Program-made: the position numbers and the translations under genes
Notes under the pieces: generated by a model
The model's database searches: none
Seen by the model: only the letters and a program-made list of their open reading frames with translations
What the model was told of the DNA's origin: nothing
In this document: piece after piece, positions 1 through 64,000 of the stretch
How the letters are laid out: each line of letters begins with the position of its first letter
Numbering within the stretch: position 1 is the first letter of the stretch
Assembly: GCA_028554795.2 (NCBI GenBank)
Contig: CM068829.1
Location: 135,632,579-135,696,578 of the forward strand
Source: Sinohyriopsis cumingii
Lineage: Eukaryota > Mollusca > Bivalvia > Unionida > Unionidae
DNA: 64,000 bases
Direction of reading: 5' to 3'

Positions 1-742
1 TACTGGACTAGGAAGGATATGCAGGAACAATAATAACTATACAACAAAAATGTTCAAAGAATGAGAGAGAGAATCGAAACTTAGTGGTGGAATGGGAAAC
101 AATAAAATGCAAAATCAAAATATTATCCCAAAAGTACATCATAAAACAAAAATCACCGAAAAGGGATGGAGATGAGGTGTAATACAAACCAAAAACATAA
201 TAAGACAATTGAAAAACTAACGAATAGTTTAAGGGTAAACATGAGTATAAAGTAAAAGGATCGAAAGTAAGAGCATAGAAATTTACTGATATTGTACCTA
301 AGCGTGGGAAATCTATAGCAGGATAGAAAATAAAGGAAGAAATGAAAATAAATGGAATGCCGAAAGAAATATTGTATAATCAATACGAAGTTTGATGCTA
401 TGAGAGAAATGCATGATTTCTATACAGAACTATATACCAAACATAACGATCTACAGAAAAATTATAAATACTGTGAGAATGTATATTAATTGCAAATCTA
501 GGAAAAATAAAAAGTTAAATGTAAAAATTGAATAACTGCATACGTAACAAATCGAGCCATAACACATCTCAATCAATGGAAATCACTCAGATCAAACGCT
601 CTCTTCGGACTTTTACATACAGTTTCAGACTCAGTGAATCCAGATATTATAATTTATATACAAGAGTATACCTCTGAATAATCAAAATGCTAAAAAATGA
701 AGGGATGATTACGTTCATTTATAAAGGTAAAGAGAAAGTAAA
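1..742 (+). mobile_element. Decayed L1/Tx1-like LINE, part 1 (RT-linker region)
   Basis: No open frame survives, but at about 405-480 the + strand reads MREMHDFYTELYTKHND. This matches the endonuclease-RT linker of the better preserved LINE at 58.8-62.2 kb (KYYKELYTTHHTEH). At 705-757 it reads ITFIYKGKEKVNKYRTG, matching GVITIIYKGKGNRDEIKNWR of that LINE, the RT motif before RPISLLN. It is therefore an old relative of the 58.8-62.2 kb LINE in opposite orientation, interrupted first by the SINE at 758-1014 and then by the gypsy element. The L1/Tx1 assignment rests on motif style only. Confidence 0.6.
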
Positions 743-757
743 CAAATATAGAACTGG
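743..757 (+). repeat. Target site duplication, left copy
   Basis: The 15-mer caaatatagaactgg occurs here and again at 1015-1029, immediately flanking the SINE. The perfect match shows that the SINE entered by target-primed reverse transcription into the LINE RT region. Confidence 0.95.
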
Positions 758-1014
758 TTGTTGTTGTGGTTGTTGTAGTAGGGTTTAACGCCATTTTTCA
801 GCACACGATAGGCTATACATGGCGGCCAGTATAATTGGTGGAGGAAGAACCCGGGAAAACCCCGGAAAGAACCACCGACCCACGAGAAGCTACTGGAAAG
901 CTTTCTCACATACCCACATTGGCTGAATCCGAGACTCGAACCCACGCAGACAGAGGTGAGATGGCAGTGATCCGTAACGGAGAGCGCTTTAGACCACTCG
1001 GCCACTCGGGGCCC
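758..1014 (-). mobile_element. tRNA-derived SINE, family A, full length
   Basis: Read on the minus strand, it begins with a tRNA-like head: A box gccgagtggtctaa, B box gggttcgagtc. A conserved body containing ggtggttctttccggggtt follows, then tggcgttaaaccctac and a CAA-rich tail (ttgttgttgtgg on the + strand). It is flanked by a perfect 15-bp target duplication (743-757, 1015-1029). The head resembles a Ser/Leu-type tRNA. Other copies lie at 13.8, 17.0 and 31.4 kb. The apparent ORFs inside it are not genes. Confidence 0.92.
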
Positions 1015-1029
1015 CAAATATAGAACTGG
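1015..1029 (+). repeat. Target site duplication, right copy
   Basis: Perfect 15-bp repeat of 743-757. The LINE resumes here with the RT segment that follows the interrupted motif. Confidence 0.95.
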
Positions 1030-1161
1030 AGATAATAGCACTTATAAATACAGATAATAAAATACTAAGATCCCAGCAAATAGATTCAAACATGTATAGG
1101 TAAATTAATAAATATCAATCATAGCCGCGGCTTGGGGGAGGCGGAAATATCATAAACTACA
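1030..1161 (+). mobile_element. Decayed L1/Tx1-like LINE, part 2
   Basis: Continues the RT domain after the SINE. aatactaagatcccag corresponds to the YKILSR motif of the LINE at 60.7 kb. The stretch around 1115-1155 (gggggaggcggaaatatc) aligns with the gggggagggatataca segment of that LINE. The LINE is cut here by the gypsy LTR and resumes at 7161. Confidence 0.55.
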
Positions 1162-2435
1162 TTGTACGAAATGCCCGATATGGCTTATTTAGTCTTCCAT
1201 ACTTTTCATATAATCAGGTTGTCTTGTTTCACGCGCCGTAATATTTCTGTAAATGTAATTTTTCGTCGTATCGCGTGACGCTTTTATTGCTCGCGCGGCA
1301 CGTGCGAAATATATTATTGCGCACTACTGTATATATCGGGTAGAGATATTGAAGGGCACAGCCAGTATAGAGGGAAGCTCTTAAACATATTCAGCTGTCG
1401 GGCAGGTGCCATTGTAATTTCGTTAAAGCCAAACAGTTGGGTGAGTCGAATGTTTTTTTAGTCAACTCTTTTTATTATTTACAATAATTATTCAGTTTCG
1501 TAAAAGCACGTTCATTGTTGTATTATGTGGTCACATCGTTTATCGTATCTGCAATTCAGTTTATTAAGATACAACCTAGGCAATGTAGTAACGAGTTAAT
1601 TTCATCTAGTCGCTATCACGACTAATTTCGAAAACATATTATGTATGTATTAATGTCATAGCATTACGTATATTTGTTTTTATTGCATAGCATTCCTATG
1701 TTATACTTCGTACTTATCGCATATTCTTAAAGTAGTTGCAACAAAACCCATCCCAATTAAATTACACTATTGGAAAGGTGTGTTTATTTTCCATATTCAG
1801 CTCGCCGGTTATGAGCAGCCGGATGGGCTTGTGAATACCATGACGTCTGGTGTACCATTAGTAACCCCAACAATTCAGTGCCAGCGGAGGGGAAGGTGTC
1901 CGTGCCAGAGAGAAGGCCGTGTCAACGTATGTCTTCCAATCAAGTAGTGTTTTGACTACAAGTAAAGGACAGTAACAAGTAGTGTTTTGACTACAAGTAA
2001 AGTACAATAACAAGTAGTGTATTGACTACAAGTAAAGTACAATAACAAGTAGTGTATCGACTACAAGTAAAAGAACAATAACAAGTAGTGGTTTGACTAC
2101 ATGTGAATTACGACAGTAGTGTCTGACTACATAAATGTTTGCAACCAGTAGTTGATTATATGGGTTTGCAACAAGTATTTGTTTATATGAACGTTTGCTA
2201 GAGATATTTGTGTACATGAAGTTTACATGGAGTTTCTAGAACTTTTTGACTACTTGAATGTGACATAGTAGTCAAAGTATTTCATCTGTGTTTTATATTC
2301 ATTTTATATGTTTCTGTGTTATATTCATATCATTAGTACCAGTGTTTAATATATTGTCATTTGCCATCCACGAACGTGTTTATTGTTTCTTTAAAACCCT
2401 GCCCGGTCTCAAAGGGTCAGCTCGACTACGTTACA
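1162..2435 (+). repeat. 5' LTR of Gmr1-like gypsy element 1
   Basis: The right half (1538-2435) is repeated almost exactly at 6135-7160 on the other side of the gag-pol region, which identifies it as an LTR. The LTR ends ...ctacgttaca at 2435, 4 nt before the primer binding site. The left end is inferred: tgtacgaaatgcc at 1162 is the first TG after recognisable LINE sequence, and no flanking target duplication could be confirmed. A TATA-like run (tatatatcggg, near 1330) may be its promoter. It carries a 35-bp VNTR at 1941-2110. Confidence 0.75.
1941..2110 (+). repeat. 35-bp tandem repeat in 5' LTR (5 units)
   Basis: The unit is about 35 bp, typified by caagtagtgtattgactac followed by aagtaaagtacaataa, repeated five times with small differences. 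Each unit contains a short inverted repeat (gtagt...actac). The 3' LTR has eight units. Confidence 0.92.
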
Positions 2436-2439
2436 ATTT

Positions 2440-2461
2440 TGGTGGCAGCGGTGGGATTCAA
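2440..2461 (+). promoter_or_regulatory. Primer binding site (tRNA-Leu)
   Basis: tggtggcagcggtgggattcaa lies 4 nt downstream of the 5' LTR. It is complementary to the 3' end of eukaryotic tRNA-Leu (T-arm, acceptor strand and CCA), so minus-strand DNA synthesis would be primed by tRNA-Leu. Confidence 0.88.
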
Positions 2462-2657
2462 CTTTCTATCCGAGAAAACTTTTGGATTGTTAATTTGAGT
2501 TTGCACATCCAACAGTGTCGGGGAAAGCCTTTGAGACAGGAGTGTTCTGAGAAATAATATTGTATATTTGATTGTAAACGAAACTGAACTTTATCTTTAA
2601 TCAGAGAAGCATTTAATTTATTGACGCTCGTTTTGGAACGTACTAGTATTTAAAATC

Positions 2658-4170
2658 ATGTCGTCCACTAGCCAATTGGCAGAGCTTGGTAAGCAATTGG
2701 GATATGAAGGGGAATCCTTACGACAGTTTATTAAGGAGGAACAAAATAGAGAACGAGAGCGACGCGTCGAAGAACGAGAGGCCGAAAAAGAAAGGTTTCA
2801 ACGCGAACAGGAGAGAATTCAATCGGAAAAGGAAGCCGAAAAAGAAAGGTTTCAACGCGAACAGGAGAGAATTCAGGCGGAAAAGGAAGCCGAAAAAGAA
2901 AGGTTTGAAGCAGAACGCGAGAAGTTAGAACTAAGCGCGCGCATTGAAAAGGAAAGAATCCAGGAAGAACGAGAGGCCGAAAAAGAAAGGTTTCAACGTG
3001 AACAGGAAATGGAGCGCGAGAAATTAGAGCTAGGCGCGCGTATTGAAAGGGAAAAGCTAGAATTAGAACGGTCTCGACTAGAGAACGATTGGGTATCGCG
3101 GCTGAGTAAATTCAAAAAACCACAACTTCCAGCATTCGAAGAAAATAAAGATGACTTGGATAGTTACCTGTTAAGATTCGAAAGATATGCTACTGCGCAA
3201 AAACTCAAAAGAAGAATGGGCATTACACCTTAGCACTTTGCTGAAAGGTAGAGCTTTAGAAGTATACTCTAGGATACCGAGCGCAGAGGCAACTAATTAC
3301 GATTTGTTAAAGGATGCATTGCTAAAATGGTTTGAACTTACTGAAAAGGGTTTTAGGAAAAAATTCCGATTTAGTAAACCAGACAAGGGAGAAAGCTTTG
3401 ACCAGTTTGTATATAGGATATCTAATTACCTATTCCGTTGGTTAGCTTGCTGCGGAGTCGCAAAGACTTACGATGCAGTATGTGATTTTCTCATCAGAGA
3501 TCAATTGCTAGCAGTATGTAGTAAGGAACTATTCCAATACTTAAAAGAGAAAACTATTAATAGGTCTAGTGAAATGGCTAAACAAGCAGATATATTCGCT
3601 GACGCACACGGAGGGGTTCTGAATGTGGTAGCCCGGGACACGAGGGGTCCCAAGGAAAGTAAGCAGGTGAATTCAGATAAGAGTAGTTTCGGGAAGAGTT
3701 TTCCACAAAACCGAAAGGGGGAATTAGTTAGGTCAGATCAGATGGGACCTAGAAGTCAGGATAGACAGAGAAAACAATGTTTTAGTTGCGGAGAGTGGGG
3801 CCATATGTCTAGTGCGTGTCCGAAGCGTAAGAGGGATTTACCAAAAACGGTAGAGGTCTCGTATATGGTAGGTTCGTCAGCTCGTGTAGAGAGCAATAGG
3901 AGTAGCTCCAATCAAAATGTGTCAAACGTAGCAACACAGAGTGAGGGGTTAGTGAATGGGGTTAGGGCTTCAGTACTTAGAGATACTGGATGTAATACTG
4001 TTGTTAAGCAGAGTCTGGTAAGGCCAGATCAATACCTTGGAAAAACAGTGTCTGTCAGAATGATGGATAATACTGCAGTACAGTTGCTGACTGCATGCGT
4101 CCATATCGAAACACCCTATTGGACAGGCGCAGTGACAGCGTGTTACATAAAGCGACCGTTGTATGATTAA
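2658..4170 (+). pseudogene. gag: Gypsy element 1 gag and protease (frameshifted)
   Basis: ATG at 2658 opens a Gag whose first about 140 residues are a highly charged coiled coil built from tandem EAEKERFQREQERIQ-type units. The frame is lost near 3190-3210 and resumes in another frame as a capsid domain. That domain includes GESFDQFVYRISNYLFRW and later FLIRDQLLAVC, the signature of SCAN-like Gag C-termini. A CCHC zinc knuckle (CFSCGEWGHMSSACP, 3778-3822) and an aspartic protease start (LRDTGCNTVV, 3977-4006) follow in the same frame. The ORF stops at 4170 inside the protease. The product would have packaged element RNA and processed the polyprotein. This copy is dead. Confidence 0.85.
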
Positions 4171-5600
4171 TTGTAGGTAACACAGAAGGGGTATTGAATC
4201 CCATAGCACCAGGGATAACAATGGTCGATGTTCCAACTTCCATGGCTATTGAAACTAGGTCGCAAGCTGCTGAGTGAGTAAGAAACCTTTGCCAAAGCTA
4301 AAAGTACCCGATGCTATACCAATGATAAAAAGGTGCATTAATTAAGGAGCAAAGAAGAGACGAGTCGTTGTCGGTAATCAGAAATAAAGCCGCGTCGGGA
4401 GAAGTCATGAAATGTAAAGGTGGCGGTTGCCATATATTTAAATATAACGGCAATATTCTACATAGGGAGCATACTACTCGTGAAGGCAGACGATTTACAC
4501 AGGTAGTAGTACCACATAACTATAGACCGCATGTGTTGAAGTTAGCACACGAGTCGACGATGGGGGGTCATCTGGGGTCTACAAAAAACCAAAGACCGAA
4601 AATTTATGGAATTTTACTGGCCAGGGGCTCACGGTAATTTAACTAGGTATTGCAGATCATGCGACATTTGTCAAAAAACGCAATATAAAGGGAGAGTCAA
4701 GCGCGTACCTATCGGTAAAAATGCCTTTGATTGAAACTCCATTCAAGCGCGTGGCGATGGATATTGTTGGTCCGTTATCACCTCTTACAGATCGTAAGAA
4801 TATGTACATCTTGACCATGGTCGATTATGCAACCAGGTACCCGGAAGCCGTCGCTCTACCATCCATCGAAACTGAGCGAGTGACAGAAGCCTTAGTGGAA
4901 ATGTTTAGTAGGCTGGGGATACCGGAAGAGATTCTGACAGATTGTGGGTCACAGTTCACAGCAGAACTCATGGCAGAAGTTAGCAGACTTCTATCGATCA
5001 AGCAATTATGGACCACTCCGTACCACCCAATGTGCAACGGGCTAGTTGAGAAGTTCAATGGAACACTCAAACAAATGTTGCGACGGATGTGTGCAGAACG
5101 TCCGAACGATTGGGACAGATATCTCCATGTAGTATTGTTTGCATGCCGAGAGATTCCTCAAGAGAGTCTAGGGTTTTCGCCTTTTGAACTCTTATATGGC
5201 AGAACGGTGCGAGGGCCGATGAAAATTCTAAGACAATTATGGTCGGATGACGAGACAGATGACGAGATTCGAACCACATACCAGTATGTGTGTGATTTGA
5301 AGGACAAGTTGAGAGAAACTTGTGCAATAGCCCAGAAACGTTAAGGCAAGCTAGCAGTCGCGCGGCTCGCTATTATAATTCAAAAGCGCGCGATAGAAAA
5401 TTCAAAAATGGGGACAGAGTTTTGGTTTTACTTCCGACTGATAGAAACAAGTTAATGTTACAGTGGAAAGGTCCATATACCGTCGTAGATGAAAAAGGAG
5501 GTATGGATTATACTATTGATGTAGGTGGAAAGTCCCGCATGTTCCACGCTAACTTATTAAAACGCTATTACGATCAAGCGAATGCAAATACAGAACAGGG
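4171..5600 (+). pseudogene. Gypsy element 1 integrase (broken)
   Basis: 4171-4360 is a protease-integrase linker with stops. 4368-4637 carries the first half of the HHCC zinc-binding domain (LAHESTMGGHLGSTKN), with a frameshift near 4610. The second half (CRSCDICQ) is in another frame. The catalytic core at about 4712-5344 has D (MDIVGP, codon 4760), D (LTDCGSQF, codon 4940) and E (LVEKFNG, codon 5048), a DD35E spacing. The frame shifts again near 5320-5345. The C-terminal GPY/F module (LQWKGPYTVVDEK) and FHANLLKRYYDQ complete a gypsy integrase. It lies before, not after, the reverse transcriptase. Confidence 0.88.
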
Positions 5601-6134
5601 AATTTTAAACGTAGTCGGTGTAGCCATCATCGAGGATGATGAGGAACAAGAGTCCGTTCCAGGACTTAATTTGAATGGATTACTGATTTACGAGATGGGT
5701 AAGACTGGAGTCAGTGAGTCCCGATTTGACGGAATATCAAAGAAAGAAGGCTCAGGATCTTGTTGACAAATACCCAGACGTATTTTCGGACAAACCCGGT
5801 CAGACAGATGTTCTAGAGCATAGAGTTAAACTTCCGTCACATGAACCATTTCGGATCAAGGGTTACCCTATGTCTCATGCATCCAGAGATATCATCGAGA
5901 AGGAAGTTGAAGAAATGCTTAAGTTACGAGTCATAGAGAAGTCAGACTCACCTTATGCATCGCCTGTCGTCCTAGTTTAAAAGAAAGATGGCATGAACAG
6001 GTTCTGCACTGATTTTCGCCAATTGAATACGCGAACGGTATTTGACGCCGAACCCATACCGGACGTAGAGAGCATCTTCGTTCGTATGGCAGGGCACAAA
6101 TATATTACGAAGCTGGATCTGACAATGGGATATT
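5601..6134 (+). pseudogene. Gypsy element 1 reverse transcriptase, N-terminal part
   Basis: The frame after the integrase leads into the RT N-terminus: YPDVFSDKPGQTDVLEH, then VIEKSDSPYASPVVLV. An in-frame TAA at 5978-5980 is followed by NRFCTDFRQLNTRTVFD and KYITKLDLTMGYC (motif A, LDLTMGY). At 6135 the coding sequence jumps into LTR sequence, so the YxDD motif, RNase H and the LTR start are all deleted. Gypsy elements normally run protease-RT-RNase H-integrase. Here RT follows integrase, as in Gmr1-like elements. Confidence 0.87.
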
Positions 6135-7160
6135 GTTTATCGTATTTGCAATTCAGTTTATTAAGATATAACCTAGGCAATGTAGTAACGAGTTAATTTC
6201 ATCTAGTCGCTATCACGACTAATTTCGAAAACATATTATGTATGTATTAATGTCATAGCATTACGTATATTTGTTTTTATTGCATAGCATTCCTATGTCA
6301 TACTTCGTACTTATCGCATATTCTTAAAGTAGTTGCAACAAAACCCATCCCAATTAAATTACACTATTGGAAAAGTGTGTTTATTTTCCATATTCAGCTC
6401 GCCGGTTATGAGCAGCCGGATGGGCTTGTGAATACCATGACGTCTGGTGTACCATTACTAGCACAACCCAACAATTCAGTGCCAGCGTACGGGTACAAGT
6501 GCGGAGGGGAAAGTGACCGTGCCAGAGAGAAGGCCCTGTCAACGTATATCTTCCAATCAAGTAGTGTTTTGACTACAAGTAAAGGACAATGACAAGTAGT
6601 GTATTGACTACAAGTAAAGTACAATAACAAGTAGTGGTTTGACTACAAGTAAAGTACAATAACAAGTAGTATATTGACTACAAGTAAAGTACAATAACAA
6701 GTAGTGTATTAACTACAAGTAAAGTACAATAACAAGTAGTGTATTGACTACAAGTAAAGTACAATAACAAGTAGTGTATTCACTGCAAGTAAAAAGAACA
6801 ATAACAAGTAGTGGTTTGACTACATGTGAATTACGACAGTAGTGTCTGACTACATAAATGTTTGCAACCAGTAGTTGATTATATGGGTTTGCAACAAGTA
6901 TTTGTTTATATGAACGTTTGCTAGAGATATTTGTGCACATGAAGTTTACATGGAGTTTCTAGAACTTTTTGACTACTTGAATGTGACATAGTAGTCGAAG
7001 TATATTTCATCTGTGTTTTATATTCATTTTATATGTTTCTGTGTTATTTTCATATCATTAGTACCAGTGTTTAATATATTGTCATTTGCCATTCACGAAC
7101 GTGTTTATTGTTTCTTTAAAATCCTGCCCGGTCTCAAAGGGTCAGCTCGACTACGTTACA
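6135..7160 (+). repeat. 3' LTR of gypsy element 1, 5'-truncated
   Basis: Nearly identical to 1538-2435 apart from indels: eight instead of five 35-bp units, and a stretch near 6485-6500 (acgggtacaagtg) absent from the 5' copy. It starts within the LTR, so about 375 bp are missing at its left side, fused directly to pol. It ends ...ctacgttaca at 7160, as does the 5' LTR. Confidence 0.9.
6558..6830 (+). repeat. 35-bp tandem repeat in 3' LTR (8 units)
   Basis: Same unit as at 1941-2110 but eight copies. The copy-number difference between sister LTRs indicates slippage or unequal exchange after or during insertion. Confidence 0.92.
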
Positions 7161-7560
7161 CTATCAAAGCAGTCATAAAATGTAATAAGATATATAACGA
7201 AATAAAACAAAAAAATATATACCAAGTAAATGTGAAAAAGAGGCAGTGATGTTATATAATCAGGAGAAAGCGTAGCATCGCATTGAACATTATTATAGTG
7301 ACGAAATATTAAGAAAGTATGGATTTGGAGCAGACATGTCATTTGGTTAGAAAAATATATCAAAACATACGATCACTATAAGTAAATGGTACAAAAAGAA
7401 ACAAAAAGAGAAAGATCGGTAAAACATGGATGTTCCCTGTCAGTACAACTTCATATACTAACAATTCAAGTGTTATGTACAAAAATAGATAATAAGAAAA
7501 ATATACTAGGAACGAATTAAAATATCAAATATGCTATATATGGTATAACATCACACGTTT
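7161..7560 (+). mobile_element. Decayed L1/Tx1-like LINE, part 3
   Basis: RT motifs resume right of the gypsy LTR. One frame reads AVMLYNQEKA then HRIEHYYSDEILRKYGFGAD, matching MVLFDQEKAFD and KKFGFGPNF of the 60.5-kb LINE. It continues as IYQNIRS and VNGT. This shows that the gypsy element is inserted within the LINE RT domain. Similarity fades near 7560. Confidence 0.6.
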
Positions 7561-7945
7561 ATAGCTCTGTGTTTAAATCTATTTTCATTTTTCCAAACTA
7601 ATAAAGCAACGAAATTAAAAGGACCGTCAAAAATTAAGATCTTAAGGCAATTCCTAAGAAAACGCTTATGGGAGAAGAGCATAATTTTAAGCAAACAAAA
7701 AAATAACAGAAACCAAACACATATATGTATATATGTACGTACGTAGGTAGGTAGGTACGTACGTACGCACGCACGCACGTACGTATGTATGTATGTATGT
7801 ATGTACATGCAGAAGACCCTCCAATAACTGGTAACACTCAAATAAACAGATAAAGACGATTCTCATCACAAATTTAAATTTGCCATTCAACTCAGCAAGA
7901 ACAAATCAACAACAAAAATCATTTATGTATTTAATGGAACTTTAA
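7561..7945. other. Non-coding stretch with tetranucleotide microsatellite
   Basis: No gene seen. 7725-7805 is a GTAC/GTAG/ACGC/GTAT tetranucleotide repeat (tacgtacgtaggtaggtagg and so on), which creates long but meaningless ORFs on the minus strand. Confidence 0.7.
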
Positions 7946-8098
7946 CAATGTTACGTGTTTAGGCTCTCATCAACAGTAACAAAGAAAAAGTGAAGACAAC
8001 AAGCTTTTTAAAATACCACATATAACTTATTTCCCTAGAAATTCAAGGTAAAAATGAGGGAAAGAACTTAAGGTTTTAAGACTCAAATCCAAACATAA
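7946..8098 (+). repeat. Dispersed repeat R1, copy 1 (partial)
   Basis: Starts tgttacgtgtttaggctc and continues through aacagtaacaaagaaaa and ttatttccctag to aaatccaaacataatg. It resembles 17690-18150 and 21745-22265 in the same order of motifs (gttacgact..., aagtaacagaaaa, caagttttgtaaaattca, aaatccca). It is truncated where gypsy element 2 begins. Family unknown. Confidence 0.5.
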
Positions 8099-8975
8099 TG
8101 TTACGTATATTTGATTTAATTTATATTTGATTTAATCTGTGTTTGTTTTGATTTGATTGATTGTGGGTTTTGGAATCTTTTTATTTTCTGTACATGCCAA
8201 TGTAATGTAGTTTTGTTTACTAGGAATTTGATATTTTCCCGGAAACTCAATTTACCCTGAATCATTCCAGAATTGCATAATAATAGAAACACTGTTTCTA
8301 TTTTTTACTTAGGTCCTAGCCTTATTTGAGGGTCAAGTAAACAACTTTTATTCTCAGAGTAAAATGATTGGTTTTTATATGTAAATATGATCACTTGATC
8401 CTCTATTTCGCAATTAGGCGTTACCATAATTGTGAAATACTTAGTATTAATAGTGATGTTTAGAGAGAGAGATGAGAGTTTTGGGGGCTTTTAAACACTT
8501 CATGTCAAGTTATTTTCCTCTGTTGTGACTAGTTTTGAGTTTTTGCGTTTTATTTTCATTTTTCGGATTCTAAAAGATTAATTCGTTTCTCTGTAAATGT
8601 TTTGTGCTCGTGCAGAATTCTTGAACAAAGACATTTCTTAACAAATTTGATTTGGATTTCCAAAACAGGAAGAATAATTATTGTTTCTACAAGGAACTGT
8701 AGACTTCAACACAGTAGAGGTTACAGCATACGTCATCGCCTTCCATTTTGGATTCTTCGTCGGCACTCGAACTTGAATTTCATTTTATTATTAGGGCTTC
8801 TAAAATAATATTCTTGGATTATTCTTGGATTATTTTTTTAATTTGATTCTTGAAACCGTAAGTTATTTATTTCATTTTCACAGTATTTTTCCAGGGAAAT
8901 AAATTATTAATTATAATTTTTTAATGAATTATTTTGAATTTTGGCTAGAATATTTCAGAAAACTTTTTTTGAAAT
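8099..8975 (+). repeat. Probable 5' LTR/leader of gypsy element 2
   Basis: Begins tgttacgtatatttg directly where dispersed repeat R1 is cut and precedes the gag-like region. A possible LTR end is ggttaca at 8719-8725. A weak primer-site candidate starts at 8749 (tggattcttcg, then tcggcactcgaact). Its complement would fit a tRNA 3' end, but I could not assign an isoacceptor. No second LTR copy remains in the window, so the assignment is positional. Confidence 0.4.
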
Positions 8976-10330
8976 TTGAATTTCCTAGTTTTTGAAATCT
9001 TTAGTGAAATCGGCAACCTTTTTCTAAAGTGTCATCAAACGAAGAAATATTCCTTTCATCCTACCCAGGAACAATTAGATCTTTTAAAAAGAAAAGATAA
9101 ATTGATTCAAGTTGCTAGAAAATACGATCTTGCTTCCTTAACGAAACAGGAAATAAGAAATTTTTTTTAGTTCAGTATTTGGTAGAAAAGAATGCTTTGG
9201 ATAAAAGTGCTTTGGTTTCGATCAGTAAGTCTGTATCAGACTCTGGCATACAAGTAAAAGAATTAGAATTAGAAGACAAGATGGAATTGGGGTTAAGGAA
9301 TCTTTAACTTCAGAAAGATAAAGAAAGAAAACAAATGCAAATGCAGTTACAAGAAAAACAAGTGCATTTACAACATGAGAAAGTGGAGAGAGAGACAGGA
9401 AAGACAGAAAGAAAAACATGCAAATGCAGTTAGATAAAGAAGAAAAAGAGAAAGAAAGACAAATGCAATTACATAAAGAACAAATGCAAAAGGAAGAAAG
9501 AGAGAAAGAGAAAGAGATGCAAATTCAAGGTGAGAAGGAAGAGTTGGAATATAAATTTAGATTAAAAGAAATGGAGCTGGCAAGTGAAAAGTATGTTCAC
9601 AATTCAAATCCAAATTTAAGTTTTGATCTTCCCAAGAATATTAGATTAGTGCCCCCTTTTAAAGAAAAAGATGAAGACAAATATTTTCCTTATTTTGAAA
9701 ACGTTGCTGAAAATTTAAAATGGCCAAAGGAGCATTGGACTCAGTTATTACAAAGTGTACTCACTGGTAAAGCTAGTGATATTTACCGTTCACTGTCAGT
9801 TCAACAAAGTGGTGACTATGATACGGATAAAGAATGCATCCTAAGGGGTTATGAGGTAGTCCCTGAAGCTTATCAGCAAAAATTCAGAAACTATAGAAAA
9901 GAAGCTGGACAAACTCATGTCGAATTTGCTAGAGAAAAAGATCAGTTATTTGATAGACGGTACTTCTCCAAGAAAGTTGAATAAGATTAGGAAAGTCTCA
10001 ACTTATATTACTTGAAGAGTTCAAAAACTGTCCATAGTGACATTAAGTCTTATCTTGCCAAGCATCAGATTGAAACCTTGGAAAATGCTGATCGAGATGC
10101 TGATGAGTATTCTTTAACTCATAAAGTTTCGTTTGAAAATAAGACTTCTACTCAGCAGTCTTCTAGCAGAAAAGTATTTCAGCCTAATACAAGCCCTTCT
10201 TAAACTCAAACTGGCACAACCTCTAAAAATCAAGCTTCTGATAAGCTTGATTCAAGATCCTGGTCTCTTCCTACGTGTACCTATTGTAAGAAGAAAGGAC
10301 ACGTTATTTCTGATTGTTATAAATTGAAAA
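8976..10330 (+). pseudogene. gag: Gypsy element 2 gag (broken)
   Basis: An N-terminal segment (8976-9170, with RKYDLASLTKQEIRNF) is followed by a frame break at a T-run (9160-9168). A long Lys/Glu/Gln coiled coil (9340-9540) is next, then a capsid region beginning SFDLPKNIRLVPPFKEKDED (9418-9984). A SCAN-like C-terminus is split between 9870-9984 and 10012-10203: QKFRNYRKEAGQTHVEFARE, then SDIKSYLAKHQIETLENA. A zinc knuckle (CTYCKKKGHVISDCYKLK, about 10276-10330) ends it. The layout copies element 1, but the sequence is a different family. Multiple stops and frameshifts make it non-functional. Confidence 0.82.
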
Positions 10331-10489
10331 ATAGGCATCAGAATCAAGACAGACCTATTCCAAATGCTCTTATTTCTAAGCGGTCAAGGTCACGGTCATG
10401 TATGGAAAGCAATACATTTGTTGGGTCTAATAAACCCCAGTCTGGCTTTATTATGTAGAATTATGAACCATTCATATCGAAGAATTCTA

Positions 10490-11228
10490 TATCAATCGTG
10501 GCTGATTTGGCCAATCCTATTACTATTAATATGTTAAGGGATACAGGAGCTTCTCATAGTCTTTTATTGTCAGGTATTTTGCCTTTTTCTGAGAAGTCTT
10601 CTTCTAATGAGAGTGCTATTATTCAGGGAGCAGAGTGCGGCTTTGTTAATGTTCCTCTCCATTGTGTACATTTGTCATCCGACTTGATCTCAGGACCCGT
10701 GACAGTCAGAACAGTGTGTTTTACTCGTTGTTGGAATTCATTTATTACTTGGCAACGACCTAGCTGGAGACAAGGTTGTGATTAATACGTTTGTAACTGA
10801 CAAGCCTTGCTTGGATCAGAAAGTCGATCCAATTGAAAAAGAATTCCCTGATTTATTCTCACCTTGTGCACTTACTAGAGCTATGGCAAAGAAAGTTCTT
10901 GACAATGCCGTTGATAAGGAAAGTATTCCTTTAGCTGACACGTGTATTGTTCAGGCTTTTGATGAGGTCACTTTCACTCCTTGTTTGGATCAATCAGAAT
11001 GAAATGATGAAAGTGATCCTTTTTTATCGACTCATTCTCATTATTCTAATCAGGGTGACAAACGACAATCACTTGTCGTCAAACAGGATAAAGATCATGA
11101 GATCTCACATTTGTTTCAAAGGGCCGTTAACGAAACTGAAGCCACTGAAGTTCCTGTCTGTTATTTCATTAACAATGGAATTCTTATGAGAAAATGGAGA
11201 CCTCCTGAAGTACCTGCTTATGACGAAT
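10490..11228 (+). pseudogene. Gypsy element 2 protease and linker (broken)
   Basis: 10498-10785 contains the aspartic protease active site (MLRDTGASHSLLLSG) and the downstream VNVPLHCVHLSSDLISGPVT. 10778-11002 continues in another frame (VTDKPCLDQKVDPIEKEFPD). The linker leads to ILMRKWRPPE at about 11180. Fish Gmr1-like elements have the same succession. Several frameshifts. Confidence 0.75.
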
Positions 11229-11935
11229 GATCAGTGAACTATCAAACTGTAGTTCCAAAACCTTAGAGACAGGAAATACTTAGTCTGGCCCATTAAGCTC
11301 CATTGTCTATTCATTTAGAGATCAATAAAACTGATCACAAGATCTTGAAGCACTTCTACAGGTCAAAAGTCAAAAGTGATGCTGGTAGACACTGAAGATC
11401 TTGTCATACCTGTCAATTGGTAGGAAAACCCAATCAGAAAATACCTAAGGCTCATCTGCAACCCATTGCTGCCTTTGACAAACCATTTAGTAGAATTATG
11501 GTAGATTGTATTGATCCCTTACCTAAGACCAAGTCAGGTAACCAACATCTGTTGACCATTATGTGGGCGCCAAACAAGGTTTCCAGAGGCAATTCCTTTG
11601 AGGAATATTAAAACTTTGATAAAGTTTTTTTTACTCATTTTGGCCTTCCCAACTCTGTCCAATCGGTTCAAGGGTCAAAAATCAAATTTTAGGTCTGGAA
11701 CTTTCCAGCCTATTATGCTTGAATTTGGCATTCAGCAATTTAAGTCAAAAGTCAAATTTAGGTTTGACAGAACTTTAGTGGAGAGAATTTTTGAGTTTTG
11801 TTATAATGGAGTTCTGTCTCTCTTGCTCATTCTTCAAATTTTTCCTCAATTTAGATATTACGGCTGTTACAAAGTTAAGAAGAAAATGAATAAGTTAAAT
11901 CATAATATTAGTGTTCCTGGAATCTGAATACATTA
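11229..11935 (+). pseudogene. Gypsy element 2 integrase (heavily decayed)
   Basis: The HHCC region remains in pieces (LEINKTDHKILKHF, then CHTCQLVGKPNQKIP at about 11400-11445). The core start is visible as RIMVDCIDPLPKTKSGNQHL (11493-11552), holding the first catalytic Asp. After 11580 the core is degraded: the second Asp and the Glu cannot be placed with certainty. It precedes the RT, as in element 1. Confidence 0.7.
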
Positions 11936-12129
11936 TAGGAGTACCAATAATTTGAAAGAGATAGCCAGGTTAAACATACAATTAATTTAGTTGTACTTGT
12001 CCCACTCAGTGAAGATCTAAGTGAAGGAATATCATCGGATTCTACCGATTGGAGTGACAAATCTTCGGAATACAGAAATTATGAAAGATCTAGACCAGAA
12101 GCTTTCACATTTGCAAGAGCAGGAAGAAG

Positions 12130-12977
12130 AAAAACGAACTTAAACAGTTATTATTTGAACGTGAGCACTTATTTCCAGATGTTCCTACAAGAACGAACAA
12201 AATTTTTCATGACATGGAAATTGTAAATTCCAAACCTGTGAAACAACATCCGTACAGGATGAACCCTCTTAAACAGGAATACTTGAAAAAAGAAATTCAG
12301 TAATTGCTGGAGAATGCTTTTATAAAGCCCAGACAAAGTAAATGGAGTTCACCATGCATACTTGTTCCAAAAGCAGATAAAACTTTCCGTATGTGTACTG
12401 ATTATAGGAAGGTGAATAGTGTGACAAAAACAGATTCATTCCCATTACCAAGAATCGATGACTATATTGATAAGATCGGGAATGCCAAGTGTTTCACCAA
12501 ATTTGACCTTCTGAAAGGCTTTAGGCAAATTCCACTAACGGAAAGAGCAAAGGAAATTTCGGCATTCTGACTCCAAATGGACCAATATAATGTAATGCCT
12601 TTTGGGATGAATGGGTCGCCAAGTACATTTCAACGTATCATGAATACGATTACCACTGGTCTAGACAATTGTGATGCTTACATCGATGATGTTATCATCT
12701 ACAACGACACCTGGAATCAACATTTAGAAACAATTCGGGAATTCCTTGACAAACTCGCATATGCATATTTGACAATTAATTTATCTAAAAGTGAGTTCTG
12801 TCGTGCTAGTGTAACTTTTCTAGGACATATCGTGGGACATGGACAAGTTAAACCTACAGATGCTAAGGTCAAAGCTATCTCTGAATTCCCTGTTCCTGTT
12901 AGTAAAACGCAACTGATGCGATTTTTAGGTATGGCCGGATACTATCCAACATTTTGTTCCAATTTTTCTATAATTGC
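12130..12977 (+). pseudogene. Gypsy element 2 reverse transcriptase (3'-truncated)
   Basis: Starts with FEREHLFPDVPTRTNKIFHD, then KWSSPCILVPKADKTFRMCTD (12341-12400) and KFDLLKGFRQIPL (motif A). An in-frame TGA at 12568-12570 is followed by YNVMPFGMNGSPSTF. The catalytic motif AYIDDV is intact (about 12676-12693). FLGHIVGHGQVKP and RFLGMAGYYPTFCSNFS follow. The sequence stops being RT at about 12977 and becomes an HSPA12-like exon fragment. No RNase H or 3' LTR is present. Confidence 0.85.
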
Positions 12978-13138
12978 TCTCTTTTCTTCTTTGCTTCAAA
13001 GTCTCTGAGCGTGTCTAGATTGGCATCCTTGATCCCACGCTGGATGTCTGCATTTCCAAGTAGGCTAATGAATCGCTTCTGTGCTCCGTTTACTTGAGTT
13101 ACTTAGCCTTCCATCAGATAAAACTTAGTGAACGATGA
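12978..13138 (-). pseudogene. Fragment of an HSPA12-like exon
   Basis: The + strand text (ttcaaagtctctgagcgtgtc, ctgcatttccaagtaggcta, gccttccatcagataaaact) aligns with the complement of the HSPA12-like exon at about 19715-19925, with an internal deletion equivalent to 19850-19890. It is a diverged, untranslatable relic on the minus strand, directly abutting gypsy element 2. It shows that another HSPA12-like copy once stood here. Confidence 0.78.
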
Positions 13139-13790
13139 TATATACATTAAGATTATAGTCACTATAAAAATATCATGTACATATGTGCACTCTCCTAAAA
13201 GCATGCAAGCCAACGATTGTATTATATGTTTATTGGTTACAAGTGTTTGGAATAAAAAATATTGCTAACGTAATCGTCTCTATGCATAACTTCTACGCAA
13301 TATAACATGGGCCTGATTTCACTCACCTGACATATATTGGTGTAAACCGCAAATATAATAAAGTAGGTGCATTTTATTATAATGTATTAACGTCAGGATA
13401 ATTTTCAGCTATTCGACAGTAAATGGTAGTATTAAACAGGAGGGCAAACGGTGCAACTACTTTGAGTAACTTCAGCTGGATAAGTTAATTTTGTATTAAT
13501 ATGTAGGGTATTCATGTTAGGACTCCACCTATCACACATATTCAGAAAGTAAATTCGCTTTAACAAAGGAAATCAGAAGCTATCAGAGGATTAGGCTTTT
13601 TATCACTTTTGTAGTGTATAAATTGCACTTGGGCAACCCAAATCAATTCACATAGATAAAACAAGGTTTAACATTGTTCGTATTTTTGAAAATAAAATAT
13701 TATTTTAGCTTCTTAACAACATTATACATTCTGAGCAAAGCCACATACATATCGGTAGGATGTATACAATCAGACGATAAAACGCAACAT
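13139..13790. other. Non-coding, nothing recognised
   Basis: AT-rich sequence between the HSPA12 relic and a SINE. I see no ORF, tRNA or repeat that can be supported. Confidence 0.6.
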
Positions 13791-14036
13791 TCAAAATTGC
13801 TGTAGGTTTAACGCCATTTTCAGTACACAATACTCTTTACGTGAAGTCCAGTATAACTTGAGAAGGATGAACCCTGGAAAACAAAGAGAAGAACCACCGA
13901 TACACGTGAAGCTACTGACAATCTTTGTCTCATTCCCACCTTGGGCGAAACCGAGATTCGATTCAAAACTCGCATAGGTGAGTTGGCAGTGATTGGTAAA
14001 GCCGAGCGCTTTAGATAACTTGGTCATCCGAGATGA
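13791..14036 (-). mobile_element. SINE family A, decayed copy
   Basis: The + strand runs from tgtaggtttaacgccatttt through agaagaaccaccgatacacg to gagcgctttagataacttgg, colinear with the SINE at 758-1014. It has substitutions in the A box and a shortened tail. Confidence 0.85.
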
Positions 14037-15555
14037 CAGATCGAGCATCGTCATTAACATATGATTTATAGATTATTATTTACGATCATAAGTAAATACC
14101 GTTACTCAAAACTGAAATAACTTTACACGGATATCGGCAAAAATCCCTTCACTTCAATTCTTTTTTTCAGCATTTTTTTGGTAAATTATTCCTGTATATT
14201 CTTATTTCGCTATCACACAATGTACACACTGTACACTAATTTCTTTCCAGAGGAAAAATAATGACATATTTTCATTCTTTTTCATTCAGATGTCAAGACT
14301 ATACAGCTAATATTCGAAAAAATTTAAAAGAATTATTTCAATAATTTATTCACACTCTCTTTGAAAGAATTGATCGAATTTTATTTACAGATCTTTTTAG
14401 TAAACATAACTAAATGTATCTAGCACTCAAGGAATTTAGTAGCAATAAATTGCAAACACGAAACAAAACCAACAACTTTGTTATGGTTTAAAGTCTTGAA
14501 CACTACGTATGTCCGCTTTTCGCTACATAAAACATCATCCTATTAATGCCAAAGTTATACAAATCACGCTTCATGGTTGATGGTGTCTACTGTCTTATTT
14601 ATTCCATGAGTTTTAACAAACGCGTATTAAACTCTGAATATTACGTACTGAATTCACCTCAAACCCTTTTTAGTGTTAGTGTGTTAGTGTGAAATTGACG
14701 ATTTTTATGTGACTACTAGCACACAAAGTTTCACTATGCGGTACAAATACTAGTAAGCTCGCAATAATAATGGTATTGACATTGTCAGCTAGCTAAAGGC
14801 ACTTACAAGAAAAATCAGTTATCTTAGAATTTCTGGCTTGATAATAAATTAAATGTGCTGAGTAACAAAGATTAGATAACGACGAGAAGGAAAGGAAACG
14901 TATGCTCTCCAATCGGCGCTGTCCTTATCATTTTCTTCGAGTTTGATTTTGTAAATTGATCGGTATGATATAAATCATGATAATGGTTAACTGTAAAACT
15001 TTCCTCTAATCAGAAACTTTTGACAAATTAAAACAGTTTGAAAATGTTGAATACTTTCTCATATCATACCTGATGACTTGAAAACTTTATAACATTTTGA
15101 CAAATATATTATCATTCACTGTTTTAATTGTGACATATGTACACAGTGGCAGATTTATGTCGAGTGTGTTAGCAGTTCTCACCCTGTTATACAAATTTAA
15201 TATATTAGTTGTTGTGTGTTTGTGTCTCTGAATATTTACTTCAACGCATCATTCAGACAAACTCGCTAAAATGTAAACGTCTAAAAGTAAACCAACGCTG
15301 GATGCAGCCGGCAGTAACATGTAGTGCAAAAATGACAGCGATGGAACGACAGTATACAAAGTACGACCGAGGCTACAACCTCCAACGTTACCTGTGTAGC
15401 GTGTCCTCCATCGTTGTCATTTTACATTACATGGTGCTTTGGGTTCCTTCCGGCTTTGAAGTACCGTGAGTCGTTGAAAAGGAATGCGATCTGGTATTCA
15501 GGATGTTGTGAGTTTAGATTTAATATTGCCAATTCAACTTATTGTTTGCAGTTTT
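14037..15555. other. Non-coding, nothing recognised
   Basis: AT-rich. A GC-richer patch at 15280-15480 holds a 86-codon ORF (15209-15469, +) with no family resemblance that I can see. No promoter or splice context supports it. Confidence 0.5.
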
Positions 15556-16100
15556 AAAGTAACGCCAGCGAGATACGTCACATGCAAGAAGCGAGATCGT
15601 TATTAAAACGGATGAGGCGGAATACTTGAGACTACTAAAAAAATTGCTTGACAACATAGGACTCACACACAAAGGAGGGATTTTATCAATGCCTTTGAAA
15701 AAGACCCAGAGATTTCTGGACTGTCCGTTCAAAGGACAACGTATACTTGGATCGGAAAATGTCCTCAATGGAACTCTTTGCACGAATGCTCTCATAAGCC
15801 GATGTGTTTCGTCTAGTTATAGTTGAACTACCAGAACACGTGATGACTTGTAAGCATGACATAACGCTACACATAAATTTATTATCAGATGGGAAGATCG
15901 CAATTGTTTTCTCAGTATCTTTTAGCTATAAACGCAAGATACAAAGAACCATCTGTGACTTGTCTGTGAACAGTAAAAGGGCGCAGTCTAATTCTGACAC
16001 GGCAATAGGGCAGTTAAAGAGAATACCTTTCTTGGGTTTCAGTCTCGACACATTTCAAATTTGTCGCTCTACCAGCTCAAGTAATGTCACCACGTAGTTC
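15556..16100 (+). other. Unrecognised coding-like stretch
   Basis: Two overlapping + strand frames. 15590-15826 reads KTDEAEYLRLLKKLLDNIGL then THKGGILSMPLKK. 15804-16097 reads VELPEHVMTCKHDITLHINL and later GQLKRIPFLGFSLD. Composition is less AT-rich and more protein-like than the surroundings, and both frames lack low-complexity sequence. I do not recognise a family. It may be a gene relic or an exon. No start or splice site is decisive. Confidence 0.3.
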
Positions 16101-16739
16101 ACCATGTTGATATTTTCAGCTGATCATATATCATTATGCACATAAAATTAACATTTTAAAACCATTTAGAGTAACGCGCAGTGTACAAGGATAAAATGAG
16201 TTTTATGAAGAATAAATATTATTGTACGGAAAACTGTTCATAACTATCAATACGAGACCACATGTAATTCACGAGTAATACTCGTCGATACAAACAAGTC
16301 GGCTATGTAAACCTAAAGCACACAGTGAACGCATTAAAAGTACACAATAGGCTCACCAACTTGCATTAATTTATCTTTAGAATCATCTTCCTTCCAAATG
16401 TATCTTAAAATGGTAGGAACATGTATGGACGTTTTCCCTTGCGCTCGAGTGTATATATTGCTTTGAAATCGGAAGTGTCTTATTGAATACATTGGTAAAC
16501 GTATACCAGCAACTACACTTTCTGAGAATTTTCAAGAGAATTCAGAGCTGATTTGTATATATATATATGAGTTTAAATACTTACTTCATTATTTGTCATT
16601 AAGTTTGCACGGCACTCTGTATCAGGTGTATCAATTGAAATTATCAGTCACACCTTAAAACCAATATTTCACAGAAAGCTGTTAAAATACACTATAATGT
16701 TATTTTTTGTGTGGTGAAAGTCATACTAGAAGATGCCTT

Positions 16740-16742
16740 TAT

Positions 16743-16806
<64 letters not shown>
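16740..16806. repeat. (TA)n microsatellite
   Basis: Uninterrupted TA run of about 65 bp, giving a spurious YIYIYI reading frame on the minus strand. Confidence 0.97.
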
Positions 16807-16807
<1 letters not shown>

Positions 16808-16958
16808 CATTAGCATCATCATCAGCAATCTCGTAACCCATCCAAAAGGGCACAACAGATAATTTCATCACCAAGTCTCTCCATCTTTCACTGTTCTCCA
16901 CTGCCCTTTGGCAAGACCACATAGACGTAACAACTGAAACTAAAATAAAACCAAAAGG

Positions 16959-17168
16959 CACTCGATGGCCGAATGCTCTAAAGAGCTCACCGTTGCAGAT
17001 CACAGCCGTCTCACCTCTGTCTGCGTGTGCTCCCGTGGGTCGGTGGTTCTTTCCGGGGTTTTCCTGGGTCCTTTCTCCACCAGTTATACTGGCCGCCACG
17101 TATAGCCTATCAAGTGCTTGAAAAATGGCGTTAAACCCTACAACAGCAACAACATGAACAACAACAAT
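16959..17168 (+). mobile_element. SINE family A, + strand copy
   Basis: Head gcactcgatggccgaatgct, body with gtgggtcggtggttctttcc, ending in tggcgttaaaccctacaaca and an AAC-rich tail. A short target repeat caaaagg occurs at 16952-16958 and 17169-17175. The B box is altered by a deletion in the tRNA part (tgtgctcccgtggg). Confidence 0.9.
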
Positions 17169-17219
17169 CAAAAGGTCGCTTTCTATGTGCTCTTTTAGAA
17201 CCGGCTTTTATAACACCAA

Positions 17220-17231
17220 ATTAAATTTAAT
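17220..17231. repeat. Target duplication of SINE family B, left
   Basis: attaaatttaat, itself palindromic, is repeated at 17618-17629 around the SINE. With its outer flanks (caccaa / ttggtg) the empty site would have been a perfect 24-bp palindrome. Confidence 0.7.
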
Positions 17232-17617
17232 ATGACCGCTCCGGTGGCGAAAGTCGTTAGAGCGTCCGCCTTGGAATCGGGAGGTCGCGGGTTCCAACCT
17301 AGTCATGCTAAAGGCATATACAATGGTACTAGCAGCTGCCTCGCTCAGCATTAAGAGGATAGTGTTAGGACAGGTCGGTCTGGCGTCAAGATAATGTGAC
17401 TGGGTTGTACATGATGCCACATATCAGCGGCACGATACCACAGTGATAGACATCGCTATAAACTGCCACAATGCAGACATCGTAACGATATGACTGAAAA
17501 ATTGTTAAAGCTTCGTTAAAATTCCAAATCACACACACAATTCAAGGAACGCACACACCACAGAGAGATAGATAGATAGATATGTGTGTGTGTGTGTGTG
17601 TGTGCGCGCGCGCGTTC
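17232..17617 (+). mobile_element. tRNA-derived SINE, family B
   Basis: Head gaccgctccggtggcgaaag with A-box-like gttagagcgtccgcc and B-box-like gggttccaacc. The body contains aggacaggtcggtctggcgt and gacatcgtaacgatatgact. The tail is CA/GATA/GT/GC simple repeat. Copies at 33861-34177 and 62862-63178 share head, body and CA tail. Confidence 0.85.
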
Positions 17618-17689
17618 ATTAAATTTAATTTGGTGGGTTTGAAAACCTGCATCTCCAAGAGCACATTAAAAATAAACCTTTTCGTTGAA

Positions 17690-18150
17690 CTTTAATTTCA
17701 GTTGCTACGACTCTATGGTTTTAAACTAAGTAACAGAAAAATCAAAACAAACAAGTTTTGTAAAATTCAACATATAAATTCATTTTGCAAGTTATGAAAT
17801 GAAAACATAAGAGGAACCTACAATAATGTGCATCAAATCCCAAATAATCCTAAATGTTCTCTCAGGTCAAAGAGTATATAATATTCTGTATGAATTTCAA
17901 TATTGTATGCGCTGATGTATCAATGGTCTTAGATGTACTAGTCTAGCTGTTTCACAATGAATTCGAAATAATCCAAAGACTGTGTTTTAGTCGAAACAGT
18001 CAAAGAGCACTTTATAATGGAAATGAATGTTTTATATAAATAAATCCTCTCAAAAACTAACTGAACACAACTGAAATTGATTAGACCAAGACTGTTGGTA
18101 TGATAGAAATACACAATTATGTTGGTCACAACCTTTATATAAAAACCTAA
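17690..18150 (+). repeat. Dispersed repeat R1, copy 2
   Basis: Shares motif order with 21745-22265: gactctatggttttaaacta, agtaacagaaaaatcaaaac, caagttttgtaaaattcaac, atcaaatcccaaataat, and aactgaacacaactgaaatt near the end. No ORF or terminal repeat could be identified. Confidence 0.55.
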
Positions 18151-18429
18151 GACACAATAAGGGGACCATTTTCCCCATCAAATTCGTAGACAAGGTCTAG
18201 ACTGTTTATTTAGTTATCTGCATATAACCTGACGAATATCAGGTCTACCATTGTTTTTCTCCAAAAGAAAAACCGATGTCCTGAACTCAGAATCAAGGTA
18301 AACATGTTGCCTAAAAATGATCAGTATATTACACAGTCATAATCTACAATCATGTACAAAAATAGCTATGTAATAAGCTGTCTGCAAAGGATCCTTACAA
18401 TCTACAATCATGGACAAAAGTGAAATAGA

Positions 18430-18432
<3 letters not shown>

Positions 18433-18474
<42 letters not shown>
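18433..18474. repeat. (GT)n microsatellite
   Basis: About 40 bp of GT dinucleotide. Confidence 0.95.
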
Positions 18475-18475
<1 letters not shown>

Positions 18476-18871
18476 AAGCCACTCGATTGCAGTAACATAA
18501 TAGACAAATTATTTTAGGACTATTTAGTAATAAACTAAAATACTAACCTTTCGTTCACAGGGACAAGAACGTGCTCCATCACGAAGTAGCAAAACTAATC
18601 GTTAATGCTATTCTTGTGGCAAATGGTATTCTAGACATTCCCTTAAAACAATGAAATAAATGTATATTATTTCGGCGATAGCTCATCACTGTATACAGTA
18701 AAAACTATAACGAAATCTAGCTAGCTAAAGAATACCAACATTTATGATCCATATGTCGAATAGAACATTACATTTATATTGGTCAATGATGTCCATTAGA
18801 TGTATATACTCACATGTTAATTCCTTATACAGTTAAATCCCTATCAAAGATACAAACCCTTTCTATTATAT

Positions 18872-19937
18872 CTACCCGAGAAAACTAACTGTGGCCTTTG
18901 TAGATTTTCCTGTTTTTTCTTCCCTTGCTGTGGCCTCAATTTCGGTACCTCCAAAAGTCATACAGACAAATACCATTCTATGGCTTTTTGGCACACTCGT
19001 ATCGATATTATTAGCTATGACGTATCCAAGCTTCGTGCATCCCTCATCTGTGACGTACATTGGAAATTTATGTGTTGAGGCATATATTGGAAATTCAATG
19101 CTCGTTTGAGCCTCTGTCATCGGTGTGTAGGATTTTTCCTTGGTAGTCTCGTTTAATGCGACCGCTTGGCCTATTTCAATATCCTTATCAAAAATGTCAT
19201 TGCAGTATGGCACACCGTCATATTCAACTCGCTTCCCGATATCGTGCTTTTCGTTCTTGAATGGAATGATCATTAAAATTCCATATGTGTATTTGCAGAC
19301 GCGCTGTGCAATAGAAGACGGACAATGGCCAAAAACTACTGCACCCTTCAATACAACTAAACCCGCCTCCTGGGGTATGATGACCTTGACGTTGGGGAAG
19401 TTGGAACGAACGGCATGTTGAAGCATCTTGGACTCAGAAACCCCCCCCCCCCCATTAAAATGCTGGATACGCTACTGACAGCCCTCTCTTTCATCAGCTC
19501 CTTTACATGGGATACGGTGTTTTCAATGACATTAGAGAAGAGACTTCTCATTGCTGAGGCATTTATACGAAGTTTGTCAACTGTCAAGGACACTTCGTTG
19601 GCATATCTTGTCTGTTTAATGGCCGTACGAAGATCTTCACCATACTCATCCTCAAAGATTTCTTTCAATGATGATGGTAGTCTGACAGTAACGTTCTTAT
19701 CGTTATCCGGAGCAATACCTCTCTTCTTTATCTCAAAGTCTCTGAACATGTCCAGATAGTCTTCTTTGTTCTCAAGCAGGAAACGCTGGAAGACTGCATT
19801 TCCAACCAGGCTAATTAAGAATTGCTTATAGGCTTCGTCTACTTGAGTTCCTCCCCATGCTCCACCACTGGCTTTATGAAGCTCTTTCAGCCTTCCATCC
19901 GACAAAACTTCGTGAACAGTGATATCGATGGTTCCAC
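18872..19937 (-). pseudogene. HSPA12-like exon 4 (C-terminal)
   Basis: Acceptor ttccacag precedes 19937. The exon completes the phosphate-2 loop as DAGGGTIDITVHE across the junction and includes KASGGAWGGTQVDEAYKQFL. The adenosine-motif region SILM...GG is hit by the poly-G frameshift at 19441-19453. The remainder (MLQHAVRSNFPNVKVIIPQE, AVVFGHCPSSIAQRV, CKYTYGI) is in the shifted frame and ends at TAG 18872-18874. Confidence 0.88.
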
Positions 19938-20237
19938 CTGTGGAAGATGCATTAGGATTCATCATTCTGAAACTTTCGCTAAATATGTAGTTTCTGCAAA
20001 ACATTATTCTTCAGAAATAGTTCGTGATCTGTTTGTTTGTTACAAGTATTAGCAATACAATCATGAGTGTATGTCAAAACGTAGTTATCGTCTAACCAGA
20101 CATGTACGAAATAAATAAAAAATAGTATATTTTATACAGAAAAATTAATCTTAATTTGAGATTGATAAATTTTGTTCCCAAACCTAATATAGACATCAAT
20201 GAAAAATTAATGACAAGAAATTAAGTGGGTAATTAAC

Positions 20238-20388
20238 CTCCTGCGTCCAGCACCATGTATATTGAGCCAGGCTTGAAAGAAGTCATCCCTCCTCCTTCGA
20301 CCATCTTCTCTAGTGGGAGAAGGCGGCAAAAAATGGACACTGTCTCTGGTTCTAGTGCTATTTTCAGATTTTCAGTTTTAATGCCAGC
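20238..20388 (-). pseudogene. HSPA12-like exon 3
   Basis: Between acceptor tttctcag and donor ggag|gttaat. It encodes AGIKTENLKIALEPETVSIF and KPGSIYMVLDAGG, the family segment leading into the second phosphate loop. Open throughout. Confidence 0.88.
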
Positions 20389-21325
20389 CTGAGAAAGATA
20401 TTTATTAACGTAAAATAAAGTAAAATGTATTTATATCGCACTAACAAGCTCATCAGTAGCCCGATATTTTCATAAGAATTCGCCAATTAATACGTGGACA
20501 AAAAGCTAGCCACTGAAGTAGTGAAAATAAACAATAAGTATTTATATTGGAATATAACTGTCTCTGAGTGATAATGTACTTAATATTCTGTTTTCAACGA
20601 CAAACATGCGTATTATATTCGAAAAGTTGTAGTGCAGTTTCTTTACAATGAAATGGCTTAAATTTATCAAAAGTTTTTTTTTTTTTGCATCTCTTGATGG
20701 TATGCTATATGGTTCTGTGTTGATTGTCTGATAGAAGGTCATCCTATAATTGTCAACAAATCATTCTTTGAGTGGGCAACCGATATCGAGTGCCAATGTT
20801 TTAAAAACAACATACAAGATCACTCATTGTATGAATAAGTCAGGGCTGCTCCAGAAAAGATAAGAGTACCTGATCAATATATTTTTAGACCCACCCCTGT
20901 TAGTATCTACATTGCAAAAAAGTTCTTAATATTCATCCGTTTTCACCGATTTTAGATGAATAATATAGTCATAGTCCTGTGCAATATAGTCCTTTGCCAT
21001 TCCAAAAATTAACAGAAAATACTACTTAGTCCCAAATGACTACTTTGGATCAACACGGTGAACAAATAATTCGCAATTTTAAATAGACTGCGATGGTTCT
21101 AATCTTACGACATCTAATCTAGACTGCACAATCCATATATGGCGATAGATGTACAGGTGTATATCACTGAAGTAGGTAACCTGTCACAGAAGATGTGTCA
21201 ACATATAACAAGAGCAATCTGACAAAGCCATGCTACAATAGGTGACATTGACATAAAGCATTACAATCTTCGATAAAGAGAAGTAGATTGATAATTTAAA
21301 ACTTAGATGTGTTTGTTAACACTAC

Positions 21326-21550
21326 CTCAACTGCAGCCTCCCTCATGAATTGTTTGGCGGCGTCAGTCCAGATGGCAGGCACGGTTAAGACCCAAGTGAT
21401 CTCATCATCTCTTATATGCCCACTGGACAGTCGGTCTTTGCTGTTCTTCAACATGTCTTCTTTCAGGAAACGAATGACAAGTGAGAAGACGGTCTTTGCT
21501 GGCAAGGATTTTTGCGATTCGTCCTCTAGATCAACGTTTCTATTCAATCC
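21326..21550 (-). pseudogene. HSPA12-like exon 2
   Basis: Acceptor gtatacag, donor ttgag|gtagtg. It encodes VFSLVIRFLKEDMLKNSKD and ITWVLTVPAIWTDAAKQFMR followed by EAAVE, a hallmark HSPA12 stretch. Open throughout. Confidence 0.9.
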
Positions 21551-21744
21551 CTGTATACAACAGATAATTGTAATCATGATTTCTTCGATAATGACTGCAG
21601 AAATACCACTAGGAGATCGACGGAAGGCTATATATTTTATTTAATGTAACTTTGATCTAAAACGAAAATGAAGACTGATTATCTATACATCAAAAAGTTC
21701 TTAAAAGGTATGAGCGGTCGTCAGTCAATTAAGTTATGTGAGAT

Positions 21745-22265
21745 ATGAATAACTGTTACGACTTTATGGTCTTAACTAAGTAACAGAAAATACCAAAAAA
21801 CAAACACAAGTTTTGTAAAATTCATCAAATAATTTGTTTCCTTAGATTACAAAGTGAACATTTATTAAAAATCTTACAGTATTGTGAGTTAAATCCCAAA
21901 GAGTTCTAAATGTTCTACCACAAGTCTAAAGGAATATAATTCCAATTGAATTTCAGTGGTGCTCTAAGCAAGTTCTAATATTAAATGTGTTGACGTGGTT
22001 GTAGTCTAGAATGAGTTAATGTGCTAATGTTCTGAACTGCAGAGACATGCCAACAGTACTTTGATCAATCACAATAACATGATCCAAAATGTTCTTGACT
22101 AACTTCGTGATAATTCCTCATTAATGATTTAGTCCAAGAAGTATTATTGAGCACTATCAAATTCCAGTGAATAATTTAAAATAATTAAATTCACCCAATC
22201 TAAAAATTGAACACAACCATACGAATGATTCTGCTTCGGATGGTAAGGCAAGAATGAATAATTCT
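21745..22265 (+). repeat. Dispersed repeat R1, copy 3 (longest)
   Basis: Begins tgttacgactttatggtctt and runs through agtaacagaaaataccaaaa, caagttttgtaaaattcatc, gttaaatcccaaagagttct to aaaattgaacacaaccatac. It lies in intron 1-2 of the HSPA12-like gene. Orientation and motif order match the other copies. Confidence 0.55.
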
Positions 22266-24200
22266 TAGGTAAAGAAGTTTATACACCCCTTTATTTGACC
22301 GTGGTCGCAATTAACATTTTCTGGAAATATTGTATCATCATTGTAATGATGCGAAATTTTGTAGAATAATTATGTACATAGAGTAACCTGTTGGTAGAAT
22401 AACACCACAGTACCTCCTGTCGGGGTCAGAGTGACACGTACCCATAAAGACTGATATATTGGATAGTCTCGCAATAAAATGTTGAATGCAAGGGATAGAA
22501 TCTGCTCTGGTTTGGGCATAATATAATTTTAATTAGGACCCACTTGATTAACCGTTTGAAGCAGGCGAAAGTACAGAGTTGATGTGTACCAGAGGAAAAG
22601 TTTAGGAAATTGTGGTCCATTTGATACAGATGCCATAAATGATATTTTCCAGAATAGGAATTAATAAAGACGGATAGGGGAGAATTTTCTTACCTCGATG
22701 GGACTGATAAAGCATTTTGGTGGGTAAAGTAGTAATCCTGATTGGCTAATCTAAACGATGGTGTGTTTGTTCATAGACGTAGTTTCGGGGTTTAAAATAG
22801 TTCCCCTCGTAAAATTAATCAGTCTGAGTTTCTTAGGGTTGCCAAGGAGTTGACTCAATGGAAAAATAGTCGGTATATTTCAATCGTCCTAAAGAGGAAT
22901 GTCGGAAAGTTGTGTACACGGACAAGGACATATTCGGTTGCATAGGAAGATGCGAATCTTGAATAAAGCACACGGTTAGTCTCAATTACATACAATGTGT
23001 TCACTGATGCAAGTTTGTAATTATTTTTTAAGTTTTCCATTTTAAATTCTTCCTTAATTTTTTCCTTGAGTTTCGAAATGATCTTGCATGTCATAATAAC
23101 ATATTGTAAGAATTTCATACAATATTTCATGATATGGATGAGTTTGGATTCAATTGTTTGTATTTATTAGAAACCATATAGAGTAAGATTTGATTGTGTC
23201 TTCTGATGCAAATTGCGTGAATATGAAAATAATCGTCTTAAATGATTTGTTGAGGATTGATTTTGCTATGTCTGAAAATGTATGTCAATGAATCGCTAAT
23301 TAGCAAAGTAAAGTAGTTAGGACAAGGAGTGAAGTCCAATAATTCGTGTATAACTAGGCTGTGAATTCCTTCTATCTGAAACGATGGTGTAGGATTTGGA
23401 ACGTGTGTCGACTGATAGGTCAGCTGGTAAATTTATGGCCACAGCATGCCATAAAGGTATCAGAGAAGACTAATTATGTCATGGTTCTCAGTTATGAATG
23501 CAGTAGCCTCTAACAAGACACCAATTTACGATAATGGGGTGCACATGACCATAGCTAGTTTTTTTTGTGTAATAGTGCACATGACCATAACTAGTTCTGT
23601 TGATTTCGATAGACGATATCTGACGCATATAGTCTAATAATTGTAACCCATAAATAGCTTAATGATACGAAGAAAAGCACATAAGAAACCACTTCTCATC
23701 TGCTTATAACTGCATCATGTGACTTATTCTAATAGTTTTGATGACCCGCAAGAACACCTTATGCTTAGAAAAACATTTCAGTACAAGAGAATAACAGTTA
23801 AGAAAACGATAGGCTGGTGGATATGTAAATGTTTTTGATAACATTATTCATTGAATTTGCATGTGTCCCAACATAATAAGAAATTGTGAAGTGGTTAAAA
23901 ATGAAATAAGCAAAAGTGAAAAATAGAAGTTATCTTCTAAATATAATTATAAAATTTTAAATAGGCCTCAATTTCAAGAATATATTACAGTAAAGGCTGA
24001 GTTAATTTAATTCATGTTCGTATCATATAGCTCTGATAGAACTTTTAATAAAATGTAGCCCAGATATGATGTGCATAGATTTCGACTACAAATGCTTCCA
24101 TGCATAGCTATATTTTCTGGTCCATACAAAAATAGTTTCAAAGTAGTCGACTGTATTCTTATACATGATACTGAGAGTGGTTTTAGTACTAGAGATAACA
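22266..24200. other. Intronic sequence, no gene recognised
   Basis: Part of the large intron between HSPA12-like exons 1 and 2. A 21-bp direct repeat with one mismatch (tgcacatgaccata.ctagtt) occurs at about 23539 and 23576. Short ORFs here show no family signature. Confidence 0.5.
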
Positions 24201-24220
24201 CAAACCATGACATTATCACA

Positions 24221-24407
<187 letters not shown>

Positions 24408-24537
24408 ATTGTTTATCTAGACAATCTATAAATCTCTCCATGTACCATGTTGTACTGATGGTCATCATACATGTCATCGTGTTCATGATTATCATCATAA
24501 TTATTACTACCACTAGTACTATTACTATGATTATTGT

Positions 24538-24566
24538 TAGTAGTAGTAGTAGTAGTAGTAGTAGTA
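24538..24566. repeat. (TAG)n microsatellite
   Basis: About nine TAG/AGT units. A shorter array of the same type is at 24846-24861. Confidence 0.9.
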
Positions 24567-24915
24567 TTTCACTTGGACAAAGGCATGTCCGTTGTGTCTT
24601 GTCATGCGTGCGTCGTTCAGGATCAGTTTGTCATCATCCTAGAGATTGTTTCTCAACAAATTTTGATAATAAATTAGTTTATTTTCTAATAATATGAATA
24701 TGTCGGATATCTTGATATTTAGAAACTCCTGTTCATATTTATATAAAAGACCTGCCGCTTGATTCACAGAGGATGTCAAGAATTTAAATTTGCATTGTCA
24801 TAATAATGTATATCTTTATCTCCAGAAGAGTCATTTTTATTATATAGTAGTAGTAGTAGTAGGACAGATAAATACGTGGTGCTGATGTGAATGATTGATA
24901 GTGGCCTCTTCGTAC

Positions 24916-25227
24916 CATTTTTTCATGCAACATCATTTTGAATCGACGGAAGTAATACCATCTTTTGTGTTCATTGTTGTCATCAGATGCTAATTCACTA
25001 TACTTGGATTCAGCTTCATACAAAAAGGAATCAAAAGTTTTCCCATCCGGTTTTATCAAGACTGTTGTAGGGGCCTTCATCGATACCAGGTGTCCCCCAT
25101 ACCACTGCTTTGCACTGATCTTCGTTGGATCTATATCGTACTCGTGTTTGAATGAGAACGCCTAACCAGAATAGGCAGTTCCGAAATCTATGGCGGCAAC
25201 TAAAAGGTTATTTTTTGTTGTTGAGGC
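24916..25227 (-). pseudogene. HSPA12-like exon 1 of those visible (phosphate-1 loop)
   Basis: Acceptor ccacag before 25227, donor aaaatg|gtacga. It encodes VAAIDFGTAYSG (phosphate-1 motif), then an in-frame TAG (25162-25164), then AFSFKHEYDIDPTKISAKQW and LIKPDGKTFDSFLYEAESKY to HEKM. The stop sits where the family usually has an aromatic residue, so a single substitution probably caused it. Confidence 0.88.
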
Positions 25228-25790
25228 CTGTGGATAGAATAAAATACGGTTGTTTGTTGGTGTTTTTCTTTCATTTGCAAATAGTGTTATCTTTTTGTTT
25301 CGATATATGAAATATAGATAACATATACCAGATGTAAGTAGCTCATATTCTGCAGCAAATATTGCTTTGTCAAATTCACAATAATTTCATATGACATCAT
25401 TTTAAGAGCATAGAAAACAATAATATTTACAATAAGCGTTTGTCTTCTTTTATGGTTTATAGAAGAAATATTAATTTAACGTATTTACCATTTCTGTGTT
25501 TATACTACAGCAAGGGTGAAAAAATCAATCTGCAAGGAAAAGGAAGATCAGATTACTTCAAACATATTTACAAAAACATTATAAGATAAAACAATATTAC
25601 AACAATTCCAAAAACGTTTTTACGTGCACTTTTCTTTTGTGTTTGCTTCTTCAGATCAAATACGGCAAAAGGAAAGATTATATTGAAATGCATAAAAGAC
25701 AACAAACTAAACTGCTCCAGACCCCAAACCCACCCAATCTGACTCTTGAAGACCCCGAACCACTACAGCGTTTAATCTGCATATAATCTG

Positions 25791-25792
<2 letters not shown>

Positions 25793-25838
<46 letters not shown>
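25793..25838. repeat. (TA)n(GA)n microsatellite
   Basis: tatatatata followed by about 17 GA units. Confidence 0.9.
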
Positions 25839-25841
<3 letters not shown>

Positions 25842-26964
25842 ACAAATATAAACCAAACAGAACGGAAAGTGTTATCCCTGGAGACTACAACAGACTGCTT
25901 GATAATACAAAGTAGAATTAGTATTAAATACAAATAATACTGTAAGACAGGTTTAAAATTATTTATTACTCTACGGAGAATCAAAGATTCGAAACGAGGT
26001 CCACGGATAAACGGAACCGTCGCCATGCCTAAACGAACCAGTCCATATACCATCTCGACCAGAGCACACAATTCAAAGCAAGATTTTTATAGAAAGAAGA
26101 TTACTGACGTAAACATTCAAAAACAAGTGAGAGAATCGAAACGGAGCAAAGACAGCAACTTCTAAATGATGGAGAATACGACACATCAAGGTCAAAGTGA
26201 TTCATTATGTTTATTTACATAAACATTTGTAGGGTTGGGCCATGTGTCAACTAACGTTTGTTGGAATCTTAAATAGCCAACCAACCAATAAATAAAATAG
26301 TAGTAGAAGTAAACGTAATGTCCAAGAAAGATAATGCCAATTTTCATATAGAATTTAGAAGTAGATTTAGAAGTACCAGTGCATGAACAGAACTATAATA
26401 AAGAGCATCCCTTCCGCACCAGAAAAACCAGTTTCAAATGAGACTGATTTATCACACTTACAGAAGAAATTTATATAAGATCAAAGGTGTTCAAAACCTT
26501 CAGTTTTCAACACTGGTAATTATTCTCGGAATGTGCTAAAACTTTAGAGTTGTGCTTCAAAATATATACCATCTTCGCTGTCGTTATTAGCAGGTATTCA
26601 ATCGCTTTGAGTATGTTCATGTACATTTTAAGTTTGATGAATCCGTCTGGACCTAAAATGGTCTTTGTTTCATTCAGTTGTTAATGCAACAAGTGCTTTT
26701 TGATCATATGAAATAGAATAATGATCAACTGCACAATCTATTATATATAATGAAATCAATAACCTTCACTATTTTATTGTCAATTAGATATTAACAATTA
26801 TGTTAATTGCTAAGATTATCATTTCACGGAGATACAGGTTTCCACTTAAATAACGAACATTAAAATAGCATTCGAACAACCAAGAGATGCAGATTTTCTA
26901 TTTGCAAGATATCTTTTGTTGTCTGTAATGTATATTTAATTTGCAGTGTGTGTTGGATCTTACT

Positions 26965-26968
<4 letters not shown>
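25839..26968. other. Non-coding, nothing recognised
   Basis: AT-rich intergenic sequence without supportable genes or repeats. Confidence 0.55.

Positions 26969-27025
<57 letters not shown>
26969..27025. repeat. (TG)n(TA)n microsatellite
   Basis: Compound TG then TA dinucleotide repeat of about 55 bp. Confidence 0.9.
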
Positions 27026-27027
<2 letters not shown>

Positions 27028-27203
27028 GTTTTAGGTGCGTTGTGGGCAGTCATCCCGAAAGTGGGTTTACGGGAAGGACATGATATAGTTTACATTTCAA
27101 ATCAAAATACATATACATAGGTTGTATTTCTTACATAGTAATTATGTATATGTTGAAAATAAGTATATACACTTATGTTATAGTCCTATTCATGTTTTCG
27201 GTT

Positions 27204-27385
27204 CGTGGGCAGATATATATATTTCATGGGCAGTTTTGACCTTTAGGTTGAAGATGACAAAGTAACTGCCCAAAAATACGTTCACGAAGAACAAACATAT
27301 AGCATTCTGCCCGTGAATACGGCCATAGGAACAATATATAGCGTACTGCCCACGAATACGTTCACAAGTAACAAATATATAGCAT
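27204..27385. repeat. Three 40-bp tandem units facing inverted gggcag motifs
   Basis: Units start at 27266, 27306 and 27346, each beginning ctgccc and sharing gaatacg and atatagc. Upstream, the complementary motif gggcag occurs at 27045-27049, 27207-27212 and 27228-27233 (with ttcgtgggcag at 27202), so the array has an inverted arrangement. Confidence 0.75.
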
Positions 27386-30300
27386 GACTTTCCGGTGTGC
27401 GCGCGCAAAATGGTTGTCAAGACACGACGATAAACATTAATCTATTAAGGCATCCTTTGCAATGGCCAGCGTACATATAGCGGACGTGAGGTTCGTTTTT
27501 CACAGCTTGTTTGAAATAAATGGATGATTATATATCCAGTGTAACAACTTGTCTTGACAGCTTATGGATGCTAATGTTTGACATTTATTGTGAAGATGAT
27601 TGTTCACTGCTTGTTGATGAATTCGTAGCTTCTGTTAATCGATGCTATAGCTCAATTTAACTGTCATACACTGATATGTTTAAGTCTGCTTGCACAGTTA
27701 ACTATGCAGAGTTATGGAAATATAACAAATTGGTTTTAATAACTTTCAGAGTTTGTTTTACTATTACTCAATATTTGTTTCAAGTACTATAAAGGCTGTG
27801 ATAGGTTGGGTGGCTTAGATTACAAATCAGGCCCTTCTCACTTGGGGTGGGGTGGGGGGTGGGTACTGCCCATTATGAATATTACTGGTCCTAGATGTCC
27901 AACCTGATATTTATGACATATAGGTTCAACATCTTACTGCCAGCAGAAATGGTGTTCTGTAGTATTTTTCCCAGTCAATAGTTTATGGATATATTATGTC
28001 ATGTACTATGCTTGTTTAATTCTCTCATCTCAGTTCTGACGTTACCATTGAATGCTATAATGTTCCCAGACATCCGGTATTCTTGGTTATTAAAATTATA
28101 TATATACACAGATAACTGAAGGTGAGTTCTCATTATTCCCTAACAATTGTAATTAGTGGGGCTGTAGCAATTGATGGTCTGAGAATTCAAGTTAACTGGT
28201 TCAAAACTTGGGTAAACAACAAACTGTTTTCTTCCTTTGACAGGCATCATAAAGTTTTGCATCTTTGTCTCTCTGATGACTGTGGTACACAAGTTACAGA
28301 CTTTGCCTTAGAATGAGCCTGATTTTTGATACTTGTTACTGAATGGGGTGGGGTAGGGAAGTAACAAAATTATTAAAGGTGGAATGTATGCAAACCATGC
28401 TGGAAATAGATATGTGCCAGCAACTGCAACATGTAAGCTTCAATCAATTTGGAAACTATAAGCTTTATCCTGTAAATATTAACAGTTCACACCCTGTATA
28501 AAAGGTGATTTTGTGTTTGATTAACTGGAACTGTTAATTTATTATGTTAAGGAATTTATTGTTTTAACCCTAGTAAATGTAATATAATTAGGTCAAAAGT
28601 TCCAGTTTGTTTATTGTTTCCAGAGTTGATTATTGTAACTGGAAGAACCTGTTTCTAAGTGTTAAATGAAACGAAAGAGATATTGTTTACTCAAGTGATA
28701 TAAAATAAAAGTTTAAAATGAACTGAAAGAAATATTGTTTATTCAAGTGATACAAAATAAATGCAAAAGTGTATATTCATTAAGAAGTGTATTGTCAATT
28801 GCAAATAAATGAAGATTTATCTTATTTTGTTCTTTACTTGTGTACAAAATTATACCTGGATTGGGCAATAATTACTTGGACTCCATTTGGAAAAGAAAAA
28901 TCTATATGTCCTAAATACCTAATGTTCATATCATAATGCTCTTTTAATGGATGATTATGCTTTTCAGCTGACGTTACCATATTGCCAAGTGAACTAATAG
29001 TATGGCCTTCGGTGTGGCCCACTAATCACATTTGTAAATGAATTATGCATACAATAGAGAAATAGCTCTTAAAATATCTTATGAGTTGAACAATCTGTGT
29101 ACACAAATAAACTTGAAGCAAATCTTTGAACTTGTATGCCACACATGCAAGTGAATTGGTGGTTTTCATATGTAACTTGTGTACTCTTATGGCTTTTGTC
29201 TATATTACTTTTAGCCATTTCTATTCACACACCAGAACACAACCTTTTTTGTCTGATTCAGGTACTAATGCAAAACTTATTTCAGCTGTAACTGAAGTAT
29301 ACAGAATTTTTCCTGACGTTGAGGCCTACTGTGTAGACAGTATAGCTGTAAGTCATCAAATCAAATGGAAGACAACAGTGTGCAGTTGAAGAAAATGATA
29401 TATACCCAGTACCATTTAGAGTTATCTTAAAGAAAAGTCACAATGCACACTGATACAAGTAGTTTTAGAAAATGCATTTGTTCCACATACATTTTAACTT
29501 AACCCAAAAGTTCAGTCTCTTGCCTAAAATTCAATCAGATGTATGCATTTATTCCATAAAACACAAAGATATAATGAACCAAATCATTTTCATTATTGAG
29601 TTAGGTAGTAGGCTATGTTAAAGAGTGCAATCACTTTATCGATTTTTTTTTCCATTACATTTTTATTTATTATAAAATGACATTTCTTAGTGGAGTGCTA
29701 GCAACTGTAACTTGAGGAATATTTTGTACATGCTGGCCTAAGTGTCATGAATATACTGTGCTACATTTTGCTTTATTAGGTATAATACTATCATGAGACT
29801 TGCTTGATTAAATCCTGAATTTGTCAGTTACACTTACAAGTCCACTGGTAGAATTTAAAATCTGTGACAGTTTGGGAACTTTTTTTGCAGTAACTGCAAA
29901 TCACTTTGCCTTCACAGTCAATGAATTCAAGCCATTGATAATTGTCAAACCATTGTGACTGAAAATGTGATTGTCTCTTAGTTGTGTCCTATTTGATAAT
30001 TTTGCTGCCACAGAGTCTGGATTGTGTCTCTGAAGAAATAGTTCATCTAGACTCTGTTGCAGTATTACATTTTATATGTTCAATTTAATGAATTTTCTTT
30101 CTTTGAATCATTCTTATGTCATAACTTGCGAAAATAGTTTAGTTAACAATATTTATTCAAACAGAAAAGATAACCTCACTTGACAAATCATCCTACTAAA
30201 GTGATCATGGCATACACTTTTATCTTTGAAATTCAAATATTGCCCACTCGTTAATTAACATAACTAATATTGCACATTGAAGGTGATCATATGTATCATC

Positions 30301-31435
30301 AGTTTTAAAAAAATAAAGACATAATACTATCATTTAATCACTGCATACAGGAAACAGACACTTGTGTCTGTAAAATGCCTTTCATTGGATTACTTTGGTT
30401 TATTAAAACCAAACAGCAATCCACTCAGGATTTTCTAGGATAGATACAGAGAATATATTATGGTCATTCAGAACGCTATCAATACATCAGACCAGATTGT
30501 TTTTATTATTATTTAGGCAAAATAACTTAGTAAGTCAGATGGCAAACATGAGGATGGTGATAGGTTATGTGGAATTTGCATTGAATCATCTGATCCCAGA
30601 AGATTTGATACAATGTCACTGGCTGTGGTAATCATCAAGTGCAGTTGCACGGCACCATAAGACTTATCAAGATACCATAAGCTAGAAAGATGAAGAAAAA
30701 GAAAAACGATGACCCAAAGACAAATCCTGCAAACTGTGTGCAAAAATGATTCCACAGATTATAGATGAAAACTTTACTATATTTAGCTTCAAGATATTAA
30801 TAAATTCGGATTACTTCCTCCAGTCTGCTACAGTAATTCATGCCCATTGCACTCATAAATTGATTATAGTCCTTGCAGTATTTTGTGTGGGCCACAATAT
30901 TTTAATTGATGCAGCTGATGCTCCATTCTTCAGTTCAGTGTTGATTCAAACATAGCAATGTCCCTTTGGGATGTGTGCATAAATAAAGAATGCCTGTCCC
31001 TTCATTACCACACTTGTTGAATTTATCGTGTCTCTCTGAAAACTGTACCATGTGAGAAAGAATTTTATAAACAAACTGGACATAAGTATTGCTAGACATA
31101 TACTCAGACCTGAGACTTCATAAAAGACTGCTTACTTGTGAGGCATTATTAGTGCTAGGGCTTGAGGTAATAACTTGCTATATGTTTGGTAAGGCAAAAT
31201 AAGGGGCCTTATGACTTAAATTGAAACTGTGAAAAAACAAAAGGTTCAAATGCAATAAACTTTTGTTTTTCCTCATTTGTTATATTACAGTGCCATGAAA
31301 GGTCATTTCTTTTATCTTTTTAATCCCTTGCCAATTTTAAGTCATCATCACTAACCAAGTCTCTAAATCAATTCTTGGCATATTTAGCTAAAATGGTGTC
31401 TACTGTTCCATTATATCATTGATTGTTTAGCTTGC
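27386..31435. other. Long stretch without recognised genes
   Basis: Short ORFs only (for example 28122-28316 + and 28834-29022 -), with no supporting domains. A G-rich patch (ggggtggggtggggggtggg, 27845) and a pair of similar about 60-bp blocks (agaaatattgtttattcaagtg at 28727-28748, compare 28677-28700) are the only structure I see. It may be intron or intergenic. Confidence 0.45.
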
Positions 31436-31437
31436 TT

Positions 31438-31620
31438 GTATGGAGCTTAACACAATTTTTCAGGACATCATAGACTTTACATGGCAGCCAACATATTTAT
31501 TGGAAGAAATCAACACACATAACGCTACTGGCAAGCTTTCTCATATACACACATTGGTTGGACTAGAGAGAGTTGATTAGTGATGTGTATGCCTAGACCA
31601 TTCTATAATCCAGGGCCCCA
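31438..31620 (-). mobile_element. SINE family A, strongly decayed
   Basis: The + strand shows ggagcttaacacaatttttc, tttacatggcagccaacata, acgctactggcaagctttct and cctagaccattctataatcc in the order of the SINE at 758-1014, with many substitutions and deletions. Confidence 0.7.
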
Positions 31621-32160
31621 TGATTGAATACAGCTTAAAGAAATTAACCCTAATTCAATTTCCTTGTTGCATTTAAATCATAACACCCACCATGCAAAGT
31701 GACACATGTCTCAAGATTTTCAAATTTGTATATGTTTTGCAACTTTTAATTCTGAGTTGATGCATGTGGATGTGGAAATTCAGTTACTGAATACTTAGCT
31801 ACTTATATAAGGAGCTCTCACACTGGTAAAAGCATGCAGTTGGGATTGTATTTGCAAGAGGGCAATTAATTGTTCAAAATACTGTTTTAGCTAACTACAT
31901 ATGCGAAGGGTTGATGTATAAAAAAGAGGATCAAGAAATCCTAGCTGGTAAAGATAATTGTATCCAACTTGACAGAAAGTGAGAAGGCCTTTTAATTTTG
32001 TACAGCAGTTTCATTAAGGAACCAACTATAATACCATTAGAAGTTTATGAGCAGCAAAAACCACATTTAGGACCAACTAGACATCAAAACCATATGCATA
32101 GTTCCATTTACGGCCAACCAGACATCAAATAGGTCATCTAGTGAAAGCACAATGTCAAAA

Positions 32161-32512
32161 TGACCAGCCATCTAGGAGAAGTAGCAAGGAAGGGGTTTTC
32201 CAGATGCCCATTAAAACAGCCATATTGGAGGTTAGATTGGCACTATTTTCATTTACGTCCAACTAGACATAAGAAGTCTTTCACTGATATGACGATTCAT
32301 TCAGGAGAAGTAGTTATACCAAGATTTTCAGGATGGCCACATTGGTGGCCTTATAGGATGTCTGTACAGCACCATAATTCTCATTCAGGACCTGCTAGAC
32401 ATCAACATAAGTATTTTGTACACATGCTGACACGCTGACACAATTATCCATTCAGAAGTAGCGATAAAAAGTTTCTTAATATGGCTACTGTGGCAACCAC
32501 ATTGTATGTGTG
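32161..32512 (+). repeat. ~125-bp tandem repeat (2.5 units)
   Basis: Units start near 32161, 32287 and 32443. Shared landmarks are caggagaagtag, ttttccagatgccca / ttttcaggatggccac, catttacgtccaactagaca and cattcaggacctgctagaca. A diverged partial unit may precede at 32060-32130 (catttaggaccaactagaca). Confidence 0.7.
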
Positions 32513-33320
32513 AGTGGCACCATCTTGTTTTTTCTTCCAGATATTTTCACACAAATATCATATTTAAAGATAACATGAATTCATACAAGATCTTGTCAGT
32601 TTATTTCATAACAGACTTTTCCCTCATATTAATATAATCTTTTGAAAACATTTATACATTATAGTTCTAGAAATTTTTCATGCTCTCAGAAACTATTAAA
32701 ATCACAGCAGAAAGTGTTATGTTATATCTTTATTCAGCACTGAAAAATATTTATGAACTCTTAAAGTTTTTTCCCCTATATTAACTTAATTTAATGAAGA
32801 TTTTCAGACTATAACCTTTCCATTGGATTTATTTTTTCAAACATGGCGTAAAAAGTATGTTATAGTAACCAATTTTTACATTGCCTTCACCATTGCAGAA
32901 ATCTTTATAATCAATTTCCTAGTAAAGAAAAGCCAAGAAAATAAATGGACAGTTAATATTCACTTCAGGATCACAGACCTGAGGCAAATATGTCATTGTT
33001 AAATCAAACATTTTTATTGTGTTTCCTTAGACCTAAATATATATATATACTTGCTGTTACTCTAAACGAAGGCTGGTGATCCAGTTGATAACCTTTTGGG
33101 GGTTTTAAGGATGTCTTTAAAATTAAGGCCTTAAAAATGTTGAGATCTTATATTAAAAATGACAATTTGAGCCTTGCAGATTCATGTCCACAGGTGCCCA
33201 AATAAAATAAAAAGGGGGGGGGGGTGCAAGGGGCAAGCTTGTTGGTGTGTTATAAAATAACTGACTTATCATCGGTGTGCTGACAGGTGATGTGTAATTA
33301 AATCACTGTTGTAATATTAA
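32513..33320. other. Non-coding, nothing recognised
   Basis: AT-rich. A G run (about 10 G, 33215-33224) is the only feature. Confidence 0.5.
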
Positions 33321-33325
33321 TAATG

Positions 33326-33496
33326 AGTGAGTCCGCACAAAGGAATTTCATACAGCTAAACTAGCTCAACAACTAGAGGCAATTAAGAAATATATCCACA
33401 TTCGTGATTCTGTCAAATGGCAGATACAACAGCATCAGGAAGCTCAAGTGGCATTTACAGAAGGTAAAGAGCCGCTATACTTGTTATCTTTTTAGG
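33326..33496 (+). other. Possible exon or gene relic
   Basis: One frame is open over about 57 codons: KEFHTAKLAQQLEAIKKYIH, DSVKWQIQQHQEAQVAFTEG, to a TAG at 33494. An alternative ATG at 33418 reads MADTTASGSSSGIYR up to a GT donor (gaag|gtaaag). I cannot decide between the two and recognise neither. Confidence 0.25.
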
Positions 33497-33847
33497 GATG
33501 TGCTTGGATTTTGCCCTCAAGCTGGAGCAGTCATAGGATATATAATAAATCGCCACGGTCGGAATTTATCCCCAAGCTGGGGTAATCGATGGGTAAAGTC
33601 TTATCCACAGTCGGGGTTTTATTCAAGCTTCAGGTGCAAGTTTTTGTGCATCTCCATGCCCTTGCATAAAACACAGTTACACGTTTTTTTATATAGATAT
33701 TTTTCAGTTGTAGACAGGAATAATAAGTATTTGCGAGTGTTTGAAATGAATGGGTTCATTATGAATTGAGTGGCACTACATTTCAAAAGCAAAATTGGAT
33801 TGAAATGCAAGAACTGTAGTACGGAATTAGTGTTGGTTCTGGATCGT

Positions 33848-33860
33848 AGAATGGAATTGT
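33848..33860. repeat. Target duplication of SINE B, left
   Basis: agaatggaattgt, repeated exactly at 34178-34190. Confidence 0.92.
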
Positions 33861-34177
33861 GTGTGTGTGATTGGATTTTTAACGTAGCTTGAATAATTTT
33901 TCAGTCATATTGCTACGATGTCTGCAGTGTGGCAGTTTATAGTGATGTATAGCACTGGGGCATCATGCTGCAAACATGTAGTATGATGTTGCACCCAGTC
34001 ACATTATCCTGACACCAGGCCGATCAGTCCTAACACTAACCTCTTAATGCTGAGCGTCTAGCGAGGTAGCTGTTAATACCATTTTTGTAAGTCTTTGGTA
34101 TGACTTGGCTGGGGTTTGAACCCATGACCTCCCGCTTCTGAGGCGGACGCTCTAACCACTAGGACACCGGAGTGGTC
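33861..34177 (-). mobile_element. SINE family B, minus strand, with intact target duplication
   Basis: On the minus strand the head is cactccggtgtcctagtggt, then tagagcgtccgcctcagaag, with B-box-like gggttcaaacc and a body matching 17232-17617. The tail ends in CA repeats (gtgtgtgtg on the + strand). A perfect 13-bp target duplication flanks it. Confidence 0.93.
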
Positions 34178-34190
34178 AGAATGGAATTGT
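34178..34190. repeat. Target duplication of SINE B, right
   Basis: agaatggaattgt, exact copy of 33848-33860. Confidence 0.92.
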
Positions 34191-35675
34191 AACAATTACA
34201 ATGGAAGCAATTTGTATTATGCTTGTTGGGGCATTCCTCACTGATGGCTGTCAGTGACATCATCATGGGAATGTGTAACAGCCACATTTTGTAAGAACAA
34301 GGTGTAGTTGGTGAACAATACAGACACTTTTCTGCCATTTCCACTGGCATCATCTCATATGATGTTATTTAAAAAATCTTCCTACAACATACTCACAACA
34401 TATAAAACCTATATGCAAATCTGATGAAAGCTGCTTGTGTTTCTGAAACACATATTCCATACTGGTGGCAAGAATGTCCAAATCTACATTACAAAAATGA
34501 AAACATTACCATCCATCTAGGAGTTGCAAATGTATGAAATCCTCTTGTTGGGTAGTTTTACTAACAGGCTTTACAGCAGGGCCTTCCATTAGATTTAAAT
34601 GTGGCAGGTAAGTTGACAAAGTAGGGTGGGGGGTTGGGGGGACCTACCCCAATGGGGATAATTCATTTTTTTTTTAAAGTAGCATGGTGTAAAGTAAAAG
34701 TAGATGGGCTGATAAGGAATCCACTGAATTTACAGACTAAAGGTTCAGACATTTGTTTTTAAGAGAAAAATGAAAGAAGGAAACAATACAACAGATATTT
34801 TAATATGACTTTAATGTTTATTTTCTAGATTTAATTAAGATTATGAATCAGAATCAGTCTCCAACTCCACTGTAAAGTTTATCTATTACTTCTTCTGCTC
34901 AGGCACCTGCAAATTAAAACAAAATTGTAATGCTTAAATAAAGTCATATCATCTCAGCACTAGTTACATATGCAGAAGTCATGTTAATCAGCATTATAAA
35001 AATGTATGAAATTTTCTTCACTGCACTTGTGCTTCCCTTGCTATCGTTAAGCCATGATACAAGATAACTTTGCACTTACTTGTCATTTCTGGCAAGTGGA
35101 TGGTGCAATCAATTTGCACAAAGATGAATTTATTTCATCCAAATATTTCATGTGAATAAAAATTCCAAATGGAGGCACTTGTCCGATCAGACAAGATATA
35201 TGCATATTGTAGTTAGCTGGACTCTAGCTCTGATAGTCCTGGGCAATAGGATAAGCTGATTTTGTTATCAGTTTAGAAATGCATCCGCTTTGCAAATACT
35301 ATGCTTTAAAAGACGAAACTGAATCCAATATTGATGAAATAAGAGTCATTTGGATTACCTTGTTTTTTATCATTCTGCGTTGGTTGGGTGCATATTTGAG
35401 GGTCTCTGATATGGTCTCTTCCATTCCATTTGCCTTTGCTTTGCCATTAGTTTTCAAGCAGGCTTCTGCATGAGTAATACAATGTTTTAAAATAAGTTTC
35501 ACAACAAAGGATGCATTGCATTTTTCTAAATGCCAGCAATAATCAATGGAATATTTTTAAAACATGTACTTTGAAATGTGTCTCAAGTTACTTTATCAAT
35601 TCATTTAAAAATCTCTGGCAAGTCACATGAAAAACACAATTTAAATCAAGCCATACTTACTTATCAAAGACTTTC
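34191..35675. other. Non-coding, nothing recognised
   Basis: AT-rich with one G/C-rich patch (ggtggggggttggggggacc, 34625). No supported gene. Confidence 0.5.
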
Positions 35676-36541
35676 TCATTCACATCCTTTACCTCACACA
35701 ATAAATATCAGCAACACCAACATTAAATTCACACAATCAGTACAAAACCTAGGTGTTACTCTGGACAGTACTCTCACATTGCACCAACATGTCATGAACA
35801 TATGCAAGGCTGCGTATCTTGAGCTGAGACGCATCAGCTCCATTCTCAGATATCTTTCAGTTGATGCCACTAAAACACTTGTGTGTTCATTACTGCTTTC
35901 AAGACTGGACTATGGTAACTCAATTCTGTCTGGTTCATCTTAATATCTACTGCAGAGACTTCAAAAAGTTCAAAACATAGCTGCTTGGATCATACTTAGA
36001 GTACCACAATCAGAGCACACCTCCCCGCTGCTCTGTACCCAACACTGGCTATCCATTCGATCCAGAATCAAACACAACATTAGTTCTCTGTGCTACGTTT
36101 CACTGACAGACTCTAGTCCAACATACCTATCCGACCTCACCTATGTGTACACACAAGCAAGATACTTACACTCCTCTTCCGACAATCATATACTCATTAT
36201 TCTCACTATGAAAACAAAGTCACATGGACAGCATTCTTTTGCATACCAGGGCCCAGCAACATGGAATGAATTGCCCACTGAACTTAGACACAAAGACGCA
36301 GTGATCCCATTCAAGAGTGCTCTCAAAACTACTTATTCTGACTACAAAAACAAACTTAATGACTTAATAATGTTAACTACCTTAAATATTCTCAGCATGT
36401 TTTTTATGTTTTCTAATTTCATGGTGTTTGTTTTTGTAATCATATCATTGTGTATGTTTTTATGTTGTCTAATGTTGCAAAGCGCTTAGAGCTTCTAAAG
36501 ATTAGGCGCTATACAAAGTCCTCATTATTATTATTATTATA
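35676..36541 (+). mobile_element. CR1/L2-like LINE, 3' end of ORF2
   Basis: The frame around 35700-35940 reads VQNLGVTLDSTLTLHQHV, then RRISSILRYLSVDATKTLV and SRLDYGNSIL. A TAA at 35941 is followed by LQRLQKVQNIAAW and HWLSIRSRIKHNI. Finally AYQGPATWNELPTELRH and FKSALKTTYSDYK (36145-36489). This is the C-terminal domain of a Jockey-superfamily LINE ORF2. A short 3' UTR with cgcttagagcttctaaagat and an ATT microsatellite tail (36523-36541) end it. It is 5'-truncated, as most LINE copies are. Confidence 0.85.
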
Positions 36542-37135
36542 TTTAGCTTGGATGAATATTTTTTAAATCAGTGGCCATAACTAAAAAATGGGATTTTGTT
36601 TTATGATCATAAAAGTATGTTGGACACATCCATGATGTACAATGCTGTCTGACATTTCTATGCACCTAAGGTTTCCATCTCAAATATTAAAGCAAAATGC
36701 ATACCGAATTTGACAGATTGATGAAAATAAAAAAAAGCAATGCTTACCATTTGAAAAGAGGCAATTGTCACTAGAATATTCTATTCAAAATGATATTAAT
36801 TTTGGACACAGGGGATACCACCCCCATGTTTTCCTGACTCGTGATATGTCGGCCTATTCTGTGCACAGCTTTAAAAGATGTAATGTTTATCCATCGAGCT
36901 ATAGAAATGAAATACATTTACTGTAGACTGTTTCTGTCAGCAGTTAAGTTGAGTAATTAGGTCAGGTTTATAGCTAGTTTACAAAATTCAATGTAGAATG
37001 CCAATAAATGACAAGATATATTTTTGCAAACTAAAGTGATCTTGAAAAAAGATTAGTAAAGTTTAACATTTTATAAAAAATAAGCTATTATGTGGAAAAG
37101 AAACAACAATGAAATAGGATGCAATGTGTTTACGT
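36542..37135. other. Non-coding, nothing recognised
   Basis: AT-rich sequence between the LINE tail and the virus-like block. The BIR gene ends at 37136, and no stem-loop or clear terminal inverted repeat was found here. Confidence 0.5.
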
Positions 37136-37519
37136 CTAGTTTTGGAAGGTACCGTCATAATTGTACCGTAGTTTAATGGGTGGAAAGGCCATTGAAAGGT
37201 AAGGGCAGTGCGGAGACCATCGAGTATGTTCCAGAATAGCTGAATCTTTGTAGATACATAGATCCATTCGTAACTTCAGTCCGCAAGCGAAACACTGTAC
37301 TTCGTATCCCAATCCTGACTCGGGTCCGAAGTAGACAAATCCTGTTCTAGCTAAAACATACGAAGAAGGTAATCCTTCCCTATCCGTAGGCCATTTTTGA
37401 AACGTGTCCAATCGACGGGCACAATCACAATAGTCAGGTAAGAAGACTGGAAAATGGTAGGGTTTGAACTTGGAGTTCTCACTGGATTTCTCACTTGATT
37501 CTTGCTGCGGCGAAGTCAT
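37136..37519 (-). CDS. Single-BIR (IAP-like) protein, intact
   Basis: A 127-codon intact ORF. Residues 36-106 form a BIR domain: RLDTFQKWP (36-44), LARTGFVYFG (56-65), zinc ligands C76 and C79 (CFAC), H98 (LEH) and C105 (PHC). BIR proteins bind caspases or IAP antagonists and suppress cell death. A low-complexity Ser/Glu N-terminus precedes, and no RING follows. It starts about 15 nt after the end of the polymerase frame on the same strand, so it belongs to the virus-like element, not to a host multi-BIR gene. IAP-like genes are known accessory genes of adintoviruses and related elements. It is the only undamaged ORF of the block. Confidence 0.82.
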   Translation of the reverse strand: MTSPQQESSEKSSENSKFKPYHFPVFLPDYCDCARRLDTFQKWPTDREGLPSSYVLARTGFVYFGPESGLGYEVQCFACGLKLRMDLCIYKDSAILEHTRWSPHCPYLSMAFPPIKLRYNYDGTFQN

Positions 37520-37534
37520 CCTTCTGGTGGGTGG

Positions 37535-40500
37535 CTATCCTCTTACAACCAATGTTTTATACCGACATGTCCATACGGCAAAGTAAAGTGGGTGGGAAGC
37601 CGCACTCGCTTCTGCTACACGATTTGATAGACTTTTTCCAAGGGTCGACTGACGATGTGGTGTGTGGGTAAACGTACAATCTTGTTGGGTTGATAGGTGG
37701 TCACTTTCTCTAGACTGCAAGGCTTCTTTCAATATGCCAAAGTTGACCACTCGACTGGTACGATAATTCAGAGTAAGTCCTTTCACTTTACACTTCGTGT
37801 GCACTTCTCCTTGTTTGTCCCAGTATTCGTAGCCGTAATTTTTGGGACCACCACTAACGAAACTTAGAATCTTGTCATCGGGGTGCTTGTCTGTCCAGGC
37901 TCCTAAACGGTCTCCTTCGATGTCAGGGTGCTGTTGACTCGGGTGATCGATATAAATGCAACTGTCCATGTCAAAGTACAAGACACGTTCCCCTAACAGT
38001 TCTAAAGCTTCGTACAATTTTAAGCGAGCATGAGCTGTCATGTAAGCTGCAATGATGACATTTCCAAAGGGGTCATCTTCTACAAAGTTCAGATCTTCTT
38101 CGTAATTCACCAAGATCAAATCCTCACGAACGACGTCCACGTGTTTCATGAATTTGGCTTTGTCGTGAATCATCTGAAAGTAGCGGGAAGGTTCGGTCAA
38201 ATACTCCGTCTTGGGTAAACACGGTCATTGTGCCATTTTACCCCACAAGCAATTTAACATCACTTTGGCAAACGATCGCCTGCCTTCGTTTTTCTCAATG
38301 TGATTTAAAGTAATGCCTTCTTGTGCCCAGAATTTCTCTCTGAATGTCTTTTGGTCTTCGGGAGTGTGACACCAGGACAGATAGCCACTGGCTTCTTGCT
38401 CAGTTTCAAAAAGGCATCCACGTAGTCTGCGAAAATGCCTTTCTGCGTGGGGTCACCCTTGTGGAATTATTGTGTCTTGGGAAAGTGGCAAATTTCGTAC
38501 ACTTCTAACAGTTGGTATCCCATGTTCAGAGCTTTGAACAATTCTACGCTGACCCATGTCCCCGTCAAGGCCCGTTCTTCCTGGGTGTGATGACAAGGTT
38601 GATCTTGGTTGCACGTTTCAGCACAAGTACGGCACAAAGGAAACACAAGTTTGCCTTGGCAATGGCGAGGTAAGACGGGATGGTATAGGTTCGTGGGAGG
38701 CAAAACTTTGCACTTGATCAAGCCTTCGTATTGTCGAATGTTTTTTAGGTCGATGTGTTCGGTGAACAATTGTGGGTGCCCTGCAGGAAAGCAACAATAT
38801 TTGCACACATAGGAATACAGTGAACACACGTCCAAGTATTTGATTTCTTCTCCTTTCTCTTCGTCAGCTTGGTACAGCAAACAGGTGGCATTGGTCCTTC
38901 CTCCGTACAAACTATTACTTGGGTTCAGGGGGTCCATGAACTGGTAACTTTCCATGAGGCATTTAAACTCAGGATCGGTGTTCAAACGGTGATTGTATTT
39001 GTGTTCCCACATTTCCACCACTTGCTATCCTTCCTGTTCTAACTTTAGGCGTGGCTGACAAATGGCCTGGTACAAGTCTTCCATGGTTCGTTGTAAGAAC
39101 TGATTTTTAGTGCCGCGGTCAGGGTAACAGACGGGACATCCGTGAAATAAGCAACCGTTAAACTCGTACATGATCTTGGGGTTTTCTAAGTCCCAGCCAT
39201 TGACCGAATGCATTCCGATGATCTTTCGCCCTGTCCGTTGCGGGCATGCTGAATCCATTTGTCTTCCTTGTCGCACAAGTAATGCAACCAGCATGGGGCT
39301 TTGACCGAGTATTGACGTTTGACATAGTTGGTCGTTTGAGGACTGATGACAGCCACGGTGTTTTCAAGCATGAATCGTTGTCGGTAGACTAAGGAACACG
39401 CTTTGGCAATGGTGCAAGCCTCTTTTAAATGATCAACCCCTCCGTGTTCCATGAACAGTTCTCGAAATTTTCCACAGCATCGCCGTAAAATGTCCATGTC
39501 GGAACGACGATACTTTAGCATTTCTTCCTGAAAGTCGAAAGGGTCGGAGGCGTGAGCCTGGTACCAAGCGTAGAAAGTTTCTCGTTCAGTACGCATGTTG
39601 TCAGGGTCGTAATAGTGAGCCTGAGGCAAATGGGGTAGAACGGCGTGTTGATTGGCTTCTGTATTGAAAAAGTGTGGAAAGTACCCTTTAGCCATTTCTG
39701 TCATTCCAAACATTTTAGGCATTCGACTCAAAGGCATGGCTAAGTAGCTCATCGAATCTTTAAACTGCACTTGTCCCACTTGCATGAAAATGATTTTGTC
39801 TCCGTTCAAAGTGATTTTAGGACGCTCGATGCCACGTTCCGTATAACATCTCAAAAGAAACTGTCCATCGTATCCGGAGAAATTGTGAGCCATCACCGTG
39901 GCATGGTGATGACAATCTCCATAATAATGTTCGATGTCCTCTTGGCTCCACGTCTTGTCGATGGGGTCTAAGACCCATTGTGTGAAATCGGCTAGTGTGT
40001 TCAGTCCTTGAAAGATTTTTTCACGCCCTCCAGGAATCTTACTGCAGTGAGGGCAATAACTCAAGATAGGTTCTTGAATCACTTCTCGCACGCTCGATGA
40101 GCCACGCAGAAATTAGGAATGTGAATACTGGTCTCTTGCATGCATTCGAAATCGAAAAAGATGAAATTGCCTTTCTTCTTCTTGTGACCATCCTCTTTCT
40201 CTGGTTGGGATTGGTATTTTTGTATGTAGCATTGGTGTTCCAAGTCCACAATGCAGTGACAAATGTGACATTTTTTCTTTCCTGAACATACGTGTGCCTT
40301 GGTACTGTTGATACATAGACCTTGTCCACACATTGGGCACAATCTCAGGAGTTGACAAGCACATTTCTTCTGTGAACCTTGCATCTTCAGATGTTGTTGG
40401 TAACAGGCAGGGCTGACAAATGTGCGCAGACAAGCAGGACAATGCACTGGTTCTTGCCCTTCGCTCAGACAGGGTTGAGAGGCCAAACATCCTGAGCATT

Positions 40501-41575
40501 TCGATCCACAATGTTTGTGTTGCTCTCGATTATTATAACCATCATAAGTCACATTTCTCACAGTAATATTTGTATCCCAGGAATCCAGTGATAGTGGTAA
40601 TGGTATCGAAATGGTCATCGTGATGATAAAGGTGAATGTATTTTCCATCCTTAAAGTCTTTCCCTCGAAACAACAGAGACCCGCGCACTTCTTGAGGGTG
40701 CACTTTCAAGGTGTATCGTGGAGCTAGGGCATCTTGCAATTTTTGCATCTCAGGAATGCCACAGGATGTGTCTTTGGACAGGCATGCTTGTTGTAACAGA
40801 AGTTCTGCTTCATTTCGTTGTTTGGCTCGGTTCGATTTTCGAATGTTCTCCCAGGCTCTTTTCCATTCTACCGTGTCGTTCTTGTCGGCATAGGTTCATC
40901 CCACCACGATGGCTCGGGCTAAACACATGTGGTCTTGAAAATTGTTAATTTGGACAAGACTTGTTTTGGTAATGCGAAGGTTGTTGACCAATAAGGTCTT
41001 TCTGCATTGTCCGGTCCCTTGAGGAGGAGAGACGTGGGTCATGTCCAGTGTGGCTTTTCCATCGGTGATGTCAAACTGGTCATTAGATTGTTGCACGTGT
41101 TGAATCTTGTCCATGACTTTGGAAGTGGTCAATTCTGCAGGGCTGCTAAACTCGATCCAAACAGGGGATTTCAAGCCATCATGTTGTATGGAAAGTCTCA
41201 AGCGATCATCTTCTTTGGGTTGACATTGTCGCTTGAGTGTGGTGAGCAAAGAATCCCACATGTCGGTGATGAACCCTTTTGCTTTCTCTAACAGTACTTC
41301 AGACTTGAAATCTTTAAACTTCACTGTGTATTTGTAAGCCGTAGTTCTAAATTTTCTAGAGGGACGCTTTTCCGTCTCTCGAATGTCATAGTACTTTTCA
41401 GGGTTGACTAAGGGTGGTAAACTTTGTTTAGAGGGTTTGGATTCTGGTTCACTCATGTCCTCTTCAAAATCACTGGCATGAATTTGTGCCAAGACTTCAG
41501 CCCTAGTACGAGGCGATAGATCACGTTTCTGCCTCTTACTTTCTTCTTCTTTCTTCTCAAATGAATTGGATCATT
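37535..41575 (-). pseudogene. Protein-primed family B DNA polymerase (Polinton/adintovirus type), broken
   Basis: About 1,300 residues, read on the minus strand in at least six frame segments. The N-terminal region (41492-40896) ends at a TGA near 40896. A zinc-finger-like Cys/His region (40648-40079) leads to the exonuclease motif FFDFECMQE. Then follow HNFSGYDGQFLLR (exo II region), YRRSDMDIL, YEFNGCLFHGCPVCYPDR, GRTNATCLLY and the palm motif YLDVCSLYSYV. RSFAKVMLNCLWGKM (motif B) and VLYFDMDSCIY (motif C, normally YxDTDS) come next. Frameshifts lie near 40550, 40090, 39240 and 37690, with stops near 39023, 38468 and 38225. It would replicate the element DNA from a protein primer. This copy is inactive. 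Confidence 0.88.
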
Positions 41576-41650
41576 TCATCTCGATAGCAAAAAGTCAAAT
41601 GACTAAAGTTTAAACACCATGGATTAATTTATAGTCATAGCAGACCAGCG

Positions 41651-41658
41651 TATATAAA
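41651..41658 (+). promoter_or_regulatory. TATA box of zinc-knuckle gene
   Basis: tatataaa about 60 nt upstream of the ATG at 41713, with the expected start of transcription near 41682. It lies in the 140-bp gap between the divergent polymerase and zinc-knuckle genes. Confidence 0.65.
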
Positions 41659-41712
41659 GGGTATGTGTCTTGTCCTTTCACTATTCATTTCACTCTCAAA
41701 CTGAGCACAACA

Positions 41713-42175
41713 ATGGAAGAGACTACCAAGATCGAACGTTTCATCAGAGCTTTGCGAGGGGTCATTAGAAAATTCTCTTCAGACCAGCCGAGGGACTACT
41801 CTCCTTCCTTTCAAGATAAAAGTCAAGATACTTGCTATATCTGTCAGAAGAAAGGGCATTGGTCTTCAGAGTGTCCAGACCGTCAAAAAAGAAAAAAAAG
41901 GGGTTAGAAGAGACAAAAGTCAAGATACCTGTTATTATTGTCAAGAAAAAGGACATTGGTCACCAGACTGCCCAAAAAAGAAACAAGAGGAGTCAGAAGA
42001 AGAGAGGGATTCTTCAGAGGAAGAGGAAGAGGAAGAAGAAGAGGAAGAAAACAGACAGGTGAAGAAAAAGAAACAGGAGAAGAAAAGAAGGGAAGAAAGT
42101 GAAGAGGAAGAGGAGGAAAAGACTATGACGGTGAAGAAATTAAAAAAACAGAGAGTGAACAATGAGACAGAATAA
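41713..42175 (+). pseudogene. Tandem CCHC zinc-knuckle protein with acidic/basic tail, frameshifted
   Basis: ATG at 41713 opens METTKIERFIRALRG-like N-terminal sequence. A first knuckle follows (CYICQKKGHWSSEC), then an A-rich run and a TAG at 41905-41907. In the +1 frame a second, clearly duplicated knuckle follows (CYYCQEKGHWSPDC), then a long Glu-rich and Lys-rich tail ending at TAA 42173-42175. The one-base frame change sits in a run of A, so it may be a recent indel or a slippery site. CCHC knuckles bind single-stranded nucleic acid. I do not know this gene in Polintons. A polyadenylation signal (aataaa, about 42235) follows. Confidence 0.6.
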
Positions 42176-42231
42176 GTCTATGAACTTTTTAAAGTGCTCT
42201 GTTGTGAATTGTGAATTGTAAATATTTATAA

Positions 42232-42240
42232 AAGAATAAA
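42232..42240 (+). terminator. Polyadenylation signal
   Basis: agaataaat downstream of the zinc-knuckle gene. This gene ends conventionally, unlike its two neighbours. Confidence 0.55.
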
Positions 42241-42369
42241 TTAATTATAAAAGGTAAGTGTCTTTGGGTTTTGATTTTAAAATAAGAACCTACACTCACG
42301 CACACTCATACACAGACAGGTACTATTGGGTAAAATGGTTTTTATTAGTTATTGGCAATTGAAAGCCTA

Positions 42370-42407
42370 TCTCTTTTCGAGAGACGTGGATGGCCCTGAA
42401 AAGGGCC
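42370..42407 (-). terminator. Histone-type 3' end signal (stem-loop plus HDE), minus strand
   Basis: On the minus strand, 42407-42392 reads ggcccttttcagggcc: a perfect 6-bp stem with TTTC loop, preceded by caaaaaa and followed by atcca. About 13 nt further, ctcgaaaagaga (42383-42370 region) resembles the histone downstream element that pairs with U7 snRNA. Only 23 nt separate the upstream TAA (42430-42432) from the stem. Confidence 0.75.
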
Positions 42408-42429
42408 TTTTTTGGTGTAAGGGGTGAGT

Positions 42430-42994
42430 TTAAACAATCAACTTTAACTGTCTTAAGCCTTTGCCATGGCCAAGGCCTACTTCTGGACTGCGTACTGTTG
42501 ATGATGATTTCGTTGAAATCACTAAGGATGGTGCAGTAGGCGTAGTCACAGGGTTGGAGTGTTTAGCTTGGGAAGGTCGTATTCTCTTCGGCCGTAATAA
42601 AGAAGTCTGATACATCTGTTTCAGACTTCTTAACTAAAATGTCTAACAGTACCGTGACCGTTTGATTTTGACACCCTTGTTTCTTTGCTGCTGCGTCTTC
42701 TTCTTCTTGTTTTTTTCTTACCTCTTCTTCTTGCTGCTGTTGCTGTAGGAGAAAAGCTTGTTCCGCTTCCTTTTGCTGTTGTATAAATTTCTCCAATTCT
42801 TCTTTCTGTCTCTGTCTAAAATTTTCCATGTGCGGTAATGAAGGAGAAGGTGACGAAGGTTCAGGAACAAATTCTTGCAAGGTAAAAAAATCCACAAAAT
42901 CCCAATTCACCTCTTCTGAAAGTAAGTCTGGGTTCCCTTGGGTAGTCTCCACCATCAGTGCACCCAAACTGATCGTTTTCTGAGTTTCCGTCAT
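42430..42994 (-). pseudogene. Gln/Glu-rich coiled-coil protein, one frameshift
   Basis: The start chosen is MTETQKTISLGALMVE at 42994, because the minus-strand TATA box (43041-43050) leaves no room for the ATG at 43027. After VNWDFVDFFTLQEFVPEP comes a Gln/Glu/Lys coiled coil (about residues 60-110) and SETDVSDFF near 42605. The frame then shifts. The other frame continues as LLRPKRIRPSQAK to a Ser/Thr/Lys-rich basic C-terminus and TAA at 42430-42432. No family recognised. It is followed at 23 nt by the histone-type stem-loop. An N-terminal acidic/aromatic part with a basic tail would suit a virion or DNA-associated protein, but that is a guess. Confidence 0.5.
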
Positions 42995-43040
42995 GTTGAA
43001 AAACTGTCGCTTAGATTGACTACGCACAGGCGCTAGCGAA

Positions 43041-43050
43041 TCTATATAGA
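43041..43050 (-). promoter_or_regulatory. TATA box of minus-strand coiled-coil gene
   Basis: tctatataga, symmetrical, about 50 nt upstream of the ATG at 42994. Confidence 0.6.
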
Positions 43051-43055
43051 CTATG

Positions 43056-43063
43056 TGACGTCA
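43056..43063. promoter_or_regulatory. CRE/ATF palindrome
   Basis: tgacgtca, a perfect CRE, in the middle of the divergent promoter. Confidence 0.6.
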
Positions 43064-43078
43064 CAGACTACTCTCTTC

Positions 43079-43127
43079 GGATTGGACGTGGGCTGACTGA
43101 ATTTTGTAACGCGTGTTTGGATTGGTC
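43079..43127. promoter_or_regulatory. Two CCAAT boxes (inverted) in divergent promoter
   Basis: ggattggacg (43079) and ggattggtca (43119) contain ATTGG 40 bp apart, the NF-Y site in reverse. Paired CCAAT boxes are typical of divergent histone gene promoters and of cell-cycle genes. Confidence 0.55.
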
Positions 43128-43161
43128 AACAAACTCAATCCGTTTCAATCCTTCCTCCCCC

Positions 43162-43169
43162 TATAAATA
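43162..43169 (+). promoter_or_regulatory. TATA box of plus-strand small gene
   Basis: tataaata about 53 nt upstream of ATG 43215, with the likely transcription start near 43193. Confidence 0.65.
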
Positions 43170-43214
43170 AGTACAGTTCACTGCATTCCTTCACCTGTTA
43201 CTCAGCACCCCAAC

Positions 43215-43449
43215 ATGTGGACCGATGTACAATCTTTAACGCTTGTGTCTTCGATGATGTTCCGGACGGACATATCAATGTATGTCCGATCCAACTGGAC
43301 AGTTATCCACAGGACAGACACCAGCCTGTGGATGCGAAGAATCTTATGTGGAGCATCAAGGATGCCTCAAAAGAGTCTTAATCTATGGTCCTGCAGTCAG
43401 GCACAGCCTAAGGTCAAGAAGAAGATGTCACAGATGCCCTTTATGTTAA
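43215..43449 (+). pseudogene. Small Arg/Cys-rich protein gene, frameshifted
   Basis: ATG at 43215. The most protein-like reading changes frame soon after the ATG and again near 43378. The middle frame reads CTIFNACVFDDVPDGHINVC then PIQLDSYPQDRHQPVDAKNL. The last frame reads LIYGPAVRHSLRSRRRCHRC and PLC, ending at TAA 43447-43449. The basic RSRRRCHRCPLC end suggests nucleic-acid binding. I do not recognise the family. The TATA box upstream and the histone-type stem-loop 24 nt after the stop define the transcription unit well. Confidence 0.5.
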
Positions 43450-43472
43450 GGGTATATTAACATAAAACCAAA

Positions 43473-43510
43473 GGCCCTTTTCAGGGCCATTCCTATCTCT
43501 CGAAAAGATC
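43473..43510 (+). terminator. Histone-type 3' end signal (stem-loop plus HDE), plus strand
   Basis: 43473-43488 reads ggcccttttcagggcc, preceded by aaaaccaaa and followed by attcc. ctctcgaaaagat (43497-43509) follows at about 10 nt. The whole about 60-bp block is an inverted copy of 42353-42415, that is, the same signal in the same orientation relative to its own gene. Stop-to-stem distance is 24 nt. Confidence 0.78.
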
Positions 43511-43594
43511 TTGACTTTCAACTGCCTACCCCTTTTTTTATTTTTTTGTTTAAAAAAATAATAAAAAAATAGAGACCCCTCCCTGTTTCAATTT

Positions 43595-43880
43595 TCGCCT
43601 GTTCCATTTTCATAGACCCATCAGGTCGGGACCTTATTAAAATAGGGTCCCGACCCTGTTCCATTTCCCCTAGTCCCAAGACAGTCCCACGATTTATTCC
43701 CCATGTTCAATTTCCCTTGTCCCTAGAGTGAATAGTTTTTTTTCTTTCTCCCATGTTAAATTCCCCTTGTCCCTAGAATGGATATTTTTTTTTCTCCCAT
43801 GTTAAATTACATAGTCCCCAGAGTGGATATACCCTTTTTAACATGGAAGTTCCCTAGTCCCTAGACCGTCCCTATTCACT
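43595..43880 (+). repeat. ~47-52-bp minisatellite, possible element terminus
   Basis: Four to five units share cccatgtt(a/c)aattt/ccc, ttgtccctagartg and gatattttt (starts near 43600, 43653, 43697, 43749 and 43795). It sits at the outer side of the virus-like block next to the last gene, where a terminal repeat would be expected. Confidence 0.65.
43624..43656. repeat. Perfect hairpin
   Basis: ggtcgggacc and ggtcccgacc are exact inverted repeats separated by an AT-rich loop of about 12 nt. Confidence 0.85.
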
Positions 43881-44715
43881 ACTACCATTGTCATTACCAG
43901 CCTGAAACCCAATTTAATGCCATTTGTATAAATTCATTTCAAATAAATATTATGATATAGTTGAAGTGTAAAGTCAAGCAAGTATTCTGTTTGCAGATTT
44001 TACATTTTAGATATTATAGTAAAGTCATATTTTCTCTTGTTTAGTAAACTTTATTGCAACTGGTTCCAAAATAGTAAATCTTATTTAATGTTCATTCACC
44101 AGAATAGGTATTAATACAATCCCGAATTAACTGTATGGTACTAAAATATACCCTGATCTTGTGTGAGATTGTAATATACAGAACTATACCTCAAGACAAC
44201 AATAATATATTGAATTTATATTGTATCAAGACTGTCATGGTTATGAACTCCAACTTTATTCAGGTTTTTTCATAATAAATGATCATCTTGTGCTATGGTT
44301 GAAAAGAAATCAAAGTTCAGTTTAACTCCATTCTCTCCACATTTGTAAGTTGTTAAGAGGCATACTCATCCTCAGTGTTATAGTAAAATGTAATCTTATT
44401 TGGATCAATCTTGGTGGTGTAATATATGAATGGAGAAAGAATATTATCATCCAGATTAAAATATGTTTTATTCAGACTCTACTAAAATTTTTAGTTGGAT
44501 ATGGGTTACGGAGCCTGATGTGTACGAACAAGGCAATGTGTACCATGACCTTTTTAATTTAACATTTTAAACTCCTGCAGAAGAAAGAGATTTTTTAGAT
44601 CCATTAATCTGTATTAACAAAAACATTTCTTCAGTATGATTTTCAATTACTTAGTATTGACAAAACTCATATTTTAAAGTTGTTGTTTTTTTGTGTTTGG
44701 TTTGGCCTTTTATGG
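43881..44715. other. Non-coding, nothing recognised
   Basis: AT-rich, no supported gene. Confidence 0.5.
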
Positions 44716-44880
44716 TAAACCAACACAAGTAAGTTATTTAGTGCCAAGGCACTTTAAGTATAGTGCCTTGCCCAAGGACACACCATGGTAGCTAACCCAG
44801 GTTGGTCTGATGGTAGAATTTGAACCTACCTTATTTCACAGGTCCAGAAAGCTAACCACTGAGCCACTACAGCTCCCCAT
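44716..44880 (-). mobile_element. tRNA-derived SINE, family C
   Basis: On the minus strand the head is ggggagctgtagtggctcag then tggttagc (A box), with B box ggttcaaattc. The + strand shows the widespread agtgccttgcccaaggacac segment. No target duplication verified. Confidence 0.75.
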
Positions 44881-46576
44881 CTTATAGTGGAATGCTGGTA
44901 TACTTTATGATCAAGAAGGATGGGTTGGGGTATGCATGTTGCATCTGAAAAAAGTGATGGAATTTTTGTTTACATAATATTTTAGTCATACAATATGAAT
45001 CATTTTCTATAGATTTAAGATGTATCAGATCAAGTTAAGAAAAATCATATATTCTGTTTCCTGGGAATGTACTAAAATTCACTGTTATTGTTTGATTTTT
45101 TGGTAGTAAGCTTACTTGGTATTTTTTTCTTTTTAACTTGAATACCTAATTTGTTAACATCCTATTCTAAATCTTCAGAGTTCTGTCTATTAAGTGACAA
45201 CTGTTGATACATGTAGGGAAGTTTTTGTTTATATCTTTTGATTTTTGTGATTCTGGAAGTTGCAGTATTTGTTGTTGTATTATAACCATTTCAGTAATTT
45301 AATGAATGCAGAGTATACTGCTCTATAAATGAAATTTAAGTGAAAATAATGTAAAAGTATGTTTCACTGCAAATATAAATTGTTTAAAATAATATATCAT
45401 TTATCATATGACTATTCAATTGTGGTAACTAGTATTCCATCCAATATCTATATATTAAAATATGTCTTTTCATACAGCTGGTGATCATTTAGATACAAGT
45501 CCAATTGAACATAATCAAATTATCAATGCAGGTGTTTTTATTAGTAGTAGTATTGCAAGTATAAGTGTTAGTATTAAGATTTCATATACAGGTATGATAA
45601 GTGTATCATAATGTTTAAATGATGCTCCTTGTTACAACATAAAATATGTTCATTGAAACAAATGGTTCACTGGTAAATTGGCAGCAAAGGTCTTCACTGA
45701 ATTATGTTGCATAAACTATTTTACAATAAAACATATATGATGCATCTCAATTATGATGAATGTGAGGAGGAGGATTAATAATAATGCAATTTAAGTTATC
45801 TTCATAACATAAGTTCTAGCAGATGTGTAATTTTTATGTGGTTCATCATCAGTTTGAAACTGGTCTGTGATTTCTGGATCTGGACATACCTGGTCCCCTG
45901 CTGTTGTGCTGCTATGGTCTTTACAGTTCATTAGGATATCAGTTACACTTGGTTTACATTTAGAACCCCATGGGATGGAATGCCCAGTTTGAAACTGAGA
46001 GAATGGTTAATTATCCATAATATAACTCCTGCAGTTATTATTAGGTTTGATATCAAGGTCTTTCTTTAAAAGCTTTTCAACTCAGGTTCTGTTCTACCAT
46101 ACAGATAAATAAAGTCAAATTCAAGGCTTTCAGATTTGTCCAGTTTGTTTCATGTGTTGCAGCAGACAGACTGTATATTGCCACTGTACCATATAAATAT
46201 CAGTGCTTAGTCTGCTCTCAGTTGCTGTGGTTTGATTAGTTACAAGTGTCATCACATGTGACTAATTATTGACCAATGTAATGAAACTTGTATAATTAGA
46301 AGGCTGTATTTAAAAACTCTAAAGATCTTAAAAAGAAAATTGGATCGGGGTAAGTAAAACCTTTTACTTTGACCATTTGGCTAGAAAATAATTTTCAATA
46401 AGTTTAAATTGGATAATAGTAATATAATAATTAATTACACAAATCAGAATAAAAGCTATTTGCATATCCCCTTACAGCTGTTGCTTTTTCATAGTACTAA
46501 GTAGAATAAAGTATAGTTAAGACAGATAAAGAAATATCCCGTCATATATACCTTACATCAAATAAAGAAACTCAAG
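44881..46576. other. Non-coding; end may be LINE 5' UTR
   Basis: AT-rich, no genes. The last few hundred bases before 46577 may be the 5' UTR of the I-like LINE. A boundary could not be set. Confidence 0.45.
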
Positions 46577-47926
46577 ATGGATAACAACAAAATTAATGTC
46601 ACATCATCAAATAGTTATCTCAGCTGCCTGGTCAACCTAAAGGCAGATAAACTAAGGCAAACTTACTCCGAAGCAGTCTCATCCCCCCTAAGAGAAAAAC
46701 GACAGATACAGTTCTTAACGCCAATTTTCAACTCGACCCCAACTGACTCGATGAGTAGACTCTACCTGTCACCAAGCGTAAACGAGAATGTGGACAATCT
46801 ACCGAGTAACCGCAAAACTACATCCGACATGAGTACCCAAACTGAGGAACAATACTCAACAAGCACAAAAACAACCCAGACCACGCTGGTTAAAAACACT
46901 AGCAGCCAGGGGACTCAAACTGAGAACCTACTAGATGAAACAGAACGCCCTCACCCTACCACAAATAAAGCAGTCACACACGACTCAACAAAAGGTAAGA
47001 ATAATAGGAAAACCAAATCCCAAATACCAGTTAGAAAGAATAAGGAACACACTAACTGTCAATACAAGACCCAGCAAGCCGGTTATGGACAACGAAACAA
47101 AGTCAGCTAAAGAGACAAACACCAGGGAAAAAAGACCAGTCTGCAAAATATCCAAAAGAAGAAACACCCCGCTGAACTGACTCTCTTCGTCAAGGGAGTA
47201 AATTCTAAAATAACGAAGTTAGCCTTTAAAACCATAGCATGGCAATTGAACAAACATCACCAAGGAGAATTCACGCTTAAAAGCACTAGAGACGACTTGC
47301 TGATAATCAAATGCACCACTGAACAACAGATTGCCAAATATATGGAAATTGAAAGAATAGGCCAAATAAATGTTCAGGTCACTAGACACAACAGAACAAA
47401 ACAACACATAGACCCAAACCCACCAAAAACACACAACAAAGGAGTCATATACGTATCAACTCAAAATAAAACCAATGAAATAGTAGACTACATAAGGAGT
47501 AAAGGACAGGAAGTAGAGAAAGCAATCCGCCTAAAAACAAGAAGGGGAAAGGATAGCACTGCAGTGGTACTCTTTTTTAAGGGCGCCACCCCAGAAACTA
47601 TCAAAATAGCCGAAAAACTCGAGGCTAAAAAAATTTTTGCTTTCAAAAACAAACCACGGTTCTGTGGCAACTGCAAAAATTGGGGGCATTACTCTAAGAG
47701 TTGCGGAAACCTATTCCGGTGCAATCAATGTGGTCTTCACCACCCAGACCGGAAAACATGTAGCGCCACCAATCAGCACTGCGCTAACTGTAGTGGTAAC
47801 CACAAACCAAACCACGCAGAATGCCCCAGGGCTCTTAGAGAAGCCCTAATAGTCGAATATATGATCTGCCATGGGGTAAACTATAAGCAGGCCAAAACAA
47901 AAATCAGGATACCAAAAACAAAATAA
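46577..47926 (+). pseudogene. I-clade LINE ORF1 (Gag-like), nearly intact
   Basis: ATG at 46577. The N-terminal third is Ser/Thr/Gln-rich with repeated STQTE, TTQTT and GTQTE motifs. A frame change near 47045-47105 and a TAA at 47108-47110 break it. From about 47180 it continues as a nucleic-acid-binding domain, then three Cys/His knuckles at 47659-47829 (CGNCKNWGHYSKSC, CNQCGLHHPDRKTC, CANCSGNHKPNHAEC), and stops at 47926. The ORF1 protein coats LINE RNA. The layout (ORF1 with three CCHC, ORF2 with EN, RT and RNase H) is that of I-like elements. Confidence 0.85.
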
Positions 47927-48013
47927 ATAGGTAGCACCCTCACTGGTAGGAAACACGCATAAAATGAAAACAACAGTAAATTAAACAAACTATTAAGACT
48001 TTTTGCACTAGAG

Positions 48014-51000
48014 ATGGATTCCAGAGCAGAAATCAAAATATGGCAATGGAATGCACGCGGCCTTAGGGCCCACGCTGACCAACTAAATAACAAAATACTT
48101 GAACAGGAAAGAAAACCAGATGTTATATGCATACAGGACACCCACCTAAATGATACCTCACGTATCGCAAACATCATAGGCTACAACACCAAATACCTAA
48201 AGCATCGATCCCCCACAGCAAGAGGAGGGGGGTTAGCAACCTTTGTTAGAGATGGAATTACATCAGAAATGCATAAATTAACAGATAGTAGACCGCCCAA
48301 TGACTTCGAAATACAGATAGTCAAAATAACCGCTCAAACTAAGCAGGTACTAATCGTTAACCTCTATGAAACAAATGAGCAGCGCAATTTAAGTGCAGAT
48401 GAAACAATCAAAATGATTAAAGACTGTGGAGAATGGGTGGTAATATGCCGGGACTTCAATGCGCACAATGAACTATGGGGGAGTCAAAAGACGGACATTA
48501 AAGGAAAAATTGTAGAAAAATGGGCACAAAAATGCAACTTAGTTTTTCTAAACAACGGAATGCACACCCGGACAGATGACAGAACAGGCCACACATCAGC
48601 AATAGACCTATCTCTATGCACACCAAGATTAGCAGGCATTTCTGATTGGCAAGTTGATGAAAGCGACCCTATGGGAAGTGACCATTACCTTATAAATATA
48701 GAAATACAAATTAGAATACCTCAAAATAAAGCGTCCTTCACACCAAGATGGAAATACGAACAGGCCAACTGGATTAGGTTCAAACAGATAGGTGACTCAA
48801 TCAACCCAGAAACCATATATCACCGGGACATTGACACCTTTAATGACAAATTAATAGAAACCATTAACACAATGGCCCAAGAAACAATTCCTAAAACTAA
48901 AGGAGTAGCACCCAAACCCACGGTGCCCTGGTGGAATAATGAATGTAAAATAGCAATTAAAGAGAAAAAAAGAGCTCTAAACAAATTCAAAAGAACTAAA
49001 AACAATAGGGACTTTAACTACTACAAGGAAAAGGAAAAAACTGCCAAACAAACTATTATGATAGCTAAACAAAACTCATGGAGAGAATTCTGCTCAAAAC
49101 TAGATATTAACACAAAATCGAAGGAGGTGTGGCAAAGAATTAAAAAAATGAGAGGCAAAACTAAATCAATAACCCCCAACATACCTGGACAAAACAACAA
49201 ACATAAGGCAGAATTATTCGCAAACTATTTCGCCAACATGTGTAGCAATACCAACTTAGAGGATAAGTTTAAAAATCATAAAAGGCAATTTGAGGAAAGC
49301 AACTCTGACAACATAAAGGAAGCAGGAAATAATGACGGCCCACTAAACCTTCCGTTTACAGAAGCCGAATGGAGAAAGGCCCTCGCCGGCAAAAAGACCA
49401 CATCCCCCGGGGAGGACACTTTGGGGTATGAAATGTACAAGAACCTACCCAAAAAACTTTTCACAATTGCACTTAACCTCATTAATAAAATATGGGAAAC
49501 CGGTACCATACCTATAAGATGGAAAAAGGCAGTAGTGGTCCCGATTCTTAAGCCTGGAAAACCCTCAAGCGATATAAAATCATACAGGCCCATATCACTA
49601 ACAGACAATATATGTAAAATAATGGAAATTATGGTAAACAACAGGCTGAAATACCATTTAGAAAGCAAAGGACTACTAGCTAATACACAGAGCGGGTTTC
49701 GCAACTACCGAAGCACAATAGACCAACTCATGAGACTAGAAACCGCTGTCAAATTAGCATCTAGAGAAAAATTTTAAAAATCCAGATATGTTACAGCCAT
49801 CTTCTTAGACATGGAAAAAGCATATGATCTAATGTGGACTAAGGGACTGATAAGTAAACTTAAACCATACGGAATAACTGGCAATATATACAAATTTATT
49901 GCTAACTTCCTAACCGATAGAAAGATACAAGTCAGACTAGGACAAGACTACTCCGAACGATACAAACTGGAAAATGGCACGCCACAATGAAGCGTGATCA
50001 GCCCAACTTTATTTAATATAATGATAAACGACCTGGAAACAGCGGTAAAACCCAACCACCTTGACTTATCCCAATTCGCCGATGACAGCGCCGTATGGAA
50101 AACTGGCAACCCGGCCAGCAGAGAAACGACCAAGCACCTACAAAAAGGACTAAACGATATAGGAAATTGGACAGATAAATGGGGATTTAAATTGTCACCT
50201 CTAAAAACAGTAGGCATAGTTTCCAATCCGGGGGGTGGCCACCCCCCACCCACTCCAAACTTAACCCTAAAGGGGGTACCCATCAAATTCGAAAAACAAG
50301 CAACACTCCTAGGTATGGTATTCGACCACGAACTCACGTGGGCAGCTCATATCCAAGAACTCGTAACGAAGTGCAAACGAGACATCAACCTCCACAGAAA
50401 CCTCAGAGGGGTGAATTGGGGGGTTGATCAAAAAACACTCGTTACCCTATATAGAGCACTTATAAGAGCAAAATTGGACTACGGTTGCCAGGTATATGGA
50501 GCGGCGAACGCCACGTTACTAAAGAAACTAGACACAGTCCAATCAAAAGCGCTAAGGGTATGCACCGGCGTCCTAAATGGTACCCCCACACAAGATATCT
50601 TAATAATAGTAGGAGAACCCCCGCTAGACCTAAGGCGGAAGGAATTGATGCTGCGATACTCGACTCGAATATCAATACACCAACCCAACCACCTCACGCT
50701 ACAAGCCCTCTTAGCATGCGACAAACCATTCGATACAAAAGGAAAAAATAAAAAAATACCTAGTGGGAAAATAATTATAGAATTAAAAAGGAAATTTCAA
50801 ATCGCAAATATCAACCCAGAAAAAATAAGGTACTACCCAGACCCCCCGTGGACCTGTCCCACACCACAAATAGATCTTAGCTTACGTAAACTAGGACAAA
50901 AACAAAATGACCCGATAGGACTAAGAGCATCAATACTAACGTACATTGACAACAAATACGAGACATACACGCAAATCTTCGCAGATGGATCAAAAACCAA

Positions 51001-51837
51001 AAATCCAAATAAAACTGCAGCAGGGATAGTGATCCCAAAATTAGATGTCACCGTTGGAAAAAGACTCCCAGACCAATGCGCTATATACACGGTAGAATTC
51101 ATGGCAATACTAATGGCATTAACATACATCAAAACATACCCCACAACTAAGGCAGTCATTCTAAGCGACTCTTACAGTGTACTACAATCGTTAGCAACGG
51201 ACCAATCCAAGAGCAGACCTAATATGATTAATCATGCAAGATCGCTACTTAAAGAGATTGAAAAAAACAACAAACACGTTGAATTCGTATGGATACCCTC
51301 TCACATCCATAATCCCAGGCAATGACAAAGCAGATGCAGAAGCAAAAAACGCCACAAACGAACCAAAAGCCCAAAATATAGCATACAGCGTCACTGAAAT
51401 CAATAACATGGGACAAGATCAATGACATGTGGCAAGAGCTATGGGAAAAATCGGATGCAAACAGTCTAATACACACGATGATGAAAAAAGTAAGTAGAAA
51501 AGTCGAAAGTCCGACCTTCAAAAATCCATACGATATAACAATAATAAATAGAATAAGAACAGGTAAAACACTATTGGCAGGATGCGCAGGAAAACACATA
51601 AAAAGGGGACCAACCGAAAACTGCCCCTACTGCCCAACTCCAGAAACAATCGCACACTTAATAAATATATGCCCCAAATACAACCAGGAAAGGGCCGAAC
51701 TAAAATCTCAACAGGAACAAATAGGAGAACGGTGGACATACCCGGAGTTACTTGTGGCAAAAAACAATAACATAGGAATGACCTATAATAACATCATGAC
51801 ATTCATTAACAAAATAGGCAAAAGGGGACAAATCTAA
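48014..51837 (+). pseudogene. I-clade LINE ORF2 (endonuclease, RT, RNase H)
   Basis: ATG at 48014. An APE endonuclease domain comes first: IWQWNARGLRAH, VICIQDTHL, GGGLATFVRD and GSDHYLINIEI. The RT has KPSSDIKSYRPISLTDNICK, TAIFLDMEKAYDLMW (motif A), NGTPQ...SVISPTLFNI and SQFADDSAVW (FADD catalytic). RNase H follows (QIFADGSKTKN, YTVEFMAILMAL, VILSDSYSVLQSL). A C-terminal CCHC-like region (CPYCPTPETIAHLINICPKY) ends at TAA 51837. Lesions: TAA at 49775, TGA at 49988 (in GTPQ-SVI) and a frameshift near 51310. It nicks the target and copies its RNA. The few lesions suggest a recent insertion. Confidence 0.92.
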
Positions 51838-52150
51838 ACCGAATGAAGGGTTGGGTATAAAGAGAGACCATGTAAAGAAATTAAAACCAATAAACCTAAA
51901 AGATCGAACCCAAAAAGAAAAAAACCAATCAAAATATTACAAATCACTGTTTGGGAATTGTGACGGCCGGCTCGGGCTAGTGGGTTCACAGACTGACACC
52001 GCCGCTCATAACCCGAACAATAAAAACCAGATAAGGACGAATATTACAAAATCACTGTTTTGGAATTATAATGGCATGCTAGGCCCCGTAGGTTCAAAAA
52101 AATAAAAAAAAAAAAATATAAAAAAATAAAAATAAAAAAAATATACATTA
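51838..52150 (+). repeat. LINE 3' UTR with imperfect ~105-bp duplication and A-rich end
   Basis: attacaaatcactgtttggg (51938) and attacaaaatcactgttttg (52043) head two imperfect units, each ending in a gggttcaca/ggttcaaaa-type segment. An A-rich run (52096-52140) then resembles a LINE tail, although related sequence could continue. Confidence 0.6.
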
Positions 52151-55100
52151 AAATAAATCACAAATAGCTAAGCTAAACAAAAATAACAGGTAAATAGCCA
52201 AGTGGTCAAAGCGAAGGGAAACAAAGGCAATCAAACCACCTCCCTCGAAGAAAACATCTCACGGCGAACATGGCAGTATCAAAAGGACGAGAAGACCAAA
52301 ACAGAAACGGACACGGGATAAGGCAGAAAGAGCTGAAATAAAGAAGAGCAGGAAAAGGCACAGAATGAAGTTAAACGTCCTAAGGCAGTAAAAGAAGAAA
52401 GAACAGGACACTTGCAGACCTTGGGGAATGAAGGCAGAAACAATGAAAAGAGTATGCCTCAAATAATCAAACCACCCCCACCCCCCAGTATGAAAAGAAT
52501 TGCCTTCCCGAAATCAAACAAAATAAATAAGGCCACCCCCCCCACATCTACTTATAAGTGTGAATGAGAAAGTGAGCGTGAATGTGTGTTGTCGGGATAT
52601 GTGGGAAAAGCAGAAAAACGAACAAAAATGTCTATAGCCATCACACAAATATAGCATACACACTCCCTACCCACCTTTTTTTTCTTTTCTTTTCTTTTTT
52701 TTTTTCTTTTTTACAAACAAATTTTACCACATAGGGCTTTCATTCTGACCCACGAAAGCCCTCTTTTGACCAACAACTTACTGGCCCTGAAACACACTGA
52801 TTGGTTTAAAGCCACACGTACGAAATACTTAACCAAATTGAGATCTCCAAAACAAAATAAAGGGCTACTAAAAGCCTACTAGATGTGAAAAAATTTCCGG
52901 AAAATTCAAGTACGCAAAGTACACAAAATTTAATAGACCTTACAAAAGATAGGAAAATTCACAACTCAGGAATATCTGAAGCGTATGTGACAATCACATG
53001 TTTGGCAAGATAGTACAGGAATAGCCCAATAAATATAGGGAACTGGGCATTGATTGCAACGAAAATTTAATAATACTGCTGCTGGTGTGCTTCGGTTACT
53101 GCCTGAAATGAGAGAGGAAGGAGATGCAGGATGCAGAAACAGACCACCAACGGAGTACAACGATGGAGAAGGTTGCAGCGACGAGAGCCTGGGCGGGACC
53201 TTTTGGGGCACCTGGGCTTCGGCTTGCTTGCTTGGGGGCATTGTATAAGTTAATCGCTAAATTCAAAAAGTACACAAACGTGTACAAACTAAACAGTCGC
53301 ACATACCGAAAGGTGCACGTGACTTTAATCCAATGAATGAATGAAATGTGTGCTAGAGGGTAGGGTTAACAGTTATACTCCCAATTATGTTTGTGATGAG
53401 CAAAAGCAGCTGCACAAATTTGAGCTTTTAGTTTGGTTCTGGTAGGGTCAAAGGATGCAGGTACATTTTACATTAATTTTTTACTAGAAATAGCTATTTT
53501 CAATATTTTTCTGTGACAAGGCAACTAAAAGAATCAGTATGTGCCTTATGCATGAATAAAGTTCACTAGTACTATAACAAATTAGCATACTTTTCATCAC
53601 CCCTCTACCATCAAGATTTTTTTATATTTACCTCTGTAGCAGACACAAATAAAAGTCGGCAGCTCATTTGCAGACTAAGTTACGCATATGATCTCCAATG
53701 CTCATCTAACTGTGACAGGCAGTCACCAACAAGCCAACCTATTTCCATGCCTAACTCAAAGTAAATCTGAACCACATTATAGATTTAGCTTATGTGTAAA
53801 TTTATAAATGCTAGGCTTGTGATAATTAGGTTCATGCCTTCTACCTTAAAAATTAGAGGGATGTCAAAATACGAAACTATCCAGTGAGACCTATGATGTT
53901 AATTTTAATCCCTATGGGATTTGTGACATAAAAAACCCAAATGCTTTATGTATTAAAAGGTAACTAATGGGGGCAGGATCTGCAGTGAATCAATGGTTAG
54001 TATGCTAGACTCCTGATAAAAATGTTTGTGTTAAAATCCTGTTATCAAGTCAACCAGGTTACCTACTGCAATGTACCCTTGCCTTACTCCAATTCCCTCA
54101 GTACTCAGTAAACAACTAGTGTTGCTGTACATAACAAAACCAGTCCATATTGATTTTACATATTTTACTAAATCCTGACAAAAATAATTCTCTAAATAAA
54201 GAATGATTAATATGTGATGGTCTCGCATGTAATCAAACTCTTCCAAGCTTTTAATGATATGAACCGATTTATCAATGTTTATCAAATTTGCATGAAAAAC
54301 TATTTCTTATTTGTCATCAAATATGTTCAATGTTTTGATCATATAAGCATTTCTGCTACATTAAATCAAAATAATCTTTTTGTCAGAAATAGAGCCCTTA
54401 TAGTATTTGCAAGGTCAACCAATCAGATGCAGAATTTGAGTTTAATATGAATGAATATTTTTTTACAAAATTGCTCTTTTGCTATATCTTGATGAGATAA
54501 ATCTATTCACCAAGTCTGATGAAATTAATGAGAAATAGTTTTAAGAGCAGTAGCAAGAATGGCTAGTGAGATGTAGAACCACCACATTATATGCATAGAT
54601 TTTGCTTATAGCCTCAGACATACAAGCAAATAATTAAACAAGTCAGATCTAAATTGGATCATAAACACTGTTGTGCAAATCATAAGAAACTCTGCCAATC
54701 AGATGCAAGGTCACTTCACTACCATACCTTTATCACACTCATAATAAGCATCATTGTGAAACTTGACTCTATAAGCCCAATGGCCAAGCATGATCAAACT
54801 TGAATCAGCAGTAGTGGTTATAACCTCATGTATTTGTATGTATCTTCACTTCTTCAATCTAGATCTCATTTATATAAGCATGTATTCTACGTTTAGTAAA
54901 AACTGCACTACATGTATAAATATTGCATGCGGTGGTAACATACTCAGATGAAAGATCACCTTATTATTATTAATGGTTAACACTCATCAAACTTCAAGGA
55001 CAACTTAATGATTTTAGCCTATATTGTGGAAGTATGGCTTTTAGGCTGGTTAAAAAACTCAACTAATCTTATACATGATCACATGTATATACTTGGATTT

Positions 55101-56980
55101 TCCTCATTATTAGATTTATCCAAGATGTTGATTTAAGCCCAAAACCAAGTTTTATATAAACAAATTGATCAGAACTATGGACTCCAAAGTAGCTAATTTC
55201 TTACTGTTGAAAGACAGAAGGGGATGTGAAATAAATAACACACTCTGGACCATTACATAAACCCACTTAGCCTTTTGACCAGTTGAGATAAAATATCAAC
55301 AATAATGTTAAATAAGATTGATAAATTATGTTTTCTCACATTACCTCTAGCCCTTTTCAACATGGATGGTATTTTTCTTCCACATATGTCAGCTCTTAAT
55401 TAGTGGCCCTTTCCCATCATGAATGTTGTAGGTGAAACTCTCAGAATTAGGCTTTTTAATTTATATCTGTAGAAGAAAAAAACTATTGGTCTGCATATAT
55501 CAATGTCACCATTTCTGTATTAGATTAAAATACCATATGTGTGTGTGTGTGTGTGTTAATTTTAGAATTTAAGCAAACTTGTCTCTATGCGTTTATTTTA
55601 AAACTGATGATGATAACACATAACAGGTTCAATGGATAAAATGTTATTTCTTACTTCTTACAACTGCTCATTATATCTGAATTTACATTCAATGTTTGTT
55701 TTAATTAACATATTTGGGATATTGGGCAAATTATTTATTTTGTAGTTTATCATTATATCATTTACCAGTCTTTTATCATTCAAATATGTAATATAGTACC
55801 ATTATACTGACTTCATATTCTATATGATATCCCAGCAATACATATTAAGAAGATAAGTGCAAATAAAAATGTTCAGAATGTAAAATTTACTCCAAGCTCA
55901 AAGAAGATCAGCAAAAGATAATATCCAACAAATTACCAAACAAAAAGCGAAGTTAACGCAGTTACCTTTATTATGATGTCTCCAACACCAACGGTACTGT
56001 ACAGCTACGTCTTCTGAGTTTTACCGTCATCTTGTCTTTCAAACCAGAATTAATTTCTTGAGCTCTTACAAAATGAAGAAACTTTTAAATACTATAATTT
56101 AAGCAGCTTCTTTACATGCCATCAGATAAATTATGGCACAGTGTTATGTCTGTCAGCAAAACGCAACTTCACATTTGGACGGCGCGCTGTGTGGGCATCG
56201 CCGACACAGCAACTGACATGAATTCTCTATTAGCAGACAATGATTCGGAATAAATCCTTCGCAAATCTAACATTCTCGATTTTTCATAGTTCCACTTTTC
56301 ATTGTTGCATCTGTTTGATTGTACAATTGCTAATGATGTTCAATGAATCAACTTCAATTCATCTGCTGTCTGAAATCCCGGTTCAGTTGGTATTTTCTTC
56401 CGCGCATGATGCCGTGTAAATAAAAGATACGGTCGACATTCAAAGTGGTTTAGGTTAATTTATTATTTTTCTTTATTAAGGTCATTTGCAGAAAGTGTTT
56501 CGCTAGGGTGAGAAAAAAAAATATAACAAAAAGAAAACTTTCTTTTCCAACGCTAATACTGTATATATTTCAATTTGTGATTGATGCTATAAATAAAAAA
56601 AAATGATAATAAAGCATTTTAGCCCGTGGCTTCGGCACGGCACTCGTTTTTGTGGGTTTTTTAAAATGTTGTTAGTGTTGTTTTGGGGTTGTTTTTTGTG
56701 TGTGTACCACACTAAAAAACATACCAGGTATTAGGCCTAACGTAGGAAAAGAAATTATCCTCTATTTATTACTATTCTTACTGTCAAATGACGCAAAAGT
56801 GATCAAATTGCTATTAAGATTTTGTTTTGTATAACACTTACCGCTCGTTTTCCTCGAGATAAAGCAGCCACTTCAAAATGATTATAAAATCTGTGACAGA
56901 TGAAAAACGTGGTTTAAATAATTCGTAATCGCCTGCCTTAAAATACTGTAGGAATTTGCTAATGTATTTCATGGCCCTCG
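52151..56980. other. Long stretch without recognised genes
   Basis: Features seen: pyrimidine-rich tract 52676-52712; inverted repeat agggctttc/gaaagccct at 52733-52762; a less AT-rich patch 53040-53250 with unconvincing ORFs; a possible tRNA-like SINE remnant at 53968-54130 (ggttagtatgctagactcct); (GT)n at 55540-55556. A CpG-richer patch at 55960-56450 could be the 5' end of an unseen gene. Confidence 0.45.
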
Positions 56981-57114
56981 TTTGAATAGATACCAACGAT
57001 CATGTATATCGACCAAATTTTGTATATTCCTGCCCACAATCATGTATTTTGTATTAAACCGTATATTACACGAGCGCTCTGTGGCAAACTCGGGGGGGGG
57101 GGGGGCGGGTCTCT

Positions 57115-57122
57115 ATTATACC
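57115..57122. repeat. 8-bp target duplication, left
   Basis: attatacc, repeated at 57329-57336. Confidence 0.9.
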
Positions 57123-57328
57123 CAGAGGCGTAGCTATGATATTTTGCGCCCGGGGACGAACTATAAAATTGGCGCCCCGGCCCCCTCCCCGTTTAATCAC
57201 ATTTTTTAATATTACACCTTGTTTACTTATTATAATGTAACGTTGTAAGCCTCATTTTGGCGCCCCTGTACCTTGGCGCCCGGGGACATATGTACTCCCC
57301 TTCCCCCCCCCCCCCAGCTACGCCTCTG
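57123..57328. mobile_element. hAT-type MITE
   Basis: 206 bp with perfect 13-bp terminal inverted repeats (cagaggcgtagct / agctacgcctctg) and a perfect 8-bp target duplication. The TIR start CAGxGGCG and the 8-bp duplication are diagnostic of hAT elements. It has no coding capacity. An internal direct repeat gcgcccggggac occurs near each end. It would have been moved by a hAT transposase encoded elsewhere. Confidence 0.93.
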
Positions 57329-57336
57329 ATTATACC
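57329..57336. repeat. 8-bp target duplication, right
   Basis: attatacc, exact copy of 57115-57122. Confidence 0.9.
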
Positions 57337-57489
57337 TGCTGTATCAGTTGAGAAATATATTGAACAGATCAGGCCCCAATACTCTCGCTCTGAAAAACAT
57401 TAAAATAATTATATGCAGAATATCGGTAGGTCTCCCTCTTGCCAAAAATGTCAGCACCATATATATTTTGCAAGTAATGTAATGGGTAT

Positions 57490-57494
<5 letters not shown>

Positions 57495-57521
<27 letters not shown>

Positions 57522-57540
57522 TTTTTTTTGGGGGGGGGGC
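57495..57540. repeat. (CA)n and homopolymers
   Basis: CA dinucleotide run followed by T and G runs. Confidence 0.9.
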
Positions 57541-58440
57541 AACGGACAGATGCCCCCATTTCCCAAAAAAAATAAAAAGTATTTTATATTTGTGTATTTC
57601 CCCCTCAGATGTGTTCTACGTTTTATTAAAACAAAATTTTATATAAAAAATTTAGTTTTTAGAATTTTTGATGGGGTATTTATGTTTCCATAGTGTTATC
57701 TAAAGGGTTGTTCGTCCGAGTCTGGTTTCCCTCACCTTGCTCGAAGTTCATTCCCTTGAAATGTTTTGTAACCTTTGCTATATGTCGCCTAGGTCTCAGT
57801 GTTTGCTATATGTAATGGTGTTATATTGTGTGTATGCTATATTTTCTTTATGTTTGAGACAGCAAGTATAGATCAAATATCTTTCCCAGTTGTATTTCTT
57901 CCTTTATGATGTTATATTGTATCTTTTAATTTGTTTTATGGTTTTCTAATTTTGACGATGGAATGGTGTACTATTTAGATTTTGTTTAAAAAAAATAATT
58001 TCCTATTTTATTATTCGAGTGATAATATGTGTCGTTCCTCATAATAGTCTTTAAAGATGTTGATAGGTAGGTTACGCTCGATCCAAGGTTCACGCTTCTT
58101 TATTCTCTATGTGTTTTTCCTGGGTCGCGTTAGGCCTCCTTTATTTAGTTTATCTGATTATGCTTTATTGAAAGATCCAAACGTATTTATGAGACCACAT
58201 TATTCTATAGTGGTCAACCATGCAGTGCGGGAGAAGTTAGTAGGGTTTTAAACTAAGTGTTATACAGTATGTATTTGTGTCTTTATTTTGTCTGTTTATG
58301 TTCTACATTGGGTGTTTTCAAAGACTCATGATGGGCCTATGCACTTCACTGAGCCCTGTGACTTAGCCCCATGATGTCATCGCCATTTACTTCCCCCTTA
58401 TATTTTCCCTGTATCCCTTCCTATATATGTCTTTAGAATT
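57541..58440. other. Unassigned, possibly LINE-related
   Basis: One 64-codon + ORF (58057-58251) that I do not recognise. No domain or repeat boundary is supportable. Confidence 0.4.
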
Positions 58441-58805
58441 TTCTTTCAGAGAAAGAAGAAAAAAAATTAAATTACAAAATTCTTTTATTTTTTTCTTTCT
58501 TCCTTTCTTCCCTTTTCTCTTTTAAAAAAAAAAAGTTATATGGGTTTCTTTGAAATATTTGAAATAGAATTTGAAATTTTCTTTGAAATATGGCTGTTGT
58601 GGGGTGCGAGGAGGGGGTATGGGTATGGCATCAGCTCGCAATTGCGCTACGCGACCCTTCGGTCTGTAATACCTATTCCTCCCTCCCCCTCTCTCCCCCA
58701 ATTCCAACATCAATTGCGTTATATCAACCTGACGGTAAGTATCTATTCGTCGTAAGACGTACTGAGTTCTTGTTGTGGTTAATATTCTTATTTTTACCAC
58801 GTATC

Positions 58806-61800
58806 TTATTTAAAAATCTTTATCACCTGTCCACAGGATATCATCGTAGTTACTATATAGTCTATACATTTTAGAACGATTTTGTTTTCGTAGTCTAAAT
58901 CTATGAATAAAATGTTATTTTTGTTATACTTATATTTTTTGCAAATTTTCATTATTAACTTTATCCTATTATGTTTAGTTTTATCACATTGGACAATCGT
59001 ATGTAGTTTGGTGAAGTTCGCTGTTTTACATAAAGGGCATTTCGGCATTATCCTCAGCATACGATGTTTGATTGTTTCTTCGCCTGTTAGCCAGGTGTTG
59101 TGCAGGTATTTAAAAATTATACTTTGTGTTTTGACAGATCTTATTTTCCCCAATTTTTCCCATTTTTTTGTCCAATTTACACCCTCAGTTGTCCTGCTCT
59201 ACTCTACATTTTATATTTTTGGTTACCTCCTCCCTAATCCAAGCGTGACTTTTACTTATTAAATTTTGCATAAATCTGTTTTGTCTCTATATTTTAAAAT
59301 TAGTTCTCATATGTTTGCGTGGCACTTCGATTTTTTTATATTAATTTGTTATTTTTGTATATCTCTGGTCGGTTTCTCAAGTTGAAGCCGAACCAGTAGA
59401 TGTACGGTGCTTCTCACGCTGTAGCCGGGTCTGAGTGCATTTTTTTTTTAAATCTATTGATTATGTTAGTTAATTATAGTAGTAGAGGGCTCGGCAACCC
59501 CAAGCCCCCTCTACTTTTGGCCCTATATAATGTCTCTTTTTTTACATGATGCATTTTATGATTCCATATATAATCTATTATTTCGTTGTCTGTTTTGTTT
59601 AAAATTGTATTATCCATATCTATGGATTTAATTATGTAGTCAATATTTGAGTATAAATAAGTCTTGGCCACTTGGGCCCGCTCCATGATAGGTAATGGCG
59701 CCATGGCCAGATTTTCACATTTTCTCTTATTTTATTGATAATATGTTCATAATTTTCTACAGCTTCTTTTTTTTATTACCAAAGTAAACCCCTAGAGCCT
59801 TTACAGTGTCTCTCAGTAAGTGTGTGTGTGTGTGGGGGGGGGGCGATAATCCAGGGTGGTTGCCCCTCCAGTTAACTATTTTTAAGATTTCGTGCTTGTT
59901 GTGGTTTATTTTGGAACCCGACGCTTATAGCATTTCCCCTCTCTTCTAAAGATGTTGCAATCATATGCATGTTAGAGCATTTTTTAATTCTTTTTTAGGT
60001 TTGGTATTTGTATGCCTTGTATAATCAGGGGCGGATTAAGGCTCACTGGTGCCCTAAGCACTGACAAATCTTGGCGCGCCCCTCTTTTCCACGTACACCT
60101 GAGAAGATAACCCTAGGGTGTACCATGATCAAGAAACAGAACATCATGATCAATTTGCACTAGTTGTATCAGTTTTTTTTACAAATCTTCATTCTTTTTT
60201 CTTTCTTTCTTTTCACCCTTTTCTCAACTTTGTGGTGCCCCCTTTGGCCCTGGTGTCCTATGCACGTGCTTAGTCTGCTTAATGGTTAATACGCCCCTGC
60301 TTGCACATCTGGGTTGTTTCTTATCGTGTGACGTAGGATTTATATTGCCATTACGTATTCTAGCATTGATAGTGGACATCCTTGTATCACTGATCGTTGT
60401 ATTTCAAATTCTTTCGTGCATTTCCCGTTTAATTATCCCAGTGTGTAGGATTTTGGTCCATTTTGGAAATTGGGTCCGAAACCAAATTTTTTAAAAACAT
60501 TCTTTATACAGTTTTGTTCAAATCAGTCGAAAGCTTTCTCCTGGTCGAAGAGTACCATAGCACTCATCATACCAGTTTCATTTATGTAGTTAATTATAGT
60601 TTTAATGTTTAAAATATTGTTTTGTATATCCCTCCCCCACAAGTTTGATTTACATTAATTATCTTGTTTATCCTACCCTTTACTGTATTTGTTAAAATCC
60701 TACTTAAAATCTTATAGTCCGTGTTTAAAAGTGATATAGGCCTCCAGTTTTTAATCTCGTCTCTATTCCCTTTCCCTTTGTATATAATTGTGATAACTCC
60801 CTCCCTCATAGATTTAGTCATTTTATTTTTACTTAAAACTATATTATTATACAAAGCGTTTAAGATCGGCGTCAGTTCACCGTGGAACTTTTGGTAGAAT
60901 TCCACGATGAGTCCATCTTTCCCTGGTGACTTTTGTGAGTGTTGATATACTTTTTGTGATTTCTTCATCTGAGATGACATCATCACATTGGTCTCTATGT
61001 ACTGCTGATGTCATCTCACAGTCGACATTTTTTAAGTAGCTGTCGATTGTGCTGAAGTATATGTTCTGTGTGGTGTGTGGTGTATAGTTCTTTATAATAT
61101 TTGGAAATATTATTTAGGATATCTTCTTTTACAGTATGGGTTACATTGTTTATTTTGATATTGTTTAAAATTGTATCACCCCCTTTTCTAAATTCTTCTC
61201 GCTTATATACGTTTTTTGCCTCGTTGTAGATCTTTGTAAATTTTCCCGCCCTTATTATTCTCCCCTGATTTTCGTCTTCTTCAACGATTTTAATTTTGTC
61301 TGTCAATCGTTTTTTTTTTTTCTTTCTCCATCGTCGTTTGTTGTTTTGCTTAGTTCTAATTTGAGTTCGTGTTTGTCTTTTTTTTTCTGGGGTTTTTCCG
61401 CCCTCTATTTGAGTACTGAATATTTATTCCTTTTATTTTGTTTTTTAAAACATCCCAATCAATTATTATATTAATATTTTCTTCATTTTTGACGGTTTCA
61501 ATTTCTTTTTTTAATTATTATTTCGACATATTCTTTGTCATTTAAAATCTTATTATTTAGTTTCCATAGTCCTGACCCACATTTTTCTATTTTTTTCATT
61601 TTTAGGTCAATAGTGAGCATGAAATGGTCTGATAGCTTTTGGTTGGTTATTGTAGTATTAATATATATTAATGGATCATAAAAATTTCCGTAAAATTTAT
61701 CAATCCTGCTAGACTGGTTTAATTTATAGTTACCCAGTTGAAATCTCCCCCTATGATTAGATTTTCCATCGAATATTGTTGTAGGTAGGTGTATAAGTTT

Positions 61801-62160
61801 TCTTTAAAATTAGTTTCTTATTTCTATTAGCTGGCATGTACACATTTATAATATGCCAATTAAACATTTTAACACGTAGCAACCGTCCCTTAAAAAATTC
61901 CCCCCTCCTCAAACCTTTCCCAGCTTTTTAAAAATATTATTGTTGCAACCAACTCTAATATCATTATTTGCAAAATTGTTGCATATCTTTATTGCGTTAA
62001 GTTTGTCTTCTACTAAAATTTCGAACTCTGGCTTAATTCTATAGTGTGTTTCTTGTATCATTATTACACCAAAGTTTGTTTCTTTGGCTACTTTGTCTGC
62101 TTTCGCTTTGTCTATCCCATTGCTGTTGATAGTAGCGATCCGGAAATTTGTTTCTTCCAT
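58806..62160 (-). mobile_element. L1/Tx1-like LINE, broken ORF2
   Basis: Read on the minus strand. The start is MEETNFRIATINSNGI (62160) with VIMIQETHY, the endonuclease N-terminus. The linker is KYYKELYTTHHTEH (61016-61306). The RT is SPGKDGLIVEFYQKFHGELT, then GVITIIYKGKGNRDEIKNWR and PISLLNTDYKILSRILTN (60986-60609). MVLFDQEKAFD and NVFKKFGFGPNF (60560-60450) follow. C-terminal parts are RGGLGLPSPLL (59704-59474) and a CPLCKTANFTKLHTIVQC motif (59153-58806). Stops, frameshifts and a MITE interrupt it. It replicates by target-primed reverse transcription. This copy is dead. Confidence 0.82.
60026..60299. mobile_element. hAT-like MITE inserted in the LINE
   Basis: Ends caggggcggattaa and ttaatacgcccctg form a 14-bp TIR with one mismatch and start with CAGGGGCG, as hAT elements do. 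LINE RT homology is interrupted across it. An 8-bp target duplication was not found, so it may have decayed. Confidence 0.72.
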
Positions 62161-62860
62161 TTTTGCTTTACTCCCAGGTGCCGCATCACTTTTATATAGA
62201 ATTTAATTGTATATATTTCAGTTAAAGTTATTATATTCCATTTGTTTTTGTACACACACACCAGCACGCTCGACAAAGAGCGCTTGAGTAATATACAGTT
62301 TGATACATCCTACATGGTAGTGGGCAGGAATACATATATAGGTCGTTATCCTTCTCGACCGAAGTAGTAACATTGTTCCAATGCTAACACTCGACGTCCT
62401 CGATTTGTGCTTCATCGTATTTGCAGTCTATACACTTAAAGTTACAATGGAAAAGTGTACATGAACATATTTATACCATAGACAGAGCCTTGAAGTACTA
62501 CTTTTTTCGGTCTAAAACTGTCCCCAAAAAAAAAAGAAAAAAAACCCCAGCATGTAATAGTTCATTTCGATACAGTTGCACAGAGCATTTGACGTTCATT
62601 TTGATGTCAATATATATTGATATCGATTAAGTGCGATTTGTTTTCAAAGCTGCTTTATTGCTGGTAGTGCTTCTGTTTTCAAGTTCGATATATAATATAC
62701 CCATGGAGCAGTAGTAATACAGAAATCAGAACAACAACCATCATCATCATCATCGGGAGTATTATTATCGTATATGTTGGTCACATCGATGATCATTAAT
62801 AAAAAGCGGTTGAAATATGAACAATATTCCATCTCTTCAAATAGCAAATAACTAAGCAAA

Positions 62861-62861
<1 letters not shown>

Positions 62862-62891
<30 letters not shown>

Positions 62892-63178
62892 TTTTAACGT
62901 AGCTTTAAAAAAAAATGCAATCATATCGCTACCATGTCTGCATTGTGACAGTTTATAATGATGTCTAGCAATGTGGCATCATGCCACAAACATACAGCAT
63001 TTTGTCCCACCCAATCACATTATCCTCACACCAATATCTTAATGATGGGCGCCAAAAGAGGCAGCTGCTAGTACCATTTTTATGTCTTTAGTGTGATTCG
63101 GCAGGGGTTTGAATCCGCGACCTCTCGCATCCAAGGCGGACGCTCTGTACAGACACTGCACCACCTGAGCGATCGCTT
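62862..63178 (-). mobile_element. SINE family B, third copy
   Basis: The + strand begins with GT repeats and tttttaacgtagctttaaaa, then gtcccacccaatcacattat, ending in the tRNA-like head complement (tttgaatccgcgacctctcg, ccaaggcggacgctctgtac). A short repeat agcaaag flanks it at 62855-62861 and 63179-63185. Confidence 0.88.
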
Positions 63179-63365
63179 AGCAAAGAATGTACGATACTGT
63201 TTCCTGTTGTTCATAACAACTCGACCTGGAGACCCACCTGACGGAAAATGAAAGCGCATTATAACGTTATAATATACGAATCCGGAATTTTTTTTGATTA
63301 TTATAATTTTCAAGAAAGTTAGTGCCTTTTAGCATTTGACAAAGTGTGCTTGCAGTTGCATACTA

Positions 63366-64000
63366 AGGGGAGGGGGAGTTTACAACATACTTCGATGCTG
63401 ACTACTGATTTGAAGCATAAAATTAAAACTAAACAACAGCATAACATGTTTATATATCTTATTAAATACGTCTTCATTTGTCTTTCCGTGCGCCAAAATG
63501 CCTTCCTACACGAACATGTTCCATATAGGTAAATAAGTTGTACCAATCGTAAACAACCACCGATTTCGACATATATGATATCAATTTATAGGTTTCTCAT
63601 CAGTTTAAATCGATCTGTGCAAAAAAAAAAAAAAAAAAAAAAAAAAAATAATTTAAAAAAATGTGTGAAAATGAATAATAAAAAAGTTGCTATTTGCGAC
63701 TCATTGTCGCTTGCGATTTTACCCATCTTCGTATCCTTGATGCTTCCATCCTTCCCGTTTAGGGATGGTAGCACCTACTTGGATGCTAATACTATAGATT
63801 TGAAGCATATAATTAAAGCTGTACAACAGTAAATAATATGTTTATGTATCTTCTTATTAAGTACGTCTTCATAATGTATGTTCGTGCGCCCAATGCCTTC
63901 CTCTACGAACGGTTTCGATATACACGAATAAGTCATACCAATAGTAAATAAACACCGATTTTGACAAATTTCATATTAATATATAGGTTTCTCATCTGTC
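63366..64000 (+). repeat. ~390-bp spaced direct repeat, runs off window
   Basis: 63366-63607 and 63756-64000 share in order atttgaagcataaaatta / atttgaagcatataatta, aatgccttcctacacgaa / aatgccttcctctacgaa, and ataggtttctcatcagtt / ataggtttctcatctgtc. The offset is 390 bp. The second unit is cut by the window end. Confidence 0.8.
63621..63648. repeat. Poly(A) run
   Basis: About 28 A within the direct-repeat region. Confidence 0.9.

Follow-up and report, generated by a model that had tools for sequence, protein, structure and literature searches.

The closest described counterpart of the locus reported here is the 3′ end of replication-dependent histone mRNAs (RF00032), in which a short 3′ UTR, a hairpin, a cleavage gap and a downstream purine element (HDE) are the features recognised by SLBP, the U7 snRNP and CPSF73 (PMC9756948 and PMC7026596, in the parts available). 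In mouse, the CUCUUU of U7 pairs with the purine core AAAGAG, which in H2a lies at 17 nt, as reckoned from a construct that has it at 21 nt with a 4-nt insertion (available part of PMC7026596). An AATAAA has been described as a back-up signal for histone genes (PMC1924863, in the part available).

A few infectious agents have features related to this system. Loop 27 of Potato spindle tuber viroid, an infectious RNA, was modelled on the histone stem-loop and has a U-A closing pair, but it belongs to a plant viroid, does not have the extended stem needed by SLBP, and functions in replication and trafficking rather than at 3′ ends; its authors found no SLBP homologue in the hosts (accessible part of PMC6827988). 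The frameshift element of SARS-CoV-2 is reported to be bound by SLBP, but here the virus has an RNA genome and the interaction concerns frameshifting, not 3′-end formation (PMC12166091). Adomaviruses and tailtomaviruses are animal DNA viruses with histone-related features, their ‘Histoid’ genes, whose protein resembles histones, whereas in the element described below it is the mRNA end that does; the accessible text of the same paper (PMC11071296), which deals with adintoviruses, mentions histone-like proteins and, when checked for histone and stem-loop terms, no stem-loop. In the literature searched, the histone stem-loop is treated together with viruses in an mRNA vaccine paper and a viroid paper, and in none together with Polintons or transposable elements. 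The remark of a sequence-only reading of this DNA that such ends had not been described in Polinton-like elements therefore holds for the literature searched, subscription papers aside, and histone-type 3′ ends on several genes set the element apart from known Polintons and adintoviruses within that literature.

The DNA analysed, referred to as the window, is a stretch of 64,000 nt from the bivalve Sinohyriopsis cumingii (contig CM068829.1); its features are listed in Table 1. With a probability of roughly four in five, it contains a Polinton/Maverick-type element, in a broken copy that was amplified recently, whose family ends four small gene types (A–D) with a complete histone-type 3′ cassette and does so via the SLBP/U7 pathway. 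The cassette has the hairpin sequence and size, the A-rich 5′ flank, the HDE distance and the stop proximity of RF00032, and shares its form with the histone genes of the host itself. Unlike histone genes, the genes that carry it encode no histone and belong to a virus-like element, and the cassette is known from DNA sequence.

Table 1. Features of the window around the two hairpins (positions in the window, with strand).
Feature	Position	Strand	Remarks
BIR (inhibitor-of-apoptosis) domain gene	37136..37519	-	
Broken DNA polymerase B (PolB), PF03175	37535..41456	-	
CCHC zinc-knuckle gene, frame-shifted	41713..42175	+	AATAAA 60 nt behind stop
AATAAA 3′ of block A; may serve as a back-up for polyadenylation	42341..42346	-	
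Block A, 57 nt: hairpin, cleavage gap, HDE, CTTTCAA tail	42354..42410	-	inverted copy of block B
GAAAAGA, purine element downstream of hairpin A	42372..42378	-	overlaps AAAGAG, the mouse HDE core (PMC7026596, available part)
Hairpin A, 6-bp stem, TTTC loop	42392..42407	-	22 nt 3′ of gene A stop; RF00032 42367-42412, 35.2 bits
Gene A, predicted long-helix protein, basic C-terminus	42430..42994	-	frame-shifted; open frames 42563-42994 and 42430-42615
Presumed promoter region from which A and B diverge	42995..43214	.	contains TGACGTCA, a pair of ATTGG motifs and TATA-like boxes facing A and B
Gene B, Arg/Cys-rich end in relatives	43215..43460	+	window copy scattered over frames
Block B and sequence behind	43464..43731	+	similar sequence behind gene C/D in 4/12 such loci
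Block B, 57 nt	43470..43526	+	inverted copy of block A, 84%
Hairpin B, 6-bp stem, TTTC loop	43473..43488	+	RF00032 43468-43513, 33.5 bits
Downstream purine element of B, GAAAAGA	43502..43508	+	start 14 nt after stem
AATAAA behind block B	43560..43565	+	

The two hairpins are letter-identical over 16 nt and each is oriented as its adjoining gene, with the perfect stem and the loop that the sequence-only reading had described. RF00032 matches both end to end, hairpin A above and hairpin B just below the cut-off of 34 bits (E 9e-8 for A and 4.1e-7 for B, over 3.5 kb searched), and gives no further match in the window at E ≤5. A pattern search that tolerates up to two mismatches finds two sites in the window against a mean of 0.02 per shuffle (100 shuffles), and a stricter search for SLBP-type hairpins returns the same two, with none in 60 Markov-simulated windows. 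The downstream gaaaaga claimed earlier is present at both hairpins at the same distance from the stem; AAAGAG starts 16 nt behind hairpin A, and AAAGAT occupies the same place behind hairpin B. The blocks are, as proposed, inverted copies of each other, in which AAA plus hairpin (19/19) and GAAAAGA (7/7) are identical and the remainder agrees at 22 of 31 positions, while the 30 nt flanking the blocks on either side agree at 10/30 and 11/30 only. A chance inverted repeat was considered as the origin of the two blocks, and a bacterial-type terminator as a reading of the stem-loop; both were rejected.

The spacing from stop codon to stem, given earlier as 23 and 24 nt, needs some correction. It measures 22 nt for gene A, and for gene B either 12 nt, from the stop of an 81-aa ORF, or 23 nt, from a stop in another frame. 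Relatives of gene B have an ORF of 66–78 aa with an Arg/Cys-rich end and a stop 21–24 nt before the stem at 11 of 15 gene-B loci; a twelfth locus has an 80-aa ORF with a 7-nt gap, and the remaining three have no such ORF. The 81-aa frame of the window is therefore probably non-native, and comparison with the relatives suggests that the stop 23 nt before the stem is the native one, which makes the earlier figure for B approximately right for the native gene. The AATAAA behind the blocks lies 84 nt from the stop of gene A and 100 nt from that of the 81-aa ORF of gene B.

Genes A and B diverge around 220 bp, in which TGACGTCA, the ATTGG pair and the TATA-like boxes are what we take to be promoter motifs; H2A–H2B gene pairs are likewise divergent. 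Gene A has no Pfam match over the cut-off. Its predicted structure is one long helix of low overall confidence (pTM 0.25), and the best PDB match is weak (E 0.064). A protein search returned 16 relatives of gene A at E ≤10, 15 of them below 1e-6, on contigs of at most 1.9 kb. In one relative (P0055) the reading frame continues past the usual stop, and the extra C-terminal residues track the 3′ UTR, hairpin and HDE of the window (alignment score 64; none of 5000 shuffles scored above 35); its tblastn match reaches position 42352, where the inverted repeat ends. These residues imply A, not U, at the loop-closing position, so P0055 supports conservation of the block but not of every pair. An A-U in place of the U-A closing pair is reported to lower SLBP binding without abolishing it (accessible part of PMC6827988).

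The Polinton-like identity proposed by the sequence-only reading is supported on two sides. The window has a BIR gene and a broken PolB with PF03175 matches of 3.8e-16 and 6.3e-14; neither an integrase nor a chromodomain was found in this copy, and RF00032 detects no histone hairpin behind its PolB, BIR or CCHC genes. A relative of 27 kb on another contig, read as six separate pieces, has PolB-like sequence together with an rve integrase (1.3e-12) and a chromodomain (3.5e-8) in two overlapping frames of one piece (L097), and this combination argues for Polinton/Maverick membership. The PF03175 PolB, the integrase with chromodomain (in the relative), the inverted terminal similarity, the BIR gene of the window copy and the distance of about 25 kb between outer hairpins are in keeping with Polinton/Maverick elements and adintoviruses. 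The same piece contains what we take to be capsid- and penton-like ORFs; these gave no Pfam match.

Genes C and B stand at opposite ends of the 27-kb relative, which also has a nested stretch that looks non-LTR-like by eye. It contains exactly two RF00032 matches over the cut-off (44.5 and 43.5 bits), near its ends and pointing outward, and the end pieces show inverted similarity over 103 nt at 89%. Block B of the window with the sequence behind it, which recurs in some gene C/D loci (82.7–84.4% identity over 132–278 nt), is probably a terminal inverted repeat. In the relative, gene A lacks a separate hairpin, and its open frame continues into PolB. Another gene A relative (P0065), on a short public contig, is also joined to PolB sequence, so both genes are tied together in another copy. 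A single open frame of 703 aa runs from gene A into PolB at L099:1417-3525 (-); since P0065 is joined at another point, this is perhaps a recurrent fusion. Upstream of gene C and on the same strand, L094:1829-2290 (-) holds a second ORF, 150 aa long from its ATG, with an Arg-rich stretch; Rfam finds no histone hairpin belonging to it.

A genome search with RF00032 scored 75 places out of 589,472 first-look candidates, and all 75 exceed the cut-off (34.5–45.6 bits). The 35 places that were examined, namely the best 30 and five more, are all copies of the element family; the hairpin is present in related elements. Of these 35 loci, 22 include a match to gene A and 12 lie behind gene C or D; the remaining one (L106) looks by eye like the gene B type. 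Taking the best 30 alone, 15 hairpins follow gene B, three follow gene A and 12 follow gene C or D. By eye, these last 12 loci split into seven with gene C (WRNRRN-like end), four with gene D (WKKWRS-like end) and one ambiguous, and 11 of them have at least 150 nt in common with the twelfth (L068), which forms one end of the 27-kb Polinton. The histone-type ends first noticed on two genes extend in this way to four gene types. No match to histone H4, H3, H2A or H2B was found by tblastn in the best 30 loci and the five more. An RF00032 match alone is no proof of a histone gene, given that the 35 examined, the best 30 included, were element copies.

The cassette is conserved among these copies. 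A genome search with the gene A protein gave 147 matches without a stop among the best 150 of 32,066 first-look candidates, and 20 gene A copies were taken from these 150 with the hairpin ignored in the selection. The hairpin is letter-perfect in 19 and has one base changed in one, a count that does not amount to 20 independent observations, the copies being closely related to one another; GAAAAGA is found at 14 nt in all 20. A second comparison used the partner hairpin, i.e. the hairpin at a gene A or B locus other than the RF00032 target. There are 18 such loci, two of which (L076 and L090) gave no partner, and the 12 C/D loci are without one. Of the 16 partner hairpins, 12 are letter-perfect and 13 keep all six pairs (one of these by means of a G-U); a pair is broken in the other three, and none of the 16 falls below five pairs. 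They equal the hairpin of the window at 251 of 256 positions, compared to 1352 of 1486 in the upstream gene end (Fisher p 1.7e-5), and the sequence downstream, within reach of local alignment, does so at 1168 of 1254 (p 0.0013); both p values are indicative only because the copies are not independent and the downstream figure is bounded by the local alignment.

The histone genes of the host allow a direct comparison. A genome search with histone H4 gave 119 candidates, all scored, and 114 matches, mostly in repeats of about 8.3 kb. One such repeat contains five hairpins, four behind H4, H2B, H2A and H3 and a fifth that presumably belongs to H1. Four have the stem GGCCCT/AGGGCC, and the fifth carries a compensated pair (GGTCCT/AGGACC). 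At all five, GAAAAG begins 14–15 nt past the stem (14 in the element), and the 5′ flank is AAAC in four of five and AAA in the element. The likeness to host histone 3′ ends thus extends to the stem, the spacing and the downstream core. The best 30 element places score 43.5–45.6 bits with RF00032 and the host histone hairpins 35.0–39.4. Behind the HDE, L115 and L118, which belong to the set of 20 gene A copies, have TCAATTTTGCC in common with host H2A, which would fit an extended U7-pairing region. A genome search for U7 snRNA gave three weak candidates, the best at 29.3 bits against a cut-off of 34.

The window copy belongs to a recent expansion. A genome search with block A (81 nt) scored 40 of 650 candidates, all 40 at 100%, and eight of these places, compared as 3-kb loci, are 99.35–99.58% identical to the window. 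All eight have the broken gene A and B frames of the window and carry both hairpins (block A was used for finding them, block B was not), so the window lies in a recently amplified broken unit. Two other chromosomal copies match sampled stretches of the window between 28492 and 60678, mostly at 98–99.9%, and samples closer to the window ends show little or no match; judging by these samples, the unit is at least 32 kb long. The matched span includes the Polinton remnant and a Jockey-type remnant at 46517-51834, a non-LTR element that we take to be Jockey-like and whose domains for endonuclease, reverse transcriptase and RNase H are spread over several frames; about 64 extra bases are present at 46527 in seven of eight sampled copies. 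Elsewhere in the window, at 2625-5763, there is an LTR-retrotransposon remnant with a zinc knuckle, an integrase and a weak SCAN-like match under the cut-off (1.8e-4), flanked by direct repeats (1535-2435 and 6132-7160).

Searches outside the host genome returned no close counterpart. Viral contig collections scanned for related DNA yielded no relative, and other genome contigs scanned likewise yielded none. A phage contig with a bare 20-mer (L001) has no Rfam match at the cut-off (13 of 23 IMG/VR loci run), and at 22 contig places with the downstream motif no 6-bp stem was found, the best having five pairs. A tblastn search of phages with a gene A relative (P0054) and a protein search with part of gene B, in the probably non-native frame, gave no match. 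One IMG/VR contig has a Type II hammerhead ribozyme at L002:653-721 (-).

If the SLBP/U7 reading is correct, host SLBP would bind the hairpin of the element, the U7 snRNP would pair with the GAAAAGA element, and CPSF73 would cut a few nucleotides behind the stem. The resulting mRNA, without a poly(A) tail, would be stabilised and translated during DNA replication, and the AATAAA behind the blocks may act as a back-up signal. We infer the use of host SLBP and U7, the tail-less ends and the S-phase timing of genes A–D from the sequence of the cassette. Polyadenylated ends are possible too, because an AATAAA stands behind both blocks, and it is conceivable, if unlikely, that most transcripts are polyadenylated there and that the hairpin is an SLBP-dependent element of stability or translation. 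In human, both routes are in use at some histone genes (PMC9756948, available part), but in C. elegans, whose histone genes likewise combine hairpin and AATAAA, most of the histone mRNAs terminate just past the hairpin rather than at the AATAAA (PMC1924863, available part); moreover, the HDE would be superfluous.

There is little chance that the cassette is a captured piece of a host histone 3′ end that is propagated with the element as a relic and has no function in it. Its stem, spacing and HDE do resemble those of the host, TCAATTTTGCC is shared with host H2A in two of the 20 copies, and relics would appear conserved in element copies as numerous and young as these. However, the cassette stands close behind the stops of four gene types, each time in the correct orientation, its stem is better kept than the flanking coding sequence, the 35 examined loci have no histone coding trace, and the block is readable in P0055, a relative from another source. 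Least probable is a function in the DNA itself (replication, packaging or end recognition) with a superficial likeness to histone ends: blocks B and C do lie near element ends, with inverted similarity there, but block A is internal, and an HDE at a fixed distance, equal to that of the host histone genes, has no role in such a model.

Genes A–D encode lysine/arginine-rich, partly helical proteins, and as a guess a role of proteins A and C/D as DNA-binding or core proteins is thinkable because A is helical and basic in a low-confidence model and C/D are basic by sequence. Tentatively, and at less than even odds, a Polinton lineage may have put small basic proteins, perhaps DNA-condensing or histone-substituting ones, under the histone mRNA pathway, so that their output would be proportional to DNA synthesis; copies with the signal may even be more numerous than the histone genes of the host that have it, and may be a load on the SLBP/U7 machinery. 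If SLBP/U7-dependent processing holds true for the family, a DNA virus could link its expression to S phase without regulators of its own, and the element and its host would offer a natural experiment on the co-evolution of U7, SLBP and their targets.
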